Source of the DNA: Saprospiraceae bacterium | GTDB taxonomy: Bacteria; Bacteroidota; Bacteroidia; Chitinophagales; Saprospiraceae | Direction: 5' to 3' | DNA: 64,000 nucleotides | Assembly: GCA_019187225.1 (NCBI GenBank) | Contig: JABAQQ010000014.1 | Coordinates: forward strand, 62,001-126,000 | Shown here: positions 1-64,000 of the stretch, in pieces | Layout: every line of letters starts with the position of its first letter | Numbering within the stretch: position 1 is the stretch's first letter | Program-made: the position numbers and the translations under genes | Notes under the pieces: generated by a model | The model's input: the letters and a program-made list of their open reading frames with translations, nothing else | What the model was told of the DNA's origin: nothing | Database searches by the model: none

Positions 1-1944
1 CTCACCGCGGGCAGTAGCATTTGGCGAAAAAGCCAGGTCGGTATTGCGATGCACGATAACTTCCTGTTCGCCGGTGTCCCAGTTGTCGCGATACTCCGCG
101 AATTGCCTGATCTTGTTTCGGCTCAGGGAGGCATTGCCGCTGAGCATCCAGCGGGCGCCGACGCGACCGCTTACTTCCAGTTCCATACCGGCCCGGTAAC
201 TATCGGGCACATTTGTCCGGATATATGCCCCTACATCGTTCAGACGCCCGTCCGGCGCCAGTTGGTCGCGGTATTGCATATGGAAAAAATTGAGCATCGC
301 ATTCCACGCAGTACCGCCGGTTTTCAGTCCGCCTTCGAAATCGAAAAGCCGTTCGGGGCGCGGGCGGCTCGAAGGGCTGGATTGTGTGTAATCGTCGCGG
401 TTGGGCTCTCGGTTACCGACACCGAAAAAGCCGTAGGTCTTCCAATTCCTTGATATTGAATACGTTGCTCCTATTTTTGGATTGAAAAATGTCAGGCTTG
501 CCGTTTGGGTTACGTTATTCAGATCGTTGTCGTACCCCAAAAAGGAATAACGAACCCTGCGCACCTGCAAGTCGAGGAAAGTGGAAAAACCCTTTGCAAA
601 ACCCATTTCTAATTTGAAAAAAGCATTGGCGTCGCGCTTGTCCGCATCGTTGTCATAATAGCGAAAATCCTTCGGAACAGCAGCCCATTGTGCCCAGATC
701 ACTTCGCCGAAATGCCCGCCCTCGTAGCGGCTCGCCGCTCCTCCCAGGGTAAATACCGGAGCGCCCGACATCCAGGGCAAATTCACCGGCGGCTGCCAGC
801 GCAATGCGAAGGTGCCGCCATAAAAATCATTGTCGAGCCAGCGCCGGCGCACCAGGTCCGTTTCGGCCACGACTGTGTCGCCCACAGCCAAATCGGGCAT
901 TCCGTAATCGGAAAAGGCCTCTCCGGCTTTGTATTGTTCATAAAAACCGAAACCGCGCGTGTAGTGGCCGTTGAGTTGAAGGCTCAGCCCATGCGGCAGC
1001 AGCCGTTTATAATGCAACAGCAGATGGCGTTGCGTATAATCATCCACTTCATCTTCATAGGGACTTCCGGCCCGTTCCGTTCCCGCGGTATTGAATGTCC
1101 TCCATTTGTCGTCGTCTATGTATTGCGCCGGCACACCATTCCAGGCCTGATAGGTGAGGGTGTGGCCGTCGAGCCAGTGCATTTGCAGCGATTGACGCTC
1201 GTCTATGTACGCACCGCTGAAGTGCAGCGAACGCAGGTCTGCACTGGCGCGATCAATGTAACCGTTCGAATTGATCTTCGAAAAACGCCCGCCGAAGGCC
1301 AATTTTCCGCGGATCAGCCCCGTGCCAAACCGCGCCGACAGTTTGCGCGTGTCGAAAGAGCCCATGGAGCCCGTCCATTCGGCAAACGGATCCGGTTCCA
1401 CTTTCGACAGATCGAGGTTGACCGTAGCGCCGAAAGCGCCCGCTCCATTGGTACTGGTGCCAACGCCCCGTTGCACCTGTATTTCCGCTGCCGAAGCCGC
1501 CAGGTCGGGCAAATCCACCCAAAATACACCCTGGCTTTCCGCATCATTGAGCGGCACGCCATTGATCGTGACGTTGACCCGTGTGGGATCGCTTCCACGG
1601 ATGCGCAATCCGGTATAGCCCACACCCGTGCCTGCATCCGAAGTTTCCACCAAGGAAGGCACTCCCGTCAGCAGGAAGGGAACGTCCTGCGCATGATACA
1701 TTTGGGCGATTTTCGCATCGGAAATATTGGTATGGGGAATGGGGTTTTTAGCATCGGCCCGGGTTGCCTGGATCACTACCGTTTGTAAGGCGACGGAATC
1801 CGGTAGTGTTTTTTGAGAAAAAAGATATGCCGGAAAAAAGCTCAGCGTAAGCAGAAAAAGGAAAAATCGGGAAACTGCGCAATGCGGAAGTTCTACTTGC
1901 CGGCCGCAAGTACTGCAACACCGGCCAAATGGCATAAAAGTCAT
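1..1944 (-). CDS. TonB-dependent receptor, probable thiamine/TPP-precursor uptake (3' end cut by window edge)
   Basis: An open frame of 648 codons runs without a stop from an ATG at 1944 to base 1, so the C-terminus lies outside the window. After an N-terminal hydrophobic stretch (RFFLFLLTLSFF, about residues 26-37) that looks like a signal peptide comes a plug domain. It carries the family pattern GYTGLRIRGSDPTRVNVTING and then NDAESQGVFWVDLPD, followed by alternating aromatic-rich beta-barrel sequence. The first 25 residues before the hydrophobic core are Cys-rich and atypical, so the true start may be further in; a second in-frame ATG is at 1935. The role is inferred from the TPP riboswitch just upstream: Bacteroidota commonly place outer-membrane receptors for thiamine under TPP riboswitches. 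It would bind substrate at the cell surface and use TonB-ExbBD energy. The exact ligand is not shown by the sequence. Confidence 0.88.
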   Translation of the reverse strand, partial: MTFMPFGRCCSTCGRQVELPHCAVSRFFLFLLTLSFFPAYLFSQKTLPDSVALQTVVIQATRADAKNPIPHTNISDAKIAQMYHAQDVPFLLTGVPSLVETSDAGTGVGYTGLRIRGSDPTRVNVTINGVPLNDAESQGVFWVDLPDLAASAAEIQVQRGVGTSTNGAGAFGATVNLDLSKVEPDPFAEWTGSMGSFDTRKLSARFGTGLIRGKLAFGGRFSKINSNGYIDRASADLRSLHFSGAYIDERQSLQMHWLDGHTLTYQAWNGVPAQYIDDDKWRTFNTAGTERAGSPYEDEVDDYTQRHLLLHYKRLLPHGLSLQLNGHYTRGFGFYEQYKAGEAFSDYGMPDLAVGDTVVAETDLVRRRWLDNDFYGGTFALRWQPPVNLPWMSGAPVFTLGGAASRYEGGHFGEVIWAQWAAVPKDFRYYDNDADKRDANAFFKLEMGFAKGFSTFLDLQVRRVRYSFLGYDNDLNNVTQTASLTFFNPKIGATYSISRNWKTYGFFGVGNREPNRDDYTQSSPSSRPRPERLFDFEGGLKTGGTAWNAMLNFFHMQYRDQLAPDGRLNDVGAYIRTNVPDSYRAGMELEVSGRVGARWMLSGNASLSRNKIRQFAEYRDNWDTGEQEVIVHRNTDLAFSPNATARGE

Positions 1945-2016
1945 TTAATATGAACAATTTGAGTGAAACATCCGGCGACGAAGGGGTTTCGCTGCCGTAG
2001 TGATGCCACTACCCGT

Positions 2017-2091
2017 CTCAATTCCTTCCCCGGCATTACCCGGGCAAGTTCGATGGGTTTGATCTCAGCCCTGTCAGGGCACCCCAATGAG
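2017..2091 (-). promoter_or_regulatory. TPP (THI-box) riboswitch
   Basis: Read on the minus strand this segment contains the THI-box landmarks in order: GGGGTGCC, GGCTGAGATCAAACCC, GAACTTGCCCGGGTAATGCC and GGGGAAGG. It is closed by a P1 stem formed by CTCATT and AATTGAG. It lies 20 bp after the stop of the NadR-like gene and about 70 bp before the TonB receptor ATG. A box GAACTTTG at 2108-2101, one base off TAnnTTTG, could be its own promoter. A short stem GTAGTG-CACTAC follows the aptamer. No clear poly-T terminator is seen downstream, so control may be translational. Confidence 0.93.
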
Positions 2092-2110
2092 GATATCTCG
2101 GCGGCAAAGT

Positions 2111-2656
2111 TCACAAAAGTTCGCGGATTGCAGCGAGGGCAGTTTGCGTTCGTGCTTCGTGATTGCCGGTAAGTGTGATAAAACGGGCGCCGTGTTGACG
2201 CAGCAAGTTTTGATACAAGCGGAACAGAATATCGCGCGCTTCTGGGTGTTCGCGCAACGGATCCGGTTGCCAGGAAAAATCAGGTGTGCAGAGCAAATAT
2301 AAATCGGCATTGTCTGCCTTGCCATACCCTTTTTGCCACTCAAAGCCGGGTTCGTTTTGGAAACGGTATTGTTCCCAGATTTGCAACACGGTCCAATCGG
2401 TATCGAGGATCAACACAGGATTACCGGATGCGGCCGCAACCTGGCGGGTGTACCATTCTTCCCAACTTTTTTGTCCCAAACCGATCAGGTGCAAATCGCG
2501 GCGCTCGTATTGCCGTCCCAAATGCGCGACATAATACCGCGCGAATTCGGGAACCCAGGCAGTGTCCAGCGATGCAGCCAGTGTTTCGGCCAGGGCCGTT
2601 TTCCCGGTTGACTCAGGTCCGGTAATTCCAATTTTCAGTATGTCTTTCTCTTTCAA
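2111..2656 (-). CDS. NadR-like P-loop nucleoside kinase/ATPase
   Basis: The product (181 aa from a TTG at 2656) resembles the ribosylnicotinamide-kinase half of NadR, found as a stand-alone ATPase in Bacteroidota. A Walker A motif GPESTGKTAL lies near the N-terminus, followed by the family-typical VPEFARYY, then LILDTDWTVLQIW and a LYLLCTPD strand. The open frame extends upstream to an ATG at 2758, but that extension overlaps the divergent gene and its promoter and is Cys/Phe-rich with no family resemblance. I therefore place the start just before the conserved core. There is no ATG there, so the start is uncertain. Neighbour logic: it ends 20 bp before the TPP riboswitch of a TonB receptor, which suggests vitamin salvage (phosphorylating an imported nicotinamide riboside or thiamine-type nucleoside). 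That substrate is inference. Confidence 0.8.
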   Translation of the reverse strand: MKEKDILKIGITGPESTGKTALAETLAASLDTAWVPEFARYYVAHLGRQYERRDLHLIGLGQKSWEEWYTRQVAAASGNPVLILDTDWTVLQIWEQYRFQNEPGFEWQKGYGKADNADLYLLCTPDFSWQPDPLREHPEARDILFRLYQNLLRQHGARFITLTGNHEARTQTALAAIRELL

Positions 2657-2695
2657 AACATATTTTTTTGACAAATGAAAAGCGCAAAAACACGC

Positions 2696-2703
2696 TAATT
2701 TTG
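2696..2703 (+). promoter_or_regulatory. Bacteroidota-type -7 promoter box (TAATTTTG)
   Basis: TAATTTTG fits the TAnnTTTG consensus of the primary sigma factor of Bacteroidota. It would start transcription near base 2710, giving a 5' UTR of about 38 nt before the ATG at 2748. This argues against the in-frame GTG at 2706 as the start of the next gene. A TTTG at 2667 is a possible -33 element, although its spacing is longer than usual. Confidence 0.6.
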
Positions 2704-2747
2704 CAGTGCGAAAACACCCTTTAAACCGAAACCCGCAAACCGTTTTT

Positions 2748-3335
2748 ATGCACGACATTGAACCGCATTTTCGTTGGCGAGACCTCTATATTGCGTCGGA
2801 AGACGCGCGGTCGCCTTTTTTTGGACGCAAATACAGCGAATTTCACTACACGCATCGCCTGTATAATTTTTACCTGCACCCCCAGTGGGATTCATTCGGT
2901 TCTTCCACGCTATACGGCAAGATCCTGTTCGCCGATTACGCCGAAGGTTATGCGCTGATCGAACTTATTGGCGAATGGAATGATACGCTGCACAACGACA
3001 TCATGTTCCTTAAACGCAACGTCGTAGATCCGCTCGAGCGGCAGGGTATTACAAAATTCGTCTTTTTTTGCGAGAACGTCCTCAATTTCCACGCTTCCCC
3101 CGATGATGACTATTACGCGGAATGGTCGGAAGAAGTGCACGACGAAGGAGGATGGGTCGCCATTCTCAATACCCGCAAACATGTCGAGGAAGAAATGCAC
3201 GATGCCCATCTTCAGCATTATGTGCATTTTGGCGACGATTACAACGACATCAACTGGCAAACTCAAAAGCCACAGGTCGTTTTCCAGATCATTGACGCCA
3301 TGGTACACGGCCGCATCCGCCGCCTGGCAGGATAA
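2748..3335 (+). CDS. conserved hypothetical protein
   Basis: 195-aa soluble protein without signal peptide or membrane segments. It is rich in aromatic and acidic residues, with His-Asp clusters (HDAHLQHYVHFGDDYND) towards the C-terminus. I do not recognise a named domain. The central part, ALIELIGEWNDTLHNDIMFLKRNVVDPL, with a following KFVFFCENVLNF strand, has the look of a small alpha/beta fold of the STAS/SpoIIAA kind, but this is only an impression. The start is taken at the ATG at 2748 because the promoter box lies just upstream; an in-frame GTG at 2706 precedes the likely transcription start. It is followed by a repeat-bearing gap and then era on the same strand, so the two may share a transcript. 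Confidence 0.8.
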   Translation: MHDIEPHFRWRDLYIASEDARSPFFGRKYSEFHYTHRLYNFYLHPQWDSFGSSTLYGKILFADYAEGYALIELIGEWNDTLHNDIMFLKRNVVDPLERQGITKFVFFCENVLNFHASPDDDYYAEWSEEVHDEGGWVAILNTRKHVEEEMHDAHLQHYVHFGDDYNDINWQTQKPQVVFQIIDAMVHGRIRRLAG

Positions 3336-3470
3336 TCGGATTGGGGATTGGGGATTGCGGATTTTAACCGAATTTTGCAAAAAAACGAGACATTGGCAAA
3401 GCAAGATACACCAAGCACCCCATCGGCGCTCCGCGCTCCGCAATCCGAAATCCCCAATCCGAAATTTAAA
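3334..3470 (+). repeat. heptanucleotide repeat pair, GGATTGG family, inverted arms
   Basis: Left arm 3334-3365 is a 7-bp tandem array (GGATTGG, GGATTGG, GGATTGC, GGATTTT). Right arm 3438-3468 carries the same units in reverse complement (CCGCAATCC, GAAATCC, CCAATCC). The arms enclose about 70 bp that include the likely start of era, so the right arm is translated as the linker at the N-terminus of Era. Confidence 0.75.
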
Positions 3471-4352
3471 TCGGGTTTTGTGAACATCATTGGACGCCCC
3501 AATGCCGGCAAATCAACGCTGATGAACGCCCTGGTCGGCGAACGCATGAGCATCATCACACACAAACCACAAACGACGCGCCATCGCATCATCGGCATTC
3601 TTACCGGCGAAAACTTCCAGATCGTTTTTTCCGATACGCCCGGTTATGTCAAAAAACCTTCCTATAAAATGCACCAGGCCATGAACCGCTTCGTGGAAGG
3701 CACGGTAGAAGATGCCGACCTGATGCTGTTCGTTTTCGACCTGACGGAAGAACTGGAAGACGACAACCCGGTGATAGGAGTGCTGAAAAAAAACGAAGCA
3801 CCCGTGCTGCTGGTATTGAATAAAAGAGATCTGGTGGCCGAACAACGGGCACAGGACGTCATGGGATGGTGGAAAAAAAGGATACAATTTGCCGACACAG
3901 CCACTATTTCTGCCCTGAACAGCAATGACACCGCAACGCTGCTGCAAAAAATATTGACTTACCTTCCCGAAGGCGAACCATTTTATCCTCCCGACCAACT
4001 GACCGACCGGCCCGAACGCTTCTTTGTGGGAGAGATCATCCGGGAAAAACTGTTCCTGAATTATGCGGACGAAATCCCCTACTCCTGCGAAGTCAATGTC
4101 GAAGCGTTCAAAGAGACCGAAACAAAAACCGGCGAGCCACTGGCGCGTATCGCTGCCACGATCTATGTGATGCGTGAAACGCAAAAAGCCATCATCCTGG
4201 GAAAAAACGGAAGCGCCATCAAAAAGCTCGGTTCGGAAGCGCGCCTGGAAATTGAAAAGTTTCTGCAAACGAAGGTTTTTCTGGAGATTACCGTGAAAGT
4301 ACGCGAAAACTGGAGAGACGATGAAAGCGCATTACAACGATTCGGGTACTGA
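3393..4352 (+). CDS. era: GTPase Era
   Basis: Ribosome-assembly GTPase that binds 16S rRNA. The G1 motif GRPNAGKS is followed by a switch region with THKPQTTRH, a G3 motif DTPG and a G4 motif NKRD. A C-terminal KH domain contains IILGKNGSAIKKLG. The KH region and the final RFGY are typical of Era. The frame is open upstream to 3348 without any ATG. I choose the TTG at 3393, giving 319 aa, but GTG or other TTG codons are possible. The stretch between this start and the conserved KSGFVNIIG is encoded partly by the right arm of a heptanucleotide repeat (residues PQSEIPNPKF), so the N-terminal linker appears to be repeat-derived. Function is certain from the motifs; only the start is in doubt. 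Confidence 0.95.
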   Translation: MAKQDTPSTPSALRAPQSEIPNPKFKSGFVNIIGRPNAGKSTLMNALVGERMSIITHKPQTTRHRIIGILTGENFQIVFSDTPGYVKKPSYKMHQAMNRFVEGTVEDADLMLFVFDLTEELEDDNPVIGVLKKNEAPVLLVLNKRDLVAEQRAQDVMGWWKKRIQFADTATISALNSNDTATLLQKILTYLPEGEPFYPPDQLTDRPERFFVGEIIREKLFLNYADEIPYSCEVNVEAFKETETKTGEPLARIAATIYVMRETQKAIILGKNGSAIKKLGSEARLEIEKFLQTKVFLEITVKVRENWRDDESALQRFGY

Positions 4353-4424
4353 CAAAAAAAAGACGGCAGGATGTTGACATCCCACCGTCAGAAATATAAC
4401 CCCAAAAAACCTATTGCAAAGATA
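4353..4424 (-). ncRNA. candidate very short transcript: promoter box 4424-4417 plus intrinsic terminator 4389-4353
   Basis: On the minus strand a TATCTTTG box (4424-4417) precedes, by about 30 bp, a hairpin at 4389-4362 (GACGGTGGGATG paired with CATCCTGCCGTC around TCAA). Eight T residues follow it. The run of A on the plus strand directly follows the era stop codon, so the hairpin does not look like a plus-strand terminator. Either a roughly 55-nt RNA is made, or this is the end of a longer antisense transcript. Confidence 0.4.
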
Positions 4425-4564
4425 AAAATACTCAGACATATCAAACAAGGGTTCATCCATTTTTTTTCAAAAAAATTTTAGCGTGCCGCCGATGTTTATC
4501 TCTGCCGGCTCAGTGAAGAAAACGCTGCAATACAGCCTGAAACCGCCCCTGAAAATGATTATAT

Positions 4565-4681
4565 AAAAAAAATCCCCCTCCGAGCTTTCTCGGAGAAGGA
4601 CATCATCAAAACACGCTTCATTTATCTTGATCGCCCCTCCCAAGGGGAGGAAAAAGCGAATTTATTCTGCTTAAATATAAA
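4565..4681 (-). ncRNA. candidate small RNA, about 117 nt
   Basis: On the minus strand a perfect TAnnTTTG box (TATATTTG, 4695-4688) is followed by a strong hairpin CCTCCCC-TTG-GGAGGGG. The candidate ends in an intrinsic terminator, CTCCGAG-AAAG-CTCGGAG (4595-4578), with eight T residues. There is no gene on the minus strand within reach downstream other than the antisense of era. A tiny ORF starting MKRVLMM reads into the terminator, so a leader-peptide origin is possible. This accounts for much of the 545-bp gap between era and pyrC. Confidence 0.45.
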
Positions 4682-4897
4682 GTCCCACAAATATAGGAAG
4701 CATTCGACATAATTTTCAAAATTTATTGCAGAAAAATTAACGTATTTTTTTTATCGCCATTTGAATTGAATTGGTTTTCAAAATCAGAGGCAATGCGCGT
4801 CTTTGTTTTGTTACCCTTAATATTTCGCATCTTTCGCAAAGTTATCCCGGAAATCAAGCCCTGTATCGTACATTCGCGCAAATCAGATTTTTTCCGA

Positions 4898-6232
4898 ATG
4901 CAATCCATTCTCATCCGAAACGGCCGCCTGGTGAACCGCGGCCAGATTCATGAAGCCGATATCCTGATCAAAAAAGGGCGCATCGCCCGCATCGCCCCCT
5001 CTATCGCGGAAAATGCCGACATCGAACTGGATGCAGCTGGCAATTACGTTATTCCCGGTATCATTGACGACCAGGTGCATTTTCGCGAGCCGGGTCTGAC
5101 CCACAAGGCAACGATCGCAACAGAGAGTCGTGCTGCCGTAGCAGGTGGCGTCACTTCATTTATGGAAATGCCCAACGTGAACCCGCCCAGCGTGACGCAG
5201 GAATTACTGGAGGAGAAATATCAGATCGCTGCCCGTACCTCGCTGGCCAACTATTCCTTTTATATGGGTACGACCAACGATAACTTCGAGGCGGTGATGC
5301 GCACCGATCCGAAGCGCGTTTGCGGCGTCAAAATTTTTATGGGCAGCAGTACAGGGAATATGCTGGTAGACGACCGGCAAACGCTCGAATACCTTTTCGC
5401 CAACTCTCCTACCCTCATCGCGGTGCATTGCGAGGACGAAGCGAGCATTCGCCGCAGTCTCGCACACTTTAAAAATATCTACGGCGACGAACTGACAGCC
5501 GAATTCCACCCTCTTATCCGCAATGCCGATGCCTGCCTGCTTTCTTCTTCGATGGCCGTTGATCTGGCCAAAAAGCACGGTACCCGCCTCCACATCCTGC
5601 ATATCAGCACGAATGACGAACTTTCTTTGTTCGACAACAGTATTCCATTGAAAGACAAAAAGATAACGGCGGAAGTATGCGTACACCACCTATGGTTCGA
5701 TGCCGGCGATTATGCACACTTCGGCAACCTGATCAAATGCAATCCGGCTATTAAGGGTCCCGAACACAAAGAAGCGCTCCTGCCCGCGCTGCTCGACGAC
5801 CGCCTCGATGTAGTGGCCACCGATCATGCGCCGCATACCCGCGAAGAAAAGGCGCAGCCCTACCTGCAAGCACCGTCCGGTGTGCCCTTGGTGCAACACG
5901 CGCTCAACATGATGCTCGAATTGTACCATGAAGGGAAAATATCCCTGGAAAAGATCGTGGAAAAGATGTGTCATGCACCCGCAGAGGCCTTTCGCGTGCA
6001 GGAACGCGGTTTCCTGGACGAGGGATATTGGGCCGACCTGGCCATTGTGGACGTGCACCATCCCTGGACGGTGGAGCGCGACAATATTTTTTACAAATGC
6101 GCCTGGTCGCCTTTTGAAGACAAAACGTTCAGAAGTAAAGTCCTGAGCACGGTCGTCAGCGGACACTTAGCCTGGCACGAAGGGCATTTTTTTGAGGAAA
6201 AAATGGGCGAAAGGCTGCTGTTTGAACGTTAG
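4898..6232 (+). CDS. pyrC: dihydroorotase (class I)
   Basis: Zinc amidohydrolase that cyclises N-carbamoyl-aspartate to dihydroorotate in pyrimidine synthesis. 444 aa from the ATG at 4898; the open frame continues upstream to 4766 but that extension has no family resemblance. Visible metal-site elements are DDQVHFREPG (residues 57-66), the likely carbamylated Lys in GVKIFMGSS, AVHCEDE, LHILHIST and the ATDHAPH motif with the catalytic Asp. The usual HxH at the first site reads QVH, which as far as I recall is normal for the Bacteroidota branch of this family. The protein is alone, flanked by a small-RNA region upstream and an OmpA gene downstream; pyrG lies elsewhere in the window. Confidence 0.96.
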   Translation: MQSILIRNGRLVNRGQIHEADILIKKGRIARIAPSIAENADIELDAAGNYVIPGIIDDQVHFREPGLTHKATIATESRAAVAGGVTSFMEMPNVNPPSVTQELLEEKYQIAARTSLANYSFYMGTTNDNFEAVMRTDPKRVCGVKIFMGSSTGNMLVDDRQTLEYLFANSPTLIAVHCEDEASIRRSLAHFKNIYGDELTAEFHPLIRNADACLLSSSMAVDLAKKHGTRLHILHISTNDELSLFDNSIPLKDKKITAEVCVHHLWFDAGDYAHFGNLIKCNPAIKGPEHKEALLPALLDDRLDVVATDHAPHTREEKAQPYLQAPSGVPLVQHALNMMLELYHEGKISLEKIVEKMCHAPAEAFRVQERGFLDEGYWADLAIVDVHHPWTVERDNIFYKCAWSPFEDKTFRSKVLSTVVSGHLAWHEGHFFEEKMGERLLFER

Positions 6233-6319
6233 ATTTTTTTCTATTTTAACAAAATCCTGAAAATCAATGCCGATAATTGCGCCGTGATTTTTTACGCATT
6301 GTTTAAACCGCCATTTACG

Positions 6320-6904
6320 ATGAATTCGAAAGCGCTTGTACTCATCCTTTTTGCCGCCTGGAGCGCCATCTGTGTGCACTGGTACGTCTGCGTCATCAAA
6401 GAAGCCTGCGAGCAAAGAGATGTCGGGGGTGCGGTGATCACCACAGATGGGACAGAGCCGGAACCCATTTCCGCGCCGGCTGAAAAGGAACCGCCGGCTG
6501 TCCAGCCCTCGGCAGGCGGCAACGCAGTTGACGAAAGTTCCATTGACCGGGTGCAGTTGTCTGACCTGGAAGACCGTGTCATCATTAACTTTCCTTACAG
6601 TTCCACGCGCCGGGAGGACAACAATGCCATAGATGACTACCTCACCCGACTGGCGGCATACCTTAAAAGTAGCGGCGGCACCGTGACCATCACCGGCCAC
6701 ACTGACTTTGTCGGCGACACCAAAAACAACTACAACATGGGGTTGCAACGCGCCAACGGCATCCGCGACATACTGGTTAAAAAAGGGGTAAGCAAAACGC
6801 AGATCAAGTGCAAGTCAGCCGGCGAAAGCAAACCCGTAGCCACCAACGACTCCGCTTTGGGACGTTATAAGAACCGCCGGGTGGAAATCAGGGTAAACAA
6901 CTGA
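6320..6904 (+). CDS. OmpA-family peptidoglycan-binding protein
   Basis: 194-aa protein starting at the ATG at 6320. An N-terminal hydrophobic segment (ALVLILFAAWSAICVHWYVCVI) acts as membrane anchor or signal. A Pro/Glu-rich linker (about residues 45-75) is followed by a C-terminal OmpA-like domain. The domain shows INFPYSSTR, VTITGHTDFVG and a closing GRYKNRRVEIRV, the pattern that binds diaminopimelate-containing peptidoglycan. There is no beta-barrel. The next gene, 59 bp downstream on the same strand, encodes another membrane-anchored protein with a Pro/Glu-rich linker. The pair is therefore probably an operon acting at the cell envelope. Confidence 0.85.
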   Translation: MNSKALVLILFAAWSAICVHWYVCVIKEACEQRDVGGAVITTDGTEPEPISAPAEKEPPAVQPSAGGNAVDESSIDRVQLSDLEDRVIINFPYSSTRREDNNAIDDYLTRLAAYLKSSGGTVTITGHTDFVGDTKNNYNMGLQRANGIRDILVKKGVSKTQIKCKSAGESKPVATNDSALGRYKNRRVEIRVNN

Positions 6905-6962
6905 AAATCAATCTGTTGTACAACAGCGCAATTTTCTTTAAACCAAAGATAAAGATACGATC

Positions 6963-7937
6963 ATGTTCGAACAGCAAGTTACTCTCGGCCCCGGCACGGG
7001 CACTTTCACCCAACACACCCTCGAAATTATCATCATGCTGCTCGGCGCCTTCCTGCTGGGCGTGTGGCTCGGCTGGATGCTTTGGAACAAATACAAACAG
7101 GAAGCCGACAAGCTCCGCCTCGACGTGCAAAGCATGACGGCTGCCGTCAACGCCCTCAACAGCGAAATAAGCAGTCTGAAATCCAAACTGGCTGCTTCCG
7201 AAGCCAACAACCTCAGTCTGCGCACCCAGGTGGACAAACTCACCGAAGACAATCGCATCTTCCACGACCAACTCTCCGAGAAATCCGAAGACCTGGCCGA
7301 GACCGAGCAACGCAACCGCCAACTCGAAACGGAACTCGGTTTGTCCTTCACGCCGCCATCCGCCACTCCGGAGACCGTTCCCTTAGAAGTGGATCTTACG
7401 CCGGAAATGCCGGTCGTGATCACGCCGGTCGAGGAGGAAAAGCCCGTCGTGGTCAAGGTCGAAACGCCTGCCGCTGCAACGGTAGTAGTAGAAGTTACAG
7501 AAACGCCTACTCCGGTCGTGGAGATACCGGCTGAAGAAATAAAGGCGGAAACAGAGCCGCCCGTGCCTCCTGCCGAAAAACCGGCAGTAACCGTTGTAGC
7601 GCCACCTTCGGAACCCATCATGCCTGCAGCGGAACCGACGCTCGTCGTAGTCGCCGCAACCGGCGAAAAGGACGATCTGACGGTGGTGGAAGGCATCGGC
7701 CCGAAAATCCAGGAGTTACTGTACCAATACAGTATCCAAACCTACAAGCAATTGGCGGAAACGGAGGTGGTACGCCTGAAAGAAATACTCGCCGCCGCCG
7801 GTCCTCAACTCGCCATGCACGACCCAAGCACCTGGTCGGCACAGGCCAACCTCGCCGCCAACGACAAATGGGAAGACCTCAAAGCCTACCAGGGATTTTT
7901 GAAAGGGGGAAAGACTCCGACGTTCCCTAATGGGTAA
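6963..7937 (+). CDS. membrane-anchored coiled-coil protein with C-terminal helix-hairpin-helix domain
   Basis: 324 aa. One transmembrane helix (EIIIMLLGAFLLGVWLGWML, about residues 21-40) is followed by a coiled coil (about 45-125) with heptads of Leu and charged residues. A long low-complexity Pro/Glu/Val linker (about 130-235) leads to a helix-hairpin-helix domain beginning DLTVVEGIGPKIQELLYQY. The last part (SAQANLAANDKWEDLKAYQGFLKGG) matches a family of Bacteroidota proteins that join an HhH fold to envelope anchors. HhH domains usually bind nucleic acid or act in protein contacts; which applies here is unknown. The gene follows the OmpA-like gene and may be cotranscribed with it. Convergent with the adhesin gene, 12 bp apart. 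Confidence 0.8.
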   Translation: MFEQQVTLGPGTGTFTQHTLEIIIMLLGAFLLGVWLGWMLWNKYKQEADKLRLDVQSMTAAVNALNSEISSLKSKLAASEANNLSLRTQVDKLTEDNRIFHDQLSEKSEDLAETEQRNRQLETELGLSFTPPSATPETVPLEVDLTPEMPVVITPVEEEKPVVVKVETPAAATVVVEVTETPTPVVEIPAEEIKAETEPPVPPAEKPAVTVVAPPSEPIMPAAEPTLVVVAATGEKDDLTVVEGIGPKIQELLYQYSIQTYKQLAETEVVRLKEILAAAGPQLAMHDPSTWSAQANLAANDKWEDLKAYQGFLKGGKTPTFPNG

Positions 7938-7949
7938 AGAGCAGGGGCG

Positions 7950-10900
7950 TTATCTTATCAGCGTCGTATTCCCTTTAAACACCTCCTTCACCCCGTCCAT
8001 ATATTCCACCTGGAGTACCCACACGTACACACCCGGGTCCATCGCTTTGCCCCTGAAATTGCCGTCCCAACCGATGGTGTCGTCGTTGAGCGGGAAGTCT
8101 TTGGCTTCATACACCATCTCGCCCCATCGGTCAAATACGCGGAATTCGAGCACCCGGGCTGAAGACTGGCCGTGTACCAGCAGCAGGTCGTTGCTCAGGT
8201 CGCCGTTGGGTGAGAAACCGGTGGGAACGAATACCTTGCGCGGTTTTTCCACGATCACCTGCACGCGGTCTTCTCCGATACAACCCAGCGAATCCACCAC
8301 CCGCACTTCAAAATACCGGGAGTAATACAACGAGTCCACGAACGGGTCGAGGCAGGTCAGGCAACTGAGCCAGATGCTGTCTTTCGGCGTCCACGCGTAA
8401 GTGACATTGCCCGCGCTGTTGAGCACCTGAGCGAACAATTGCGTGCTTTCGCCCAGTTCGATCGTGATATCCGGGCCGAGTTCCACCATAACCGGGTCGC
8501 GCTGCTCCACTTCGATGGGCGGCAACTCGAACACGCAGCCGTTTTTGTCCATGATCTTTGGCGCATAGGTGCCAGCCCCGATGCCGATCTGTTTGGGAGA
8601 TCCGTTGAATGGCCGGTCGTCCAGTGTATAACGGTAAGGCGGTGTGCCGCCAGCAGCGGTGATGTTGATCTCGCCGTCGCGACCGCCGAAACACTTCGGA
8701 TCGCGTTTGTCCGCCGTGCCGCTGACCGGGCTGGCAGGTTGATCAATCACAACGGAATCAAGTATTTGGCAGCCATTTGCATCTATAACCGAGAGGCCCG
8801 CCAACCCAGCAGGCAAGTCTTTCACCTCATTTGTCTGACCTCCGTTCCACCACAAATAACTGTACGGCGGTGTGCCGCCCGCAGGAACCGCCTTTACGCT
8901 GCCGTTGCTTTCGCCAAAGCATTGCACGCCGGTAGCGAAAAGGTCGAGTTGAAGCGCGGACGGTTGCCCGATGGTCACAGTCGTCGAAGCCGGACAACCG
9001 TAGGCATCGGTCACGGTAACCGAATAAATGCCTGCGGCGAGGTTCTGCGCTGTGGAATCGGTTTGCCCGCCTGCGGCCCAGAAATACGTGTAGGGCGCGG
9101 TGCCGCCGACGGCGCCTGCAGTTGCCGAACCGCTCGCTTCTCCGAAGCATTTGGCGTCGCTGAAAGATTGTATCTGGGCCAAGAACTCGGTCGCATTGCC
9201 AACCGTTACCGTCTGTACGTCAGAGCACCCTGCTTTGTCCGTTACCGTTACCGAGTAGGACTGGCCCGGCATCAAACCAATGACTTGCGACGTTGTTTGC
9301 GGCGGAGTCGTATTCCAGGAGTAGTTGAAATCGGCGAGGTTGGCGCTGTTGGCGCCGTAAAAAACAGCCGTCACGCTGGCAGAGCCTTGCGCCTGGTTGT
9401 GGCAAGACGGGGGCGCCGCTTCGGCAAAGGCAAAGAGTTCTTCTTTCTGGAGCACGAAGGTCGCTGCAGTTTGCGTGCATCCGTTCGCATCGGTCACCGT
9501 CACATTGTACGGCGCTGAAGCGAGCCCGGTGGCCGTTGGCGTCGTCTGACCACTGGGGTCCCACAGGTAAGCATACGGCGGCGTACCACCCAAAGGCACC
9601 ACGGTCGCCGAGCCGTTGGCCGCCTGGAAACAGATCGTGTCGGCCACCTCCGGCAGGTTCAATACCATTGCGGAAGCCGGTTGAAGAATTTCGCCCGTCC
9701 ACGATTTCGTGCATCCGGCATTGTCGGTCACCGTGACATGATAAGTGCCCGCGAAAAGGTTGGGCAGGCTGGAGAGCGAACTTGTAAAGTTATTCGGCCC
9801 CGTCCATTGGATATCATAGGAAGGCGTACCGCCGGCAGTAGTGAGTTCGATCACCCCGTTGTTTTCGCCGAAACATTTAATATCCTGGGTCGTAACGTCT
9901 ACCGTGATATCCGAGGGTTCCGTAATGGTATTTTGTAAAGTAGCCGTGCAACCATTGTCATCTTCCACGATAAGTGTATAGTTGCCGGCAACTTTCCCGG
10001 TGATCGAAGGCGAGGTCTCGCCCGAACTCCAGGTGTAATAATACGGCGTTACGCCACCTGCAATCTGAGGTGTGATCGCTCCGTCAGCCCCACCAAAGCA
10101 GGAAACATGGACGACCGTCGCTGTGAGTTGAATCGCTTCCGGTTGGTTGATGGTGGTATTGCCTACAAAAGTACAACCCGCCTGATCGGTCACGGTGACG
10201 GTATAATTACCAGCAAGGAGATTATTGGCTGTTGCACCCGTTTGACTTGCCGGGTCGCTCCATTTGTAAGTATAGGAAGGAGTGCCTCCGTTTACTGCTA
10301 CCGTGGCAGTGCCCGTGCCGCCGTTGCACAATGCGTTGGTTTTGGTGACTGCAACAACCAATGGAGTCGGTTCGCCTACAGTAGCAGTCTGTGTAATCGA
10401 ACAGCCATTCAAGTCGGTGACGGTGACGGTATAAGTGCCTGCGGGCAGGTTATTGGCCGTTGCGCCGGTTTGACCTGCCGGGTCGCTCCATTTATAGGTA
10501 TAGGAAGGTGTACCACCCCCGGCTGTCACCGTAGCCGCTCCGTCGACGCTGCCGTTGCATTGGGCATCTGCCGCAGAAGTCGTTGCAGTCAGTTGCGGTG
10601 GTTGGCCGATAGAAACGAAAGCGGTTTCCGCACAGCCGTTGGCATCGGTTACTGTGACGAAATAATTGCCGGCAGCAAGGTTGGGGTTTTGCTGACCGAT
10701 GATGCCGTTGCTCCATACAAAACTATAGGGTTGCGTTCCACCGGTGGCAGAGGCCGAACCGGAGCCCGATGCTTGTCCAAAGCATTTGGCCAGCGAGCCC
10801 AAAGCACTCAAGACCAGGTCGGCAGGTTGTGTCAGGGTAGCTGTTGCGGTCGAGGTGCAACCGTTGGCATCGGTGACCGTGACAGTAAAAGTCCCGGCGC

Positions 10901-13430
10901 TGAGATTGGAAGCAACAGGCGAAGTCTGGCCGCTGGGATCGCTCCACAAATACGTGTATGGTGCAACGCCCCCGCTGGCCGATGCGCTCAAGGAACCATT
11001 ATTGCCACCAAAGCAGGAGACATTTTGCACCACCGTCGCAACCACCGTGCATTGGGAAGGGGAAGTCACGGTAAGGGACAAACTGGTCGAACAACCCGAC
11101 GCGTCAGTAACGCTAACGATATAGGATCCGGTAGCCAAATTCTGGAAAATCCCCGTCGAGTTGGTTTGATTCCCCAGGGCAAATGTATAAGGCGGATTCA
11201 GCCCGTCGGGCGTGACGATGAGAGAACCGTCGGTACCGCCAAAACAGGTAACATTCGTGACTGCCGCCGTCGCGACCGGCGCATCGCAATTGGTGCAGGA
11301 AGCAGCTCCGATGAGGCCGTCGCAATCAGTAGTTGCTCCCCCACCCTGCACTTCTATGGTTACGTTGGAACCCGGCGCCAGACCATTGACCACATAAGAA
11401 GTGACGTTGCCCAGCGGCACCCAACCCGCATTGTTCACATTGACCTGGTAAGTGGTGGCGCCGGGCACATTTGCCCAGTTGAAGGTTATACTGTTGCTGG
11501 TACTGCCGCCACACGTTACAAGGGGTGCCGCGAGGGCGGTGGCCACGTCAATCGTGATGGAATCCGAGACCGTACAACCGTAAGAATCAGTGGCCAGAAC
11601 AGTATAAGTTGTTGTTTGAGTGGGATTTGCATCTGTCGCGGGACAAGTCGGGCAACTCAGCCCCGCCACGGGCGACCACTGATAATTGACTTTATAGGAA
11701 GGTTCGAAAGTTATGGTCCAATCGGTCAGTGTACCGGTGAAACCGTTGGCATCGTCGCGGATCTGCAAACGCCAGGCCCCATTGGTGGGATGTTCGCCGT
11801 CCCAGAGGTCAGACCACACGCCTTCTGGCAGCCAGTCACCCGTGAACGGCGCAGCGCTGGCGGGTGCGAAAGGGCCGGGAGAACTGATGACTGTACTGGC
11901 CGTTGGAGTGAAACAAGTATTCGTATAATTATTTCCGTCCGCGCCGTTGTCCGTTGTCAGTTCGAGGAATTGCCCCCCCGGAGAAATAAGGAAAATATCA
12001 AGGTCGTCGTCCCAGCTATGCGTGATGTTCATACAAACCGATCGGATCACCCCCGAATCGAGAAAAGCGGGTTGTACGCCAAACACACTGATGGCCGAAT
12101 TGACAGCAGTGTTGGTAGGAGCGATGGAATAATCCTGGCTGTTGGTAAACGAAGGCGGCGGCGGCAGGGGAATAGGCAAAGTGCCATCCAACTGAAGTGG
12201 TTGCCCTCCCGTGCATATCGTGGTATCAGCCTGAAGAACCGGCTTCACCAAACCGTTGTCTTTGATATAGATATAAAAAGTATCGCGGTTGCAGGGGTCG
12301 CGCTGTACGTCTATGGCAATATACTCGGGCGTTTCCGCTGAATTATCTTCAAGGCCGATGATAGGCAAAGAAATTTCCGTTTGACCCGCCGGGATGCTCA
12401 GATCGGTGGGGATCAACTGGTAATCAACACCATTGACCGCCGTCCCCCAAATATTGTAGTCAATATCGAGATTTTGCAGCAAAGCATTGGGCATCTTAAA
12501 CGTCAAAGAACCCTGAGCGCAACCTTCCACCACCGTGCCGTCGAGGCTCGCCGTCGCCACTTCCACCTGAAGCGAACCGGTACCAAAACTTTTTGCCTCC
12601 AGAAACACACCCGAATCGTATACGCCGTCGCTCGCGTCTGAAATGGCCAGTTTGATGGTATAGGATTGGCATGGAACTACTTTCGCTTCCGCTGTAAATA
12701 CGTCCGTAAAGCCGTCGTAACTCGGTTGGGCGTTTGAAAGATTATTGTTGTTGTAATATTGGGCGTTAAGTGGATTGCAGTTCGGGTATGCGGCATTTGC
12801 CGGATGCAGGTTGTTGATCGTCACCGGCAAGGTTGTATTGGGAATGATGGCGATGTTCGTATTGGTATAATTGCCACCCGCAGGATTCGGGCCGGATATA
12901 AAAAAGCCGAACACATCATTGTAAGGGCTGCATGAAAACTCCGGGTATTCTTCGGAACCGAAGCAATACCGGAAACTGAGCATACTGTCGGTTGGAATGA
13001 ATGTAATGGTGTACACTGATAGGTCACGGATACTGGCGGTGGTAAGCGCTGCGAGGTCAGGGTCGTTGGTAAAAATACCATTGTCCGTCGAGGCGAAATC
13101 GCTACCCGTTTCGTTGCAGCCGACGGTGCCGAAAACGCCGCCGGAGCTTTCCACCGCGCCGCTTGTCATAACGATACCGCGTTCGATGCCAACAGCCTGC
13201 GTACCACCGGTAAAATAACCGACTGCTGCCGGTTCGCCGTTGTAAGTGATATTGGTCACCTCCACCCCATCGCCGAGAAAGATGTTGGTAATAAGATTTT
13301 GCGGCGTGAAAGGCGGCGTATTACTCGCCGTTGCCTGCAATAACTGGGCTTGAGAAGAAGTAGAAAAAACAAAAATGGAAAGGGCAGATAGCAGTAGTTT
13401 TTGGAACATACCAGTAGTTGTGCGATTCAT
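7950..13430 (-). CDS. giant T9SS-secreted adhesin: choice-of-anchor L, P-domain, 12 SprB repeats, type B sorting domain
   Basis: 1826 aa. A signal peptide ends in SSQAQ (about residue 28). A choice-of-anchor L domain (about 30-280) is followed by a Calx-beta-like segment (285-395), a proprotein-convertase P-domain (about 430-578; SWDDDLDIFLISPGG) and a fibronectin-III-like module (637-713). Then come 12 SprB-type repeats of about 75 aa (713-1640), each with a pattern C-F-G near the start, GG-x-P-Y-x-Y-x-W in the middle and VTVTDxxGC at the end. A PKD-like module and a gliding-motility-type C-terminal domain (VFVPTGFSPNGD onwards) close the protein. The last module is the type B signal for T9SS export. 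SprB repeats are known from the mobile gliding adhesin of Flavobacterium, so a surface adhesin is likely. Repeats 4 and 5 are close at the DNA level, which suggests recent duplication. Confidence 0.93.
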   Translation of the reverse strand: MNRTTTGMFQKLLLSALSIFVFSTSSQAQLLQATASNTPPFTPQNLITNIFLGDGVEVTNITYNGEPAAVGYFTGGTQAVGIERGIVMTSGAVESSGGVFGTVGCNETGSDFASTDNGIFTNDPDLAALTTASIRDLSVYTITFIPTDSMLSFRYCFGSEEYPEFSCSPYNDVFGFFISGPNPAGGNYTNTNIAIIPNTTLPVTINNLHPANAAYPNCNPLNAQYYNNNNLSNAQPSYDGFTDVFTAEAKVVPCQSYTIKLAISDASDGVYDSGVFLEAKSFGTGSLQVEVATASLDGTVVEGCAQGSLTFKMPNALLQNLDIDYNIWGTAVNGVDYQLIPTDLSIPAGQTEISLPIIGLEDNSAETPEYIAIDVQRDPCNRDTFYIYIKDNGLVKPVLQADTTICTGGQPLQLDGTLPIPLPPPPSFTNSQDYSIAPTNTAVNSAISVFGVQPAFLDSGVIRSVCMNITHSWDDDLDIFLISPGGQFLELTTDNGADGNNYTNTCFTPTASTVISSPGPFAPASAAPFTGDWLPEGVWSDLWDGEHPTNGAWRLQIRDDANGFTGTLTDWTITFEPSYKVNYQWSPVAGLSCPTCPATDANPTQTTTYTVLATDSYGCTVSDSITIDVATALAAPLVTCGGSTSNSITFNWANVPGATTYQVNVNNAGWVPLGNVTSYVVNGLAPGSNVTIEVQGGGATTDCDGLIGAASCTNCDAPVATAAVTNVTCFGGTDGSLIVTPDGLNPPYTFALGNQTNSTGIFQNLATGSYIVSVTDASGCSTSLSLTVTSPSQCTVVATVVQNVSCFGGNNGSLSASASGGVAPYTYLWSDPSGQTSPVASNLSAGTFTVTVTDANGCTSTATATLTQPADLVLSALGSLAKCFGQASGSGSASATGGTQPYSFVWSNGIIGQQNPNLAAGNYFVTVTDANGCAETAFVSIGQPPQLTATTSAADAQCNGSVDGAATVTAGGGTPSYTYKWSDPAGQTGATANNLPAGTYTVTVTDLNGCSITQTATVGEPTPLVVAVTKTNALCNGGTGTATVAVNGGTPSYTYKWSDPASQTGATANNLLAGNYTVTVTDQAGCTFVGNTTINQPEAIQLTATVVHVSCFGGADGAITPQIAGGVTPYYYTWSSGETSPSITGKVAGNYTLIVEDDNGCTATLQNTITEPSDITVDVTTQDIKCFGENNGVIELTTAGGTPSYDIQWTGPNNFTSSLSSLPNLFAGTYHVTVTDNAGCTKSWTGEILQPASAMVLNLPEVADTICFQAANGSATVVPLGGTPPYAYLWDPSGQTTPTATGLASAPYNVTVTDANGCTQTAATFVLQKEELFAFAEAAPPSCHNQAQGSASVTAVFYGANSANLADFNYSWNTTPPQTTSQVIGLMPGQSYSVTVTDKAGCSDVQTVTVGNATEFLAQIQSFSDAKCFGEASGSATAGAVGGTAPYTYFWAAGGQTDSTAQNLAAGIYSVTVTDAYGCPASTTVTIGQPSALQLDLFATGVQCFGESNGSVKAVPAGGTPPYSYLWWNGGQTNEVKDLPAGLAGLSVIDANGCQILDSVVIDQPASPVSGTADKRDPKCFGGRDGEINITAAGGTPPYRYTLDDRPFNGSPKQIGIGAGTYAPKIMDKNGCVFELPPIEVEQRDPVMVELGPDITIELGESTQLFAQVLNSAGNVTYAWTPKDSIWLSCLTCLDPFVDSLYYSRYFEVRVVDSLGCIGEDRVQVIVEKPRKVFVPTGFSPNGDLSNDLLLVHGQSSARVLEFRVFDRWGEMVYEAKDFPLNDDTIGWDGNFRGKAMDPGVYVWVLQVEYMDGVKEVFKGNTTLIR

Positions 13431-13929
13431 CCGGAAAAGAAGATTGTTGAAAGTCCTGATTACACCTTCAGGAGATTATTGCGCTCGGGAACAGCAGGCG
13501 GATGCGGGGATTAAGGATTAAAGATGGGTTGATTGGCAGGCGAAATGTAGGGCATTTGATGAAACACACATATATCACTTGCCGCAAAATTCTTTTTGAG
13601 AGTCATTTTAGCGGAAAAACGTTGCTTCGTATGTCGGCGTTGGACAAAAGAAAATTTTATAACCGGCTGTAATTGACAACCCCGACCTAATTCCGGTTTC
13701 ATTGACGCTACATCCTTCCAAAACGGCGTTTTATCTAATTTTCAAAACAATCGGAAGGCGTAGTCTTTTTTTTGCAAGGTTTTTCAACCAATGACGGAGC
13801 AAGACGGGGATCAAACCACTTAAGGTTTGCTGAATTTGAAAACTTTTTTTCAATATTTACATTTTTGATCTCAACAGGCTGTTTTTTGTCAACCGTATAT
13901 AACAATAAACCTTTCAAGAACAGGATATT
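13431..13929. other. intergenic region between the divergent adhesin and sppA genes
   Basis: About 500 bp without a convincing gene. The short frames here have no recognisable product and poor codon context. Near 13508-13530 there is a weak 7-bp periodicity (GGATTAA twice). AT-rich stretches close to 13800-13920 presumably hold the sppA promoter, but I see no perfect TAnnTTTG box. A TACATTTC box on the minus strand near 13550 could serve the adhesin gene with a long leader. Confidence 0.5.
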
Positions 13930-15717
13930 ATGAGTCAGTTTTTCAAGTTCATGTTCGCTTCATGCCTCGGCACGGCGCTCGCTTTGTTGCTGTTGTTGTT
14001 CATCGGCATTGGCTGGATTTCGAGTTTTGCCACCTCAGCCACTGCAAAAGACAAAGTGGTCGTGAAACCCAATTCGGTACTTGAACTCGATTTTAAACAT
14101 ATGATTCCGGAAAAAACCAACAACGTGCCGATGGATCCTTTCGACATCGAACGAAAAGATGTGCTGGGACTTTCGGACATGGTAGCAGCCATCGGGCGCG
14201 CCAAAGAAGACCCGGATATCAAGGGCATATACATCAATGCCACTTATGTGATGGCCGGCAAGGCAACCTCCGCGGTGCTGCGCGATGCCTTGCAGGATTT
14301 CAGATCATCCGGAAAATTCGTTGTTTCTTATGCTAATTATTATACCCAGGGGGCTTATTACCTGGCTTCCGTGGCCGACAGCGTGTTGCTCAATCCCGTC
14401 GGCGCGGTTGATTTCAGGGGATTGTCGAGCATGATCGCTTTCTACAAGGGCATGCTCGACAAGCTCGACGTGCAAATGAAGATATTTTACGCCGGGAAAT
14501 TTAAAAGCGCCACCGAGCCGTACCGGCTGGACAAAATGAGCGACGAGAACCGGCTTCAAATCCGCGAATACCTCACAGCGCTGAACGACCTTTTTGTTCA
14601 GGACATTGCCAAAAGCCGCAACATTCCTGAAGCGGAATTGCGCCAGATCGCCAACCGTTTCGACGGGCGCAGCGCCGAAGGCTCTCTCCAATCGCGTCTG
14701 GTCGACCGCCTGGCATATGAAGACGAAGCCTTTGATTTGATCAAATCCAAAATCGGGCTGGACAAGAAGGAAAAACTCAGCCGCATCAGCATAGAAGACT
14801 ACTTCGACTCCAGGGGCAAAAAACTCGACCTGAGCACAAAGGATAAGATCGCCGTGGTGTACGCGGAAGGCACCATTATGGACGGCGATAAAGGCGAACC
14901 CGGCGACATCTACGACGAAAAATACGTAAAAATCCTGCGCAAGATCCGCCAGGACGCCTCCGTGAAAGCCATCGTGCTGCGCATCAATTCGCCGGGTGGC
15001 AGCGTATTGGCCAGCGAAAATATTTTCAGGGAAGTGGAACTCTGCAAGCAGGCAGGCAAACCTGTTGTAGTAAGCATGGGCGACCTTGCTGCTTCGGGCG
15101 GTTACTACATCGCTTGCCATGCCGACAGCATTTTTGCCGAAGAAAATACCATCACCGGCTCGATTGGCGTCTTTGGAATGATCCCCATGCTGCACAATAC
15201 CATGAAAAACAAACTGGGCATCACATTCGATACGGTGCGCACGGGACGCCACTCAGCATTCGGAACGCCATTTGTTGAATTCTCGCAGGAAGAAGATGCC
15301 ATGATACAGGGGCGAATCGAAGCCGTTTATGATGATTTCCTGGAGAAAGTGGCTTCCGGACGCAAAAAAACGCGCGAACAGGTACACGAAATCGCCCAGG
15401 GGCGTGTCTGGCCGGGCAAAAAAGCGAAAGAAATCGGCCTCGTCGACGATCTTGGCGGCCTCGACCGCGCCCTGTCCGCCGCCGCCAAACTCGCAGGGGT
15501 GGAAAAATACCGCACGACCGAATACCCGCGCACAAAAACCGGCTTCGAACAACTGCTCGAACAACTTACCCGCAATAAGGACACGGACGACGGCATAAAA
15601 GCCTGGCTCATCCGCTCCGAATTGGGCGAAATGTATCCCATGTACAAAACAATGCGCGACATTCGCCAGATGAAAGGTATCCAGGCCCGGTTGCCGTATG
15701 AACTGATCTTCAATTGA
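13930..15717 (+). CDS. sppA: signal peptide peptidase SppA, 67-kDa type
   Basis: 595-aa membrane-bound serine protease that degrades leftover signal peptides. One N-terminal transmembrane helix (about residues 11-35) is followed by two tandem SppA/ClpP-like domains, as in the long bacterial form. The general-base Lys is probably in AGKFKSATEPY (about residue 190) of the first half. The nucleophile Ser is in LAASGGYYIA (about residue 388) of the second half, preceded by LRINSPGGS. Length and domain pattern match E. coli SppA. The gene is followed directly by a 28-bp perfect hairpin. Confidence 0.95.
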   Translation: MSQFFKFMFASCLGTALALLLLLFIGIGWISSFATSATAKDKVVVKPNSVLELDFKHMIPEKTNNVPMDPFDIERKDVLGLSDMVAAIGRAKEDPDIKGIYINATYVMAGKATSAVLRDALQDFRSSGKFVVSYANYYTQGAYYLASVADSVLLNPVGAVDFRGLSSMIAFYKGMLDKLDVQMKIFYAGKFKSATEPYRLDKMSDENRLQIREYLTALNDLFVQDIAKSRNIPEAELRQIANRFDGRSAEGSLQSRLVDRLAYEDEAFDLIKSKIGLDKKEKLSRISIEDYFDSRGKKLDLSTKDKIAVVYAEGTIMDGDKGEPGDIYDEKYVKILRKIRQDASVKAIVLRINSPGGSVLASENIFREVELCKQAGKPVVVSMGDLAASGGYYIACHADSIFAEENTITGSIGVFGMIPMLHNTMKNKLGITFDTVRTGRHSAFGTPFVEFSQEEDAMIQGRIEAVYDDFLEKVASGRKKTREQVHEIAQGRVWPGKKAKEIGLVDDLGGLDRALSAAAKLAGVEKYRTTEYPRTKTGFEQLLEQLTRNKDTDDGIKAWLIRSELGEMYPMYKTMRDIRQMKGIQARLPYELIFN

Positions 15718-15722
15718 TAATA

Positions 15723-15788
15723 TTACCCTTCAAACAGCATCGCCGCACTTGCCATGTGTAAAGTGCGGCGATGCTGTTTGAAGGGTAA
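15723..15788 (+). repeat. 28-bp perfect inverted repeat (hairpin) after sppA
   Basis: Arms 15723-15750 and 15761-15788 are perfect reverse complements separated by a 10-bp loop. The hairpin starts 6 bp after the sppA stop codon, and its right end runs into the A8/T8 tract of the minus-strand terminator. It may act as a 3' stabiliser or terminator of sppA, or be a small mobile palindrome. Confidence 0.8.
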
Positions 15789-16028
15789 AAAAAAGCCCCT
15801 CACCGCGAGCCTATCCGGAGGGGCAACCATGAGATTATAATAATACAAACTATGGAACGGTGGGGTCGTACGTCCTGAAAAACAGACATACTGCACCCGA
15901 ACCACAATAAGTAGGAGTACGGAAAAATGTGGTCGTGATTAAAAAGATGTACTTTAAAATCGGGAGAAAAAACTCGGTTGGGAGAGTATTAAACGGGCAT
16001 TGACGCCCCGGAGTAAAAGGAAAGAATC
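15787..16028 (-). ncRNA. candidate orphan transcript or leader RNA with intrinsic terminator and two promoter boxes
   Basis: On the minus strand two perfect TATATTTG boxes lie at 16067-16060 and 16040-16033. About 240 nt further is an intrinsic terminator, GCCCCTC paired with GAGGGGC (15824-15795), followed by eight T residues. No minus-strand gene lies beyond it; sppA is convergent. A 29-codon ORF starting MSVFQDVRP (ATG near 15910) contains I-V-C-I-I-I-I and ends inside the terminator hairpin, so the RNA could be a relic of a branched-chain amino-acid attenuator. I found no match to tmRNA, RNase P, SRP or 6S landmarks. This covers the 455-bp gap between sppA and the PorV-like gene. Confidence 0.45.
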
Positions 16029-16032
16029 GGGG

Positions 16033-16067
16033 CAAATATACATCCGCTTTGATTCGCGCCAAATATA
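16033..16067 (-). promoter_or_regulatory. two tandem TATATTTG promoter boxes
   Basis: Minus-strand TATATTTG occurs at 16067-16060 and again at 16040-16033, both perfect TAnnTTTG. They lie about 105 bp after the stop of the PorV-like gene and read towards the terminator at 15824-15787, which marks a separate short transcription unit. Confidence 0.55.
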
Positions 16068-16172
16068 CGAAAAAATATTTTGCCGGAACCGGGCGACCGC
16101 CCGGCCCCGGCAATCAGGGGGAACAAGTTTAAAACCAGGATTTTTTCTCACGTTGAACCACGGCAAACAATA

Positions 16173-17276
16173 TCACTCCGTCAGTTCGGAAGCGTTGCGG
16201 CGCTCCTTAAAATCGAGTCTCAGCGAGAAAATGTGCGAATAGTTCACCTGAGAAACATCTCCGATGTCCGTCAGGGCGTAGTCCAGCTGAACGCGACCCA
16301 GGCGCAAGCCCACGCCAAAATTGGGCTGTACTGTCAACACTTCTTTGTTCGGGTCGAAATCGTCTTTTACGCGTTGAAAGTTCGCTACGCCGACGCGCAA
16401 TTGCACAAAACCGTTGTAGTCCGTTTCCAGGCCGATTCGTGGGTCTACGTTGAACGATTCGGAACTGATCAACACATTGCGCTGGCCGTCGGTCGTCCAT
16501 TCGAGGTCGAGCGCGGGAAGCATGGTGACTTTTTCCCCAAGCCTGAATTTATAAGCGGCGCCCAGCAGGAAACGCGGTTTGGTAATTTCCGTATTGCTGA
16601 CGGGGATTTCATTGCCGGTAGCTGTAAAAACCTCTTTTTCGCGGTCGGTCAGGCTGAACGACCAGGCGTTGAAGGTTGTCGTGATATCGCGGGCCAGTAT
16701 CCCCAGCATCAGACCGCCCTTGCGGTATTGAGCGCCCAAGTCTGCGCCGAAGCCCCACGAATTGCCGATGCTGCCGATGACGCGGCGCACTACTTTCACC
16801 GAGCCGCCGACCGAGAATGCCGGGTTGCGGAGTTTGCGGGCATAACTGCCCATAAGGGCGTAATCGGCTGCTGAAAACTCCGTCACATTGTCGTAGTTGA
16901 CGGTGCCATCCGGATTGACGAGGTTGATGGTGTAAGGAATGTTGTCTATTCCGAGGCGGATGAGCGAAAATGCGAGAAAGGAACGGCGGTCGCGGCTAAG
17001 GGATTTGCCGAACGACAGATAGTCGTATTGCCCAACGCCGGCGAACCATTCGGCGTGCATGGCGCCGATCTGAAAGGGCGCCGATATTTCGGACAAGCCC
17101 GCGGGATTCCAGTAAGTCGCCGTGATATCGTCGGTCAGCGCCGTTTGTGCGCCGGACATCCCGTGCGCCCGCGCGCCGACGCCAATGGCAAGGAATTCAT
17201 TGCTGTATTTTTGAGAAAAAACCTTTGTGATGCTCAAAACAAGCAAAAGGCAGATAAGGAGGAGTTGTTTTTTCAT
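16173..17276 (-). CDS. PorV/PorQ-family outer-membrane protein
   Basis: 367 aa with a signal peptide (MKKQLLLICLLLVLSITKVFSQ). It then follows the family opening KYSNEFLAIGVGARAHGMSGAQTALTDD, with TATYWNPAGLS, the FadL-like N-terminal hallmark of PorV/PorQ proteins. The rest is amphipathic beta-barrel sequence ending in LRLDF. PorV shuttles T9SS cargo to the attachment complex and PorQ belongs to the same machinery. The family also contains paralogues of unknown role, and this copy is not next to other T9SS genes, so I do not assign porV. At least five T9SS-type cargo proteins are encoded in this window. The open frame starts further up (17333), but the ATG at 17276 gives the signal peptide. 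Confidence 0.87.
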   Translation of the reverse strand: MKKQLLLICLLLVLSITKVFSQKYSNEFLAIGVGARAHGMSGAQTALTDDITATYWNPAGLSEISAPFQIGAMHAEWFAGVGQYDYLSFGKSLSRDRRSFLAFSLIRLGIDNIPYTINLVNPDGTVNYDNVTEFSAADYALMGSYARKLRNPAFSVGGSVKVVRRVIGSIGNSWGFGADLGAQYRKGGLMLGILARDITTTFNAWSFSLTDREKEVFTATGNEIPVSNTEITKPRFLLGAAYKFRLGEKVTMLPALDLEWTTDGQRNVLISSESFNVDPRIGLETDYNGFVQLRVGVANFQRVKDDFDPNKEVLTVQPNFGVGLRLGRVQLDYALTDIGDVSQVNYSHIFSLRLDFKERRNASELTE

Positions 17277-17330
17277 AATGCGCTCTACATTCGCCACCCC
17301 TGACGTACAGCCATCCCTCCGGGTTGCCTG

Positions 17331-17338
17331 CAAATTTA
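17331..17338 (-). promoter_or_regulatory. TAAATTTG promoter box for the PorV-like gene
   Basis: The minus strand reads TAAATTTG (17338-17331), a perfect TAnnTTTG. It is placed about 55 bp before the ATG at 17276, giving a leader of roughly 50 nt. It also shows that the in-frame upstream start at 17333 would lie in the promoter. Confidence 0.55.
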
Positions 17339-17391
17339 AAATTCCTTTGTCCTACCTTTCATCACTTTCCAAAAGTTGAATTGTTGTTTTT

Positions 17392-18777
17392 ATGAAAAAA
17401 ATGCTCTTGTTTGCGCTTGGTTTGTGCCTGGCCCATCTCCTTGTTTCTCAGGATTCGCTTAATATGACCCGGCTGGCGCGTTGGGACGATGAAACCTTGC
17501 CTATTTCCACTTACTACGGAATCCAGTACAGCGGTTGTTGGGGCATCGCGCTCGACGGACGCGAATACGCCGTTTTGGGCGGCTCTGCGCACGTATTGTT
17601 TTTCGACATTACCGATCCGGTGCATCCCGAACTGGTTGGTAAATTCACCGGTACGACGGCCAATACGGGCTGGCGCGAATTCAAGTCGTACAAAAACCGG
17701 ATTTATGGAGTGTCTGACGCTTCTACGGAAGGACTGATGATCTTCGACATGAGCCAGGCCCCGGATACGATCATACGCACCTATTTCAGCAACGAGTTTT
17801 TCAACAGTGCGCATACAATCACGCTGGACACTACTTCGGGACGGATCTACCTGAACGGCACCAATGTCGTCAACCAGGGCCTGCTCGTCCTCGACGTCAG
17901 TCAGGATCCGGACAAACCCGTTGTGCTGGCGGCCGAAACGCTGGCTGGGGGGTATATACACGACTCCTACGTTCGCAACGATACGGTGTATGCTTCTTCC
18001 GGCTATAACGGCTACTACATTTACGACTTCACCGACCCGCAGAACCCTGACTCGCTGGGATATATAAAAACCGGCGGCTACAACCACAACAGCTGGCTCA
18101 ACGCGGAGGGAACATACGCTTACTACACGGAAGAAATACCCGATGGCCGGCCAATCCAGATCATTGACCTGCAAAATCTCGCTGTTCAGGAAATTGAAGT
18201 GGCGGGCAATTTTCTCGACCGTTTTTCCACGGTGGTCACCAATCCCGTCTTTCACGATGCGATACCGCACAATGTTTACATTCGCGACAATCTCTTGTTC
18301 AATTCGCAGTATGAAGACGGTTTGCTTGTCTACGACATCAGCAACCCTACGGAACCGGTATTGGTCGGCCATTACGATACGCACCCCCAAAATACGCAAT
18401 ACAACGGTTACCGCGGCAATTGGGGCAGTTATCCCTGGTTGCCTTCCGGCACCATCATCACAGGCGACATGCAAAATGGTCTGCAACTGCTGAAACTCAA
18501 CTGGTCGCCGGTCGGAACTTCCGCGCCTTCCACCGGCTTAAACGCAACCGTTTATCCCAATCCGGCTACCGATGCGCTCACCCTTCATTTGGAGGAAGCG
18601 CCGGATGAATGGTCATTCCGGTTGTTCAACCTGGCAGGTCAGGTTTTGCAATCCGGAAAAGTTACAGGCAAGACCCGGCAAACCCTGACGCTGAAAAATT
18701 GTTCTCCAGGGGTGTACTTCGTTGAAATCCAAACGGATGAAGGGAAAAGGACAATGAACAAGGTGATTTTGAAATAA
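17392..18777 (+). CDS. choice-of-anchor B family protein with T9SS type A sorting domain
   Basis: 461 aa. The signal peptide is MKKMLLFALGLCLAHLLVSQ. Residues about 45-380 are LVIVD-type propeller repeats (FFDITDPVHPELVG, LVLDVSQDPDKPVV, YIYDFTDPQNPDSLG, LVYDISNPTEPVLVG), as in choice-of-anchor B proteins. The C-terminal 80 residues start VYPNPATDALTLHL and end in MNKVILK, a standard type A T9SS sorting signal. It is thus exported to the cell surface or medium; its ligand is unknown. It is divergent from the PorV-like gene and followed, 43 bp later, by the His-rich membrane protein gene on the same strand. Confidence 0.9.
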   Translation: MKKMLLFALGLCLAHLLVSQDSLNMTRLARWDDETLPISTYYGIQYSGCWGIALDGREYAVLGGSAHVLFFDITDPVHPELVGKFTGTTANTGWREFKSYKNRIYGVSDASTEGLMIFDMSQAPDTIIRTYFSNEFFNSAHTITLDTTSGRIYLNGTNVVNQGLLVLDVSQDPDKPVVLAAETLAGGYIHDSYVRNDTVYASSGYNGYYIYDFTDPQNPDSLGYIKTGGYNHNSWLNAEGTYAYYTEEIPDGRPIQIIDLQNLAVQEIEVAGNFLDRFSTVVTNPVFHDAIPHNVYIRDNLLFNSQYEDGLLVYDISNPTEPVLVGHYDTHPQNTQYNGYRGNWGSYPWLPSGTIITGDMQNGLQLLKLNWSPVGTSAPSTGLNATVYPNPATDALTLHLEEAPDEWSFRLFNLAGQVLQSGKVTGKTRQTLTLKNCSPGVYFVEIQTDEGKRTMNKVILK

Positions 18778-18820
18778 GTGCGTTCAAGTGTCCTATCTTG
18801 GCCCTCAATAATAACTGTAT

Positions 18821-19423
18821 ATGGAAACCCTGTTGACGGGCAGCGTCTTGTTGAGCATTTTTCACGCCCTGATCCCAAGTCATTGGTTGCCGGTGCTCGC
18901 CATTGGCCGCCAGGAAGGATGGTCAACACGCCAAATGCTGTGGGTTACTTTTCTTGCAGGCATGGCCCATGTGCTGAGCACGGTACTGTTGGGCGGGATA
19001 TTGGCAAAGGTGGGCGAATCCTTAGCAGTGCAAACGGAAACGTTCACGCATTGGCTGGCGCCGGTTATATTGGTTGCACTGGGCATATACTACGTGTGGC
19101 GGCACTATTACCACCATCATTTTCATTTACACACGCACCACATGCGCTGGGGTATGGTGGCTTCGCTTGCGGCGGCGATGTTTTTTTCGCCCTGTCTTGA
19201 AATAGAAGGATACTTCCTTGCAGCCGGCCGGTACGGATGGGCGTTCACAGGTTTGCTGGCGGGGGTGTATGGCACGGTGACCATATTGGGTATGTTGTTT
19301 TGGGTTTGGTTGGTCCTGAATGGACTGCACCGGCTTAACTGGCATAAATGGGAACATAACGCGGGCCTGGTGACCGGCTTTACTTTGTTAGCATCGGGAA
19401 TATTGCTTTATTTTTTTGATTGA
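18821..19423 (+). CDS. polytopic membrane protein with His-rich loop, likely metal transport (NicO/RcnA-like)
   Basis: 200 aa with about six predicted transmembrane helices. The first helix contains FHALIPSHWLPVLAIGR, recalling the HALxPDH signature of the NicO/RcnA/HupE nickel-cobalt transporters. A His cluster (HYYHHHFHLHTHHMRW, about residues 90-108) sits in a loop, as in RcnA, and the protein has further His and a CLEIE motif. Direct family membership is inference from these motifs and from the neighbour: 43 bp downstream is a CDF cation exporter with its own poly-His start. The two genes look like an operon for divalent-metal efflux or homeostasis. Confidence 0.65.
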   Translation: METLLTGSVLLSIFHALIPSHWLPVLAIGRQEGWSTRQMLWVTFLAGMAHVLSTVLLGGILAKVGESLAVQTETFTHWLAPVILVALGIYYVWRHYYHHHFHLHTHHMRWGMVASLAAAMFFSPCLEIEGYFLAAGRYGWAFTGLLAGVYGTVTILGMLFWVWLVLNGLHRLNWHKWEHNAGLVTGFTLLASGILLYFFD

Positions 19424-19466
19424 AAGATATAATTGAGCGCCTCCTGTTGTCTCAAACATCGGAAAA

Positions 19467-20387
19467 ATGGCACACCATCACCATCACGATCATCATCATG
19501 GGCCGGTAGATCCTGGCCGTTTGAACCGCGCTTTCCTGATCGGGATCGGACTGAACCTGCTTTTTGTGCTGATAGAAACCGGTGCCGGGTTCGCAACGGG
19601 GTCGCTGGCGCTTTTAACCGATGCAGGGCACAACCTGAGCGATGTAGGCAGTCTGGCATTGTCTCTGCTGGCATTCCGACTGGCACACGTCCGGACGAGC
19701 GAGCGTTTCTCTTATGGTTATCAAAAATCAACCGTACTGGCTTCGCTCATTAATGGGGTGATCTTATTGATGCTTGTAGGTGGCATCGGTTATGAAGCAT
19801 TGCGCCGGCTCTCCGAACCACCCCAGGTGCCGGGTATGACGGTGGCAGTAGTAGCGGCAGCCGGCATTTTGGTCAATGGCTTATCGGCCTGGTTGTTCCA
19901 CCGCGACCGCGAGCAAGACCTGAACGTAAAAGGGGCCTACCTGCACCTGGCGGCGGATGCCGCGGTTTCGGCGGGGGTCGTGGCGGCAGGTTTGGCGATG
20001 TATTGGACAGGGTGGCGCTGGCTTGATCCGGCGATCAGTTTCCTCATCCTCGGCGTAATTTTGTGGAGCTCCTGGGGGCTGTTGAAGGAGAGCATCTCCC
20101 TGACACTCGATGCCGTACCGGAAAAAATTGATTTGAAAAAAATTCGCGCGGTAGCCCTTCGGATCGAGGGCGTAAAAGACATCCATCACATCCATGTGTG
20201 GGCCATGAGCACCATCGAAAATGCGCTGACCGCTCATTTGGTACTGGAAGAGGGGCTTTCCGGCGACCAGGTTCAAGCCCTTAAAAAACATTTCCGCCAC
20301 GAGTTGGAGCACCTGAATATCCGGCACGCCACCCTGGAAACGGAAGGAGAAATGGAGGAATGTGCAAACAAAGAATGCGGCGACTAA
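19467..20387 (+). CDS. cation diffusion facilitator (CzcD/ZitB-type) metal exporter
   Basis: 306 aa. The protein begins with a natural His tract (MAHHHHHDHHHG), followed by six transmembrane helices. The CDF metal-site motif LLTDAGHNLSDVGSL lies in helix 2 and LHLAADAAVSAGVV in helix 5, giving the usual H/D tetrad (HxxxD, DxxxD-like). A cytoplasmic C-terminal domain (about residues 215-306) contains KDIHHIHVWAMS. It exports Zn(II), Co(II) or similar ions in exchange for protons. The final CANKECGD adds a Cys pair. It follows a His-rich membrane protein gene and overlaps the convergent YjbR gene by 4 bp. Confidence 0.93.
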   Translation: MAHHHHHDHHHGPVDPGRLNRAFLIGIGLNLLFVLIETGAGFATGSLALLTDAGHNLSDVGSLALSLLAFRLAHVRTSERFSYGYQKSTVLASLINGVILLMLVGGIGYEALRRLSEPPQVPGMTVAVVAAAGILVNGLSAWLFHRDREQDLNVKGAYLHLAADAAVSAGVVAAGLAMYWTGWRWLDPAISFLILGVILWSSWGLLKESISLTLDAVPEKIDLKKIRAVALRIEGVKDIHHIHVWAMSTIENALTAHLVLEEGLSGDQVQALKKHFRHELEHLNIRHATLETEGEMEECANKECGD

Positions 20388-20740
20388 AATTCGGCCAGCG
20401 CCTGACGCTCCGCCTTTTTTAAACTCTTCACCACCTGTTCGTAAGAGTGATCCACCAATTGGCGCAACATCCGCTCATCTAATGCGCCTTCAAAGTCCAC
20501 AGTATTCCAATGCTTTTTGTTCATGTGCCAACCCGGCTGTACCTCCGGGTGGTGTTCGCGCAGTTCGAGCGCGAAATCGGGATCGCATTTCAGGTTGACG
20601 GTAAACCGATCGCTGTCGAGGCCGGTAATGGCAAATATTTTTCCCACTACCCGCAGACACAAGGTCACTTCGTCAAAGGGGAAATCTTCGCTTACTCCCT
20701 TTTTGGACAGGCAATATTCGCGGAATTGTTCGATGTTCAT
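20384..20740 (-). CDS. MmcQ/YjbR-family protein
   Basis: 118 aa. The whole sequence follows the MmcQ/YjbR pattern: MNIEQFREYCLSKKGVSEDFPFDE at the start, a central VGKIFAITGLD, then LKCDPDFALELREHHPEVQPGWHMNKKHWNTV, and a C-terminal SYEQVVKSL. The fold (CyaY-like) is often annotated as DNA-binding, but the biological role is not settled. I choose the ATG at 20740 over the one at 20746. It is convergent with the CDF exporter, sharing 4 bp, and divergent from the M57 peptidase, with a large nested palindrome between them. Confidence 0.9.
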   Translation of the reverse strand: MNIEQFREYCLSKKGVSEDFPFDEVTLCLRVVGKIFAITGLDSDRFTVNLKCDPDFALELREHHPEVQPGWHMNKKHWNTVDFEGALDERMLRQLVDHSYEQVVKSLKKAERQALAEF

Positions 20741-20760
20741 AACCAACTGAAAGTATTTTG

Positions 20761-20934
20761 GTAACTGGTTAGCATAGCCGCAGTGCGGCGAAAGATTTGT
20801 AGGATTTCATCAGAATATGTGTTTGGAGGTGCAGCGCACCGAAATATATGGCCGGTGCGCTGCACCTCTCGAATATGATCGGTACATAAAATCTACAAAT
20901 CTTTCGCCGCTCTGCGGCTATGCTAACCAGTTAC
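20761..20934 (+). repeat. 174-bp nested palindrome (MITE-like)
   Basis: Outer arms (20761 onward GTAACTGGTTAGCATAGCCG; 20934 backward the same) are about 40-bp near-perfect reverse complements ending in CGAAAGATTTGTAG. Inside is a second palindrome, GAGGTGCAGCGCACCG (from 20826) with CGGTGCGCTGCACCTC. There is no coding capacity. It sits in the gap upstream of both flanking genes and produces false upstream start codons for the M57 gene. The structure suggests a non-autonomous mobile element. Confidence 0.8.
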
Positions 20935-21005
20935 GTATTTTGTCAAATAGCCGTCAAGGAAAATCAAAAAATAATTTTCAAAGGTTTGGGATTCCGATTG
21001 TTTTT

Positions 21006-21013
21006 TACATTTG
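21006..21013 (+). promoter_or_regulatory. TACATTTG promoter box for the M57 peptidase
   Basis: A perfect TAnnTTTG box with a TTTG 17 bp upstream (20985-20988). It predicts a transcription start near 21020 and a leader of about 38 nt to the ATG at 21058. This excludes the longer reading frame that begins in the palindrome. Confidence 0.65.
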
Positions 21014-21057
21014 TCGCATCGGAAATTTTATTTTTTACCAAACCAAGCTTCTGTGCC

Positions 21058-21861
21058 ATGTTTAAAAATTTATTCTCACTTGTCGTCCTGGCGCTTTTGT
21101 TCGCCGGTTTGAACTCCTGCTCTAAAACCGAGGTCGCCGAAGTTGCCGATCCTCAGCAGCTGGATCAGTCTGTTCTGAATCGCATCCAAGCGCTCGGTTT
21201 TCATACGGAAGGCGCCATTGCGGTAGAAGACGGTTATGTGGTGGAAGGCGACATCTTCCTGACGGAGGAAGACCTGAATGCCGTGTTTGTGGATATTCAG
21301 TCGCTCATCGTCGCCAACTGCGAACAGTACCGCACCACCAACCTCGTGACGGGTTTGCCGCGTGTGATCAAAGTATCCATCAGCAGTCAATTGCCCTCAT
21401 CTTATGGTGCTGCGCTCGATGAGGCCATTAACCGTTACAACGCCGAAAACCTCCAAGTCACATTTCAGAAAGTGTCGAGCGGCGCCAATATTTCCATTGT
21501 GAAAAAGTGTGGCAATTATTTGGCATCAGCTGGTTTTCCCACCAGCAACGGGAATCCTTACAGCAAAGTGAACGTAAATTCTTGCTACCTCGGCCAAAAT
21601 CCAGGTACCAATTACCTGGCCACCATCCTCGCACACGAACTGGGGCACTGCATAGGTTTCCGTCATACGGATTACATGGATCGCTCTTATAGCTGCGGTG
21701 GATCTCCCGTTAACGAGGGGGCGAGTACTGTGGGTGCTATCCATATCCCCGGCACTCCCACCGGGCCGGATGCTAATTCCTGGATGTTGGCTTGCATCGG
21801 TGCCGGTCAAAACCGTCCGTTCAACAACAATGACAAAACGGCGTTGAACTATCTGTATTGA
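21058..21861 (+). CDS. M57-family (HEIGH-type) metallopeptidase lipoprotein
   Basis: 267 aa. A lipoprotein signal ends in the lipobox LNSC (about residue 21), so the mature protein should be membrane-anchored. The C-terminal half is a zincin domain with ILAHELGHCIGFRHTD, giving the HExGHxxGxxH zinc ligands plus Asp. Further on MLACIG may form the Met-turn. The N-terminal half contains ITEED-like and SSQLPSSYGAALDEAINRYN segments seen in M57 peptidases. Substrate unknown; it is presumably an extracytoplasmic protease. The start is set by the promoter box just upstream. Confidence 0.9.
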   Translation: MFKNLFSLVVLALLFAGLNSCSKTEVAEVADPQQLDQSVLNRIQALGFHTEGAIAVEDGYVVEGDIFLTEEDLNAVFVDIQSLIVANCEQYRTTNLVTGLPRVIKVSISSQLPSSYGAALDEAINRYNAENLQVTFQKVSSGANISIVKKCGNYLASAGFPTSNGNPYSKVNVNSCYLGQNPGTNYLATILAHELGHCIGFRHTDYMDRSYSCGGSPVNEGASTVGAIHIPGTPTGPDANSWMLACIGAGQNRPFNNNDKTALNYLY

Positions 21862-21880
21862 TTATCAGTAATATTAGATC

Positions 21881-21924
21881 ATGGAGGCTGTTTCACAAGT
21901 CGGTGATTTGTGAAACGGCCTCTT
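21881..21924. terminator. bidirectional hairpin terminator built from a GAGGCTGT...GGTGATTTG repeat copy
   Basis: GAGGCTGTTTCACAA and TTTGTGAAACGGCCTC pair over about 14 bp, with TTTT following on the plus strand. It lies between the convergent M57 peptidase and subtilase genes and can serve both. The loop GTCGGTGATTTG and the leading ATGGAGGCTGT match the repeat family also found at 29923-30054 and 37474-37522. Confidence 0.75.
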
Positions 21925-21925
21925 T

Positions 21926-24529
21926 TCATTTATCCTCGCCGAAAATCAGTATTCCGCCTGGCTTCAGTTGGCCGCCCGTCCGCAAGCAATAGGGATAGCA
22001 GCCCTTGGGAAGACCGATGGGAATCGCAATGTCTTTGGGAAAATCGTCCAGTGCTGCTTCCAATATAATGCGCCCCAACATATCGAACAATATAAAAGAG
22101 GATGTCTCAGTAGTATTGGACACGACGCGTATGCTGTTTTGGTAAACCGGATTGGGAAAAACCAACAATTCTTTTTTGCCCCAAAAATATACGGTTGCCG
22201 TGTCGCTGTACAAGGCAGCGCCGTTCAACAGTTCGAGCCGGGCGCGGTAAATGTTTGCACCTTGCTGCGGGGCATCATCCGTAACTTCAAACACTTCCGA
22301 TTCGACGGGTTGAACGATTGCCAGGGCAGAAAAAACGCCGTTTGTCATTTTTTCAAATTCTATCACCTGTATGCCATACCTCGTCCCTATGCGAAGGCGC
22401 AAATCCGTCTGATAACCGGCATTTAATTCGGCAAAAAATTCAGCGAAGTAACATTCCACACCCTGCTGTCCGATATCCGGGGCTGTACTTCGGAGTCCCG
22501 CTACCCCACCCTCCCCGATGGGTGTGACGCTGAACCGGGTTTGAGGAAAATCCGCTTTCTGCAAAACGGCAATTGTGTCGGTTAAAATTCGCAAGGGTTC
22601 AAGGTACTTTTCACCCAATCCTGAAAGCAGGTAAACGCCGCCGGGTACAGCGGCATTCCAGAACAGCAGCGTCGAATCGGGGCAGTTAAAGCCAATTTTT
22701 ACGCGCAGTTCTTTGGCAATCAGGAAGGAATCCGAGTCGAATATTTGCCCGCCCACATGCATCCGGAGTTGTGCCACCGCGAAGATGTCCGGCGCCGGCC
22801 AACGCATCCAACCCCTGCGAAGTTGGACGGATGAATCCAGCATCTGCCAGACGGGAGCACTTGCAACATGCCACTCCAAAGTGCCTGTCGTATCGTCAAA
22901 AGCATTTTCCCAACTGAGCAATAAGTCCTGCGCGGCCACTGCGGGGTCGTTTCTTACAGGAAAATTCCATGCGAATTGACCTGCCTTTTCCAGATACCAA
23001 CATACTGAAAATGCCTGCGAAGCGGCTTTCATTTTTGAGCCGGCAACCTGGATCATATATTGCCCTGCGACAGGCAAATCGAGTACCACTTGCTCCGCAT
23101 TGTTCAGCGTATCCCTTTGTCGCGAGGCGGGCAGTAACAGAGAATCGCGGTGCGGAAAAGGGTTCGGCGCCCATGGTAGCCATTCCATACCGTCGGGGGC
23201 GATCACCTTCAAATCGAGGTCGTTCACCAGCGATTTGGGTGCATTGGGCAAGGCGGCAGGATCGTCCCAGGTGAGCATTATCCTGCATGCAGCCAATCCG
23301 GGCGGTACTTCCAAAGGGATGGAAACCATCTCGCCATTTAAAACCTCACCCGAACCATATTGCTGATTTACAATCGTTTCGAGGCTTTTTTTTAGGTTCA
23401 TATTACCGTAACCGGAAATAAAATCCGGCCCCGGGGCTCCAATGTCATCTGCGCCGTTGAGTAAAACAGCGCGCACCAACGCGGCATCCTGCAAAACGCC
23501 GGTCTGTTCCCGGAGTGCCTGCTGTAATACTGCTCCCGCTCCCGACACCAGCGCGGCCGATTCGGAAGTGCCGCCCGCACCATAAGCGGTCAGGTCGGGC
23601 TTCAACCGTCCGTCGTAAGCCGGTCCGCGCGAACTGTAGGGCACGACCTGTCCGAATGAGTCCACAGCGCCTACGGTCAGCACGTTTTTGGCCATCTTAA
23701 AATTCCCTGTCAGGTTCGCAAAACCGGGAATACCTGCGTAAACGCCTGTTGAGGAAGTTTCCGGGCCTTTGTTCCCCGAAGAAAAAACATGGACCAGCGA
23801 AGGGTTTTGTTCCACGCTGCGGTCATACGCCATTGCGCCGGCACCGTAGTAGTTTTCGACGTCCACCCCGTAAGAGTGGTTCTGGACAGTTATTTGCTGC
23901 ACTGCATAATCGTCTTCGGGCAACAGGGTATTGAATCCGTTGGAAATGAGTCGCGCGCCCCACGCCACGCCACGTCCAGCCGGGCCCGAATTACCCGCGC
24001 CACCGGCCAATGTCGCCATGATGCCCGCATGTACCGTTGTTTGTGGAGTAGCATTCGGAGCATTGGTCGTTCTGTTTTTCAGATCGGCATCGGCGGTATC
24101 GAAGCGAAACTCTTTAATGGAAATCACCATCCCCGCGCCATTCAGATGAAAAAAAACCGATTGTGCAACATTGATCTTATTGAGAAATAAATTGTGTCCC
24201 GGCACGAGCAATTCCTCCCGGGCCTCGTTCGTGCTCCGGTCAGCAAACAACACATCAGGTCGTGACATTATTTTCGCTGCCAGTTCCAGGCGTGTTGTCC
24301 TAACCACCGCGATATTTGCCGGTTGGTATTCATTCAGGAGTGTAATCCCTTCCCTTGATAACCATTCCCGGAATACAGCCAGGTCAGCGACGACCAATGC
24401 GAAGTTTTCCATCGTGTCGGTCTGGCCGCGCAACACTACCGTGGGCGAACATTTATCTGAAATTGGCTGTTGCGCCAAAAGTAATCCATTAAAAACCAGC
24501 AATGGGATCAGTAAAACAGCGTTTTTCAT
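21926..24529 (-). CDS. secreted subtilisin-like (S8) peptidase with T9SS sorting domain
   Basis: 867 aa with signal peptide MKNAVLLIPLLVFNGLLLAQ. The catalytic domain spans about residues 100-440. The Asp is probably in FRFDTADADL (about 141), the His in TVHAGIMATLAGG (about 166) and the Ser in GGTSESAALVSG (about 323). The oxyanion region lies in VFSSGNKGPE. A jelly-roll (P-domain-like) part follows (QVVLDLPVAGQYMIQVAG), then a long beta-rich region. A C-terminal sorting domain starts LVFPNPVYQNSIRV. It is expected to be exported by T9SS. The longer frame to 24757 has no signal-like sequence and overlaps the divergent phosphatase gene. The two start codons are only 19 bp apart. Confidence 0.9.
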   Translation of the reverse strand: MKNAVLLIPLLVFNGLLLAQQPISDKCSPTVVLRGQTDTMENFALVVADLAVFREWLSREGITLLNEYQPANIAVVRTTRLELAAKIMSRPDVLFADRSTNEAREELLVPGHNLFLNKINVAQSVFFHLNGAGMVISIKEFRFDTADADLKNRTTNAPNATPQTTVHAGIMATLAGGAGNSGPAGRGVAWGARLISNGFNTLLPEDDYAVQQITVQNHSYGVDVENYYGAGAMAYDRSVEQNPSLVHVFSSGNKGPETSSTGVYAGIPGFANLTGNFKMAKNVLTVGAVDSFGQVVPYSSRGPAYDGRLKPDLTAYGAGGTSESAALVSGAGAVLQQALREQTGVLQDAALVRAVLLNGADDIGAPGPDFISGYGNMNLKKSLETIVNQQYGSGEVLNGEMVSIPLEVPPGLAACRIMLTWDDPAALPNAPKSLVNDLDLKVIAPDGMEWLPWAPNPFPHRDSLLLPASRQRDTLNNAEQVVLDLPVAGQYMIQVAGSKMKAASQAFSVCWYLEKAGQFAWNFPVRNDPAVAAQDLLLSWENAFDDTTGTLEWHVASAPVWQMLDSSVQLRRGWMRWPAPDIFAVAQLRMHVGGQIFDSDSFLIAKELRVKIGFNCPDSTLLFWNAAVPGGVYLLSGLGEKYLEPLRILTDTIAVLQKADFPQTRFSVTPIGEGGVAGLRSTAPDIGQQGVECYFAEFFAELNAGYQTDLRLRIGTRYGIQVIEFEKMTNGVFSALAIVQPVESEVFEVTDDAPQQGANIYRARLELLNGAALYSDTATVYFWGKKELLVFPNPVYQNSIRVVSNTTETSSFILFDMLGRIILEAALDDFPKDIAIPIGLPKGCYPYCLRTGGQLKPGGILIFGEDK

Positions 24530-24548
24530 ATACCAGGACTTACATGCT

Positions 24549-25184
24549 ATGCACCACAAAAGAAACAAATTCCTTTGGATGTCTATTTTACTCGCCATTC
24601 TTTGGCAGTGCAAATTGGATAAAAAAGCGCCCGGATCACAGGCGCAGGCCGAATCTCCTGCATTTCCCATGCTCGTCGCTTTTCGCGACGGACAAGCGGT
24701 TCTGAGCGACAGTTCCATCGTAGCGATCCCGCATTGGGGCGACACGGCATATACCATCTTTTTCTGTGTGCGTCATGCCGAAAAACGAAAAGACCAGGGG
24801 GATAATCCCTCCCTGGCGCCGGAGGGAGAGGTCCGCGCGGAGCGGTTGGGTAACATCATGAAAGGAGTCCGGATGGATAGATTCTGCACAACGAATTACA
24901 AACGCACGATCCAGACTGCCGAGACCGTCCGACGCATCGCGGGCAATGCAGCAGCCGAAGCGTACCCGCCAGTAAATCAAAGCGCCTGGCTTGAGCATAA
25001 ATTGGGCGAAGGCGTTGGCAAACACTATTTCATCGTAGGCCACCAGAACACCATTCCGCAATTGCTCAACCAACTCAAAGGCGGAACGGAGTTCCAAAAT
25101 ATCCCTGACGACGACCACGGGCGGTTTTACATAGCTGTGACGAAGGGGATCGGTCAAACGGAGGTGCTGGAATTCCGTTATTGA
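24549..25184 (+). CDS. histidine phosphatase (phosphoglycerate-mutase-like) lipoprotein
   Basis: 211 aa. A short hydrophobic segment with a lipobox-like ILWQC is followed by an extracytoplasmic domain with the catalytic RHG-type motif FFCVRHAEKRKD (about residues 75-86), then FCTTNYKRTIQTAE and FIVGHQNTIPQLL, the second His. This matches the two-histidine phosphatase superfamily, branch SixA/PhoE-like. The substrate is unknown. The reading frame is open far upstream through the divergent subtilase gene, but the ATG at 24549 gives the lipoprotein signal. It is convergent with msrB with no gap. Confidence 0.85.
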   Translation: MHHKRNKFLWMSILLAILWQCKLDKKAPGSQAQAESPAFPMLVAFRDGQAVLSDSSIVAIPHWGDTAYTIFFCVRHAEKRKDQGDNPSLAPEGEVRAERLGNIMKGVRMDRFCTTNYKRTIQTAETVRRIAGNAAAEAYPPVNQSAWLEHKLGEGVGKHYFIVGHQNTIPQLLNQLKGGTEFQNIPDDDHGRFYIAVTKGIGQTEVLEFRY

Positions 25185-25712
25185 TCATTGTTTTACAAAA
25201 TCAAGCGACACGGAATTGATGCAATACCTGAGGCCAGTGGGCTTCGGGCCGTCGTCGAAGACATGCCCCTGATGACCGCCACAGCGGGCGCACTCCACTT
25301 CAGTTCGAGTCATTCCGAAACTGTTATCATCGTAGCCGGCGACGTACTCCGGTTTGATCGGTTGATAAAAAGAAGGCCAACCTGTGCCGGAATCAAATTT
25401 TGTGTCAGAACTGAAGAGCGGCAAACCACAGGCAGCGCAGACGTAGACGCCCTTTTCGTGGTTGTTCCACAGGTCACCTGTGAACGCCCGTTCGGTGCCT
25501 TCCTGGCGCAGCACGTAGTATTCCATTTCAGTCAGTTGTTTTTTCCACTCGGTGTCCGTTTTGCTGATCTTCACTAATTTGCCGTTTATGTACTGCGGCG
25601 GCACAATGGTGTCAGCGAGGACGCTTAAGGAGGCGCCGACGGTATTTTCAGGGGAAGGTTTTTCGACCGCATTGCAGGCCAGCAACACCAGCAGGATTGA
25701 GAGGTACTTCAT
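25185..25712 (-). CDS. msrB: peptide-methionine (R)-S-oxide reductase, lipoprotein form
   Basis: 175 aa. The start [13 protein letters not shown] carries a lipobox (LLAC), so the enzyme should sit outside the cytoplasm on a lipid anchor. The MsrB domain shows the zinc Cys pairs CAAC (92-95) and CARC (141-144), [25 protein letters not shown] and the catalytic Cys in [10 protein letters not shown] (164). It reduces the R epimer of methionine sulfoxide in proteins. The open frame continues upstream to 26312 through a heptanucleotide repeat, giving a meaningless HRLPSTV-rich extension that I reject. Confidence 0.95.
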
Positions 25713-25774
25713 TGTTCTTGAATTTTTGATAGAAAAACAAATCGCACAGGGAATCGTATCCAAAGGGCCGCAAT

Positions 25775-26218
25775 TCAACGCCTTTTGCGCGGTTGGTTCC
25801 ATTCTTCCCGTTCGGCAAATTGTACGATCTTTTTCATAAAATTCACCATGGATAAAAAAACGAGAAAACCAATCGAAACGACGATGTAGATCCAGCGATA
25901 CGTCCCGGCTTCGCGCAACGGGATGCCGGAAAACAACCACGCCGCGAGATTTGTACACAACGCCAGACCGATGTAAGTGTACATCGAACGCCCCCAATAC
26001 TTCGCGAAACTGTCGGCGCGGAGACTCATCAGGCTGTTGAGTATTGCAAAAAGCAGCATGAATGCAGTGGCAATGGACCAGGCGAAAAGCGGCTCCACCG
26101 GATAAATCCGCGTCACTGTCAGCAACCATCCGAAGATCATCAGGGTGAGTGCCCCCGACAGGATGACTACGGCTTGCGCGATGGGGTTGTCTATTTTTTT
26201 TAAGTCGGATTCTGTCAT
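25775..26218 (-). CDS. small polytopic membrane protein, function unknown
   Basis: 147 aa with four predicted transmembrane helices (about residues 15-36, 45-65, 80-98 and 108-128) and a basic C-terminus ([10 protein letters not shown]). I do not recognise a domain. It lies between msrB and a heptanucleotide repeat array whose first unit abuts the start codon. It is on the same strand as lipB and the next unknown gene, so it may belong to that transcript. Confidence 0.72.
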
Positions 26219-26221
26219 AAC

Positions 26222-26343
26222 GGTGGATGGTGGACGGTAGACGGTAGACGGTGGACGGTAGACGGTGGACGGTAGATGGTAGACGGTGGACGGCTAAAAT
26301 CGTGTTTGTCAACTCAACGCCGTCTACCGTCCACCGTCCACCG
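26222..26343 (+). repeat. heptanucleotide array, GGTGGAC/GGTAGAC family, with inverted right arm
   Basis: Ten consecutive 7-bp units of GGTGGAT, GGTGGAC or GGTAGAC fill 26222-26291. After a 29-bp loop an inverted arm at 26321-26343 (CGTCTACCGTCCACCGTCCACCG) can fold back on it. The same family recurs inside lipB (27062-27082) and after the sigma-54 activator gene (53635-53691). Confidence 0.85.
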
Positions 26344-26346
26344 CAA

Positions 26347-26757
26347 TTATCGGATCATGACGCCTTTGCGGTTCAAAAAAGGGATTTCAGTGAAGTTCAT
26401 CTCGTCGAGACTACCGGCGACGAAAACATATTTTTTGTCGTAGAGATAATCGTTGAATGAAAAACTGACCCAGTATTCATTGGCAAGGTCAAATACCGCT
26501 TTTTGTACGGGTTCAATTTTAACTGCCTCCAACGGGCCGATCTCTTCCCAGAAATATCGCAGCGTAGTGGTTCGGCGCTCTTCCCCGTTGATGATACCAT
26601 AACCGCGCGAGTTTACCAAAACAGACCTGATCGTTTCGTCCTTGAGATTCAACAGCCAGGTATCCCAAAATTCCGCGTGATCCTCCTCGTATTCCAGTCT
26701 TGGAACAACGGCGATTGCGAGATCTTCTACTTTCAGGATCGGAATGTCTTTAATCAT
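26347..26757 (-). CDS. conserved hypothetical protein
   Basis: 136 aa, soluble, acidic, no signal or membrane segment. Recognisable only by general pattern: [46 protein letters not shown] and [19 protein letters not shown]. The regular strands suggest a small beta-rich fold; no function is proposed. I take the ATG at 26757. An in-frame ATG at 26814 overlaps the lipB stop codon as ATGA and would add 19 residues from a stretch with weak 7-bp periodicity. Translational coupling to lipB is therefore possible. It lies downstream of lipB in the same direction. Confidence 0.75.
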
Positions 26758-26810
26758 GTTTTGATTGATAGGTGTGTTGATCTGTTGAGGAATAGTACCG
26801 GCTTGAGGTA

Positions 26811-27554
26811 TCATCCCATCGTCCGATCAACTATTTCACACTCAAATACGCCGGCAAAGTGCCGTTTCAATTTTTCTTTCACTTCCTGCAAATCCACCGG
26901 GTGGCCCAGTTCCGCTTCTAATGAGGTCACCGATTTATCTTCGTCTGCAATGCCACAAGGTACGATAAAATCGAAGAATTCGAGTGGGGTGTTTATGTTA
27001 AAAGCCCAGCCATGCAGGGTAACCCAGCGACTGAGATGCACGCCGATGGCGCAGATTTTTCGGTGGACGGTAGACGGTGGCCGGTCACTGCGTCTATCGC
27101 CTGAATCGCCAACCCAAACGCCGGTGTAATCTTTGATTCGGTATGCTTCCAGACCATATTCTCCAAGTGTCCGGATGATCACTTCTTCGATGTTGCGCAC
27201 ATATCGGTGCACATCCGTGAAAAAACATTCGAGATCGAGCAGAGGATAACCGACAATTTGCCCGGGGCCGTGAAAAGTGATATCTCCGCCGCGGTTGATG
27301 GGAAAAAATTGTATGCCGCGTTCGCGCAATTCATCCTCCGACAGCAATAAATGGTCCATGGAACCGCTTTTGCCAAGCGTATAAACGGGCGGATGTTCGA
27401 CCAACAAAATCTGGTGCGGCTGGAGGTAGGTTCCCGGCTTTAACTCCCTGTTTTTCAACTTGTTCTCTACCAGTTCGCGATGAAGGATGGTTTGATAATC
27501 CCACGCGGCGCGGTAATCCATTTGTCCTAAATCCTGGAACTGAACGGTTTGCAT
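26811..27554 (-). CDS. lipB: octanoyltransferase LipB, with in-frame heptamer-repeat insertion
   Basis: 247 aa. It transfers octanoate from acyl-carrier protein to lipoyl domains. Family motifs are RGGDITFHGPGQIVGYPLLDL, the catalytic Lys in KICAIGVHLSRW, HGWAFNIN and the catalytic Cys in IVPCGIADEDKSVTSL. Between TGVWVG and KICAIG, where relatives have only a few residues, there is an insert (about GDRRSDRPPSTVH). It is encoded by 27062-27082, three heptanucleotide units of the GGTGGAC/GGTAGAC family (21 bp, in frame), plus neighbouring sequence. The insert lies in a surface loop before the catalytic Lys, so activity may be retained. I take the ATG at 27554. Confidence 0.94.
   Translation of the reverse strand: MQTVQFQDLGQMDYRAAWDYQTILHRELVENKLKNRELKPGTYLQPHQILLVEHPPVYTLGKSGSMDHLLLSEDELRERGIQFFPINRGGDITFHGPGQIVGYPLLDLECFFTDVHRYVRNIEEVIIRTLGEYGLEAYRIKDYTGVWVGDSGDRRSDRPPSTVHRKICAIGVHLSRWVTLHGWAFNINTPLEFFDFIVPCGIADEDKSVTSLEAELGHPVDLQEVKEKLKRHFAGVFECEIVDRTMG
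27062..27082 (+). repeat. heptanucleotide units inside lipB
   Basis: GGTGGAC, GGTAGAC and GGTGGCC follow each other in the coding sequence of lipB. They are the same units as in the array at 26222-26343. Three units make 21 bp, so the reading frame is kept. Confidence 0.75.
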
Positions 27555-27634
27555 GAACGGTGAAACAGCGAAGCAAGCGGGATGTTTCATTCTGTGGCCA
27601 ACTTCCCCCATGTCAACTGATTGCCTTGCAAAAG

Positions 27635-27679
27635 ACGCTGCGGGTAGTGAAACAATAAGGCTTTGCTCACCCGCAGCGT
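27635..27679 (-). other. 11-bp hairpin in the lipB leader
   Basis: ACGCTGCGGGT and ACCCGCAGCGT pair perfectly around a 23-nt loop, 80-125 bp before the lipB ATG. On the minus strand the 3' arm is followed by CTTTTG, only a weak T tract. It may be an attenuating hairpin or the end of a transcript arriving from upstream. Confidence 0.45.
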
Positions 27680-27747
27680 TAAATATATCTGCCCAGGCTA
27701 AAATTAAAACTTTCCATTCAACCCGGGAAAATCACCAATCCCCTTCC

Positions 27748-27755
27748 TACCTTTG
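27748..27755 (+). promoter_or_regulatory. TACCTTTG promoter box for pyrG
   Basis: A perfect TAnnTTTG box 25 bp before the pyrG ATG; transcription would start near 27762, giving a leader of about 20 nt. Confidence 0.6.
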
Positions 27756-27765
27756 CATCCCGTAA

Positions 27766-29382
<1,617 letters not shown>

Positions 29383-29449
29383 GTATGGAATAATTTTTGT
29401 TGTTTTGCAGCACATCTTACTCACTCATTCACTAAACATTTTAATTGTT

Positions 29450-29884
29450 ATGCAAAAACTGATCCCCGTCCTTTTGTTTGCCCTGCTGGCGTTCGTTTCC
29501 TGTAATAAATCAGAAGATGACCAGTCAAAGATCATCAACGACACCTGGTATATTGCTTACTACGATGTGCCTGAACCGGGTTCGGTGACTCCCGTTGACA
29601 ACACCTCCGATTTCGCCGGCTACACGTTCGAATTTAACGACAACGATGAATGGGTCATCCACTCCCCTGTCAGTGGCGACATTTCGGCGTATTGGACCAT
29701 CACCGACAATGGCACTACTGCGAAACTAAAAATGGACGACGCCATATCCGCACCGCTCGATGCCCTGAATGGCACCTGGGAGGTGGTCGAACAAACCAAC
29801 GCAAGCCTCGAATTGCAAAGACTGCCGGATCTCGCCACATCGCCGGACGGGCCGAAAATCAAGATCAATTTCAAAAAACAATAA
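29450..29884 (+). CDS. small lipoprotein, unknown function
   Basis: 144 aa. The signal MQKLIPVLLFALLAFVSC contains a lipobox (AFVSC), so the protein is lipid-anchored. The rest is beta-rich (WYIAYYD, YTFEFNDNDEWVIHS, YWTITDNGTTAKLKM, GTWEVVEQTNASLEL), resembling the lipocalin-like domains common in Bacteroidota lipoproteins; no ligand can be named. It follows pyrG by 67 bp on the same strand and is closed by the inverted-repeat element at 29923. Confidence 0.8.
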   Translation: MQKLIPVLLFALLAFVSCNKSEDDQSKIINDTWYIAYYDVPEPGSVTPVDNTSDFAGYTFEFNDNDEWVIHSPVSGDISAYWTITDNGTTAKLKMDDAISAPLDALNGTWEVVEQTNASLELQRLPDLATSPDGPKIKINFKKQ

Positions 29885-29922
29885 ATACGGCGTTCGAAAT
29901 CGGTTGTGGCAGAATAAGTGCG

Positions 29923-30054
29923 TGAGGCTGTCCAATAAGTCGGTGATTTGTTTAATTGTGGATTCGGTTATTGCGTTACACTCTCATAAACAGGAGTGTT
30001 TTTAAGTAAACAAATCACCATATAAACAAATCACCGACTTATTGGACAGCCTCA
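29923..30054 (+). repeat. 132-bp element with 32-bp perfect terminal inverted repeats (GAGGCTGT family)
   Basis: Arms 29923-29954 and 30023-30054 (TGAGGCTGTCCAATAAGTCG...) are exact reverse complements over 32 bp. The right arm contains GGTGATTTG twice when read on the minus strand, separated by TTTATAT. The interior includes a second small stem, CACTC-ATAAACA-GGAGTG. No coding capacity. It lies between convergent genes, so it may also terminate both. Confidence 0.85.
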
Positions 30055-30089
30055 TGTTTTTTTTGTTCCTCATTGACAAAGAGGAAAGA

Positions 30090-30938
30090 TCACCCCAGGT
30101 GTTTTTCAAAAAATGCCAGCGTGCGTTGCCAGGCTAATTTGGCAGCGGCTTCGTTGTAGCGCGCAGCAGAGGTGTCATTGTGAAAAGCGTGATTCACACC
30201 TTCGTACATGTATAATTCGTAGCGGGTCCCGGCTTTTTTCAAGGCTTCTTCATAAGCCCCGATGCCCGCGTTCACCCGTTCGTCGAGGCCTGCATAGTGC
30301 AGTTGAACGGCGGCTTTTATTTTCGGGACATCCGCCGCATCTGGCTGCCGCCCATAGAATGCCACTGCTGCACGCAGACCGGCCACATTCACTGCTAAAT
30401 TATTGGCCATCAGGCCTCCCCAGCAAAATCCCACGCAACCGAACCTGCCATTGCAATCCTTTCTCGTTTTCAGGTAATCGAACACCCGGATAAAATTCTG
30501 CAGGCTTTCCTCCGGCTTCAAGGTGGTGAACAGCTGCCGGGCATCGTCTTCGTTTGCGGGCGTTCCGCCCAAAGGAGCCAACGCATTGGGTGCAACTGCC
30601 AGATAACCGGCCTGCGCCGCTCGCCGCGTTACGTCCTCGATGTGTGCGTTCAGTCCGCGGTTTTCATGGATCACTACTACGGCTGCAAATGGTTTAGTTT
30701 GTTTTGGCCGCGCTACGTACGCTTTCATTTCGCCGTTTACGCCGGGATATGTAATGTACTCTGTAAACAACTCACCCGAATGTGTTTTAGCCGTTGCCGA
30801 ACAGGATTCCAGCAAGGGAAGTATCGCCATGGCCGCTGTTGTGCCGCCTGCAAGTTGAATCAAATGCTCGAGGAATTCCTTGCGTGTCAGAGGTTTGTGG
30901 GTATATTCGTCGTAGAGATTGATGATGCGTTGATCCAT
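30090..30938 (-). CDS. dienelactone hydrolase family protein
   Basis: 282 aa. An N-terminal region with KPLTRKEFLEHLIQLAGGTTAAMAILPLLESC resembles a Tat-like or lipoprotein export signal, as often seen in this subfamily. The alpha/beta-hydrolase domain carries the catalytic triad Cys in GCVGFCWGG (about 171), Asp in YAGLDERVN (about 217) and His in GVNHAFHND (about 246). HENRGLNAHIEDVTRR is a family motif. It hydrolyses dienelactone-like esters, but the real substrate in this organism is unknown. Confidence 0.92.
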   Translation of the reverse strand: MDQRIINLYDEYTHKPLTRKEFLEHLIQLAGGTTAAMAILPLLESCSATAKTHSGELFTEYITYPGVNGEMKAYVARPKQTKPFAAVVVIHENRGLNAHIEDVTRRAAQAGYLAVAPNALAPLGGTPANEDDARQLFTTLKPEESLQNFIRVFDYLKTRKDCNGRFGCVGFCWGGLMANNLAVNVAGLRAAVAFYGRQPDAADVPKIKAAVQLHYAGLDERVNAGIGAYEEALKKAGTRYELYMYEGVNHAFHNDTSAARYNEAAAKLAWQRTLAFFEKHLG

Positions 30939-31023
30939 AATAAGACGGAAATTTTATCGCCTCAAACCTACCTGTTTTTTAACGGTATATACGGAATTTT
31001 ACCCCTGAAAATCGGAACCAAAC

Positions 31024-31923
31024 ATGGTAGAACAATGGCATCCCAAAGGACAGGAGAATTTTGAATGGATTGACGTGGCCAAACCTGCGACTGAAGAATT
31101 GTCTTCATTGGCGCAACAATACAATTTGCACCCGCACACTGTGGCCGATTGTTTGGAGCCGGACCATTTGCCCAAATTCGAGATGACGGACAAAACAGGA
31201 TTTGTCATTACCCGGAAATACGCCCCCAAGGATGAATATGCCGACACTATTCAGGAATTAAGCAGCAAAGTCGCGCTCTTTTTTTCCGATGGTTTTCTCA
31301 TCAGCATTCACCGGTTGCCACAACCATTCCTGAGCGACATCAATGCGCGGTATGTCAGCAAAGGGTTTTGCCGCAATGTGCCGGCTTTGGTATTGCGCAT
31401 CGTCGAAGGAGTGCTGCAATCGTATGTCAAACCGGGTGAAGCGCTCTCCGATGAAATAGACCGGTATGAGAGCCTTATCTTTCTGAAAAAGAACATTCCC
31501 GACCTGCAAGAGAACATTTACTATATCAAACGGAAAGCCGGCGTAACCAAAAAGATCATCAAACTGACCGAGGAAGTGATCATTTTGCTGGAAAAACAAT
31601 ACGGTCCTTCCCCCGAATTGGAAGAATTGTGGGACATGTACACCAAAGTGGAAACCCTTTACGACCAAATCTATGATGACGCGCACGCCCTTACCAACGT
31701 TTACCTCGCCATTTCCGCACAACGCACCAATGAAGTGATGCGCATCCTCACCATTTTTTCGGTTTTCTTCATGCCTCTCACCTTTATTGTGGGCATCTAC
31801 GGTATGAACTTCGACTGGATGCCGGAACTGCGCGTATGGTGGGGTTATCCGGCCGTCTTATGCGTGATGGTTGTGATCATTGCCCTTATTTTCGCATGGT
31901 TTCGCTGGAGGAAGTGGTTGTGA
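31024..31923 (+). CDS. corA: CorA-family magnesium/cobalt transporter
   Basis: 299 aa. A large N-terminal cytoplasmic domain with a long helical stalk (about 150-235) is followed by two C-terminal transmembrane helices. The signature YGMNFDWMPEL (Gly-Met-Asn at about 259-261) lies between the helices and forms the selectivity loop of the pentameric channel. The C-terminus WFRWRKWL is basic, as usual. Monocistronic; divergent from the hydrolase gene, with about 85 bp between starts. Confidence 0.95.
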   Translation: MVEQWHPKGQENFEWIDVAKPATEELSSLAQQYNLHPHTVADCLEPDHLPKFEMTDKTGFVITRKYAPKDEYADTIQELSSKVALFFSDGFLISIHRLPQPFLSDINARYVSKGFCRNVPALVLRIVEGVLQSYVKPGEALSDEIDRYESLIFLKKNIPDLQENIYYIKRKAGVTKKIIKLTEEVIILLEKQYGPSPELEELWDMYTKVETLYDQIYDDAHALTNVYLAISAQRTNEVMRILTIFSVFFMPLTFIVGIYGMNFDWMPELRVWWGYPAVLCVMVVIIALIFAWFRWRKWL

Positions 31924-31944
31924 TGCAATACATGGAGAGTTTTA

Positions 31945-31952
31945 TACATTTG
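31945..31952 (+). promoter_or_regulatory. TACATTTG promoter box for the CPBP-SDR-epimerase operon
   Basis: A perfect TAnnTTTG box 47 bp before the ATG at 31999 and just after the corA stop codon. It is the likely promoter of the three overlapping genes that follow. Confidence 0.55.
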
Positions 31953-31998
31953 TCGAACTGTAAAGCCCATTTCAAAACTTAGTCAAACCGGATGCAAC

Positions 31999-32721
31999 AT
32001 GCCTGAATCCTATTTTCCGACTTCAGAACACTTCGATGCCGCATTGGCCATCGCGCTGGTTACCGTTGGCTTTATCCTTTTCTGGTCAGTCGTCACCAGC
32101 CGCAGTTTAACGCCCCGGCTCGCCGGAGTGGTAGGGTACGAGCGGGCACAGGAAACCAAAATTTACCTGCAACGCTTGGTCGGAATCTGTTTTTACGGCG
32201 TATTTCCGGCATTGGTTTTTCTCATCTTTTTAGATCACAATTGGTCGGATTTTGGAGTTTTACCTCGATGGACATCACAAGACTTGTTGTGGATACTCGG
32301 CCTGTCGGTGCTGGCCTTGCCTTTGTCTTATGCCGGCGCCCGCAAAGTGGACAGTCAGGAAATGTACCCTGAAATACGCCGGCCGGAATGGAGGAGCAAA
32401 ACGCTTATTCTCAGCGCCCTGGCATGGGCCGTGTATATAAGTGCCTACGAATTGATGTTCCGGGGTTTTCTGTTGTTTAGTTGCGACCGGGCTTTTGGCG
32501 CCGGTGCAGCAATCGCTGTTAATACTTCCATCTATGCACTCACACATGTGCCCAAACGAATGACGGAAGGCATCGGCGCCATCGTTTTTGGTGTTATTTT
32601 GAGTCTGATAACCCTACGGACCGGCACAATTTGGGTTTCAGTACTGGTACACATTGTGTTGGCGCTGTCGAACGAATGGTTTTCTCTCCGTTTCAACCCA
32701 CACATCCGTTATGCGCCCTGA
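31999..32721 (+). CDS. CPBP-family intramembrane protease-like protein
   Basis: 240 aa with about seven transmembrane helices. The Abi/CPBP motifs are recognisable: motif 1 as AYELMFRGFLL, motif 2 as IYALTHVPKR and motif 3 His in VLVHIVLAL. In motif 1 the first of the two consecutive glutamates (EExxxR) is Tyr, so the general base used by Rce1-type enzymes may be missing. The protein could be inactive, or another Glu may replace it. It is the first gene of an operon: its end overlaps the SDR gene start by 11 bp. Confidence 0.82.
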   Translation: MPESYFPTSEHFDAALAIALVTVGFILFWSVVTSRSLTPRLAGVVGYERAQETKIYLQRLVGICFYGVFPALVFLIFLDHNWSDFGVLPRWTSQDLLWILGLSVLALPLSYAGARKVDSQEMYPEIRRPEWRSKTLILSALAWAVYISAYELMFRGFLLFSCDRAFGAGAAIAVNTSIYALTHVPKRMTEGIGAIVFGVILSLITLRTGTIWVSVLVHIVLALSNEWFSLRFNPHIRYAP

Positions 32722-33535
32722 CCCGGAAGAATTGTTTTTTAAGGACAAAGTCATCGTCATCACCGGCTCTACTATGGGCATCGGTCTGAGGTTGGCCAAC
32801 GAGTTGTCGGCAATTGGAGCGCAGATCGTCCTGAATGGCCGCAACCCAGAGCGCCTCGACAAAGCGGCAGCACAAGTGCGGAATAACGGCACTCCGGTAC
32901 TGGCAGTTGCCTGCGACGTCTCCAAGCCGGAAGATTGCCGGCAGTTGATCGCCTCCACTATGGAAAATTTTGGCAGAATTGACATACTCATCAACAATGC
33001 GGGGGTTAATATGTGGGGAAACGTAGAGGATTCTGATGCGCAAACCCTGCGCAGGGTAATGGATATCAATTTTTTTGGCGCCCTTTGGACCACCCAGGCA
33101 GCAATGCCGTATCTGCGCAAAACCAAAGGCACGGTCTTATTTATCAGCAGCGTCGCCGCATTTCACGGTTTGCCGCAAAATGCCGTGTACAGCGCTTCCA
33201 AACGGGCACTCGCCTCACTGGCTGAGTCCCTGCGCATTGAACAATACGACAGCGGCATCCATTTTGGAGTAGCCTTTATTGGTTTAACGGAAACGGACAA
33301 AGAAAAAACCGTACTCGATCAAAACGGGGGCTTGATACCGCGCCCGGAAGTAACCGGAGGGCCGCGGCCGCAACCTATTGGAGCGGTCACCCCTCTCTTG
33401 AGGCGAATGATTCTCCTGCGACAACAACAACGGGTGTTTTCTGGCATCGGCCTGCTCCATTATTGGGTCAACCGCATAGCTCCGGGTATTGCCCATCTTG
33501 TCTTATTGGCCAACTTTAAAAAGCGAAATTCGTGA
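32711..33535 (+). CDS. short-chain dehydrogenase/reductase
   Basis: 274 aa. Classical SDR: cofactor loop TGSTMGIG, the CDVS segment, NNAG strand motif (LINNAGVN), catalytic Ser in FISSVAAFHG and YxxxK as YSASKRA. The C-terminal 40 residues (YWVNRIAPGIAHLVLLANF) are hydrophobic and may touch the membrane, as in several lipid-modifying SDRs. It overlaps both neighbours (11 bp with the CPBP gene; TGATG with the epimerase gene), so the three are translated as one operon. Substrate unknown; together with the epimerase it could act on a membrane lipid or isoprenoid. Confidence 0.9.
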   Translation: MRPDPEELFFKDKVIVITGSTMGIGLRLANELSAIGAQIVLNGRNPERLDKAAAQVRNNGTPVLAVACDVSKPEDCRQLIASTMENFGRIDILINNAGVNMWGNVEDSDAQTLRRVMDINFFGALWTTQAAMPYLRKTKGTVLFISSVAAFHGLPQNAVYSASKRALASLAESLRIEQYDSGIHFGVAFIGLTETDKEKTVLDQNGGLIPRPEVTGGPRPQPIGAVTPLLRRMILLRQQQRVFSGIGLLHYWVNRIAPGIAHLVLLANFKKRNS

Positions 33536-34533
33536 TGCAATCCGAATACCGAACAGTACTCGTTACAGGCGCAGGCGGTATGTTGGGCAGTCATATTGTG
33601 GAAATCCTGCTGCAACAACATTACCGCGTCAAAGCAATGGTAAGGTCGGGCAGTCCGGCACTTAACCTGCGGGGGCTACCTGTAGAATTGTATTATGGTG
33701 ATATCCGGGATGCGGCCGCATGCGCTGCGGCTGTGAGCAACTGCGACATGGTGATACACGCCGCTGCTTCCATCAGCACCTGGCCGACGCGCTCAAAAAC
33801 TTTGTTTGAGGTCAATTTCAAAGGCACGCAAAACATAGTGAGCGCGGCCATAACTGCGGGGGTTCAACGATTTGTGCACATCAGCTCTGCCAGCAGTTTC
33901 GGCCCCGGAGATCCGGAGCATCCGGCTACCGAGGAGACACCATTCCGGGGACTCCGGTACCGGCTCGATTACATAGAATCCAAGTATGCTGCGCATCAAT
34001 ACGTCATGGAAATGGCCAGGACAAAGGGATTTCCTGCTATCGTCATTTGTCCAACCATGATGGTTGGCTCCCGTGATGTCAATCTTGGCTCAGGGCAAAT
34101 GATCATTGCGGTGATCACGCGAAAATTGCACTTCATCTCACATGGCGGCAAAAATTTCGTATATGCAAGAGATGTCGCGCAGGCAGTGGTCAATGCATTG
34201 GAACATGGTTCACTGGGAGAGGCCTATATTACGGGAAATTGCAATCTGACTTACCGGGAGTTTTTTAACATGGTGGGAGAAATAGTCAAGGCGCCGCCAC
34301 CGAAGTTGTTCATCCCGGACTGGCTTATTTTGACTGTTGGCCTGTTCAGCAGCGGATTGGCCATGCTGTTCCGCTTTCGTCCCTTGCTCAATTATTCCCA
34401 GGCTCTGATCAGCTTAGACAGGCATTGTTACGCTCCGGCCAAAGCGATCAAGGAACTCAATATGCCCCAGACGGACATAAAAATTGCCATCAACGCCGCT
34501 TATGAATGGCTAAAACGGGAAAAATATTGCTGA
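33535..34533 (+). CDS. NAD-dependent epimerase/3-beta-HSD-like dehydrogenase
   Basis: 332 aa. Extended SDR with VTGAGGMLGSHI cofactor loop, YGDIRD, VIHAAASIS, HISSASSFGPG and the catalytic YIESKYAAHQ (YxxxK-type). VYARDVAQAVVNAL and ITGNCNLTYREF are typical of the sterol-dehydrogenase-like branch. A hydrophobic segment (LFIPDWLILTVGLFSSGLAML, about 255-275) suggests membrane association. The start ATG overlaps the stop of the SDR gene (TGATG). It is last in the operon and convergent with an ABC permease gene. Confidence 0.9.
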   Translation: MQSEYRTVLVTGAGGMLGSHIVEILLQQHYRVKAMVRSGSPALNLRGLPVELYYGDIRDAAACAAAVSNCDMVIHAAASISTWPTRSKTLFEVNFKGTQNIVSAAITAGVQRFVHISSASSFGPGDPEHPATEETPFRGLRYRLDYIESKYAAHQYVMEMARTKGFPAIVICPTMMVGSRDVNLGSGQMIIAVITRKLHFISHGGKNFVYARDVAQAVVNALEHGSLGEAYITGNCNLTYREFFNMVGEIVKAPPPKLFIPDWLILTVGLFSSGLAMLFRFRPLLNYSQALISLDRHCYAPAKAIKELNMPQTDIKIAINAAYEWLKREKYC

Positions 34534-34543
34534 AAAGGTGTTT

Positions 34544-35773
34544 TCACTCCCGCCGAAGCGCTTCCACCGGATCAAGCCGTGCCGCTTTCACCGCAGGATA
34601 AGTACCGAAAATGATGCCCACAATTACCGCAACCACGCAAATAATAAAAAATGTGTTCCAGGTCAGCGCAGCGTTGAACGGCACGTCCACGAACAAACGA
34701 ATGATGGGCATAGTGGCCAAAGCAAAGCCCGCTCCTACCAGTAAACCAATAAAACTACCGAATGCAGAAACGGTGATGGATTCTGCCAGAAACTGCCGCC
34801 GGATGTCGCCTTTTTTTGCGCCGACGGCTTTGCGCAATCCGATCTCCGCCGTGCGCTCTGTGACGGAAATGAGCAGGACATTCATCACGCCCACGCCGCC
34901 CACGACAACCGAGATGCCGATGATAAGCCCCATGACGATGCGGAAGATCATAAATCCTTTGGAGGCTTCATCTACCCAAAAATCTTGACTGAACACCTGA
35001 AAATCGCCGCTCTTTACCCCAAATTCATTTTTTAACCAGGTTTCCGTTTGTTCCTTGAGGAGCGGCACGTCTTCCGTTTTAGCTGCTTCGAGCACCATTC
35101 TGGGCGGAGAACGAACCAAATCGGCCCTGGACAACAGAGATATCGGAATAAAAACGGCTGGAGGTGCATCAGCCCTTCTGTCTTTGGTCACGCCTGCAAT
35201 GCGAATGGTGTGACCGAGCGCCATAAAAGATTGACCCAACACCCTGTCCACATCGCCTTCCCCTGCTATGAGTTTTGCCAAACGGTCATTGATCACAGCC
35301 ACCGGTTCGCGACCGCTGAAGGCAGTGGCTGGAATCAACTGCCCGTGGGTGAGGATGGTATCGCTCCAGGGAGACTCCGCAATACAATGGATCACGGCCC
35401 CAATGGCCGAATCCGTGCCGACCATCTTTAGTTCGCGGTTGAAGTCCGTATCGAGGTTAGCGCGTTTTACCTGATGCAAACTTGCACGCAATCGCGCATA
35501 ACGCTCGTAATCAATCACCTCGAAAGTATCCTTTCTGACGATGATGTTGCTGACGGCTTTTTCTGTCTGCGTCTGCACGACAACGGCGTTGACGCTTGTT
35601 TTAGAGGAAAGTTGACCCCTGGCAAATTTTTCCAGGCCGTCAATCAGCGAAAAAGTAGCGACCAGTGCGGCCACGCCAATAACGATGCCAAGCACGGAAA
35701 GAAAGGTGTGAAACAGATTAGCGCGTATGTTCTGGATCGCGAGGCCGAAAGACTGGATGGTATTGCGCAGCAT
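34544..35773 (-). CDS. MacB/FtsX-type ABC transporter permease
   Basis: 409 aa. An N-terminal helix (FHTFLSVLGIVIGVAALVATF) is followed by a large periplasmic MacB-like core domain (about 50-270). Three C-terminal helices form the FtsX-like region (VVVGGVGVMNVLLISVTERTAEIGLRKAVGAKKGDI, then two more) and the protein ends DPVEALRRE, the usual finish of this family. No ATPase gene is adjacent, so the partner must be elsewhere. Such permeases export lipoproteins, peptides or drugs or act as mechanotransmitters; the cargo is unknown. Confidence 0.92.
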   Translation of the reverse strand: MLRNTIQSFGLAIQNIRANLFHTFLSVLGIVIGVAALVATFSLIDGLEKFARGQLSSKTSVNAVVVQTQTEKAVSNIIVRKDTFEVIDYERYARLRASLHQVKRANLDTDFNRELKMVGTDSAIGAVIHCIAESPWSDTILTHGQLIPATAFSGREPVAVINDRLAKLIAGEGDVDRVLGQSFMALGHTIRIAGVTKDRRADAPPAVFIPISLLSRADLVRSPPRMVLEAAKTEDVPLLKEQTETWLKNEFGVKSGDFQVFSQDFWVDEASKGFMIFRIVMGLIIGISVVVGGVGVMNVLLISVTERTAEIGLRKAVGAKKGDIRRQFLAESITVSAFGSFIGLLVGAGFALATMPIIRLFVDVPFNAALTWNTFFIICVVAVIVGIIFGTYPAVKAARLDPVEALRRE

Positions 35774-35888
35774 AATTCAGTGCAGGTTTGCTGCACGAAA
35801 AACGCCGCTATTCATTTTTCCTGCCATTGTTTTCGATGAAAGACAGGCGGGTGCTGACAGAAAATAAATTAAGTCCGACCGCGATTTT

Positions 35889-35973
35889 GTTATTTTGACA
35901 GGATGAACATGATTTACAAGATAAAAAGTGTTTTTTAAAATCTTGTAAATCATGTTCATCCGATCAAAATAAC
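35889..35973 (+). repeat. 34-bp-arm inverted repeat (GATGAACATGATTTACAAGAT type)
   Basis: Arms 35889-35922 and 35940-35973 pair almost perfectly (one or two mismatches near GACAGG/CCGATC) around a short AT loop. Variants of this palindrome are widespread between genes in many bacteria. It abuts the stop codon of the AraC-Ogt gene and can act as its terminator. Confidence 0.8.
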
Positions 35974-36815
35974 TACACCTCATGCCGCGCCATTTCCCAT
36001 CCTACGATGGCACTTTTCCGCATTTCGCCCCAATGGTATCCGCCTAACTTTCCTGTGCTCTGAATAACCCGGTGGCAGGGGATGAGGAACCCCACCGGGT
36101 TGCTGCCCACCGCCGAGCCTACCGCGCGTACCGCTGCTGGATTGCCGATGCTTCGGGCGATCTGGCTGTACGTCGTCACGGCGCCGGGTGGGATGCGCAA
36201 AAGCGCCTCCCATACTTTCATCTGAAAATTAGTACCCTGCGCCAATACGGTGAGCCGCCGTAGATTGTTTTTTTCAGGAGAAAATATCTGTTGCGCCACT
36301 GGTTGGGTTTTCTCCGGTGCATGCTGGAGTTCGGCGAAATGCCATTTTTGTTGAAATACATCGAATTCGGTGCGCTTCCGGTCTTCATCCACAAAACTCA
36401 GAGCGCACACCCCACGGTCGGCGACGGCAATAAAACACAAGCCAAACGGCGTATTGTGGTAGCCATAATGGATATGGAGGCCCATTCCACCTTCGCGGAA
36501 TGCGCCGGGTGTCACGCCTTCGATGTTCACGAACAGGTCATACACCCGCGATTGAGCGGACAGACCCGCTTCGTCTGCTGCCGCCTGCAGATTGGGCAAT
36601 TCATAAATCCGGTCGCGCAGGAAATCGAGCGTCAGGAACTGCATGAATTTTTTGGGGCTGACACCCGCCCATTCGGTAAAAATCCGTTGAAAATGTTCCG
36701 GTGAAAGATGCACCTGGCGCGCCACTTCAGTCAGGTCGGGTTGCTGCCGGAAGTTTTTACCCAAAAAATCAATGGCTTGCGCCACACGTTCGTAATTCAG
36801 ATGTTGTTGGCCCAT
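35973..36815 (-). CDS. AraC-type regulator fused to O6-methylguanine-DNA methyltransferase (Ada-like, without the N-terminal Cys domain)
   Basis: 280 aa. The N-terminal AraC/XylS helix-turn-helix (about 10-110; VARQVHLSPEHFQRIFTEWAGVSPKKFMQFL) is followed by an Ogt domain. The suicide Cys is in IPCHRVIQ (about 248), preceded by GNPAAVRAVGSAVGSNP. It repairs O6-alkylguanine and may regulate transcription. The methyl-phosphotriester sensing domain of E. coli Ada is absent, a known short arrangement. I take the ATG at 36815; a TTG lies five codons upstream. Confidence 0.93.
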   Translation of the reverse strand: MGQQHLNYERVAQAIDFLGKNFRQQPDLTEVARQVHLSPEHFQRIFTEWAGVSPKKFMQFLTLDFLRDRIYELPNLQAAADEAGLSAQSRVYDLFVNIEGVTPGAFREGGMGLHIHYGYHNTPFGLCFIAVADRGVCALSFVDEDRKRTEFDVFQQKWHFAELQHAPEKTQPVAQQIFSPEKNNLRRLTVLAQGTNFQMKVWEALLRIPPGAVTTYSQIARSIGNPAAVRAVGSAVGSNPVGFLIPCHRVIQSTGKLGGYHWGEMRKSAIVGWEMARHEV

Positions 36816-36892
36816 GACTTTTTTTGACAAAGTTGGGGCATGGGTAGTGTGTGGGCAACCCGAAAGTTGCGGAAGTTGATTGGTTCGACAGC

Positions 36893-37351
36893 TTACTTCT
36901 CCAAACTTACGTTCACGGCATTAGGCCCTTTAGGGCCCATTTCTATCTCAAAGGAGACCCGGTCATTTTCCCGAATTGGATCGTTCAGGTTGTTGATATG
37001 TACGAAGACACTGTCCTTCGATTCCGAATCTACGATAAAACCATAGCCTTTTTCATTGTTGAAAAATTTCACTTTCCCGTGACGGGTGGTTTCTTCAGGG
37101 GTGGTATACCTGGAAGATGCCCCCAGAATAATGTCTTCGACCTTGATTTCCTTTCTTTTGGAAGGATCGGGCGGCGTGGAAGTGAGGTTGCCATTCTCAT
37201 CTACATAAGAGAGCATTTCTTCAAATGTCTTGGCGCCACCTTCGAGTTTATCCGCTTTGCGCTGTTCCCGGCGCTCTTGCTTTTCCTGATTCTTCTTTTG
37301 ACGTTTTTTTTCTTTTTCCTTTTTGTTAAAGGAATCCTGTGATTTGGCCAT
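36893..37351 (-). CDS. cold-shock-domain protein with charged N-terminal extension
   Basis: 152 aa. Residues 1-40 are almost only Lys, Arg, Glu and Gln (KKEKEKKRQKKNQEKQERRE), likely helical and RNA-binding. A cold-shock domain (about 88-152) shows HGKVKFFNNEKGYGFI (RNP1) and SVFVHIN (RNP2), ending MGPKGPNAVNVSLE. It is expected to bind single-stranded RNA or DNA as a chaperone. Long-tailed CSD proteins of this kind are common in Bacteroidota. It is followed by the GAGGCTGT repeat copy. Confidence 0.92.
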   Translation of the reverse strand: MAKSQDSFNKKEKEKKRQKKNQEKQERREQRKADKLEGGAKTFEEMLSYVDENGNLTSTPPDPSKRKEIKVEDIILGASSRYTTPEETTRHGKVKFFNNEKGYGFIVDSESKDSVFVHINNLNDPIRENDRVSFEIEMGPKGPNAVNVSLEK

Positions 37352-37473
37352 ATTTTATTTTTAGCGAAAAAAGACTTGTGAAACGGCGTCCATAACGAAC
37401 ATGAATATCTGCCGCTTTGCCGCTTCAAAGATAGCGCTTAACTGTCACTTTCCGTATAAAAATATTTTGTTGT

Positions 37474-37522
37474 ATGGAGGCTGTCTCGAAAACCGGTGAT
37501 TTGTTTATATGGTGATTTGTTT
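37474..37522 (+). repeat. GAGGCTGT...GGTGATTTG repeat copy overlapping the end of the MoeZ-like gene
   Basis: The 49 bp match the right arm of the 29923-30054 element (ATGGAGGCTGTC, GGTGATTTG, TTTATAT, GGTGATTTG). The stop codon and last residues (KQITI) of the downstream MoeZ-like gene are encoded by this repeat. Confidence 0.75.
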
Positions 37523-38665
37523 GTTTTCAAATTCCAAATAGGCCAAAATGCCGCCTTTCAAATTGTACAGGTTGTCGAAGCCGAGTTTATCTTCCAGTTC
37601 GCGGATGGCTTTGGCGCTGCGGACACCCGAACGGCAATGCACCACCACCTTCACATCTTTTGCAAAACGGCCGGCATTATCGACGACAGTGGCGAGCGGG
37701 ATCAGCTCGGCGCCGATGTTGGCCGCTTCGTATTCATGCGGTTCGCGAACGTCAATTAATTGAAATTTCTCGCCGAGTGTTTGCCATTGGATAAGTTCCT
37801 GCACGGTAATTTCTTTCACAGGTCGCTCCACTACTTTCATGCCGCAAAACATCTCGTAATCAATGAGTTGTTTTATCGTCGGATTATTTCCGTTGAGGGG
37901 GTTGTCGTCGCGCCGTTTGATTTTGAAGGTGCGGGTTTCAAAATTCAGGGCATCAAAAATGAAGAAACGGCCACTCAAGGGTTCCCCTACCCCGGTGATG
38001 ACTTTGATGACTTCGCTGGCTTGCATGCTGCCGATGATGCCGGGCAGCACCCCCAACACCCCACCTTCTGCGCAACTCGGCACCAAGCCGGGCGGTGGCG
38101 GAGTGGGATACAAGTCGCGGTAATTTGGCCCTAATTCTCCATCGGCATTGCGGTAGTTGAACACCGATACCTGTCCTTCAAACTGAAAAATGGATGCATA
38201 CACATTCGGTTTTCCGAGCAATACGCACGCATCGTTCACAAGGTAGCGCGTCGGAAAATTATCCGTGCCATCGGCTACCGCATCGTAGTCCCGGATGAGA
38301 TCGAGGGCGTTCTGAGAGTTGATGAGCGTGTCATACACCTTGATCTCGATGTGTGGGTTCAAGGCTTCGAGGCGACGACGGGCGGCTTCTACTTTGGGCT
38401 GGCCGACCGATTCCACGCCAAACAATATCTGGCGTTGCAGATTGCTGTCGTCAACCCGGTCGAAGTCCACGATACCGATGGTGCCCACACCTGCAGCCGC
38501 GAGGTAGAGCAGCACCGGGCTGCCGAGTCCGCCCGAACCAATGACCAGCACTTTGGCCGCTTTCAGTTTTTGCTGCGCTTCGAGGCCGAATTCCGGGATG
38601 ATGATGTGCCGGTTGTAACGAGCCAACTCCACTTTTGAAAATTGAATATCTTGATGAGACGGCAT
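37505..38665 (-). CDS. MoeZ-like protein: ThiF/MoeB E1 domain plus C-terminal rhodanese
   Basis: 386 aa. The N-terminal E1-like domain has the adenylation loop IGSGGLGSPV (43-51), FDRVDDSNLQRQ, DGTDNFPTRYLVND and PSCAEGGVLGVLPG. The C-terminal rhodanese domain (about 280-380) starts FQLIDVREPHEYE and has the active Cys in HCRSGVRS. Such proteins adenylate the C-terminal Gly-Gly of small sulfur carriers and then thiocarboxylate them. Here it is the last gene of a minus-strand cluster with a CysO-like carrier, a JAMM protease and a CysM-like synthase. This is the gene set of the mycobacterial MoeZ-CysO-CysM-Mec route. The last residues come from an intergenic repeat. Confidence 0.93.
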   Translation of the reverse strand: MPSHQDIQFSKVELARYNRHIIIPEFGLEAQQKLKAAKVLVIGSGGLGSPVLLYLAAAGVGTIGIVDFDRVDDSNLQRQILFGVESVGQPKVEAARRRLEALNPHIEIKVYDTLINSQNALDLIRDYDAVADGTDNFPTRYLVNDACVLLGKPNVYASIFQFEGQVSVFNYRNADGELGPNYRDLYPTPPPPGLVPSCAEGGVLGVLPGIIGSMQASEVIKVITGVGEPLSGRFFIFDALNFETRTFKIKRRDDNPLNGNNPTIKQLIDYEMFCGMKVVERPVKEITVQELIQWQTLGEKFQLIDVREPHEYEAANIGAELIPLATVVDNAGRFAKDVKVVVHCRSGVRSAKAIRELEDKLGFDNLYNLKGGILAYLEFENKQITI

Positions 38666-38705
38666 TGTATTTTGCTTTTAATTTGTTGAAATTGATACGA
38701 TGTGT

Positions 38706-38840
38706 CCCACCGATTTATCGGTGGGCGTAATGATGGTACCCCACCGATAAATCGGTGGGCTGAACGTCAAGTCCGAAGGACTTTTTCTACCTCAACCCAC
38801 CGATTTATCGGTGGGGCACATCAGTGGTACCCATCGGTGG
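38706..38840. repeat. array of CCCACCGATTTATCGGTGGG palindromes
   Basis: Three 20-bp perfect palindromes are at 38706-38725, 38740-38759 (central AAA instead of TTT) and 38796-38815. A half-copy CATCGGTGG is at 38832-38840. Between the second and third is a mini-terminator, AAGTCC-GAA-GGACTTTTT (38769-38786). The half-copy encodes the last residues of the CysO-like protein. REP-like element; no nearby transposase. Confidence 0.85.
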
Positions 38841-39111
38841 ATCCTCCCGCAATTGCAGGAACAATGCTGACGACTGTGTTATCGTGCAGCGGTGTTTTTC
38901 CCGCCTGCAAATCGCGGATGTCGTCTTCGCCGATGAAGATATTGAGAAAGGTACGGATATGCCCGCCCTCGTCGAACAGGTGTTTTTTCAGGTCGGGATA
39001 ATTCGCCGATAGATCGAGCAGCGCTTCTTCGACCGTGCCGGCCGCAATGTCCAGTTTGGCCGTGTTGTTGGTAAATTTACGCAAAGGCGTGGGAATGATG
39101 ACAGTTGCCAT
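38821..39111 (-). CDS. CysO/MoaD/ThiS-like sulfur carrier with extended C-terminus
   Basis: 96 aa. Ubiquitin-like fold: VIIPTPLRKFTNN at the start, GTVEEALLDLSANYP in the helix, FLNIFIGEDDIRDL, then VVSIVPAIAGG at 81-90. The pattern (IPTPLR, NIFxxxEDIR, xIVPAxAGG) is that of CysO, which delivers sulfur as a C-terminal Gly-Gly thiocarboxylate. Unlike CysO the protein does not end at GG: six more residues, STDGYH, are encoded by the edge of the palindromic repeat. They would have to be removed before activation. The JAMM protease encoded just upstream is a natural candidate, as QbsD trims QbsE. Its place between the JAMM and MoeZ-like genes supports the role. Confidence 0.9.
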   Translation of the reverse strand: MATVIIPTPLRKFTNNTAKLDIAAGTVEEALLDLSANYPDLKKHLFDEGGHIRTFLNIFIGEDDIRDLQAGKTPLHDNTVVSIVPAIAGGSTDGYH

Positions 39112-39137
39112 GTTTTGAATTTTAAGCGAATGAAATG

Positions 39138-39219
39138 AGACTTTGGACTTTTTGACATTGGACGTTTGACATCAGGCAGGGACAAGCCCGAAGTCCAATG
39201 TCTTTTGTCTGATGTCAAA
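39138..39219 (+). repeat. heptanucleotide repeat pair, TGACATT/GGACTTT family
   Basis: Left arm 39138-39177 reads as 7-bp steps (GACTTTG, GACTTTT, TGACATT, GGACGTT, TGACATC). Right arm 39186-39219 is its approximate reverse complement. The right arm is coding for the last residues of the JAMM protein. Confidence 0.65.
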
Positions 39220-39633
39220 AATGATGGTTTCTTCTTCAAATTGTTGTTCTTCGTTCAGCCGCCAGGACCGCAGATGGTCAAATTTTCCATCTATCACGGA
39301 AACAATGATATAGGAGAAAAACGGTTGTGCCGCTACCCGGTCGTGCTCCGACGGGATGGCGGGATGGTTCGGATGCGAGTGATAAACTGCCAGGAGTGCC
39401 AACCCTTTTTCGTCGGCGTAGCGCTCCGCCTTCAGGTAGTCTTTGGGGGCGATCTCAAAGCGGCGGCGTTTGTCGCCTTCCTTCGAGTTGTTAACGATGA
39501 GGATATCCGTCAGAATGCGTTCGTCGCCTGTTTCTTTCCCCAGCATAAAGCCGCAGCATTCGTCGGGAAAAGCCTGTAAGGCGTCGCCCAGCATTAATCT
39601 TTCGATGTTCGGTTCGATTTGAATCATTGCCAT
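39172..39633 (-). CDS. JAMM (Mov34/MPN) metalloprotease, Mec-like
   Basis: 153 aa. Zinc site complete: Glu25 in PDECCGF and the JAMM motif HSHPNHPAIPSEHD (His85, His87, Ser95, Asp98). In mycobacteria Mec releases cysteine from the CysO-cysteine adduct; related JAMM enzymes trim sulfur-carrier C-termini. This gene lies between the CysM-like synthase and the CysO-like carrier, which supports the same role. The C-terminus (FDIRQKTLDFGLVPA) is encoded by a heptanucleotide repeat arm and has no counterpart in the family, so it is probably a tail gained by repeat insertion. Start ATG at 39633; a second ATG lies two codons later. Confidence 0.92.
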   Translation of the reverse strand: MAMIQIEPNIERLMLGDALQAFPDECCGFMLGKETGDERILTDILIVNNSKEGDKRRRFEIAPKDYLKAERYADEKGLALLAVYHSHPNHPAIPSEHDRVAAQPFFSYIIVSVIDGKFDHLRSWRLNEEQQFEEETIIFDIRQKTLDFGLVPA

Positions 39634-39672
39634 TTACGTCATTAATGTCATTAAAAGGTTATTGGGAGGTCA

Positions 39673-40614
39673 TTATTTGAAAAGACGTTTCATGATTTCG
39701 CCATATTTGTCGGCGTTGTCAGGTAAAACTGTGACGACCGTACCGGCGTCTGATTTTTCGGCGACTTTGATGGCGCCGGCCAGGTTCGCTGCCGATGAAG
39801 GACTGAGCAGCAAACCCTCGTGTTGTTTGGCAGATTGGATGATCTCGTAGGCTTCGGCAGTATCAATTTCGAGAAATTCATCAGCCAAAGACGGATCGAA
39901 AATGCCAGGCACTACCGCTGTTTCCAGGTGTTTCCAACCTTCCAGGCCATGCAAGGCGGAGTCGGGTTGTAGTGCCACCAGGCGGATATCCGGATTAAAC
40001 TCCTTCAATCGCCGTCCTGTGCCGACAAAAGTACCAGTGGTGCCAAGTCCCGCCACAAAATGGGTTACACCGGGAAAATCTTCAAAGATTTCCACGGCGG
40101 TGTTGTGGTAATGCGCCTTCCAGTTGTAGTCATTTTTGTATTGGTCGGCATAGAAATAAAGATCCGGCCGGGATGTCGCCAGCTCCCTGGCGACATCCTG
40201 AGCGCCATCGGTGCCTTCAAATCTGGAAGTAAAAATGATCTCGGCGCCCAGCGTCTGTAAAATGGTCTTGCGTTCCGGCGAAGCATTTTCAGGCAGGCAC
40301 AGCACCACCCGCAACCCCAGTTCTTTGGCGATGGCTGCGTACGCGATGCCGGTGTTGCCACTCGTGGCATCTAAAAGGATTTTACCCCGGTGCAGGTCTC
40401 CCTTTTCCACCGCGCCACGGATGATGTTGAAAGCCGCCCTTGCTTTTACGCTGCCAGAAAGTTGTTCCCACTCTTTTTTGGCATAAATCCGAACGCCTTT
40501 CCTGGAAAACAAGTTACTGACCCGATGAACGGGCGTGTTGCCTATGCGCTGGCTTACCTGCCGTAACCGGGAAAGCAGGTCAATGTCGCTCTGAATTAAA
40601 TGTTCGATGTACAT
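39673..40614 (-). CDS. cysM: CysM-like cysteine synthase (PLP, fold type II)
   Basis: 313 aa. PLP Lys57 in SGSVKARAAF, the phosphate/substrate loop LDATSGNTGIAYA and the glycine loop VAGLGTTGTFVGTGRRLKEF, which is characteristic of CysM. In the mycobacterial system CysM uses O-phosphoserine and the CysO thiocarboxylate; cofactor partners next to this gene (JAMM, CysO-like, MoeZ-like) suggest the same chemistry, although O-acetylserine and sulfide cannot be excluded. The open frame continues to 40719 through a repeat; the ATG at 40614 begins the conserved part. Upstream are a heptanucleotide repeat, an intrinsic terminator and a leader ORF with seven Cys codons, so control by cysteine supply is likely. 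Confidence 0.93.
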   Translation of the reverse strand: MYIEHLIQSDIDLLSRLRQVSQRIGNTPVHRVSNLFSRKGVRIYAKKEWEQLSGSVKARAAFNIIRGAVEKGDLHRGKILLDATSGNTGIAYAAIAKELGLRVVLCLPENASPERKTILQTLGAEIIFTSRFEGTDGAQDVARELATSRPDLYFYADQYKNDYNWKAHYHNTAVEIFEDFPGVTHFVAGLGTTGTFVGTGRRLKEFNPDIRLVALQPDSALHGLEGWKHLETAVVPGIFDPSLADEFLEIDTAEAYEIIQSAKQHEGLLLSPSSAANLAGAIKVAEKSDAGTVVTVLPDNADKYGEIMKRLFK

Positions 40615-40626
40615 AGTGCCTTTTTT

Positions 40627-40716
40627 TGGATGTCGGATTATCAGATGTTGGACATTGGACAAAAAACGAGGAAGTTCAGAATCCATCGTCGAACGTCTGA
40701 TAGTCCAACATCCAGA
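40627..40716 (+). repeat. heptanucleotide repeat pair, TTGGACA/TGGATGT family
   Basis: Left arm 40627-40660 (TGGATGT, CGGATTA, TCAGATG, TTGGACA, TTGGAC) and an inverted right arm at 40695-40716 (GTCTGATAGTCCAACATCCAG). It lies in the mRNA leader between the attenuator hairpin and the cysM start codon. Confidence 0.65.
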
Positions 40717-40754
40717 CAAACAAAAAGCCCTGCGGCGCGATACCGAAGGGCTTT
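40717..40754 (-). terminator. intrinsic terminator/attenuator before cysM
   Basis: On the minus strand AAAGCCCT (40754-40747) pairs with AGGGCTTT (40731-40724), followed by TTTTTGTTTG. The 5' side CTTCGGT plus AGCC can instead pair with ACCGAAG-C-GGCT (40830-40819) in the upstream Cys leader ORF, 11 bp with one bulge. That would prevent the terminator from forming. Confidence 0.8.
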
Positions 40755-40782
40755 AGTGTGCAATTCACTTTTTGAACACGGG

Positions 40783-40893
40783 TCATGTTTGTTCTCCCAT
40801 CAGCCAAAAAGTCATCGCAGCCGCTTCGGTGTTCCGGGACGGACAGCAACAACAGCAACAACAAGTGGCCGATATGATAGAATGTATGCTCAT
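40783..40893 (-). CDS. cysteine leader peptide (seven consecutive Cys codons)
   Basis: 36-codon ORF, too short for normal gene calling: ATG at 40893, seven adjacent Cys codons (TGT TGT TGC TGT TGT TGC TGT, 40863-40843), TGA at 40785-40783. The peptide runs MSIHSIISAT, then seven Cys, then PSRNTEAAAMTFW. A near-consensus box CAACTTTG (40904-40897) ends 3 bases before the ATG, so the mRNA may be leaderless. It also begins only 28 bp after the peroxiredoxin stop codon. Bases 40830-40819, just past the Cys run, are complementary to the 5' arm of the terminator at 40754-40717. Polycysteine leader ORFs acting as cysteine-responsive attenuators are known in mycobacteria; the transcription-attenuation mechanism here is inference. 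Confidence 0.85.
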   Translation of the reverse strand: MSIHSIISATCCCCCCCPSRNTEAAAMTFWLMGEQT

Positions 40894-40921
40894 GTTCAAA
40901 GTTGATGAAGGTTGATAAGGG

Positions 40922-41563
40922 TTAATCTTGCACATCAGGTTGTGGGGTATACCGCAAATACGGTTTCACGACCTTGACCCCTTTCGGGAATTTTTTGATG
41001 GCATCTTCGGTCGAAACAGCCGGCACCACGATCACATCTTCTCCGCGGTTCCAGTCGGCGGGTGTGGCAACGCTGTAATTCGCCGTTAGTTGCAGGGAAT
41101 CGAGCACGCGCAGCACCTCATGGAAATTGCGTCCCGTCGAAGCCGGATAGGTGATGGTGAGTTTCACTTTTTTGTCCGGCCCGATGATAAACAGCGAACG
41201 CACAGTAAAGTTTTCGGAGGAATTGGGATGGATCATGCCGTACAGGTCGGCCACTTTGCGCTCAGGGTCGGCAATAATCGGAAAATTGACCGTCGTGTGC
41301 TGGGTTTCGTTGATGTCCTTTACCCAGCCTTCGTGTTTGTCGAGCGGATCTACGCTGACTGCCAGCACTTTGGTGTTGCGGCGGCGGAATTCTTCCTGCA
41401 ATTGCGCGGTTTTGCCCAATTCTGTAGTGCAAACGGGCGTATAATCGGCAGGATGCGAGAACAGAATACCCCAACCGTCGCCGAGATATTCGTAAAAGTC
41501 AATCTCGCCGGCAGTGGTTTGGGCTTTGAAATTGGGGGCGATGTCGCCAAGACGTAAACTCAT
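40922..41563 (-). CDS. 1-Cys peroxiredoxin (Prx6-like)
   Basis: 213 aa. The peroxidatic Cys45 lies in HPADYTPVCTTELG (PxxxTxxC), and the long C-terminal domain (about 150-213) with YPASTGRNFHEVLRVLDSLQL is that of Prx6-type enzymes. The PADWNRGEDVIV segment and the end (KKFPKGVKVVKPYLRYT) are also Prx6-typical. It reduces peroxides using thiols. No second catalytic Cys is seen. Upstream is a leader ORF with five Cys codons and a strong terminator, so expression probably responds to cysteine supply. Downstream is the second Cys leader and the cysM cluster, with no terminator visible between prx and that leader. Confidence 0.94.
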   Translation of the reverse strand: MSLRLGDIAPNFKAQTTAGEIDFYEYLGDGWGILFSHPADYTPVCTTELGKTAQLQEEFRRRNTKVLAVSVDPLDKHEGWVKDINETQHTTVNFPIIADPERKVADLYGMIHPNSSENFTVRSLFIIGPDKKVKLTITYPASTGRNFHEVLRVLDSLQLTANYSVATPADWNRGEDVIVVPAVSTEDAIKKFPKGVKVVKPYLRYTPQPDVQD

Positions 41564-41590
41564 AATTGTTTAATGCATTTAGTTATGGTG

Positions 41591-41636
41591 AAAAAAACAA
41601 ACAGCCCCCCGGTTTGTCAGGTACCGGAGGGCTGTT
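41591..41636 (-). terminator. intrinsic terminator/attenuator before the peroxiredoxin gene
   Basis: Minus-strand AACAGCCCTCCGGT (41636-41623) pairs with ACCGGGGGGCTGTT (41613-41600), 14 bp with one G-T pair, and is followed by TGTTTTTTT. It ends 28 bp before the ATG of the peroxiredoxin gene. CTCCGGT in the 5' arm can alternatively pair with ACCGGAG (41706-41700) in the Cys leader ORF. Confidence 0.88.
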
Positions 41637-41679
41637 TGCGAAGGAGACTTGTCAGAAAATTTAACTGTGCGTATTTCAC

Positions 41680-41763
41680 TTAACAAGCAGTCGGCATTGC
41701 TCCGGTGGTATGGCCACAACAGCAACAACAATCGTAGAAAAGTTGAAACGCATTAAAATTCAT
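41680..41763 (-). CDS. cysteine leader peptide (five consecutive Cys codons)
   Basis: 27-codon ORF plus TAA: ATG at 41763, peptide MNFNAFQLFYD, five Cys (TGT TGT TGC TGT TGT, 41730-41716), then GHTTGAMPTAC. The sequence ACCGGAG (41706-41700), 10 nt past the Cys run, complements the 5' arm of the following terminator. A ribosome stalled on the Cys codons could thus favour read-through. A perfect TAnnTTTG box (TAGATTTG) ends 4 bases before the ATG, so translation is probably leaderless. It is the first element of the prx-cysM sulfur locus. Confidence 0.87.
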   Translation of the reverse strand: MNFNAFQLFYDCCCCCGHTTGAMPTAC

Positions 41764-41767
41764 GGCG

Positions 41768-41775
41768 CAAATCTA
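41768..41775 (-). promoter_or_regulatory. TAGATTTG promoter box for the Cys-leader/peroxiredoxin unit
   Basis: Perfect TAnnTTTG on the minus strand (41775-41768), with a TTG 21 bp upstream. The distance to the leader ATG (four bases) predicts a transcript beginning at or very close to the ATG. Confidence 0.7.
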
Positions 41776-42012
41776 CGGGCGGCTTTTTCAGAAAAACAAC
41801 ACCCGACAGGTTAAATTTTTGTGACATTTCCCCATGCTACACTCTCTGACAGCGCGATAACGGAATTATCTAAAGTTTTAAAGACGATGGCGAGTTATTT
41901 AAAAAGCAAACCATACGATAGCAGAATTTTATTTCAAATCGAAGGGTGCATTTTTTTGCCGTTATTTTACAAAAATATCCCTTCAACCCAGTCTATCATG
42001 GCGCCGTCCCCC

Positions 42013-44868
42013 TTATTGTACAATGATCTTCTTCCGCACCATTCCATTTTCATCGGCCAGTTCCAGCCAGTACATCCCTGCTGGCAGAGAAGAAATATCG
42101 CTTTGAAAAACCGTTTTTCCGGATGGCAAACTCATATGACGCGTCTGCAAGCCGGCGCCCGTTGCGTTTTTAATTGAGATGGATACAACGCCGCCCCGGA
42201 ATGCATCTATTTCCACATTGACCAGACCGGTGGCCGGGTTCGGAAATATCCGCAGGGTCTCCGCCCATTCCGGCGAAGCGGCATTCAGCGTGGAATCTAC
42301 CACAGCTGTCACCGGTACACGGTCGCTGGTGCACTCGATTCCATAAAAATCCACTTCCCAGTTGTAGAAGTAGTAGTACCGCTCGATGCCGAAATTGGAA
42401 TTTTTGATACTCACTACATTCGGTATCACGTAGGGATATGCAACCCCCTGGGTGCTGCGCCGCAACTGTGGCCCCAAGGTGCCGAGCGTGGCTTCATTGA
42501 ACGATTCGTCGGTTATCAGCACCAGATCGGTGCCCACCGGCACGTCGAAATCAAGTCCTATGACAGTCGTACCGGCGGGGATATTCACCGTAATTGTTTG
42601 CAAAACCGCGCCGTCGCTGTTGCGCAGGTCAATTTTTCGTTCGGCAGTCGTATTGGCATATACTTTCACTTTAGCGAGCCGGAAAGGGCTGAAGCAATCG
42701 AAAATAATAGCGCCGTTGAATTGGGGGTCGCCAAAGGGCGTGCCCTGATGGTCCACCATTCCGGCAAACTGATTGGGCTGATCGTAGTTTGTCACATTGG
42801 ACACCCAATAGGTGGTACTTTCGTCGAGTGGAGGGGTGAGGAAGTTATTACCCGTAAAAAGCAGGTTGCCGCCAACTGCTTCGTCGTACCAATTAATTTG
42901 AGTACCCGTTGCAGAAAGCAGCGCCGTTTGCGCGGGCGCTATGGTATCGCTTGTCGCAACCGGCAAGGGATTGCCGAGGACTTCGACGGTCAATGGCGCC
43001 GAAGTAAACGGCGCGCACAACCCTTGCGCAGTAACAGTGTAAACACCGGACTGCGTCACCGTAATGCTTTGCGTGGTGTCGCCTGTACTCCAGTTGAATG
43101 CAAATGCTGGAGACGACGTCAGTGTCACCGCTTCCCCCTCACAAAAAACTGTATCGCCGGACGCAGTAATGGTCGGCACCTGAACGGGGTCGGTAATAAC
43201 GGCGACGGCATTTGAAACTGCCGTGCAGCCTTCATCCGTCGTGACCGTGACGGTATAATTGCCGGCGGTTTTCGCAACGACGGAAGCCGTCGTCTCGCCC
43301 GTACTCCAGAGATAAGCGTTAAAAGGTTCCGTCACACTGAGCAGTACGCTGTCGCCGGAACAAAAGGTTGCGGGGCCATTGGCCATTGCGGTCACCTGCG
43401 GCACGATACAACCGCCTTCTTCCATTGTAATATATTGATTTACAGAAGGCTGATGCAGCACATCCACTATACCGGAAGGCCAGAATACTTTCACGGAATC
43501 CACGGCTGCAACTTGTCCCATACCGAAGTGTATTTGCATCGAGTTCATGATGCCGTAACTCTCCCCGGACCGCACCTCGCGGGTCTGAATTCCGAGGGCA
43601 CTGTACAACTGCACTTTAGCACCCACGCCATTGCGGTTGCTTTGCACACCGCGCAAGTTGAGGCCGAAAAAATGGTTATCATTACCGTTGTTCATCCACA
43701 GCGCATCGGGTACATTACTCGGGTCGGTAAAAATTTCGGCGTATCCTGCATATATATCCTGGAAACCGTCGTGGTTGAGGTCACCTATGGCAAAGGATTC
43801 GATTGGGTTGTTGTCGAAAAGGTCTTCCACGATGGAAAACGTTTTGTCGCCGTTGTTGCGCAGCAGAAAGTGGTCTGTGCCCGCCACGAGAATATCCACA
43901 AAACCGTCGTTGTCGAAATCGCGAAAAACGCCCTGGATCGGCAAACCGGTGATCTCGTTGAATATACCCGCTGCAATGGAAATATCGGTAAAATAGCCCG
44001 TTCCGTCGTTCTCCAAAAGTTGGCTCGAAACGTCGTGATTGGTAATAAAACAATCGAAATCGCCGTCATTGTCTATATCGCCGAAATCGGCCGTCCAGCT
44101 TTGTGCGCCGATGCGCAGACCCGAAGCGTTGGAGGTATCCTGCTTATAAGTGCCGTTGCCGTTGTTCAGGAACAATTGATTGATGCGCCGTCCGTCCGTG
44201 GGATCGCTGACGCCCGAACGGCATTTGGCAATGTACAGGTCGAGGTCGCCATCGTTGTCCACATCACTCCAAACCGAACCGTAATTGCCGGAGTTGTCTG
44301 ATGGCGGCACGGTAGACAGGTTGATCCAACCCGGTTGCAGTACCAGATTACCCGCGCCGTCATTTCCGAATATGCGCGCGGCGCCATCATCGTGGCACAC
44401 AAAGGCATCGAGCCAGCCGTCGTTGTTGATATCGGCAAAATTGACGCATTGCGTAAAAGTGCCCGGTTCGTCGAGAATATCAATGACATAAGCCGTACCC
44501 TCGTCATTGGCCATCGCCAGTTTAATATCGTCATAAGCGCCTCCTGTCAGAACGTCGGGGAAACCATTGTTGTCCACGTCGGCGGCACACATGCCCCACT
44601 GACTACCGTCGGGCAAGGGCCCTACGGTCATGTGTGCGAACGGCTGATCTGGAGCGGTCTGGTATTCAACGGCCAGTTGAAATCCCTGGTTCATCCGGGC
44701 GATGTCATCCAATCCGTCGCCGTTCATGTCGAGTACGGCAATGGCTACCCCGCTGAAATGATTGGCCGGCGTGAGCAGACCGGTCTTTTTGACAAATTGG
44801 ATCTGTGCCTGAATAGCGCCGGTAAACAAGAAAAATGCGGCCGAAAGCAGAAGTAATTGTTTTTTCAT
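42013..44868 (-). CDS. FG-GAP/VCBS repeat protein with ASPIC/UnbV domain, Ig-like modules and T9SS sorting domain
   Basis: 951 aa with signal peptide MKKQLLLLSAAFFLFTGAIQAQ. The N-terminal half (about 20-420) is a beta-propeller of VCBS/FG-GAP repeats with Ca-binding loops such as DMNGDGLDD, DVDNDGDLD, DIDNDGDFD, DFDNDGFVD and DLNHDGFQD. An ASPIC/UnbV module (about 430-510; NRNGVGAKVQLYSA, REVRSGESYG, VFWPSGIVD) follows. Then come Ig-like/SprB-like modules with LWSTGETT and a C-terminal type A sorting signal starting RIFPNPATGLVNVEI. It is a T9SS-exported surface protein, ligand unknown. I take the ATG at 44868; the longer frame has no signal peptide. Confidence 0.9.
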   Translation of the reverse strand: MKKQLLLLSAAFFLFTGAIQAQIQFVKKTGLLTPANHFSGVAIAVLDMNGDGLDDIARMNQGFQLAVEYQTAPDQPFAHMTVGPLPDGSQWGMCAADVDNNGFPDVLTGGAYDDIKLAMANDEGTAYVIDILDEPGTFTQCVNFADINNDGWLDAFVCHDDGAARIFGNDGAGNLVLQPGWINLSTVPPSDNSGNYGSVWSDVDNDGDLDLYIAKCRSGVSDPTDGRRINQLFLNNGNGTYKQDTSNASGLRIGAQSWTADFGDIDNDGDFDCFITNHDVSSQLLENDGTGYFTDISIAAGIFNEITGLPIQGVFRDFDNDGFVDILVAGTDHFLLRNNGDKTFSIVEDLFDNNPIESFAIGDLNHDGFQDIYAGYAEIFTDPSNVPDALWMNNGNDNHFFGLNLRGVQSNRNGVGAKVQLYSALGIQTREVRSGESYGIMNSMQIHFGMGQVAAVDSVKVFWPSGIVDVLHQPSVNQYITMEEGGCIVPQVTAMANGPATFCSGDSVLLSVTEPFNAYLWSTGETTASVVAKTAGNYTVTVTTDEGCTAVSNAVAVITDPVQVPTITASGDTVFCEGEAVTLTSSPAFAFNWSTGDTTQSITVTQSGVYTVTAQGLCAPFTSAPLTVEVLGNPLPVATSDTIAPAQTALLSATGTQINWYDEAVGGNLLFTGNNFLTPPLDESTTYWVSNVTNYDQPNQFAGMVDHQGTPFGDPQFNGAIIFDCFSPFRLAKVKVYANTTAERKIDLRNSDGAVLQTITVNIPAGTTVIGLDFDVPVGTDLVLITDESFNEATLGTLGPQLRRSTQGVAYPYVIPNVVSIKNSNFGIERYYYFYNWEVDFYGIECTSDRVPVTAVVDSTLNAASPEWAETLRIFPNPATGLVNVEIDAFRGGVVSISIKNATGAGLQTRHMSLPSGKTVFQSDISSLPAGMYWLELADENGMVRKKIIVQ

Positions 44869-44969
44869 TTTCAAGGTATTACAAAGGAATTTTGAAAAAC
44901 GACAGGAAAGGTAGCGGGAAACGTTCAATCCGGAAAAACAGAGCAGGGGCATTGGCAAATTGCCGACAG

Positions 44970-45018
44970 ATTGCGGATTTTTGATTGCGGATTTCGGATT
45001 TCGGATTGCCGATTTCGG
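44970..45018 (+). repeat. heptanucleotide array, ATTNCGG family (seven units)
   Basis: Seven consecutive 7-bp units: ATTGCGG, ATTTTTG, ATTGCGG, ATTTCGG, ATTTCGG, ATTGCCG, ATTTCGG. The same family is found around the era start (3334-3470). No inverted arm is evident here. Confidence 0.85.
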
Positions 45019-45100
45019 TTAGAGACAAATGAAGAATATACTATTCAAGGAAACATTTTCCAACAGCGTTCGTAAAAGGATACATTCATGGCTTGAAGAG

Positions 45101-45135
45101 AAAACCCGCTACCTGAATGCAGGGGCGGGTTTTTT
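45101..45135. terminator. intrinsic terminator, usable on both strands
   Basis: AAAACCCGC and GCGGGTTTTTT form the stem around TACCTGAATGCAGGG. It lies just after the stop of the COX3 gene (minus strand), where CCCGCCCC...GCGGGTTTT can terminate that transcript. Confidence 0.75.
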
Positions 45136-45138
45136 CAT

Positions 45139-45750
45139 TCAAATGAGGTAGTTGATTCCAAAAAATAACACCAGGTAGATCCACAGGCCGTCGAGGAAAT
45201 GCCAGTAGATCGTGAGCAGACGCAGTTTGAGCCGCTTTTCGGGGTCGGAGAAATAGACCAGAACAGTAACAGGATCCACCATGCGTTTTTTGGCGGTATT
45301 ATAAAAAAATATCAGGAATGGCAGACCGACAATGACGTGAGCGAGATGGACGAACGAAATGACATAGAGATATTGTACGGTGGTCGCAGAATTATCGAGG
45401 CGTACATTTTTCTGAAAAAGCCACCACCATGCCACCGTTTGCATGACCATAAAAAACAGGGAAAGCCAGATGGTATATTTCAGGTTTTGCTGGTATCCGA
45501 TCGTATCGTCGTTCAGATAGCAGCGTTTGGCGCGTATCATTGTCCTGCTGCTGCCGAGCAAGACCAAAGTATTGAAAATAAACAGGATGGGAATCTCTAC
45601 CGGCGGCACGTCCATCGTAACCCGTGTATAGATATACGCCGCTGTCAATGCCAGAAAAAGTGCTGAAAGGCCAAACAACAGGATGAACAGCATCAGGTTT
45701 TTGGGGTGAAAAAGAAACTCGTCTTGTTGTTGTGTCTGGTTCTGATCCAT
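45139..45750 (-). CDS. cytochrome c oxidase subunit III (heme-copper oxidase)
   Basis: 203 aa with five transmembrane helices and a Gln-rich cytosolic start (MDQNQTQQQDEF). Typical COX3 features are HPKNLMLFILLFGLSALFLALT, the conserved FVHLAHVIVGLPFL and the final YWHFLDGLWIYLVLFFGINY. This is the short five-helix form. It structurally supports subunit I in proton-pumping oxidases. The other cox genes are not next to it, so this may be a separate copy. It follows the DMT permease gene by three bases on the same strand. Confidence 0.92.
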   Translation of the reverse strand: MDQNQTQQQDEFLFHPKNLMLFILLFGLSALFLALTAAYIYTRVTMDVPPVEIPILFIFNTLVLLGSSRTMIRAKRCYLNDDTIGYQQNLKYTIWLSLFFMVMQTVAWWWLFQKNVRLDNSATTVQYLYVISFVHLAHVIVGLPFLIFFYNTAKKRMVDPVTVLVYFSDPEKRLKLRLLTIYWHFLDGLWIYLVLFFGINYLI

Positions 45751-45753
45751 TTC

Positions 45754-46671
45754 TTAAAGCGATATTAAGCCGATGGCCGCCACTGCCAGCGCGATGCCGA
45801 ACCAATTGTAGCGCGACAGCCGTTCGTGAAACAGCCAGACGGCTCCAATGGTTGTGGTAAAAATGATCGCTACATTGACGACAGGAAAAAAGGACGATCC
45901 TTCCATCCCGCTTCCCAAAGCCATGCGTAAAAACAGCATACTGCCGTAGTTGGGAATGCCGAGAACAATGCCTGCCGCTACATTGCGCCAGGAAAAAATC
46001 ATGCGCTTGCCCAACCAGCCTGCCGCAGTAATCATAAATCCCAATGTGCCCGCTGTGCCAAACACATTACAAATAAATACCGGATCATTAGGGTCGGCCA
46101 ATGCCTCTTTTTGCACCCGGAGGAGCAATATCTCCAGAATACCTGCCAGCAACCAGGTGAGGATGGGAATCCAAATCAGCAGGCGCCTCTTTTGCACAAC
46201 CGGCTTTTGTTCGCCCGGCTTTTCTGCAGTATCAGTCACGGGCATCAGCGCTCCATTCGCTTGTGAAGGCCAGTTCACCAGGACGATAGAAGCCAGCGCC
46301 AGCATAAATCCGGCAATTTTACCCGCACTTGCTGACTCATTGTAAAACAAAATGGCAAACGGCACCGTCAACAGAATGGACATCCGCTGCATGATCTGGC
46401 TGACCGTTACACCGAAAAACTGCACCGTCAGCGCGGCGAAATTGAATCCGCTGACGAATACCAGCCCCAATACCAAGGCGAACGGGAACCAGGGTTTTCC
46501 GGTATTGGAAGCCGCAATCGGGAAGTATCCCAGGTGCAGCCAGCCGCAGCATACACAGGTAAAATAATTGAAAACAATGGCTTGAAATCCGTCTATCCCG
46601 AAGCGCGGAAAAAGTTTGAAAATGAAGCCTAGCAGCACCGAACAAACGACCGCCAGCAGTAAATAGAGCAT
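45754..46671 (-). CDS. EamA/DMT-superfamily transporter
   Basis: 305 aa with about ten transmembrane helices in two EamA-like halves. FGVTVSQIMQRMSILLTVPFAILFYNE closes the first half and SSFFPVVNVAIIFTTTIGAVWLFHERLSRYNWFGIALAVAAI the second, the signature FxxE/HERL segment. Loops between the halves are hydrophilic. Such proteins move metabolites or drugs; the substrate is unknown. The ATG at 46671 is 20 bp from a TACTTTTG promoter box, and the gene is divergent from the sortilin-like protein gene. Confidence 0.85.
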   Translation of the reverse strand: MLYLLLAVVCSVLLGFIFKLFPRFGIDGFQAIVFNYFTCVCCGWLHLGYFPIAASNTGKPWFPFALVLGLVFVSGFNFAALTVQFFGVTVSQIMQRMSILLTVPFAILFYNESASAGKIAGFMLALASIVLVNWPSQANGALMPVTDTAEKPGEQKPVVQKRRLLIWIPILTWLLAGILEILLLRVQKEALADPNDPVFICNVFGTAGTLGFMITAAGWLGKRMIFSWRNVAAGIVLGIPNYGSMLFLRMALGSGMEGSSFFPVVNVAIIFTTTIGAVWLFHERLSRYNWFGIALAVAAIGLISL

Positions 46672-46690
46672 GGTTTGATATTTGAGTGGG

Positions 46691-46721
46691 CAAAAGTAAG
46701 AAGCATCTTCACTTACATTTG
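46691..46721. promoter_or_regulatory. back-to-back promoter boxes for the DMT and sortilin-like genes
   Basis: On the minus strand TACTTTTG (46698-46691) faces the DMT gene; on the plus strand TACATTTG (46714-46721) faces the large secreted protein. Both are perfect TAnnTTTG boxes. They are 15 bp apart, so the two transcripts share a narrow divergent promoter region. Confidence 0.65.
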
Positions 46722-46750
46722 CGAACAAGTTTTTTTCAAAAACCGGCGCC

Positions 46751-49700
46751 ATGCAACAAATTCACTGGTTTATTCTCGCCCTGCTGAGCATTCTTTCCTG
46801 CCAACCAACCGCCACTGTTAAAAAGGACAAGTTGGCCGAAAAGGCCGAGCCCAATGAAATGTTCTCGTTTCAACGCTCCTATCCCGATCGCGATTTTGAC
46901 TGGAAAGGCTGGCGAAAAGCCATTGTAGCCGCCCGGAACGAAGCGATTTCCGTACAGGAACGCAGCGTTTCCGGATGCAGTGGCAATGCTTCCGACTGGA
47001 CGCAGCAGGGCCCGGGAAACATAGGCGGCCGCGTCAACACCCTGGCTGTAAAACCAGACGACGAAAATATTGTCCTGGCAGGTTTTTCCGCCGGCGGGAT
47101 TTTCAAAACCACCGACGGCGGTATTAACTGGTATCCCGTGTTCGACGATCACATCGAACTCTCTATCGGCGACATCGTTTTCGACCCCACGAATCCGAAC
47201 ATCGTTTATGCCGGCACAGGCGATCCCAACATGCCCTCGATCGTGTTCAATGGCGACGGTATTTTTAAAAGCACCGATGCGGGGGAGAGCTGGCAATACG
47301 CGGGACTTTCGCAACAGGGCATCGTATCCAAAATCCAGATTGACCCGCTGAACCCTCAAAATATTTATGCCGCCACCATGGGCAACCCCTACGTACGCGA
47401 TAGCGAACGCGGCATTTACAAAAGCAGCGACGGCGGCGCGACATGGCAACAGGTATTGTTCGTCAGCAACCAGGCCGGCGCGAGCGATCTCGTGATCAAT
47501 CCCTCCAATCCGCAGGTTTTGTACGCCTCCTTTTGGGATCGCATCCGCAGCAATACCGAATCCATCATATACGGTCCACACGCCCGCATTTACAAAACGA
47601 CCGACGGCGGCGCGACGTGGACGCAACTCGGAGGAGGTCTTCCCACCGGCATCATGGGCCGTACAGGTCTGGCCATGTCCGCACAAAACCCGGACAAACT
47701 ATACGCGGTGTTTATTGATTCGCTTTCCACACCCGGCGGCCTGTACAAAACCACCGACGGCGGCACAACCTGGAGTTCTGTGGACATCAATGCCCTCGAA
47801 GACAAATGCGGCGACTTCGGCTGGTATTTCGGTAAAATCGCCTTGAACCCTTCCAATGATGAAGAAATTTACTTCCACGCCATTATAATGTGGCGCAAAG
47901 CAGCGGGCACCAATACCTGGCTGACTGCATCCGGCGGACACGCCGACAGCCACGACCTGGTCATCCTGCCTTCCGGAAAGCGGTACTGGGCCAACGACGG
48001 TGGCGTATACCGCAAGGAAGCCAACTCCAACATCTGGACGCGGTGCAAAAACCTGCCGACCACGCAATTCTATCACACCACCTACAACCCCCACACGCCC
48101 GATATTTACTGGGCCGGTGCTCAGGACAATGGCATCAAAAAAGGGAACGCTGCAGGCTTCAACGACTGGGCCAATGTCTATCCTGCCGACGGATTTCGCT
48201 GCGGGTTCCATCCGACCGACCCCAACACCTATTGGGTGGAAATTCAAAACGGCGCCATCATGAAAACGACCGACGGCGGCGCAACCTGGCTGATCGGGCA
48301 ATCATGTCTCGGCACCAGCGACCGCTGCAACTGGGATACGCCTTATTTTATCAGTGCCCACAACCCAGACATTCAGTATGCCGCAACCTACCGCGTTTAT
48401 AATTCCTCCAGCGGTACAGCCTGGTCGCCCATCTCAACCGACCTGACCGACGGCATCATTTACGGCCCCCGTTTTCACACCGTCTCCTGCCTGAATGAAT
48501 CGCTGGTATTGGCAGCCAAACTCCTCGCCGGCACCAGCGACGGCAATGTATGGCGCCGGGAACCTACCGGCGGGTGGGTCAATATCACAGGCAATTTGCC
48601 GGATCGCTACGTGACTTCGGTGCACGGGTCCACTACCCTGCCCCATCGCTTGTTCGTCACCCATTCCGGCTTCCGCAACAACGAATATATCCCGCACGTG
48701 CACCGCAGCGACGACAATGGCCAAACCTGGCTCGACATATCCGGCAACCTGCCACAGATACCGGTGAACGACCTCCTGATAATGCCGGGACACGCCGACA
48801 GCATCCTTTTTGCCGCCACTGATGCGGGGGTATATTTCACCCGGAATCGTGGCACAACATGGGGACGTTTGGGCGGCAATATGCCATTTATTCCGGTTTT
48901 CGACCTGGAGCACAATCCCGTGCGCAAGGAACTGATGGCCGCTACCTATGCCCGGGGGCTATGGACTTTCCCGCTCGATTCAGTTTTTGCGCAACAAAAT
49001 GCTGTAACCGTGAATGTGAGTGGCGGCATCAAAACGGAAAGCGGCACAGGCGTCGGCAATGTTACTGTCAGCGGCCAGACAAGCGGCTCCGATGGGGCGT
49101 ATCTCATTCCAGGCATTCCCGGATGCCAGACAATCACGCTCGCCCCTTACCGCAACGACAATCCGCTCAATGGTGTCAGTACGTACGACCTGGTGTTGAT
49201 CTCCAAACACATTCTCGGCATCGAAACGCTCGGTTCGCCTTACAAAATGATCGCCGCCGACGCCAATAAAAGTAATTCGATCACGACATTCGACATCGTG
49301 GCCATACGGAAAGTCATTCTGGGTATAGACACCGCTTTTGCAGGGAATACTTCCTGGCGGTTTATACCCGTTGACTTTTTATTTCCGAATCCTGTCAATC
49401 CGTTCGAGACATTTTTCCCGGAAAGCCGCGATGTTTCGTTACAGGACACTCCCCTCAGTGGACTCGACTTTACCGCAGTCAAGGTAGGGGATGTAAACGG
49501 TTCGGCTAATCCAGTTAAGGAAATTTCGGCTGAGGAACGGAACATAAAAAACTGGCCAATTTTTATGCAAGATGTTGATTTTGAAAGCGGTGAAAAAGCG
49601 ACTGCGACATTCCAGGCAGGGTTAACCGACCTTGCCGGCGCTCAATTCTCGCTTCAATTCGACCCGGAACAATTGAAATTTGAAAGAATTGAACCGCTTT

Positions 49701-50233
49701 TACCCGGTCTGTCGGCAGATAATTTTGGCATCAACCGCACCGCCAGCGGCGTCCTGACGGTATGTTTTGAAAATCCGGCGGCCTTCAAACCGGCGATTGA
49801 GGCGTCTTCAACCCGACCGCTTTTCCGCATCATTTTCAAGGCGAAAAGCAGCGGCAGTCTGCAAACCTGTGTGCAAGTTACCGAAATACCGACTCCGGCT
49901 TTTGCATTCCGGTCGAACGGTACGCTCCTCAAACCGGTATTGCATACAAGTTCCGGCATGTCAGCAACTGTGCAAGTCTGGCCGAACCCATTCGGGCAAT
50001 CCGGCGTTAGGCTGCGAATGGTTGAAAGCGACGGAACACCCTGGAGTGAGCCGGTCCATTCGACGTTTACCATCCAAATCTTTGACAACCGGGGGAAATT
50101 GATCCATCAGAAGAATACCGCCGAGGCAGGAACGGCCTTTTTACCGGCTGATATATTCCCGATTCCGGGGACCTATTTTTACAAAATTAGCGGGGAGAAA
50201 ATCCGGGTCGGAAAATTGGTTTTTGTTCCATGA
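46751..50233 (+). CDS. secreted BNR/sortilin-repeat protein with dockerin-like and cohesin-like modules and T9SS sorting domain
   Basis: 1160 aa. The signal resembles a lipoprotein signal (FILALLSILSC). Residues about 80-740 are BNR/Asp-box repeats (GIFKTTDGGINW, IYKSSDGGATW, IYKTTDGGATW, LYKTTDGGTTW, IMKTTDGGATW, HRSDDNGQTW), forming one or two beta-propellers as in sortilin-type VPS10 domains. Residues about 800-863 look like a dockerin with two Ca-binding half-repeats (STYDLVLISKHILGI and TTFDIVAIRKVILGI, preceded by NDNPLNG and DANKSNS). Residues about 935-1050 resemble a cohesin (ATFQAGLTDLAGAQFSLQFDP, LFRIIFKAKSSG). The C-terminus (VWPNPFGQSGV to KLVFVP) is a sorting signal. Function unknown; surface glycan or protein binding is plausible. 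Confidence 0.87.
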   Translation: MQQIHWFILALLSILSCQPTATVKKDKLAEKAEPNEMFSFQRSYPDRDFDWKGWRKAIVAARNEAISVQERSVSGCSGNASDWTQQGPGNIGGRVNTLAVKPDDENIVLAGFSAGGIFKTTDGGINWYPVFDDHIELSIGDIVFDPTNPNIVYAGTGDPNMPSIVFNGDGIFKSTDAGESWQYAGLSQQGIVSKIQIDPLNPQNIYAATMGNPYVRDSERGIYKSSDGGATWQQVLFVSNQAGASDLVINPSNPQVLYASFWDRIRSNTESIIYGPHARIYKTTDGGATWTQLGGGLPTGIMGRTGLAMSAQNPDKLYAVFIDSLSTPGGLYKTTDGGTTWSSVDINALEDKCGDFGWYFGKIALNPSNDEEIYFHAIIMWRKAAGTNTWLTASGGHADSHDLVILPSGKRYWANDGGVYRKEANSNIWTRCKNLPTTQFYHTTYNPHTPDIYWAGAQDNGIKKGNAAGFNDWANVYPADGFRCGFHPTDPNTYWVEIQNGAIMKTTDGGATWLIGQSCLGTSDRCNWDTPYFISAHNPDIQYAATYRVYNSSSGTAWSPISTDLTDGIIYGPRFHTVSCLNESLVLAAKLLAGTSDGNVWRREPTGGWVNITGNLPDRYVTSVHGSTTLPHRLFVTHSGFRNNEYIPHVHRSDDNGQTWLDISGNLPQIPVNDLLIMPGHADSILFAATDAGVYFTRNRGTTWGRLGGNMPFIPVFDLEHNPVRKELMAATYARGLWTFPLDSVFAQQNAVTVNVSGGIKTESGTGVGNVTVSGQTSGSDGAYLIPGIPGCQTITLAPYRNDNPLNGVSTYDLVLISKHILGIETLGSPYKMIAADANKSNSITTFDIVAIRKVILGIDTAFAGNTSWRFIPVDFLFPNPVNPFETFFPESRDVSLQDTPLSGLDFTAVKVGDVNGSANPVKEISAEERNIKNWPIFMQDVDFESGEKATATFQAGLTDLAGAQFSLQFDPEQLKFERIEPLLPGLSADNFGINRTASGVLTVCFENPAAFKPAIEASSTRPLFRIIFKAKSSGSLQTCVQVTEIPTPAFAFRSNGTLLKPVLHTSSGMSATVQVWPNPFGQSGVRLRMVESDGTPWSEPVHSTFTIQIFDNRGKLIHQKNTAEAGTAFLPADIFPIPGTYFYKISGEKIRVGKLVFVP

Positions 50234-50269
50234 ATCTGACATTTTGTCATTCCCAATTCCAAAAAGCCG

Positions 50270-50277
50270 TATCTTTG
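50270..50277 (+). promoter_or_regulatory. TATCTTTG promoter box for miaB
   Basis: A perfect TAnnTTTG box 80 bp before the ATG at 50357. It gives a 5' UTR of about 73 nt that contains the inverted-repeat hairpin 50287-50352. Confidence 0.65.
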
Positions 50278-50286
50278 CGGCTTCTT

Positions 50287-50352
50287 GTACACCGGAACGC
50301 CGTTCCGGCATAAATTCTTACCAAAACGAGCCGGAACAGCGTTCCGGTGTAC
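50287..50352 (+). repeat. inverted repeat of CCGGAACGCCGTTCCGG palindromes in the miaB leader
   Basis: Arms 50287-50309 and 50330-50352 (GTACACCGGAAC...) pair with one mismatch, and each arm is itself a short palindrome around CCGGAACG/CGTTCCGG. The element almost reaches the miaB start codon (5 bp), so it could influence translation. Confidence 0.8.
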
Positions 50353-50356
50353 CGAT

Positions 50357-51790
50357 ATGTACGACAGCAACCCTACATTGGAAGGCATCAAAACGATGGA
50401 TGAAGCGAAGCAAGGCAGCGTTTTGTTCAAAGAACACTGGCAGGATACGGCTGCTCCGGGCGGGCGCAGGTTTTATATCGAGAGCTACGGCTGTCAGATG
50501 AATTTCAGCGACTCCGAGATCGTGGCCAGCATCCTCCACGATGTGGGCTACTCCCCTACCCGCAATGTGGAGGAAAGCGACCTCATTCTGATTAATACCT
50601 GCTCCATCCGAGAGAAGGCCGAAGAGACCGTGCGCAAACGCCTGCGTTTCTTCGAGAGCATTAAAACCCAGCGCCCCGGCACGGTAGTCGGAGTGTTGGG
50701 TTGTATGGCCGAGCGACTGAAAAAGAAATTCCTGGAGGAGGAAAAACTCGTTGACATTGTGGTCGGCCCGGACGCCTACCGCGACCTGCCCAACCTTATC
50801 GGCGGCGCGGAAGACGGCAACCGCATGGTGAATGTGCTGCTCAGCCGCGAAGAAACCTACGCCGATATCAGCCCCGTGCGTTTGGAATCGAACGGCATCA
50901 CGGCCTTTATTTCCATCATGCGCGGCTGCGACAACATGTGCTCATTCTGTGTCGTGCCCTTCACCCGGGGGCGCGAACGCTCGCGCGACCCGTTCAGTAT
51001 CCTCGCGGAAGCGACGAATCTGTTTGAAAAAGGCTACCGCGAAGTAACGCTGCTGGGACAAAATGTGGACTCCTACAAGTGGGAAAATCCGGAGACGGGT
51101 GAGCGCGTCAACTTCGCCAACCTGCTGGAAATGACGGCTTTAGTGCATCCTGATCTGCGCGTGCGCTTCAGCACCAGTCACCCCAAGGACATGACCGACG
51201 AGGTGCTGCACGTGATGGCTAAATACGAGAATATCTGCAAGTACATTCACCTGCCGGTTCAGTCGGGCAACAGCCGTGTGCTCGAAATAATGAACCGCAC
51301 GTACGACCGGCCCTGGTACGAAGACCGCATCCGCGCCATCCGCCGCATCCTGCCCGACGCAGCGGTATCGAGCGATATCATCACGGGTTTTTGCTCCGAG
51401 ACGGAGGAGGAACATCAGGACACGCTCGACATCGTGGATTGGGCGAACTTCTCCATGTCGTATATGTTTTTTTATTCCGAACGCCCCGGCACCCTCGCCG
51501 CCCGCAAGTACGCCGACGACATCCCGGAAGAAGTGAAAAAACGACGGCTCAATGAGGTGATCCGGGTGCAAAACGCCGTATCGCTGCGCCACAACCAGGC
51601 CGACATCGGCAAGACGTTCAAGGTGCTCATCGAAGGAAATTCCCGCAAATCCGACCTGGACTTCTGCGGACGCAACAGCCAGAATAAAATGGTGGTGTTC
51701 CCGAAAAAAGAGGGATTGAAGCCGGGGGATTATGTGATGGTGCGGGTGAAGGAGGCGACAAGCGCGACGTTGCTGGGGGAGATTGTGTAA
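50357..51790 (+). CDS. miaB: tRNA-2-methylthio-N6-dimethylallyladenosine synthase MiaB
   Basis: 477 aa. Radical-SAM methylthiotransferase that modifies A37 of tRNAs reading UNN codons. The N-terminal UPF0004 domain holds the Cys ligands of the auxiliary cluster ([33 protein letters not shown]). The radical-SAM motif is [23 protein letters not shown] (CxxxCxxC, about residue 190). A C-terminal TRAM domain starts about residue 415 ([11 protein letters not shown]). The open frame starts at 50285, inside the repeat; the ATG at 50357 is preferred because the hairpin and promoter precede it. Confidence 0.97.
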
Positions 51791-51823
51791 GCCAAATTTT
51801 TCAAATCAATTTTAGCCTCATTT

Positions 51824-52351
51824 ATGTTCAACCTTAAATTTCTCGTTGCAGCGTTTTTAATAGCCTCTTTTAGCCAAACACCCTGTTTTTCACAGACTTA
51901 CAAACGAGACAGCGCACTTATTAAAGAACTTTCAATTCAAACCGCCCGGTACAAAAAAGCCTTTTTGGAAGACGATGTCGAAACGGCGATTGCCCTGACG
52001 CACCCCGAAATGGTGGAAAAAATAGGCGGGGTTGAAAGTATGCGTCAGTCTTTTGAGAAAGCGCAGGATCTGAAATCGCTGCATAAAATCCGGTATTCCG
52101 GGTTTGATTTTATACTTCCGGATTCAGTGCTGGTTTCGGAACAATCGTATCAAGCGGCATTTCCGGTTGTAATCACGACAAAATACGAAGACGGCTCGAC
52201 TTTAAATGACCGCAATGTCGTGATTGCTTACAGCGATATTGCCGTATCAAAATGGTATTTCTTAGTTGTCCCACACAAAGAGGGCGAAATGTCAAAACTA
52301 ATGCTGGACTTCGTGGATGATAACTTGATTATCCCTGAACTGAAGAATTGA
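51824..52351 (+). CDS. secreted protein of unknown function
   Basis: 175 aa with signal peptide (MFNLKFLVAAFLIASFSQTPCFSQ). The mature part is a compact alpha/beta sequence (ALIKELSIQTARYKKAFLEDDVETAIALTHPEMVEKIGG, then VLVSEQSYQAAFPVVITTKYEDGS, KWYFLVVPHK). It resembles the NTF2-like/SnoaL fold found in many secreted Bacteroidota proteins, which is an impression only. It is placed between miaB and the sigma-54 activator gene with two bases to the latter, so it may be cotranscribed. Confidence 0.8.
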   Translation: MFNLKFLVAAFLIASFSQTPCFSQTYKRDSALIKELSIQTARYKKAFLEDDVETAIALTHPEMVEKIGGVESMRQSFEKAQDLKSLHKIRYSGFDFILPDSVLVSEQSYQAAFPVVITTKYEDGSTLNDRNVVIAYSDIAVSKWYFLVVPHKEGEMSKLMLDFVDDNLIIPELKN

Positions 52352-52352
52352 A

Positions 52353-53636
52353 ATGTCCACCAACCTCCAATCCATAAAAGCCCGCTTCGGCATCGTCGGT
52401 ACTTCGCACCTGCTCGATGCCGCGCTCGAAACGGCCGTGCGCGTCGCGCCGACCGACCTCACCGTGCTCGTCATCGGCGAGAGCGGCGTGGGCAAGGAAG
52501 TCTTTTCCAAGATCATCCATTCCCTGAGCAGCCGCAAGCACAACGAATTCATCGCCATCAACTGCGGCGCCATTCCCGAAGGCACCATCAATTCAGAACT
52601 GTTCGGTCACGAAAAAGGCTCGTTCACCGGCGCCGTGGGCGATCGCAAAGGCTATTTCGAGACGGTGCACGGCGGCACGATCTTCCTCGACGAGATCAGC
52701 GAAATGCCACTCGATACCCAATCTTACCTGCTGCGCGTGCTCGAATCCGGTGAATTCATCCGCGTCGGCGCATCCAAGGTGCAAAAAACCGACGTGCGCG
52801 TCATCGCCGCTACCAACGTGGACTTGCAGGAACGCGTGCGCAAGGGCAAGTTCCGAGAAGACCTCTATTACCGCCTCAGCACCGTACCCATCAAAGTGCC
52901 GTCGCTGCAGGAGCGCCGCGAGGACATTGCTGTTTTATTCCGGAAATTTGCCCATGACTTTGCCGAAAAATACCGGATGCAACCCATACGCCTCGATGAA
53001 CGCGCCGAAATGGTACTGGAAAACTACCGTTGGCCGGGCAACATCCGCGAACTCAAAAACGTAGCCGAGCAACTTTCCGTCCTGTCCGAGAACCGGCTCA
53101 TCACGGCGGAAGATCTGGCGCGCACCATGCCGCAACTGTTCAACCGCCACCTGCCGGTGCCATCGGAGCGCAATGGCTTTTCAGCAACACACGGCGGTGA
53201 CTTTCAGGAGCGCGAACTGCTCTACAAGGTCTTGTTCGATATGAAAAACGATCTCAACGACCTGAAAACCATGTTCTATGAACTGGTTAAAAGCAACAAC
53301 CTGCGTATGCCGGAGTTGAGCGCAGCGCGGCAGTTGCGCCCCTCCTATCCTTCAGTCTCTTACCCGGCCGGCGAAACGATGCCTGCCGAGGAACCTTTTT
53401 ATCAACCGCTCGACAAAGACCGCATCATGCCTATTATCATCGAACCGGGTAAGACCTCGCCCGCCGGGTTTGATAAAAGCGATGTGGAGGACGAACCGCT
53501 GGCCATGGACGAGATCGAAAAGGAAGCCATCAAACGCGCACTGACCAAATACAAAGGCCGCCGCAAGGAAGCCGCCGAAGAATTGAAGATCAGCGAACGG
53601 ACTTTGTATCGGAAGATAAAGCAGTATGATCTTTGA
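52353..53636 (+). CDS. sigma-54-dependent transcriptional activator (AAA+ plus Fis-type HTH, no receiver domain)
   Basis: 427 aa. The AAA+ domain begins near residue 14 and has Walker A GESGVGKE (about 43), the sigma-54 contact loop as GSFTGA (the first A of GAFTGA replaced by S, a known variant), Walker B GGTIFLDEISEMP, FREDLYYRLSTVPI and the arginine-finger region. A linker of about 100 residues has YELVKSNNLR. A C-terminal Fis-like helix-turn-helix (RRKEAAEELKISERTLYRKIKQY) binds DNA. There is no N-terminal regulatory domain, so activity must be set by expression or by another protein. The gene starts 2 bp after the secreted protein gene. Confidence 0.94.
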   Translation: MSTNLQSIKARFGIVGTSHLLDAALETAVRVAPTDLTVLVIGESGVGKEVFSKIIHSLSSRKHNEFIAINCGAIPEGTINSELFGHEKGSFTGAVGDRKGYFETVHGGTIFLDEISEMPLDTQSYLLRVLESGEFIRVGASKVQKTDVRVIAATNVDLQERVRKGKFREDLYYRLSTVPIKVPSLQERREDIAVLFRKFAHDFAEKYRMQPIRLDERAEMVLENYRWPGNIRELKNVAEQLSVLSENRLITAEDLARTMPQLFNRHLPVPSERNGFSATHGGDFQERELLYKVLFDMKNDLNDLKTMFYELVKSNNLRMPELSAARQLRPSYPSVSYPAGETMPAEEPFYQPLDKDRIMPIIIEPGKTSPAGFDKSDVEDEPLAMDEIEKEAIKRALTKYKGRRKEAAEELKISERTLYRKIKQYDL

Positions 53637-53691
53637 CGGTGGACAGTAGACGGACAAAATCAGGTATGTCTACTCTACGCCGTCCACCGTG
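53635..53691 (+). repeat. heptanucleotide pair, GGTGGAC/GGTAGAC family
   Basis: Left arm 53635-53653 (GACGGTGGACAGTAGACGG) and inverted right arm 53674-53691 (TCTACGCCGTCCACCGTG). It starts within the stop codon of the sigma-54 activator gene, so the stop is almost part of the repeat. Confidence 0.75.
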
Positions 53692-53800
53692 TTAACATTT
53701 CCAAAAAGCCCACCTTCCCATACCGCATCTGCGGATATTTGCGCGTCTTTTTCACCCGTTTACCCGCCGTAGCCAACGGCGAAGACGGGCCAGCCCATTT

Positions 53801-53828
53801 ATCACTCATCCTTCATCACTCATTACTC
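53801..53828 (+). repeat. heptanucleotide array, ATCACTC family
   Basis: Four 7-bp units: ATCACTC, ATCCTTC, ATCACTC and ATTACTC, ending 7 bp before the start codon at 53836. No inverted arm is seen. Confidence 0.7.
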
Positions 53829-53835
53829 ATATCGG

Positions 53836-55272
53836 ATGAAACACACTATCACGCTCTTCCTTTTCGCAATTATCTCATTTTCAAGCCTTTTTGCCAATAG
53901 CGGAGGCTATAAGATCCGCGTCAAACTCGACAACTATCCGCACCAGTCGCTCACGCTTGGTTTCCACTACGGCGACAAACAATATGTAAAAGACACGGCA
54001 ACCGTGGATTCGGAAGGCTGGTTTACATTCGAAGCCGATACCTTGTTGCCTTGTGGCGTTTATTTGCTGGTACTCCAACCCGACAACTCCTTCATTCAGG
54101 TGTTGCTCCCGTCCGACGATCAGGATTTTGCTATGACTACCGATGCCAAAGACGCCGTGACCAATATGAAAGTAAAAGGCTCGGAGGATAACGATGTGTT
54201 TTACGAATACCTGCGTTACCTGAACAAATTGCGCCCCGAAGCCGACACCCTGCGCGCGCAACTCGGCAGGGCAAAAGGCCATCCCGCCGATAGCATCCGT
54301 TTGGCCGGTAAAATTTCCGAAATTGACAAGTCGGTAAAAAAATACCAGGGTGACCTGATCGCCAAACATCCCGGCTTCGTAAGCGCCAAAATTGTAAAGG
54401 CCAGTCTCGAACCGGAAGTGCCGGAGTTCAAAGGCGACGAAAAGGAAGTGCAGCGCAAAAAATACTTCTGGTATCGCGACCATTTTTTCGACAACGTGGA
54501 CCTCGCTGACCCCTGCCTGTTGCGCAGCCCTGTTCTACATCCCAAAATTGACCAGTTCGTCACCAAAGTAACCCCGCAACACCCTGACAGCGTCAACCTG
54601 GCGATTGATTACCTGGTGGGTAAAATGAAAGACAACAAAGAAAACTATAAATACTACCTCATCCATTTCCTGAACTATTACGCCAAGTCGAACCTCGTAG
54701 GCTTCGACGCCTGCTACGTCCATATAGCGAAAAAATACTACTGCTCCGGTCAGGCTACCTGGACTAAAAAGGAAGACGTCGAGAAAATCTGCGACAATGC
54801 CAACCGCCTCGAACCCATTCTCATCGGCAAGATCGCGCCCAACATCACTGTAATGGATCGCAACAACCAACCCCATAGCCTATGGGACGTGGACGCCGAC
54901 TACACCGTTCTTTTCTTCTGGGCGCCCGACTGCGGCCATTGCAAAAAAGCCGCGCCGCACATGGTCGAGTTTGCCAAAAAATTCAAAGGCCGGGGCGTAA
55001 AAGTGTTCTCCGTATGTACGGCAGTGGGTGACAAAGGCCCCGAATGCTGGAAAGGCGCGGAAGAAAAAGGATTTACCGACGATCTGTTCATGAACATGTC
55101 AGACCCTTATATCCGTAGCCGTTATAAAACCCTGTACGATGTGCAGACGACGCCGCAGATATTTATCCTCGACCGCAAACACGAAATCCTCTCCAAACGC
55201 ATCGGCGCCGAACAACTGGAAAACGTGATGGAAATGGTGATGAAATTCCAGGAAGAGAAGAAGCAAAAATGA
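53836..55272 (+). CDS. TlpA/ResA-like thioredoxin with large N-terminal domain
   Basis: 478 aa with a signal peptide (MKHTITLFLFAIISFSSLFA). Residues about 20-110 form a beta-rich domain like the DUF4369 modules of Bacteroidota thiol proteins. Residues about 110-335 are mostly helical, of the DUF5106 kind. The C-terminal thioredoxin domain (about 335-478) has the redox motif FWAPDCGHCKKAAPH (CGHC) and a cis-Pro region TTPQIFILDR. It probably works in periplasmic disulfide reduction or cytochrome maturation; the substrate is unknown. Confidence 0.92.
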   Translation: MKHTITLFLFAIISFSSLFANSGGYKIRVKLDNYPHQSLTLGFHYGDKQYVKDTATVDSEGWFTFEADTLLPCGVYLLVLQPDNSFIQVLLPSDDQDFAMTTDAKDAVTNMKVKGSEDNDVFYEYLRYLNKLRPEADTLRAQLGRAKGHPADSIRLAGKISEIDKSVKKYQGDLIAKHPGFVSAKIVKASLEPEVPEFKGDEKEVQRKKYFWYRDHFFDNVDLADPCLLRSPVLHPKIDQFVTKVTPQHPDSVNLAIDYLVGKMKDNKENYKYYLIHFLNYYAKSNLVGFDACYVHIAKKYYCSGQATWTKKEDVEKICDNANRLEPILIGKIAPNITVMDRNNQPHSLWDVDADYTVLFFWAPDCGHCKKAAPHMVEFAKKFKGRGVKVFSVCTAVGDKGPECWKGAEEKGFTDDLFMNMSDPYIRSRYKTLYDVQTTPQIFILDRKHEILSKRIGAEQLENVMEMVMKFQEEKKQK

Positions 55273-55361
55273 GTTCTTGGTTGCTGGTTGTTGGTTGCTG
55301 GTTAATAGTAATAGTTCCTGGTTGTCGTATCGCACGCAGCGAACAACCAAGAACCAAGAAC
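55272..55361 (+). repeat. heptanucleotide array, GTTGCTG/GTTGTTG family, with inverted right arm
   Basis: Units GTTCTTG, GTTGCTG, GTTGTTG, GTTGCTG, then decaying copies, run from 55272. The right arm at 55341-55361 (GAACAACCAAGAACCAAGAAC) is inverted. The array begins at the last base of the thioredoxin stop codon and reaches the convergent selD stop. Confidence 0.8.
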
Positions 55362-56431
55362 TACAATACTGTTATTGAGACCATTTGCCTTTCTATAAAA
55401 AATCCGAACGGTTGCAGGTCGTATCCTTCTTCCGCAGCCACCTTTTGAAACTCCGCCTCGAAACCAGGCTCTACCGCCACGAGCAGGCCACCACTTGTCT
55501 GCGGGTCAGCGAGAATCTTCCGTTTGTAATCGTCAGCCCCGGCGATTTTGTGGCCATAACTGTCCCAATTGCGGTTGGTGCCACCCGGCACACATTTTTG
55601 TTCCAGGTAAAAATCCAGAATACCACGATCAATGGTCGGCACTTCGTCGAAATGAATGATGGCGCTGGCGTCGCTGGCGTCGCACATTTCTGACAAATGC
55701 CCCAGCAGCCCGAAACCGGTCACGTCGGTCATGGCTTTGACGAACGAAAACAGGCCGAAACGCTCGCCCGCTTTGTTGAGTTTCTTCATGCTGTCGGGCG
55801 CGATATGAGCGTGTTCGGGTTTTAAAACGCCTTTTTTCTGCGCCGTCGTCAGGATTCCCACGCCAAGTGGCTTGGTCAGGAACAATTTGCAACCTGGTAT
55901 GGCGCCGCCGTTTTTTTTCAAATTTTCGATTTTCAAACGCCCCGTCACAGCCAGGCCGAATATCGGCTCCGGGCTGTCTATGCTATGGCCGCCCGCCAGC
56001 GGTATGCCCACTTCGGAACATGCAGAACGGGCGCCTTCGATCACTTCGTTGGCCACTTCCGGTAGCAGTGTGTTCACCGGCCAGCCGAGAATGGCTATTG
56101 CGAGCAATGGAGTGCCTCCCATGGCATACACGTCGCTGATGGCGTTGACCGAAGCGATGCGCCCGAAGTCTGCCGGGTCGTCTACAATGGGCATGAAAAA
56201 ATCGGTGGTGCTCACCACCGCCGTGCCGTCGCCGAGGTCGTACACAGCGGCATCGTCGCGCTCTTCGTTGCCCACGAGCAATTGCGGAAACTGCTGCGAC
56301 AGGGTACCGGATTTCAGGATGTGGTCCAGCACGGAAGGCGCAATCTTACAGCCGCAACCCGCACCATGGGAGTATTGGGTAAGGCGAAAGGTCGGGGATT
56401 GAGGGTCGGGGGTTGAGGGTTGTTCGTGCAT
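55361..56431 (-). CDS. selD: selenide, water dikinase (selenophosphate synthase)
   Basis: 356 aa. It makes selenophosphate for tRNA selenation. The catalytic loop [14 protein letters not shown] (Cys at about 25-28, Lys next to it) is in Cys rather than selenocysteine form. Further motifs are [50 protein letters not shown] and a C-terminal [10 protein letters not shown]. The N-terminus [11 protein letters not shown] before the conserved RLTQYS is encoded by heptanucleotide repeats (56390-56424), an unusual origin for a start region. No selA, selB or ybbB was seen in the window, so the use of selenophosphate cannot be judged here. Confidence 0.95.
56390..56424 (+). repeat. heptanucleotide array in the selD N-terminus, GGTCGGG/GGTTGAG family
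   Basis: Five 7-bp units (GGTCGGG, GATTGAG, GGTCGGG, GGTTGAG, GGTTGTT) lie within the first codons of selD, read in the opposite direction as [10 protein letters not shown]. Confidence 0.75.
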
Positions 56432-56441
56432 TATATATCGT

Positions 56442-58724
56442 TCAAAACTGATACGTCACGCTCAGCGCCGGGATGATTGGCAACTGATCTACCCGGCTGT
56501 ACCGCACGCGGTCGAAATAAAAGATGTTATTGCGATCATAGGTATTGGTGCAGGAAGCGGTGATCTCGAGATGGCTGTACTTGGAAAAGCGGAATGTACG
56601 CTTCACTGACAAGTCGAGGCGGTGATAGTAGGGCAGTCGTCCGCCGTTGCGCTCGTCGGCATAGACGATACCGAGATCGGGGTTGCCGGTCAGCACATCG
56701 GTGCCTACGCCTTCTCCGAAGCCGAAGGAAGTGTAGAATCCCTGCGTGAGCGTGAAGGGGAAACCGGAACCGAAATTCCAGCGGGCGCCGAGTTCCCACT
56801 CGTTCTTTTTGCCCATCTGGTAGGTGGTGACGATGTTCAGGTTGTGGCGGCGGTCAAACACCGGCGGATATTCCTGTTCTCCGTCGTTGCGGGTAACGAA
56901 ACCCAGCGAATAGGCGCCCCAGATATAGGCGCGTTTCCATTCGATCTTCATCGAGAGGTCGAGGCCGTAGGCGTCGCCGGTTTCGATGATATAGTTGGGA
57001 TCGGTCAGCTCTAATTTGTTGCGGTTCAAGCCGATGAGTTGGTTGAATCTTTTGTAATAGCCTTCGATGTTGAGGTCGAAATTTTTAGTCACGTCCACTT
57101 CGAATCCCGCCACGCCGTGAATGGATTTTTGCAGGCGGCTATCTGCGCGTTCCGTTGTGGAGCCGGGCTTGTAAAGCGCTTCTTCCGGTCCGGAGAGAAA
57201 ACCCACGAAGAGGTTGACGATGTCGCGTTCGTTGATGGTGGAGAGCAGGTTTTGGGAATACAGGCCGCCGGCGGCTTTGAAGCGCAGGTTGTCGGTAATG
57301 TTGTATTTCAAGCCCAGGCGCGGTTCGGGCGACACATCGTTGAGCGACTGGTAGTACTGCAAACGGAAACCGGGTTCGATGACGAGCGGACCGATTTTGC
57401 GTTTCCAGCGCAGGTAGCCACTGATCTCGGTCGTATTCTGATCCTGGTCAATGGTCAGGTTCCTGAAATTGGTGAATTCGAAGTCCGTTTGGAAACCCGT
57501 TAGTTCGAGACCGTATTCTAATTCGTTGTTCCTGCCAAAATTGGTGAAGTTCAGACCGGCATAATAACCCGATATACCGCTGGTGCGCGGTTTGCGGTCG
57601 GATTCTTCGATGCGTGAATCGTATTTGGAATAGGTAAACGTGCCGTTGATGATCGTACTGGAGTTGGTCGGCACCAGGGTAAAATCCATGCCGCCGCCGC
57701 CACTTTGCCACTCGAAATCGGTGATGGGATAATCCACGCCGTCGTCGTAACTGAAACCGAAAAAGTTGAGCTTGCTGCCGTTGCCGGTGAGCAGCGATAA
57801 TTTACCGTAGAAATCGCGATAGTCGAAGGGAATGCCAACCGAATCGTTGACATAGCTGTAGAGTTTGTCGTCGAATTGGTTGATAAGCGCCTGTTTGCCC
57901 GTCAGCACGAATGAAATACTGCTGCCGCCTTCTTCTTTGAGTGGCACAATCGGGCCTTCAATGATGGCGCGTGCCTGGTAAGGGCTCACAGAAGCCAGAC
58001 CCGAAAGGCGTTTGCGGTTGCCTTCGCGGGTTTTGACGTCCACGATGGCTGAAATACGCCCGCCGTAATCGGCGTTGAAGCCGCCGGTAAGTACATCCAC
58101 GTTGCGGATGAGTTCGGTCTCGAATACCGAGAAGAAGCCGATGCTGTGGAAGGGGTTGTAGATCGTCATGCCGTCGAGCAGGATGCGGTTTTGTACCGGA
58201 GAACCGCCGCGGATGTAGAGCTGCCCGCCCTGGTCACCGGTAAAGATCACGCCCGGCAGCACCGTGAGGTATTGCGCGATGTCGGCCTGACCGCCCGCCG
58301 AAGGCAGGGAGCGAATCTGTTTGGGCGTCACCTGCAATTTGGAGATTTGAACATCAGCCCTGGCCTGTTCTTTTTTTCCGCTGATGGTGATCTCTTCCAA
58401 CTGCTGACCGCTTTCCGCGATATAGATGTTCTGGAATAATATCTCGTTGCGTTTTACCGTAATATCTCCCGACCAGGTATCGTAACCGGTGAGCGACACC
58501 ATCAGTTTGTATTGACCAACCGGTATGTCGGAAATGGAAAAAAAGCCGTTGATATCTGAAATTGTGCCCAGGCCGGCCCCCTCGATGCGCACTGTGGCAA
58601 AGCCGACAGCTTGGGCTGTCCCTTTGTCGTAAATGTTACCGCGCACCGTACCCTTTTCGATCTTTTGCGCTGAAAGTGAAGCATTTAGCAAGATTATTAC
58701 AAAGCAACTCAGGAGATTTCTCAT
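56442..58724 (-). CDS. TonB-dependent receptor with carboxypeptidase-like regulatory domain
   Basis: 760 aa with signal peptide ([20 protein letters not shown]). Residues about 24-105 form the carboxypeptidase-regulatory-like domain ([21 protein letters not shown]). A plug domain (about 115-225) contains [21 protein letters not shown] and [19 protein letters not shown], then a 22-strand-type barrel ending ALSVTYQF, the C-terminal aromatic signal. No SusD partner is adjacent, so it is not a polysaccharide-utilisation pair. The ligand is unknown. It is followed by selD, 11 bp away on the same strand, so both may lie on one transcript. Confidence 0.93.
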
Positions 58725-58748
58725 TGAAATTTATGTGTTTGGCGGCGG

Positions 58749-58756
58749 CAAAGATA
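58749..58756 (-). promoter_or_regulatory. TATCTTTG promoter box for the TonB receptor
   Basis: The minus strand reads TATCTTTG (58756-58749), a perfect TAnnTTTG, about 25 bp before the ATG at 58724. This predicts a short leader. Confidence 0.6.
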
Positions 58757-58818
58757 GCTGTACCGTCAAAAATAGCCAGTATGGAAAAAGATAGTTGGAG
58801 ACATTTGCCCCGCAAACC

Positions 58819-60018
58819 ATGAATACTTACGACATTCTTATCGCCGGCGGCGGCATCGTTGGCCTCGCCACCGCCCTCCAACTCCAGCGCCATCACACCC
58901 GCCTGCGCATTGCCGTGCTGGAAAAAGAAAACAGGGTCGCCACCCATCAGAGCAGCCGCAACAGCGGCGTCATCCACAGCGGGATTTATTACAAACCCGG
59001 AAGCCTCCGGGCGACGAATTGCAAACGTGGTTATGACCTGTTGCTTCAATTCTGCAAAGAGAACGGCGTTCCGTTCGAGATTTGCGGGAAGATCATCGTG
59101 GCGGCAACGGAAGAGGAACGCGGGCAATTGGATTCAATATTCAGGCGTGGACTCGAAAACGGCCTGCAGGGCATCCGCAAGATCGGACCGGATGAAGCCA
59201 GGGAAATAGAGCCGCACGTTCATGCCAAAGAAGCCGTATGGGTGCCCCAAGCGGGCATCGTGGATTACGGCGCAGTGGCGCGCAAATACGCAGAACTGAT
59301 ACAGTCGAATGGCGGGGTGATTGAAACCAGCCAAAAGGTGACCGCCATTCGGAAAACTGAAAAAGAGGTTGTCGTCCAAACGGAGCACCGGGAATTTGCG
59401 GGAAAAATCTTTGTCAACTGCGGAGGCCTGTACTCGGACAAAATTGCACGGCTGACCGGCGAACGCCCCGATCTGCAAATCCTGCCGTTTCGGGGCGAAT
59501 TCTACGAACTCAAACCTGAAAAAGAACATCTCGTCCGCAACCTTATTTATCCCGTGCCCAATCCGAATTTTCCTTTCCTCGGCGTGCATTTTACCCGGAT
59601 GATCGGCGGCGGCATAGAAGCCGGCCCCAATGCAGTTTTAGCCTTCCGGCGGGAGGGATACTCCCGTTGGGATTTGAATATCCGGGAATTGGCCGAAACG
59701 CTGGCATTCCCCGGTTTCAGGAAGATCGCCCGAAAATACTGGCGCGACGGCTGGACGGAAATGAAACGCTCCTATTCAAAGCGGTATTTTGTCCTTGCTT
59801 TGCAACGCCTTGTGCCGGAAATTTCGGCGGAGGACACGACTCCGGGCCGCTCCGGCGTCCGCGCCATGGCATGCGACTGCGCGGGCAACCTGCTCGACGA
59901 TTTTCTCATTCTGACACGGCCGGGTATCGTCAATGTATGCAACGCCCCCAGTCCGGCGGCGACGGCTTCGTTAGCAGTGGGAGAAACGGTAGCGGAGAGG
60001 GTGTTGTCGCTGATCTAA
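58819..60018 (+). CDS. lhgO: L-2-hydroxyglutarate oxidase
   Basis: 399 aa FAD enzyme that oxidises L-2-hydroxyglutarate to 2-oxoglutarate. The N-terminal Rossmann motif is DILIAGGGIVGLATALQLQ. Further motifs are THQSSRNSGVIHSGIYYKPGS, VDYGAVARKYAEL, FVNCGGLYSDKIARLTG, PFRGEFYEL, FLGVHFTRMIGGGIEAGPNAVL and SGVRAMACDCAGNLLDDF. These match LhgO/YgaF over the full length, including the membrane-associated part. The ATG at 58819 fits the family better than the upstream one at 58795. Confidence 0.94.
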   Translation: MNTYDILIAGGGIVGLATALQLQRHHTRLRIAVLEKENRVATHQSSRNSGVIHSGIYYKPGSLRATNCKRGYDLLLQFCKENGVPFEICGKIIVAATEEERGQLDSIFRRGLENGLQGIRKIGPDEAREIEPHVHAKEAVWVPQAGIVDYGAVARKYAELIQSNGGVIETSQKVTAIRKTEKEVVVQTEHREFAGKIFVNCGGLYSDKIARLTGERPDLQILPFRGEFYELKPEKEHLVRNLIYPVPNPNFPFLGVHFTRMIGGGIEAGPNAVLAFRREGYSRWDLNIRELAETLAFPGFRKIARKYWRDGWTEMKRSYSKRYFVLALQRLVPEISAEDTTPGRSGVRAMACDCAGNLLDDFLILTRPGIVNVCNAPSPAATASLAVGETVAERVLSLI

Positions 60019-60045
60019 ACAAATTAACTACGGCGGCGAAATGAC

Positions 60046-61572
60046 TTACTTTCGCCTGCAAACAACGATCCGCGGATACCGTACTTCGGGCTGTAGATAG
60101 GAACAATCCCAGGCAGGCGTCAACTTCTGCATTTCACGGATGAAATTACGCGGATACATGGTGCTGATGTACAGCACCGGATCGCGTTCGATGTGCTTTT
60201 GGATGGAATCCAATGGCACGGCGCGTACTTTTTTATGTTGTGCGTATATCGGCACGTCATAAGGCTCGGAAGTTTCTATGATCAGAGTAGCGCTGGCATA
60301 TTTCTGACGAAACAGATCGAGTTCGCGGTTGGGTGCATAGAGGTACTGGTAATAATTGTAGTTCAGGTCCTGATACCGCACCAATTTGTCCAATCCCTGT
60401 TCCAGCGTTTGCCGGGTTTTGTAAACGGCATAGGGATAACACAAGAGGCAGTAAATGGCCGGCAAAACCATTGCCACGCGTTGCCAGGGCGATTTCATCC
60501 CGATCTTATCCGTCGCGCTGATCCAGCCGAGTGTCAGCAGGAGCACAAAAGCGGGTAATTGTACCAGAAAAGCGCGCAGCGGCGGGTTGTCGCCCCTCAA
60601 AGCGGAAAATAGAAATGGCAGAAAAAATACGCCTGCGAGCAAGATCGCCTGCCGTCGGCGCAACCCTGCTTCCTGTACTGCAAACCACCAACCCGGCAGC
60701 AGCAGCAACAAGAGCATCCAGCGCCAACTGAAAAAATGCTCCAGGGTGGTGGCCATATTGCCGAAATGTTCGCCGCGAAATGCGCCACTACCTGCCACAT
60801 ATTCATTGTTGAATATACGATCCAATACGGGGACATACCAGGCTATCGCTATAAGTGTACCTGCCACCATCGCTCCTCCGAACCACAGCGCAGCCGCGCG
60901 CCCGATCGGTTCCCGCCAGTTGCAGGTCAGCAAAGCCATTGCACCGACCGATAAAACGAAATAAAGATTGGATGGAATGGTATAGAGCAAGACAGCGGTC
61001 GAAAGAGCAACCAGCACACTTACATGGAAAGAAATGTGCTTTTTTTGAAAAAGATTCAGCGCACCGAACAACAGTCCACTGCCAGCCAGCATCGTAAGCG
61101 CATAACCGCGCACCTGAAATGCGAAATTCCCGAAAGTGATGCCACTCAGCAAGAGTAAAACAGCGATGCCGCCTGCATGCCAACCCCAATTTTTTGAGGC
61201 TGCCTGCCACAATAATCCGGCGGTTGCAGCAGAAAGCAATCCAGGCAACAACCGTAGCCTCCAGGCATCATCGAGCAAAGCGCCCATATCCCCGCAACCG
61301 GGCAATTGCACCCACAACCAGTGCAGCACATTGGCAAAAATATGGTTGTTCGGAACGTGATAATCTGTCAAAACGACCGACAAACCTTTGAATACAAAAA
61401 ACCGCAGCGAATAAATCTCATCGTTCCAAAGATCTTCGTTGCCGTGCAACCAGGCAGCGTGAGCGAACAAGAGGAGGCCCATTGCAGATAACAGCCAGGG
61501 CAAGGCGGAGGAAGGCTTTTCGTCCGGAGCAGTTGCTGGACGCAGGGGCGGCGACTTGCGTGAAGTGGACAT
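60046..61572 (-). CDS. polytopic membrane protein, GT39-like (possible glycosyl- or mannosyltransferase)
   Basis: 508 aa with about ten transmembrane helices. The first loop holds LHGNEDLWNDEIYSLRFF and HVPNNHIFANVLHWL, whose acidic DE pair and NNH resemble the catalytic loop of PMT/ArnT (GT-C) glycosyltransferases. The C-terminal 130 residues form an extracytoplasmic domain. No acceptor can be named. The start ATG at 61572 is within a divergent intergenic region shared with a polysaccharide deacetylase gene, which supports work in surface polysaccharide. Confidence 0.8.
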   Translation of the reverse strand: MSTSRKSPPLRPATAPDEKPSSALPWLLSAMGLLLFAHAAWLHGNEDLWNDEIYSLRFFVFKGLSVVLTDYHVPNNHIFANVLHWLWVQLPGCGDMGALLDDAWRLRLLPGLLSAATAGLLWQAASKNWGWHAGGIAVLLLLSGITFGNFAFQVRGYALTMLAGSGLLFGALNLFQKKHISFHVSVLVALSTAVLLYTIPSNLYFVLSVGAMALLTCNWREPIGRAAALWFGGAMVAGTLIAIAWYVPVLDRIFNNEYVAGSGAFRGEHFGNMATTLEHFFSWRWMLLLLLLPGWWFAVQEAGLRRRQAILLAGVFFLPFLFSALRGDNPPLRAFLVQLPAFVLLLTLGWISATDKIGMKSPWQRVAMVLPAIYCLLCYPYAVYKTRQTLEQGLDKLVRYQDLNYNYYQYLYAPNRELDLFRQKYASATLIIETSEPYDVPIYAQHKKVRAVPLDSIQKHIERDPVLYISTMYPRNFIREMQKLTPAWDCSYLQPEVRYPRIVVCRRK

Positions 61573-61735
61573 TTGAAACGGATGGCTAATGAAGGTTGAT
61601 CCGACGCGACAAGATAGGCATTCCACCAGGTCGCAAGTGCCGCAACCTCAAAAAACGCTTGATTGCATGGATCGTTATGGAATTCAAAACCCATCGTATT
61701 TTGCGCCACTGCTTCAAACGGCGTATGCTTTCTCT

Positions 61736-63067
61736 ATGTTGATCATCGAAACCTCCGGCAAGTTTCAACCTGAAAAAGAATATTGTTTTCATGTTTTACT
61801 CACCGAATTACTGGGAGTGCAATACCGGATAGTGTTTTCTGCGGAAAAAAATTACCGCTTGCGTTTGCCGAACGGAGCCGATATTGTCATCGAAGACCAC
61901 TTTTTTGCAGAATACGACGAATCCCGTGCCGGTTACCTGTCCGCTGCCAACTGCCCCTCGTCAGCTTCCGTCCTCCCCCACCCTTTCCTGCCCGGCGAAC
62001 AACTCGCCTGCATCTATGGAAGCGCTCATTTTTCTATTGAAAATCAACATATTACCTGTGGTCTCGACGTGTTCGCTTCCGCATTTTTTATGCTGACCCG
62101 TTGGGAAGAATATGCTCTGCCCCACCGCGATGAGCACGGGCGGTTTCCGGCTGAAATGTCGCTGGCTTGTAAGGCCGGGTTTCTCGACCGCCCGGTAGTA
62201 AATGAGTATGCAGAATTCCTCCGGCATATGTTTGCCACACTGGGATGGGAGCTGCCGCGCTCTCACCGGCAATTCACCACGACGATCACCTGCGACGTGG
62301 ACCACCCGCTTCTGTGGTGGTCGCATGCCGCCAGGCTGAAAACCCTGGCCGGCAGCGTTTACAAGCGCGGCAACCTCAAAGAGGCCCGGTTCTGGTTCCA
62401 TCTGCTGCTTCAAAAAAGAGACCCCTACGATGTGTTCGACGAATGGCTGGAACTGTTTGAAAAAAACAGCCTCACCGGTCATTTCAATTTTTTGGGCAAG
62501 CGCGCCCCCTGGAGCAATTGCTGGTATCCGCTGGAACACCCCTTTGTCACAGACCTGATCGGCAAAATTGTACAACGCGGTCATATCGTGGGTTTTCATC
62601 CTTCTTACGAGGCCTTTGATCGTCCCGACCTTTTTGAAAAAGAGCTCGCTTCGCTCAGGGCTGTGGCACAGGCGCCCGTAATGACCGGACGCCAGCATTA
62701 TCTGCGTTTCGCCACACCCCAAACGTGGCAAGTCTGGGAGGATGCGGGCATGACCTGGGATTCGACCCTGGGTTACCCTGAAGCGGAAGGATTCCGGTGC
62801 GGCACCTGCAACGAATTCCCGGTATTCAATTTTTTAACCCGCAAAATGCTGAAATTAAGGGAAAAACCGCTCATCGCCATGGATGTCACGCTCGCGCTAT
62901 ACCGGAAATATACGCCTGAAACCGCTGTTTCCCGACTGCAACACCTGCGCCGGCAAGTGGAGCGGTACAACGGCGAATTTGTACTGCTCTGGCACAATTC
63001 TTCGTGGAACACCTATTTTTGGGCAGAATGGCGGGAGGTGTTTTTTAAAGGGCTGGGCGCCGTATGA
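61736..63067 (+). CDS. polysaccharide deacetylase family protein
   Basis: 443 aa. An N-terminal domain of about 200 residues of the DUF7033 type is followed by a NodB-like deacetylase domain. It shows TTTITCDVDHPLLWW (Asp-Asp dyad region), GHFNFLGKR, HIVGFHPSYEAF, WDSTLGYPEAEGFRCGTC and FVLLWHNSSWN. These are the motifs of deacetylases that act on GlcNAc-containing polymers. An upstream in-frame ATG at 61589 would add 49 residues that show no export signal; I prefer the ATG at 61736, but the start is uncertain. Divergent from the GT39-like gene. Confidence 0.87.
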   Translation: MLIIETSGKFQPEKEYCFHVLLTELLGVQYRIVFSAEKNYRLRLPNGADIVIEDHFFAEYDESRAGYLSAANCPSSASVLPHPFLPGEQLACIYGSAHFSIENQHITCGLDVFASAFFMLTRWEEYALPHRDEHGRFPAEMSLACKAGFLDRPVVNEYAEFLRHMFATLGWELPRSHRQFTTTITCDVDHPLLWWSHAARLKTLAGSVYKRGNLKEARFWFHLLLQKRDPYDVFDEWLELFEKNSLTGHFNFLGKRAPWSNCWYPLEHPFVTDLIGKIVQRGHIVGFHPSYEAFDRPDLFEKELASLRAVAQAPVMTGRQHYLRFATPQTWQVWEDAGMTWDSTLGYPEAEGFRCGTCNEFPVFNFLTRKMLKLREKPLIAMDVTLALYRKYTPETAVSRLQHLRRQVERYNGEFVLLWHNSSWNTYFWAEWREVFFKGLGAV

Positions 63068-63082
63068 AACCTGACGATGCTA

Positions 63083-63799
63083 CTATTCGCCGCTTCCGAA
63101 TAGGTAAGTCAATGACACCCCTATGCTGTTGTTTTTAGCCGACCAATCGCCGCCCAAATCATCCGCCATTTCCACGGCGTCGGCAGGAAGTACATTGGCG
63201 AGGCCCAGTTGGTAGAAGCCGGACAAGCGGACTTGTCCAATAAATTCGTAACCCAATTCAAAGGCCGCTCCGTAATCAATCTGTCTGAAATCCTTTCCTT
63301 CCTCATCCCCAAATTCAAGATCGTCCGATCCTTCGCTGGAATCGCCGGCGTATTCGGTTTTGGTTTTGGTCTTGCCCGCCACGGCAAAACCCACATACGG
63401 ACCGGCGCCTGCATAAAAACCACTTTTGCGAAAAGTCAGCGCAAGCGGTACCTGCAGGTACATGGGCATCACTTTCCGGGTACGCGTATACGGCACGCTG
63501 AGCACCTCGCCCGTGAACACGCGTTTTCCGCCTTTGGCGCTGAATTGCAGCCCTGTACCGAGGCCGAAACCTCCGCCGAAGCCAACTTCGATCACCACTC
63601 CGGCATGGTAAGCCGGCAACAAATTGTTCTCAAAATCAGCCCCTTCCACAAATGCAAGGACGGCGGAATAGTCGTCGCTGAGCGGCATGGATGCGAGGTT
63701 GAATCCGGCTTTTATGCCGAAGCGGGTTTGTGCAGGGAGGGTGTTCGCGCAACACACTGCAAGTGCGGCTGCGCATACAAAAGCGGATGTTCTGGTCAT
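63083..63799 (-). CDS. outer-membrane beta-barrel protein (PorT-like family)
   Basis: 238 aa with signal peptide (MTRTSAFVCAAALAVCCANTLPAQ). The mature part is typical of outer-membrane beta-barrel domains of Bacteroidota: RFGIKAGFNLASM, YHAGVVIEVGFGGGFGLGTGLQF, YLQVPLALTFRKSGFYAGAGPYVGFAV and a C-terminal NSIGVSLTYLF. An acidic extracellular loop (DSSEGSDDLEFGDEEGKD) could bind cations. The longer frame to 63889 is not signal-like. Function beyond outer-membrane location is unknown. Confidence 0.88.
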   Translation of the reverse strand: MTRTSAFVCAAALAVCCANTLPAQTRFGIKAGFNLASMPLSDDYSAVLAFVEGADFENNLLPAYHAGVVIEVGFGGGFGLGTGLQFSAKGGKRVFTGEVLSVPYTRTRKVMPMYLQVPLALTFRKSGFYAGAGPYVGFAVAGKTKTKTEYAGDSSEGSDDLEFGDEEGKDFRQIDYGAAFELGYEFIGQVRLSGFYQLGLANVLPADAVEMADDLGGDWSAKNNSIGVSLTYLFGSGE

Positions 63800-63834
63800 A
63801 GAGAAAAGGTCAGGTGTTGAGTAGAAAGGGGTTG

Positions 63835-64000
63835 TTACCGCTTCAATTCCAGTGTATTGACCTCGTTGGTGCCGTCCGTGGATTTCCACACCTGATGGTC
63901 TTTTTTATTGGTCACCACGATCCATGACTTGGAGAAACTGGCGCCTTCACCCTTGAGGACGACGATGTTTTCGGTATTGCTCCAGGTGAAGTTGAATTGC
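63835..64000 (-). CDS. C-terminal fragment of an unknown protein (5' end outside window)
   Basis: On the minus strand an open frame enters at 64000 and ends with TAA at 63837-63835. The visible 54 residues include FNFTWSNTENIVVLKGEGASFSK, WIVVTNKKDHQVWKS and end NTLELKR. It looks like a beta-rich secreted or lipoprotein-type C-terminus, similar to lipocalin-like proteins; nothing more can be said. Its stop lies 35 bp before the barrel-protein start, so the two may form an operon. Confidence 0.6.
   Translation of the reverse strand, partial: QFNFTWSNTENIVVLKGEGASFSKSWIVVTNKKDHQVWKSTDGTNEVNTLELKR

What the first reader, a model, noticed from the sequence alone, without database searches (positions are those of the whole stretch)
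40717..40893. Seven-cysteine leader peptide with matched antiterminator/terminator upstream of a CysM-like gene
A 36-codon ORF contains seven consecutive Cys codons. It is followed by an intrinsic terminator and then the cysteine synthase gene. The sequence ACCGAAG-C-GGCT (40830-40819), starting 12 nt after the last Cys codon, can pair with AGCC-CTTCGGT in the 5' arm of the terminator. Ribosome stalling at Cys codons would thus favour read-through. The arrangement is a textbook amino-acid attenuator, but for cysteine and in Bacteroidota. Polycysteine leader ORFs acting as cysteine-responsive attenuators are established in mycobacteria; I know of no description in this phylum. The leader ATG lies 3 bases from a CAACTTTG box, suggesting a leaderless start.
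Basis: partly seen in the sequence, partly recalled or inferred. Interest (0 to 1): 0.92.

Follow-up and report, generated by a model that had tools for sequence, protein, structure and literature searches.

The report
Cysteine-sensing leader-peptide switches in Bacteroidota
A tiny gene that reads like a string of cysteines sits before a cysteine-making operon and most likely works as an RNA switch that turns the operon on when cysteine runs short; the same design recurs in many related bacteria, sometimes as two switches in a row.

Summary
On the minus strand a 36-codon ORF with seven consecutive Cys codons (40893-40783), an antiterminator strand, a terminator (40754-40716) and cysM follow each other as described. 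The operon is cysM-mec-cysO-moeZ.

Of 158 assessable distinct cysM loci, 109 have a Cys leader plus terminator at cysM, 7 have it before an upstream peroxiredoxin, 5 have a leader without terminator, 37 have none. In the window's order 34 of 43 have one; 7 of the 9 others are cysM copies without the operon. Background: 1 of 1806 tiles. Leader tail and terminator arm co-vary (0 of 20000 permutations as good). Cys leaders also precede a nitrite/sulfite reductase (16 of 23 order loci) and MetY (18 of 29); 22 loci carry two attenuators in series.

Best reading: cysteine-sensing transcription attenuation by ribosome stalling, a new variant of a known kind. My searches of open-licence papers found no Bacteroidota case. 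The response to cysteine is inferred, not measured.

The parts
40783..40893 (-). Leader ORF 2 (36 codons, seven consecutive Cys) before cysM
   Evidence: conserved in relatives
40843..40863 (-). Run of seven Cys codons (TGT/TGC mixed)
40897..40904 (-). CAACTTTG, off-consensus -7-like box 3 nt before the leader ATG
   Evidence: consensus TAnnTTTG at -12 to -5 from PMC9723704 (passage)
40819..40830 (-). Antiterminator strand (region 2) ACCGAAGCGGCT
40742..40752 (-). Region 3, 5' arm of the terminator AGCCCTTCGGT, partner of region 2
40716..40754 (-). Intrinsic terminator with T-rich tail
39673..40614 (-). cysM-like cysteine synthase (PALP); scores below the NCBIfam cysM cut-off
39172..39633 (-). 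Mec-like JAMM/JAB peptidase
38821..39111 (-). CysO-like ThiS/MoaD/SAMP-type sulfur carrier; best PDB match is chain 3dwg_C, from the same entry as a cysteine synthase B chain
37505..38665 (-). MoeZ-like E1 adenylyltransferase with rhodanese domain
41680..41763 (-). Leader ORF 1 (27 codons, five consecutive Cys) before the peroxiredoxin gene
41768..41775 (-). TAGATTTG, perfect -7 box 4 nt before the ATG of leader 1
41700..41706 (-). Antiterminator strand of leader 1, ACCGGAG
41590..41637 (-). Terminator of leader 1
40922..41563 (-). 1-Cys-type peroxiredoxin gene between the two attenuators

Best explanation
A cysteine-sensing, ribosome-mediated transcription attenuator. Shown by sequence: leader ORF with a Cys run, antiterminator strand just after the run, terminator about 45-100 nt after the run, cysteine-making operon downstream, conserved and with covariation. 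Inferred: when Cys-tRNA is short the ribosome stops on the Cys run, the strand after the run stays free, captures the 5' arm of the terminator as it emerges, and polymerase reads through into cysM-mec-cysO-moeZ. When cysteine is plentiful the ribosome moves on to the stop codon, covers or disrupts the antiterminator (here probably by opening the hairpin that brings its two strands together), the terminator forms and transcription ends. In the window there are two such gates: one before the peroxiredoxin gene and one between it and cysM. In the order the same device sits before cysM, a nitrite/sulfite reductase and metY, in a set of loci as two gates in series.
For: Leader plus terminator at cysM in 109 of 158 assessable distinct loci, before an upstream peroxiredoxin in 7 more. 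Small-ORF Cys runs of four or more in 81 of 131 upstream regions against 1 of 1806 background tiles; in the same regions Leu reaches 19 and Val 1 on the same strand, Gln 19 on the other. mec, cysO and moeZ all follow within 2.7 kb in 124 of 135 loci checked; 6 of the other 11 are cut by contig ends. Tail-arm complementarity: own pairs mean -14.8 kcal/mol against -11.4 for swapped and -9.2 for shuffled tails, at or below 5% of shuffles in 68 of 100 leaders; 0 of 20000 permutations as good for all 100, and 0 of 20000 for 25 leaders whose arm cores differ at 3 or more of 8 bases. Ribosome-masked folding: fraction of the terminator 5' arm held by the leader tail 0.68 with the ribosome on the first Cys codon, 0.36 with it on the stop codon; 0.79 and 0.16 for the window's cysM leader; stalled exceeds stop by 0.2 or more in 64 of 100. 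Other targets fit the pathway: nitrite/sulfite reductase family and MetY.
Against: No transcript, term-seq or reporter data. 37 of 158 cysM loci lack a run of three Cys, among them full operons in distant groups. For leader 1 of the window the folding model does not discriminate (0.56 stalled, 0.57 at stop); in 33 of 100 leaders the states differ by less than 0.2 and in 3 they go the wrong way; with no ribosome at all the mean is 0.54. In the 25-leader set the own arm is the single best partner of its tail in only 6; I think because GC-rich arms pair well with anything. 32 of 100 tails do not beat 95% of their shuffles. The stop codon of the window's leader lies 38 nt past the antiterminator core. 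Why a peroxiredoxin should be under cysteine control is unexplained.
Confidence: 0.9

Rival explanations
1. Translation attenuation: the Cys leader controls access of ribosomes to the downstream gene, as reported for mycobacteria, and the hairpin only ends transcripts from upstream.
For: Cysteine genes of M. smegmatis are described as regulated by translation attenuation (PMC13236596, passage), and in actinobacterial cys operons no terminator was found (PMC1262725, passages). In one distant branch here, L130-L135, five of six leaders have no terminator and end as CCCCCCS-stop or nearly so; 8 of 18 metY leaders had no terminator by my search.
Against: In the window and in 109 loci the terminator lies after the leader, and its 5' arm is complementary to the leader tail with covariation. 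In the 22 tandem loci each leader has its own terminator.
Confidence: 0.06
2. The small ORF encodes a working Cys-rich peptide (metal or thiol binding) and the terminator ends its transcript; the operon has its own promoter.
For: The ORF is open, conserved and Cys-rich.
Against: Outside the Cys run the peptides differ widely between groups (seen by eye), while the RNA complementarity is kept; runs of 3-10 Cys with unrelated flanks suit a codon counter rather than a folded peptide.
Confidence: 0.02
3. Chance or simple-repeat artefact: a TGT/CAA microsatellite or an antisense poly-Gln ORF that happens to read as Cys.
For: Poly-Gln in the antisense frame exists at 40772-40915, and TGT/TGC mixing is also synonymous for Leu and Gln in other frames, so mixing (101 of 109 runs) does not settle the frame. 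Own-genome counts of the bare TGYx5 and TGYx4 patterns are at the level of the reversed-pattern control (9 to 10, 102 to 120).
Against: In small ATG-to-stop ORFs upstream of cysM, Cys runs of four or more occur in 81 of 131 loci, Gln (opposite strand) in 19 and Leu in 19; interrupted runs keep the Cys frame (for example CCCTCCC, CCICCCCC).
Confidence: 0.01

Closest known systems
Poly-Cys leader ORFs of mycobacteria (Canestrari 2020; paper not held, known here only through citations in PMC13236596 and PMC9094748; predicted earlier in PMC1262725, passages read)
   Same: Short ORF with a run of Cys codons before cysteine-making genes, thought to sense cysteine supply; mycobacteria also have the CysO pathway (recalled)
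   Different: There described as translation attenuation and without terminators; here a terminator and a matched antiterminator point to transcription attenuation; different phylum; tandem copies
uORFC-8-2 motif before cysS in Rhodobacterales (PMC8632094, passages read)
   Same: Predicted Cys-codon transcription attenuator with terminator
   Different: Two Cys codons inside the first stem, target cysS, alphaproteobacteria; no long Cys run or tandem form in the passage read
Classical trp/his/leu leader attenuators of proteobacteria (recalled)
   Same: Codon run, antiterminator, terminator, biosynthetic operon
   Different: Amino acid and phylum; a protector hairpin was not looked for here
Leader-peptide attenuation clues in Flavobacterium psychrophilum (PMC9723704, section 19 read) and Bacteroid-trp RNA RF01692 (PMC2864571, table row seen only)
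   Same: Attenuation-like leaders in Bacteroidota (for Bacteroid-trp recalled)
   Different: No cysteine case named in the text read; Rfam scan of window 36000-45000 gives no Bacteroid-trp match

Membership tests
Ribosome-mediated transcription attenuator (leader-peptide type) | Short leader ORF with a run of codons for the product amino acid | tested here: met
   conserved
Ribosome-mediated transcription attenuator (leader-peptide type) | Intrinsic terminator between leader and first gene | tested here: met
Ribosome-mediated transcription attenuator (leader-peptide type) | Antiterminator that excludes the terminator, starting just after the codon run, with covariation | tested here: met
Ribosome-mediated transcription attenuator (leader-peptide type) | Ribosome position decides between the two structures | tested here: inconclusive
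   Folding model only: met for leader 2 (0.79 against 0.16), not for leader 1 (0.56 against 0.57); 64 of 100 leaders differ by 0.2 or more
Ribosome-mediated transcription attenuator (leader-peptide type) | Read-through rises when the charged tRNA is short | not testable with these tools
   needs RNA or reporter work
Mycobacterial poly-Cys attenuators | Run of Cys codons in a short ORF before cysteine genes | tested here: met
Mycobacterial poly-Cys attenuators | Cys run near the stop codon and no terminator (PMC1262725) | tested here: not met
   Stop codon starts 57 nt after the run, terminator present; met only in side branches such as L132, L135
Mycobacterial poly-Cys attenuators | Leaderless translation start | tested here: inconclusive
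   Perfect box 4 nt before ATG for leader 1, off-consensus for leader 2; 21 of 150 leaders have the box within 12 nt against 0.78% of 16955 control ATGs; no 5' ends mapped
uORFC-8-2 (cysS) | Two tandem Cys codons in the first stem, cysS downstream | tested here: not met
   Seven Cys codons, cysM downstream
Known Rfam attenuator families, Bacteroid-trp included | Covariance-model match at the gathering score | tested here: not met
   three matches up to E = 1 in 36000-45000, all microRNA models below gathering
CysO-dependent cysteine pathway | CysM, Mec, CysO and MoeZ homologues together | tested here: met
   enzyme activities not tested

The most novel reading that the evidence does not exclude
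A large part of the Bacteroidota runs cysteine acquisition by poly-Cys attenuators: a regulon of cysM-cysO, a nitrite/sulfite reductase and metY, in which two complete attenuators in series act as a two-gate switch that multiplies the response to Cys-tRNA, with a terminator-less sister design in some lineages that resembles the mycobacterial one, so that poly-Cys leader control of the CysO pathway arose at least twice.
Probability: 0.5. Interest if true: 0.85.

Novelty: new variant of a known kind. Interest (0 to 1): 0.75.

Why it matters
How Bacteroidota control cysteine supply is, to my knowledge, little studied. A device readable from sequence alone, present before most of the cysM operons sampled in this order, would give a widespread case of cysteine-sensing transcription attenuation, a natural series of one-gate and two-gate switches to compare, and a likely convergent parallel to the mycobacterial poly-Cys leaders on the same CysO pathway. 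It also points to possibly cysteine-controlled genes (peroxiredoxin, OsmC-like) that would not have been guessed.

Tried and rejected
Tried: Rfam (nothing above gathering). Own-genome pattern counts for TGYx5 and TGYx4: at control level, so bare codon runs are no evidence; only context is. A nucleotide alignment of 43 related leaders: the antiterminator core is nearly invariant there, so it gives little covariation; covariation was tested across groups instead. Paper searches for a cysteine leader in Bacteroidota listed none that I recognised as such; they cover only open-licence PMC papers, and supplementary files were not looked at. One search was badly posed (any one term) and is not evidence.

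Considered and rejected: antisense poly-Gln gene, microsatellite, functional Cys-rich peptide (see rivals). The mixing of TGT and TGC was first taken as proof of the Cys frame; it is not, since other frames are synonymous too.

A first census saw only the loci that the searches had returned, which were the best matches; it gave 28 of 28 in the order. I then fetched the 15 weaker order matches and 12 weaker phylum matches and recounted: the order is 34 of 43 and the total 121 of 158 with a leader. The later count is the one reported.

Weak rows kept in counts: L131 is counted as having a terminator although its five sister loci have none and its hairpin is poor; L028 was classed by eye (interrupted Cys run) and entered with a wrong leader tail; L154 and L131 show no significant antiterminator. 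L366 and L044 have interrupted Cys leaders by eye but are counted as 'none'. Leader counts use runs of three or more Cys; of the reductase loci 12 of 23 have four or more. The background for runs of three is 15 of 1848 tiles. Rows dropped: 10 loci identical to another; identical tails of L018 and L096. Of the 141 TGYx5 places I did not fetch the two microsatellite tracts G124:C191 and G041:C169 nor the places already known as cysM leaders.

Full report
What is there. On the minus strand of the window, upstream of a cysM-like gene (40614-39673), lies a 36-codon ORF (40893-40783) with seven Cys codons in a row, followed by a terminator (40754-40716). The strand ACCGAAGCGGCT, 12 nt after the last Cys codon, is complementary to the terminator's 5' arm. 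The downstream genes are a JAMM peptidase, a ThiS/MoaD-type sulfur carrier whose best solved relative is chain 3dwg_C, from an entry that also holds a cysteine synthase B chain, and an E1-rhodanese protein. That 3dwg is the M. tuberculosis CysM-CysO complex, and that these four genes make up the CysO-type cysteine pathway, is recalled knowledge.

A second leader. Searching the own genome for five Cys codons turned up a second leader in the window, 41763-41680, before the peroxiredoxin gene that precedes leader 2. It has five Cys codons, a TAGATTTG box 4 nt before its ATG, an antiterminator strand ACCGGAG and a strong terminator. With the -7 box at -12 to -5 (PMC9723704, passage) this transcript would begin on the ATG. 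Of the nine TGYx5 places in the genome, four fall in these two leaders; the other five did not look like leaders.

Conservation. cysM relatives were taken from the order (41 of 149 genomes, 45 matches), from named genomes (80 loci kept of 270), the class (12 of 295 genomes) and the phylum (42 of 395). All 45 order matches and all phylum matches were fetched in the end. Of 162 distinct loci 4 are cut too short; of the other 158, 109 have a Cys leader and terminator at cysM (one of them, L028, by eye), 7 have the leader before an upstream peroxiredoxin, 5 have a leader without terminator, 37 have none. In the order it is 34 of 43; of the 9 without, 7 have no mec, cysO or moeZ within 2.7 kb downstream, one is cut by the contig end (L358), and one full operon (L366) has a short ORF with two Cys pairs. 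So the leader tends to go with the operon rather than with cysM as such. In more distant phylum members full operons without a leader exist (L376-L380). Named carriers include Niastella vici, N. yeongjuensis, N. caeni, Puia dinghuensis, Pseudoflavitalea rhizosphaerae, Flexithrix dorotheae and Splendidivirga corallicola. The nearest named relative is a Saprospiraceae MAG (L040, 86% identity), which has both leaders. One order locus is on the same contig as a Chitinophagaceae isolate (L011 and L051), so the order is probably Chitinophagales (inference). In the background 1 of 1806 tiles of 400 nt holds a small ORF with four Cys in a row; for three in a row it is 15 of 1848.

RNA switch. In 100 non-identical leaders with a terminator the tail after the Cys run was paired with the terminator's 5' arm; the pairing core starts a median 18 nt after the last Cys codon and ends a median 12 nt before the stop codon. 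Swapping tails between leaders never gave as good a total in 20000 trials, also not in 25 leaders with clearly different arm sequences. Pairs that co-vary: GGTGAGG with CCTCACC, GGTGGAG with CTCCACC, TGCGG with CCGCA, TTTCAGCG with CGCTGAAA. Against this, 32 of 100 tails do not beat 95% of their own shuffles, and the own arm is the single best partner in only 6 of the 25. Folding with a ribosome mask on the first Cys codon leaves 0.68 of the arm captured by the tail, on the stop codon 0.36, with no ribosome 0.54; for the window's cysM leader 0.79, 0.16 and 0.78, for its peroxiredoxin leader 0.56, 0.57 and 0.61. The last row speaks against a simple model for leader 1. In leader 2 the stop codon lies 38 nt past the antiterminator core; a hairpin between the two antiterminator strands would be opened by a ribosome at the stop codon, which may be how the off state is reached (inference).

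Regulon. In 12 genomes of the order, fetched TGYx5 places outside cysM that lie in small intergenic ORFs with a terminator precede a nitrite/sulfite reductase (L161, L168, L172, L236) or O-acetylhomoserine sulfhydrylase MetY (L185, L239); one leader without terminator precedes an OsmC-like gene (L218), and one further candidate without terminator, L231, precedes an unassigned frame (families tested for one protein of each kind, the other reductase and MetY genes assigned by eye or). The other fetched places lie in or against longer ORFs or lack an ATG. Direct searches then found Cys leaders before the reductase in 16 of 23 assessable order loci and 1 of 26 other phylum loci (30 of 37 phylum matches were fetched), and before MetY in 18 of 29 order loci, 10 of them with a terminator by my search. 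The reductase scores below the NCBIfam cut-offs, so nitrite reduction is not excluded.

Tandem gates. Of 24 loci picked because two Cys leaders had been seen near each other, 22 (13 at cysM, 3 at the peroxiredoxin, 6 at the reductase) passed, and in each both leaders are followed by their own terminator; predicted antiterminator energies run from -7.0 to -23.5 kcal/mol; two of the 44 leaders lack an ATG. I found no description of tandem leader-peptide attenuators, but one search was one narrow search that returned no paper.

A sister design. Six loci of one distant genus (L130-L135) carry leaders that end in CCCCCCS-stop or nearly so, five of them without a terminator, several with a small hairpin after the stop. 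This resembles the actinobacterial arrangement, Cys codons near the stop codon and no terminator (PMC1262725, passages).

Literature. Poly-Cys leaders are described for mycobacteria (Canestrari 2020, not held; cited in PMC13236596 and PMC9094748, passages), as translation attenuation according to PMC13236596. Cys-codon transcription attenuators are predicted for cysS in Rhodobacterales (PMC8632094, passages). Leader-peptide attenuation has been suggested for amino-acid operons in F. psychrophilum without a cysteine case in the section read (PMC9723704); sORFs reminiscent of leader peptides are mentioned for B. thetaiotaomicron (PMC7366714, passages). PMC2965389 (passages) knew in 2010 of no leader-peptide system outside Proteobacteria and Actinobacteria before its own Firmicutes case. 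No Bacteroidota cysteine leader was recognised in searches.

Verdict. The finding is confirmed and larger than stated. The most likely mechanism is cysteine-sensing transcription attenuation by ribosome stalling. Anatomy and covariation are shown; the response to cysteine is inferred. The mended counts lower the share of leaders in the order from 28 of 28 to 34 of 43; since most of the exceptions lack the operon, I left the odds as they were.

Noticed in passing
window 40621-40716 (minus): A 96-nt stretch between the terminator and the cysM start folds into one long hairpin (-43.8 kcal/mol, z -8.9); four partial matches elsewhere in the genome, and by eye not at the same place in the nearest relative L040. 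Looks like a dispersed palindromic element.
   Followed up: partly
window 38700-38815: Three copies of a palindrome CCCACCGATAAATCGGTGGG (one with ATTTAT in the middle) between the cysO and moeZ genes.
   Followed up: no
L130-L135 upstream of cysM: Poly-Cys leaders ending in CCCCCCS-stop or nearly so, five of six without terminator: possibly translation-level control.
   Followed up: partly
L218, minus strand, upstream of 2201: Leader with ATG-CCCCCC-stop before an OsmC-like gene, no terminator found.
   Followed up: partly
window 38821-39111 (minus): The CysO-like carrier ends GGSTDGYH, so its di-glycine would need trimming, presumably by the neighbouring JAMM peptidase (inference).
   Followed up: no
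G000: The window's genome gave no match to the nitrite/sulfite reductase at E 1e-120 nor to MetY at 1e-150, so in this genome the device may serve only the peroxiredoxin-cysM block.
   Followed up: no
L359, L360, L362, L364: cysM copies in the same order at about 53-56% identity, without leader and without mec, cysO or moeZ downstream: stand-alone paralogues.
   Followed up: partly
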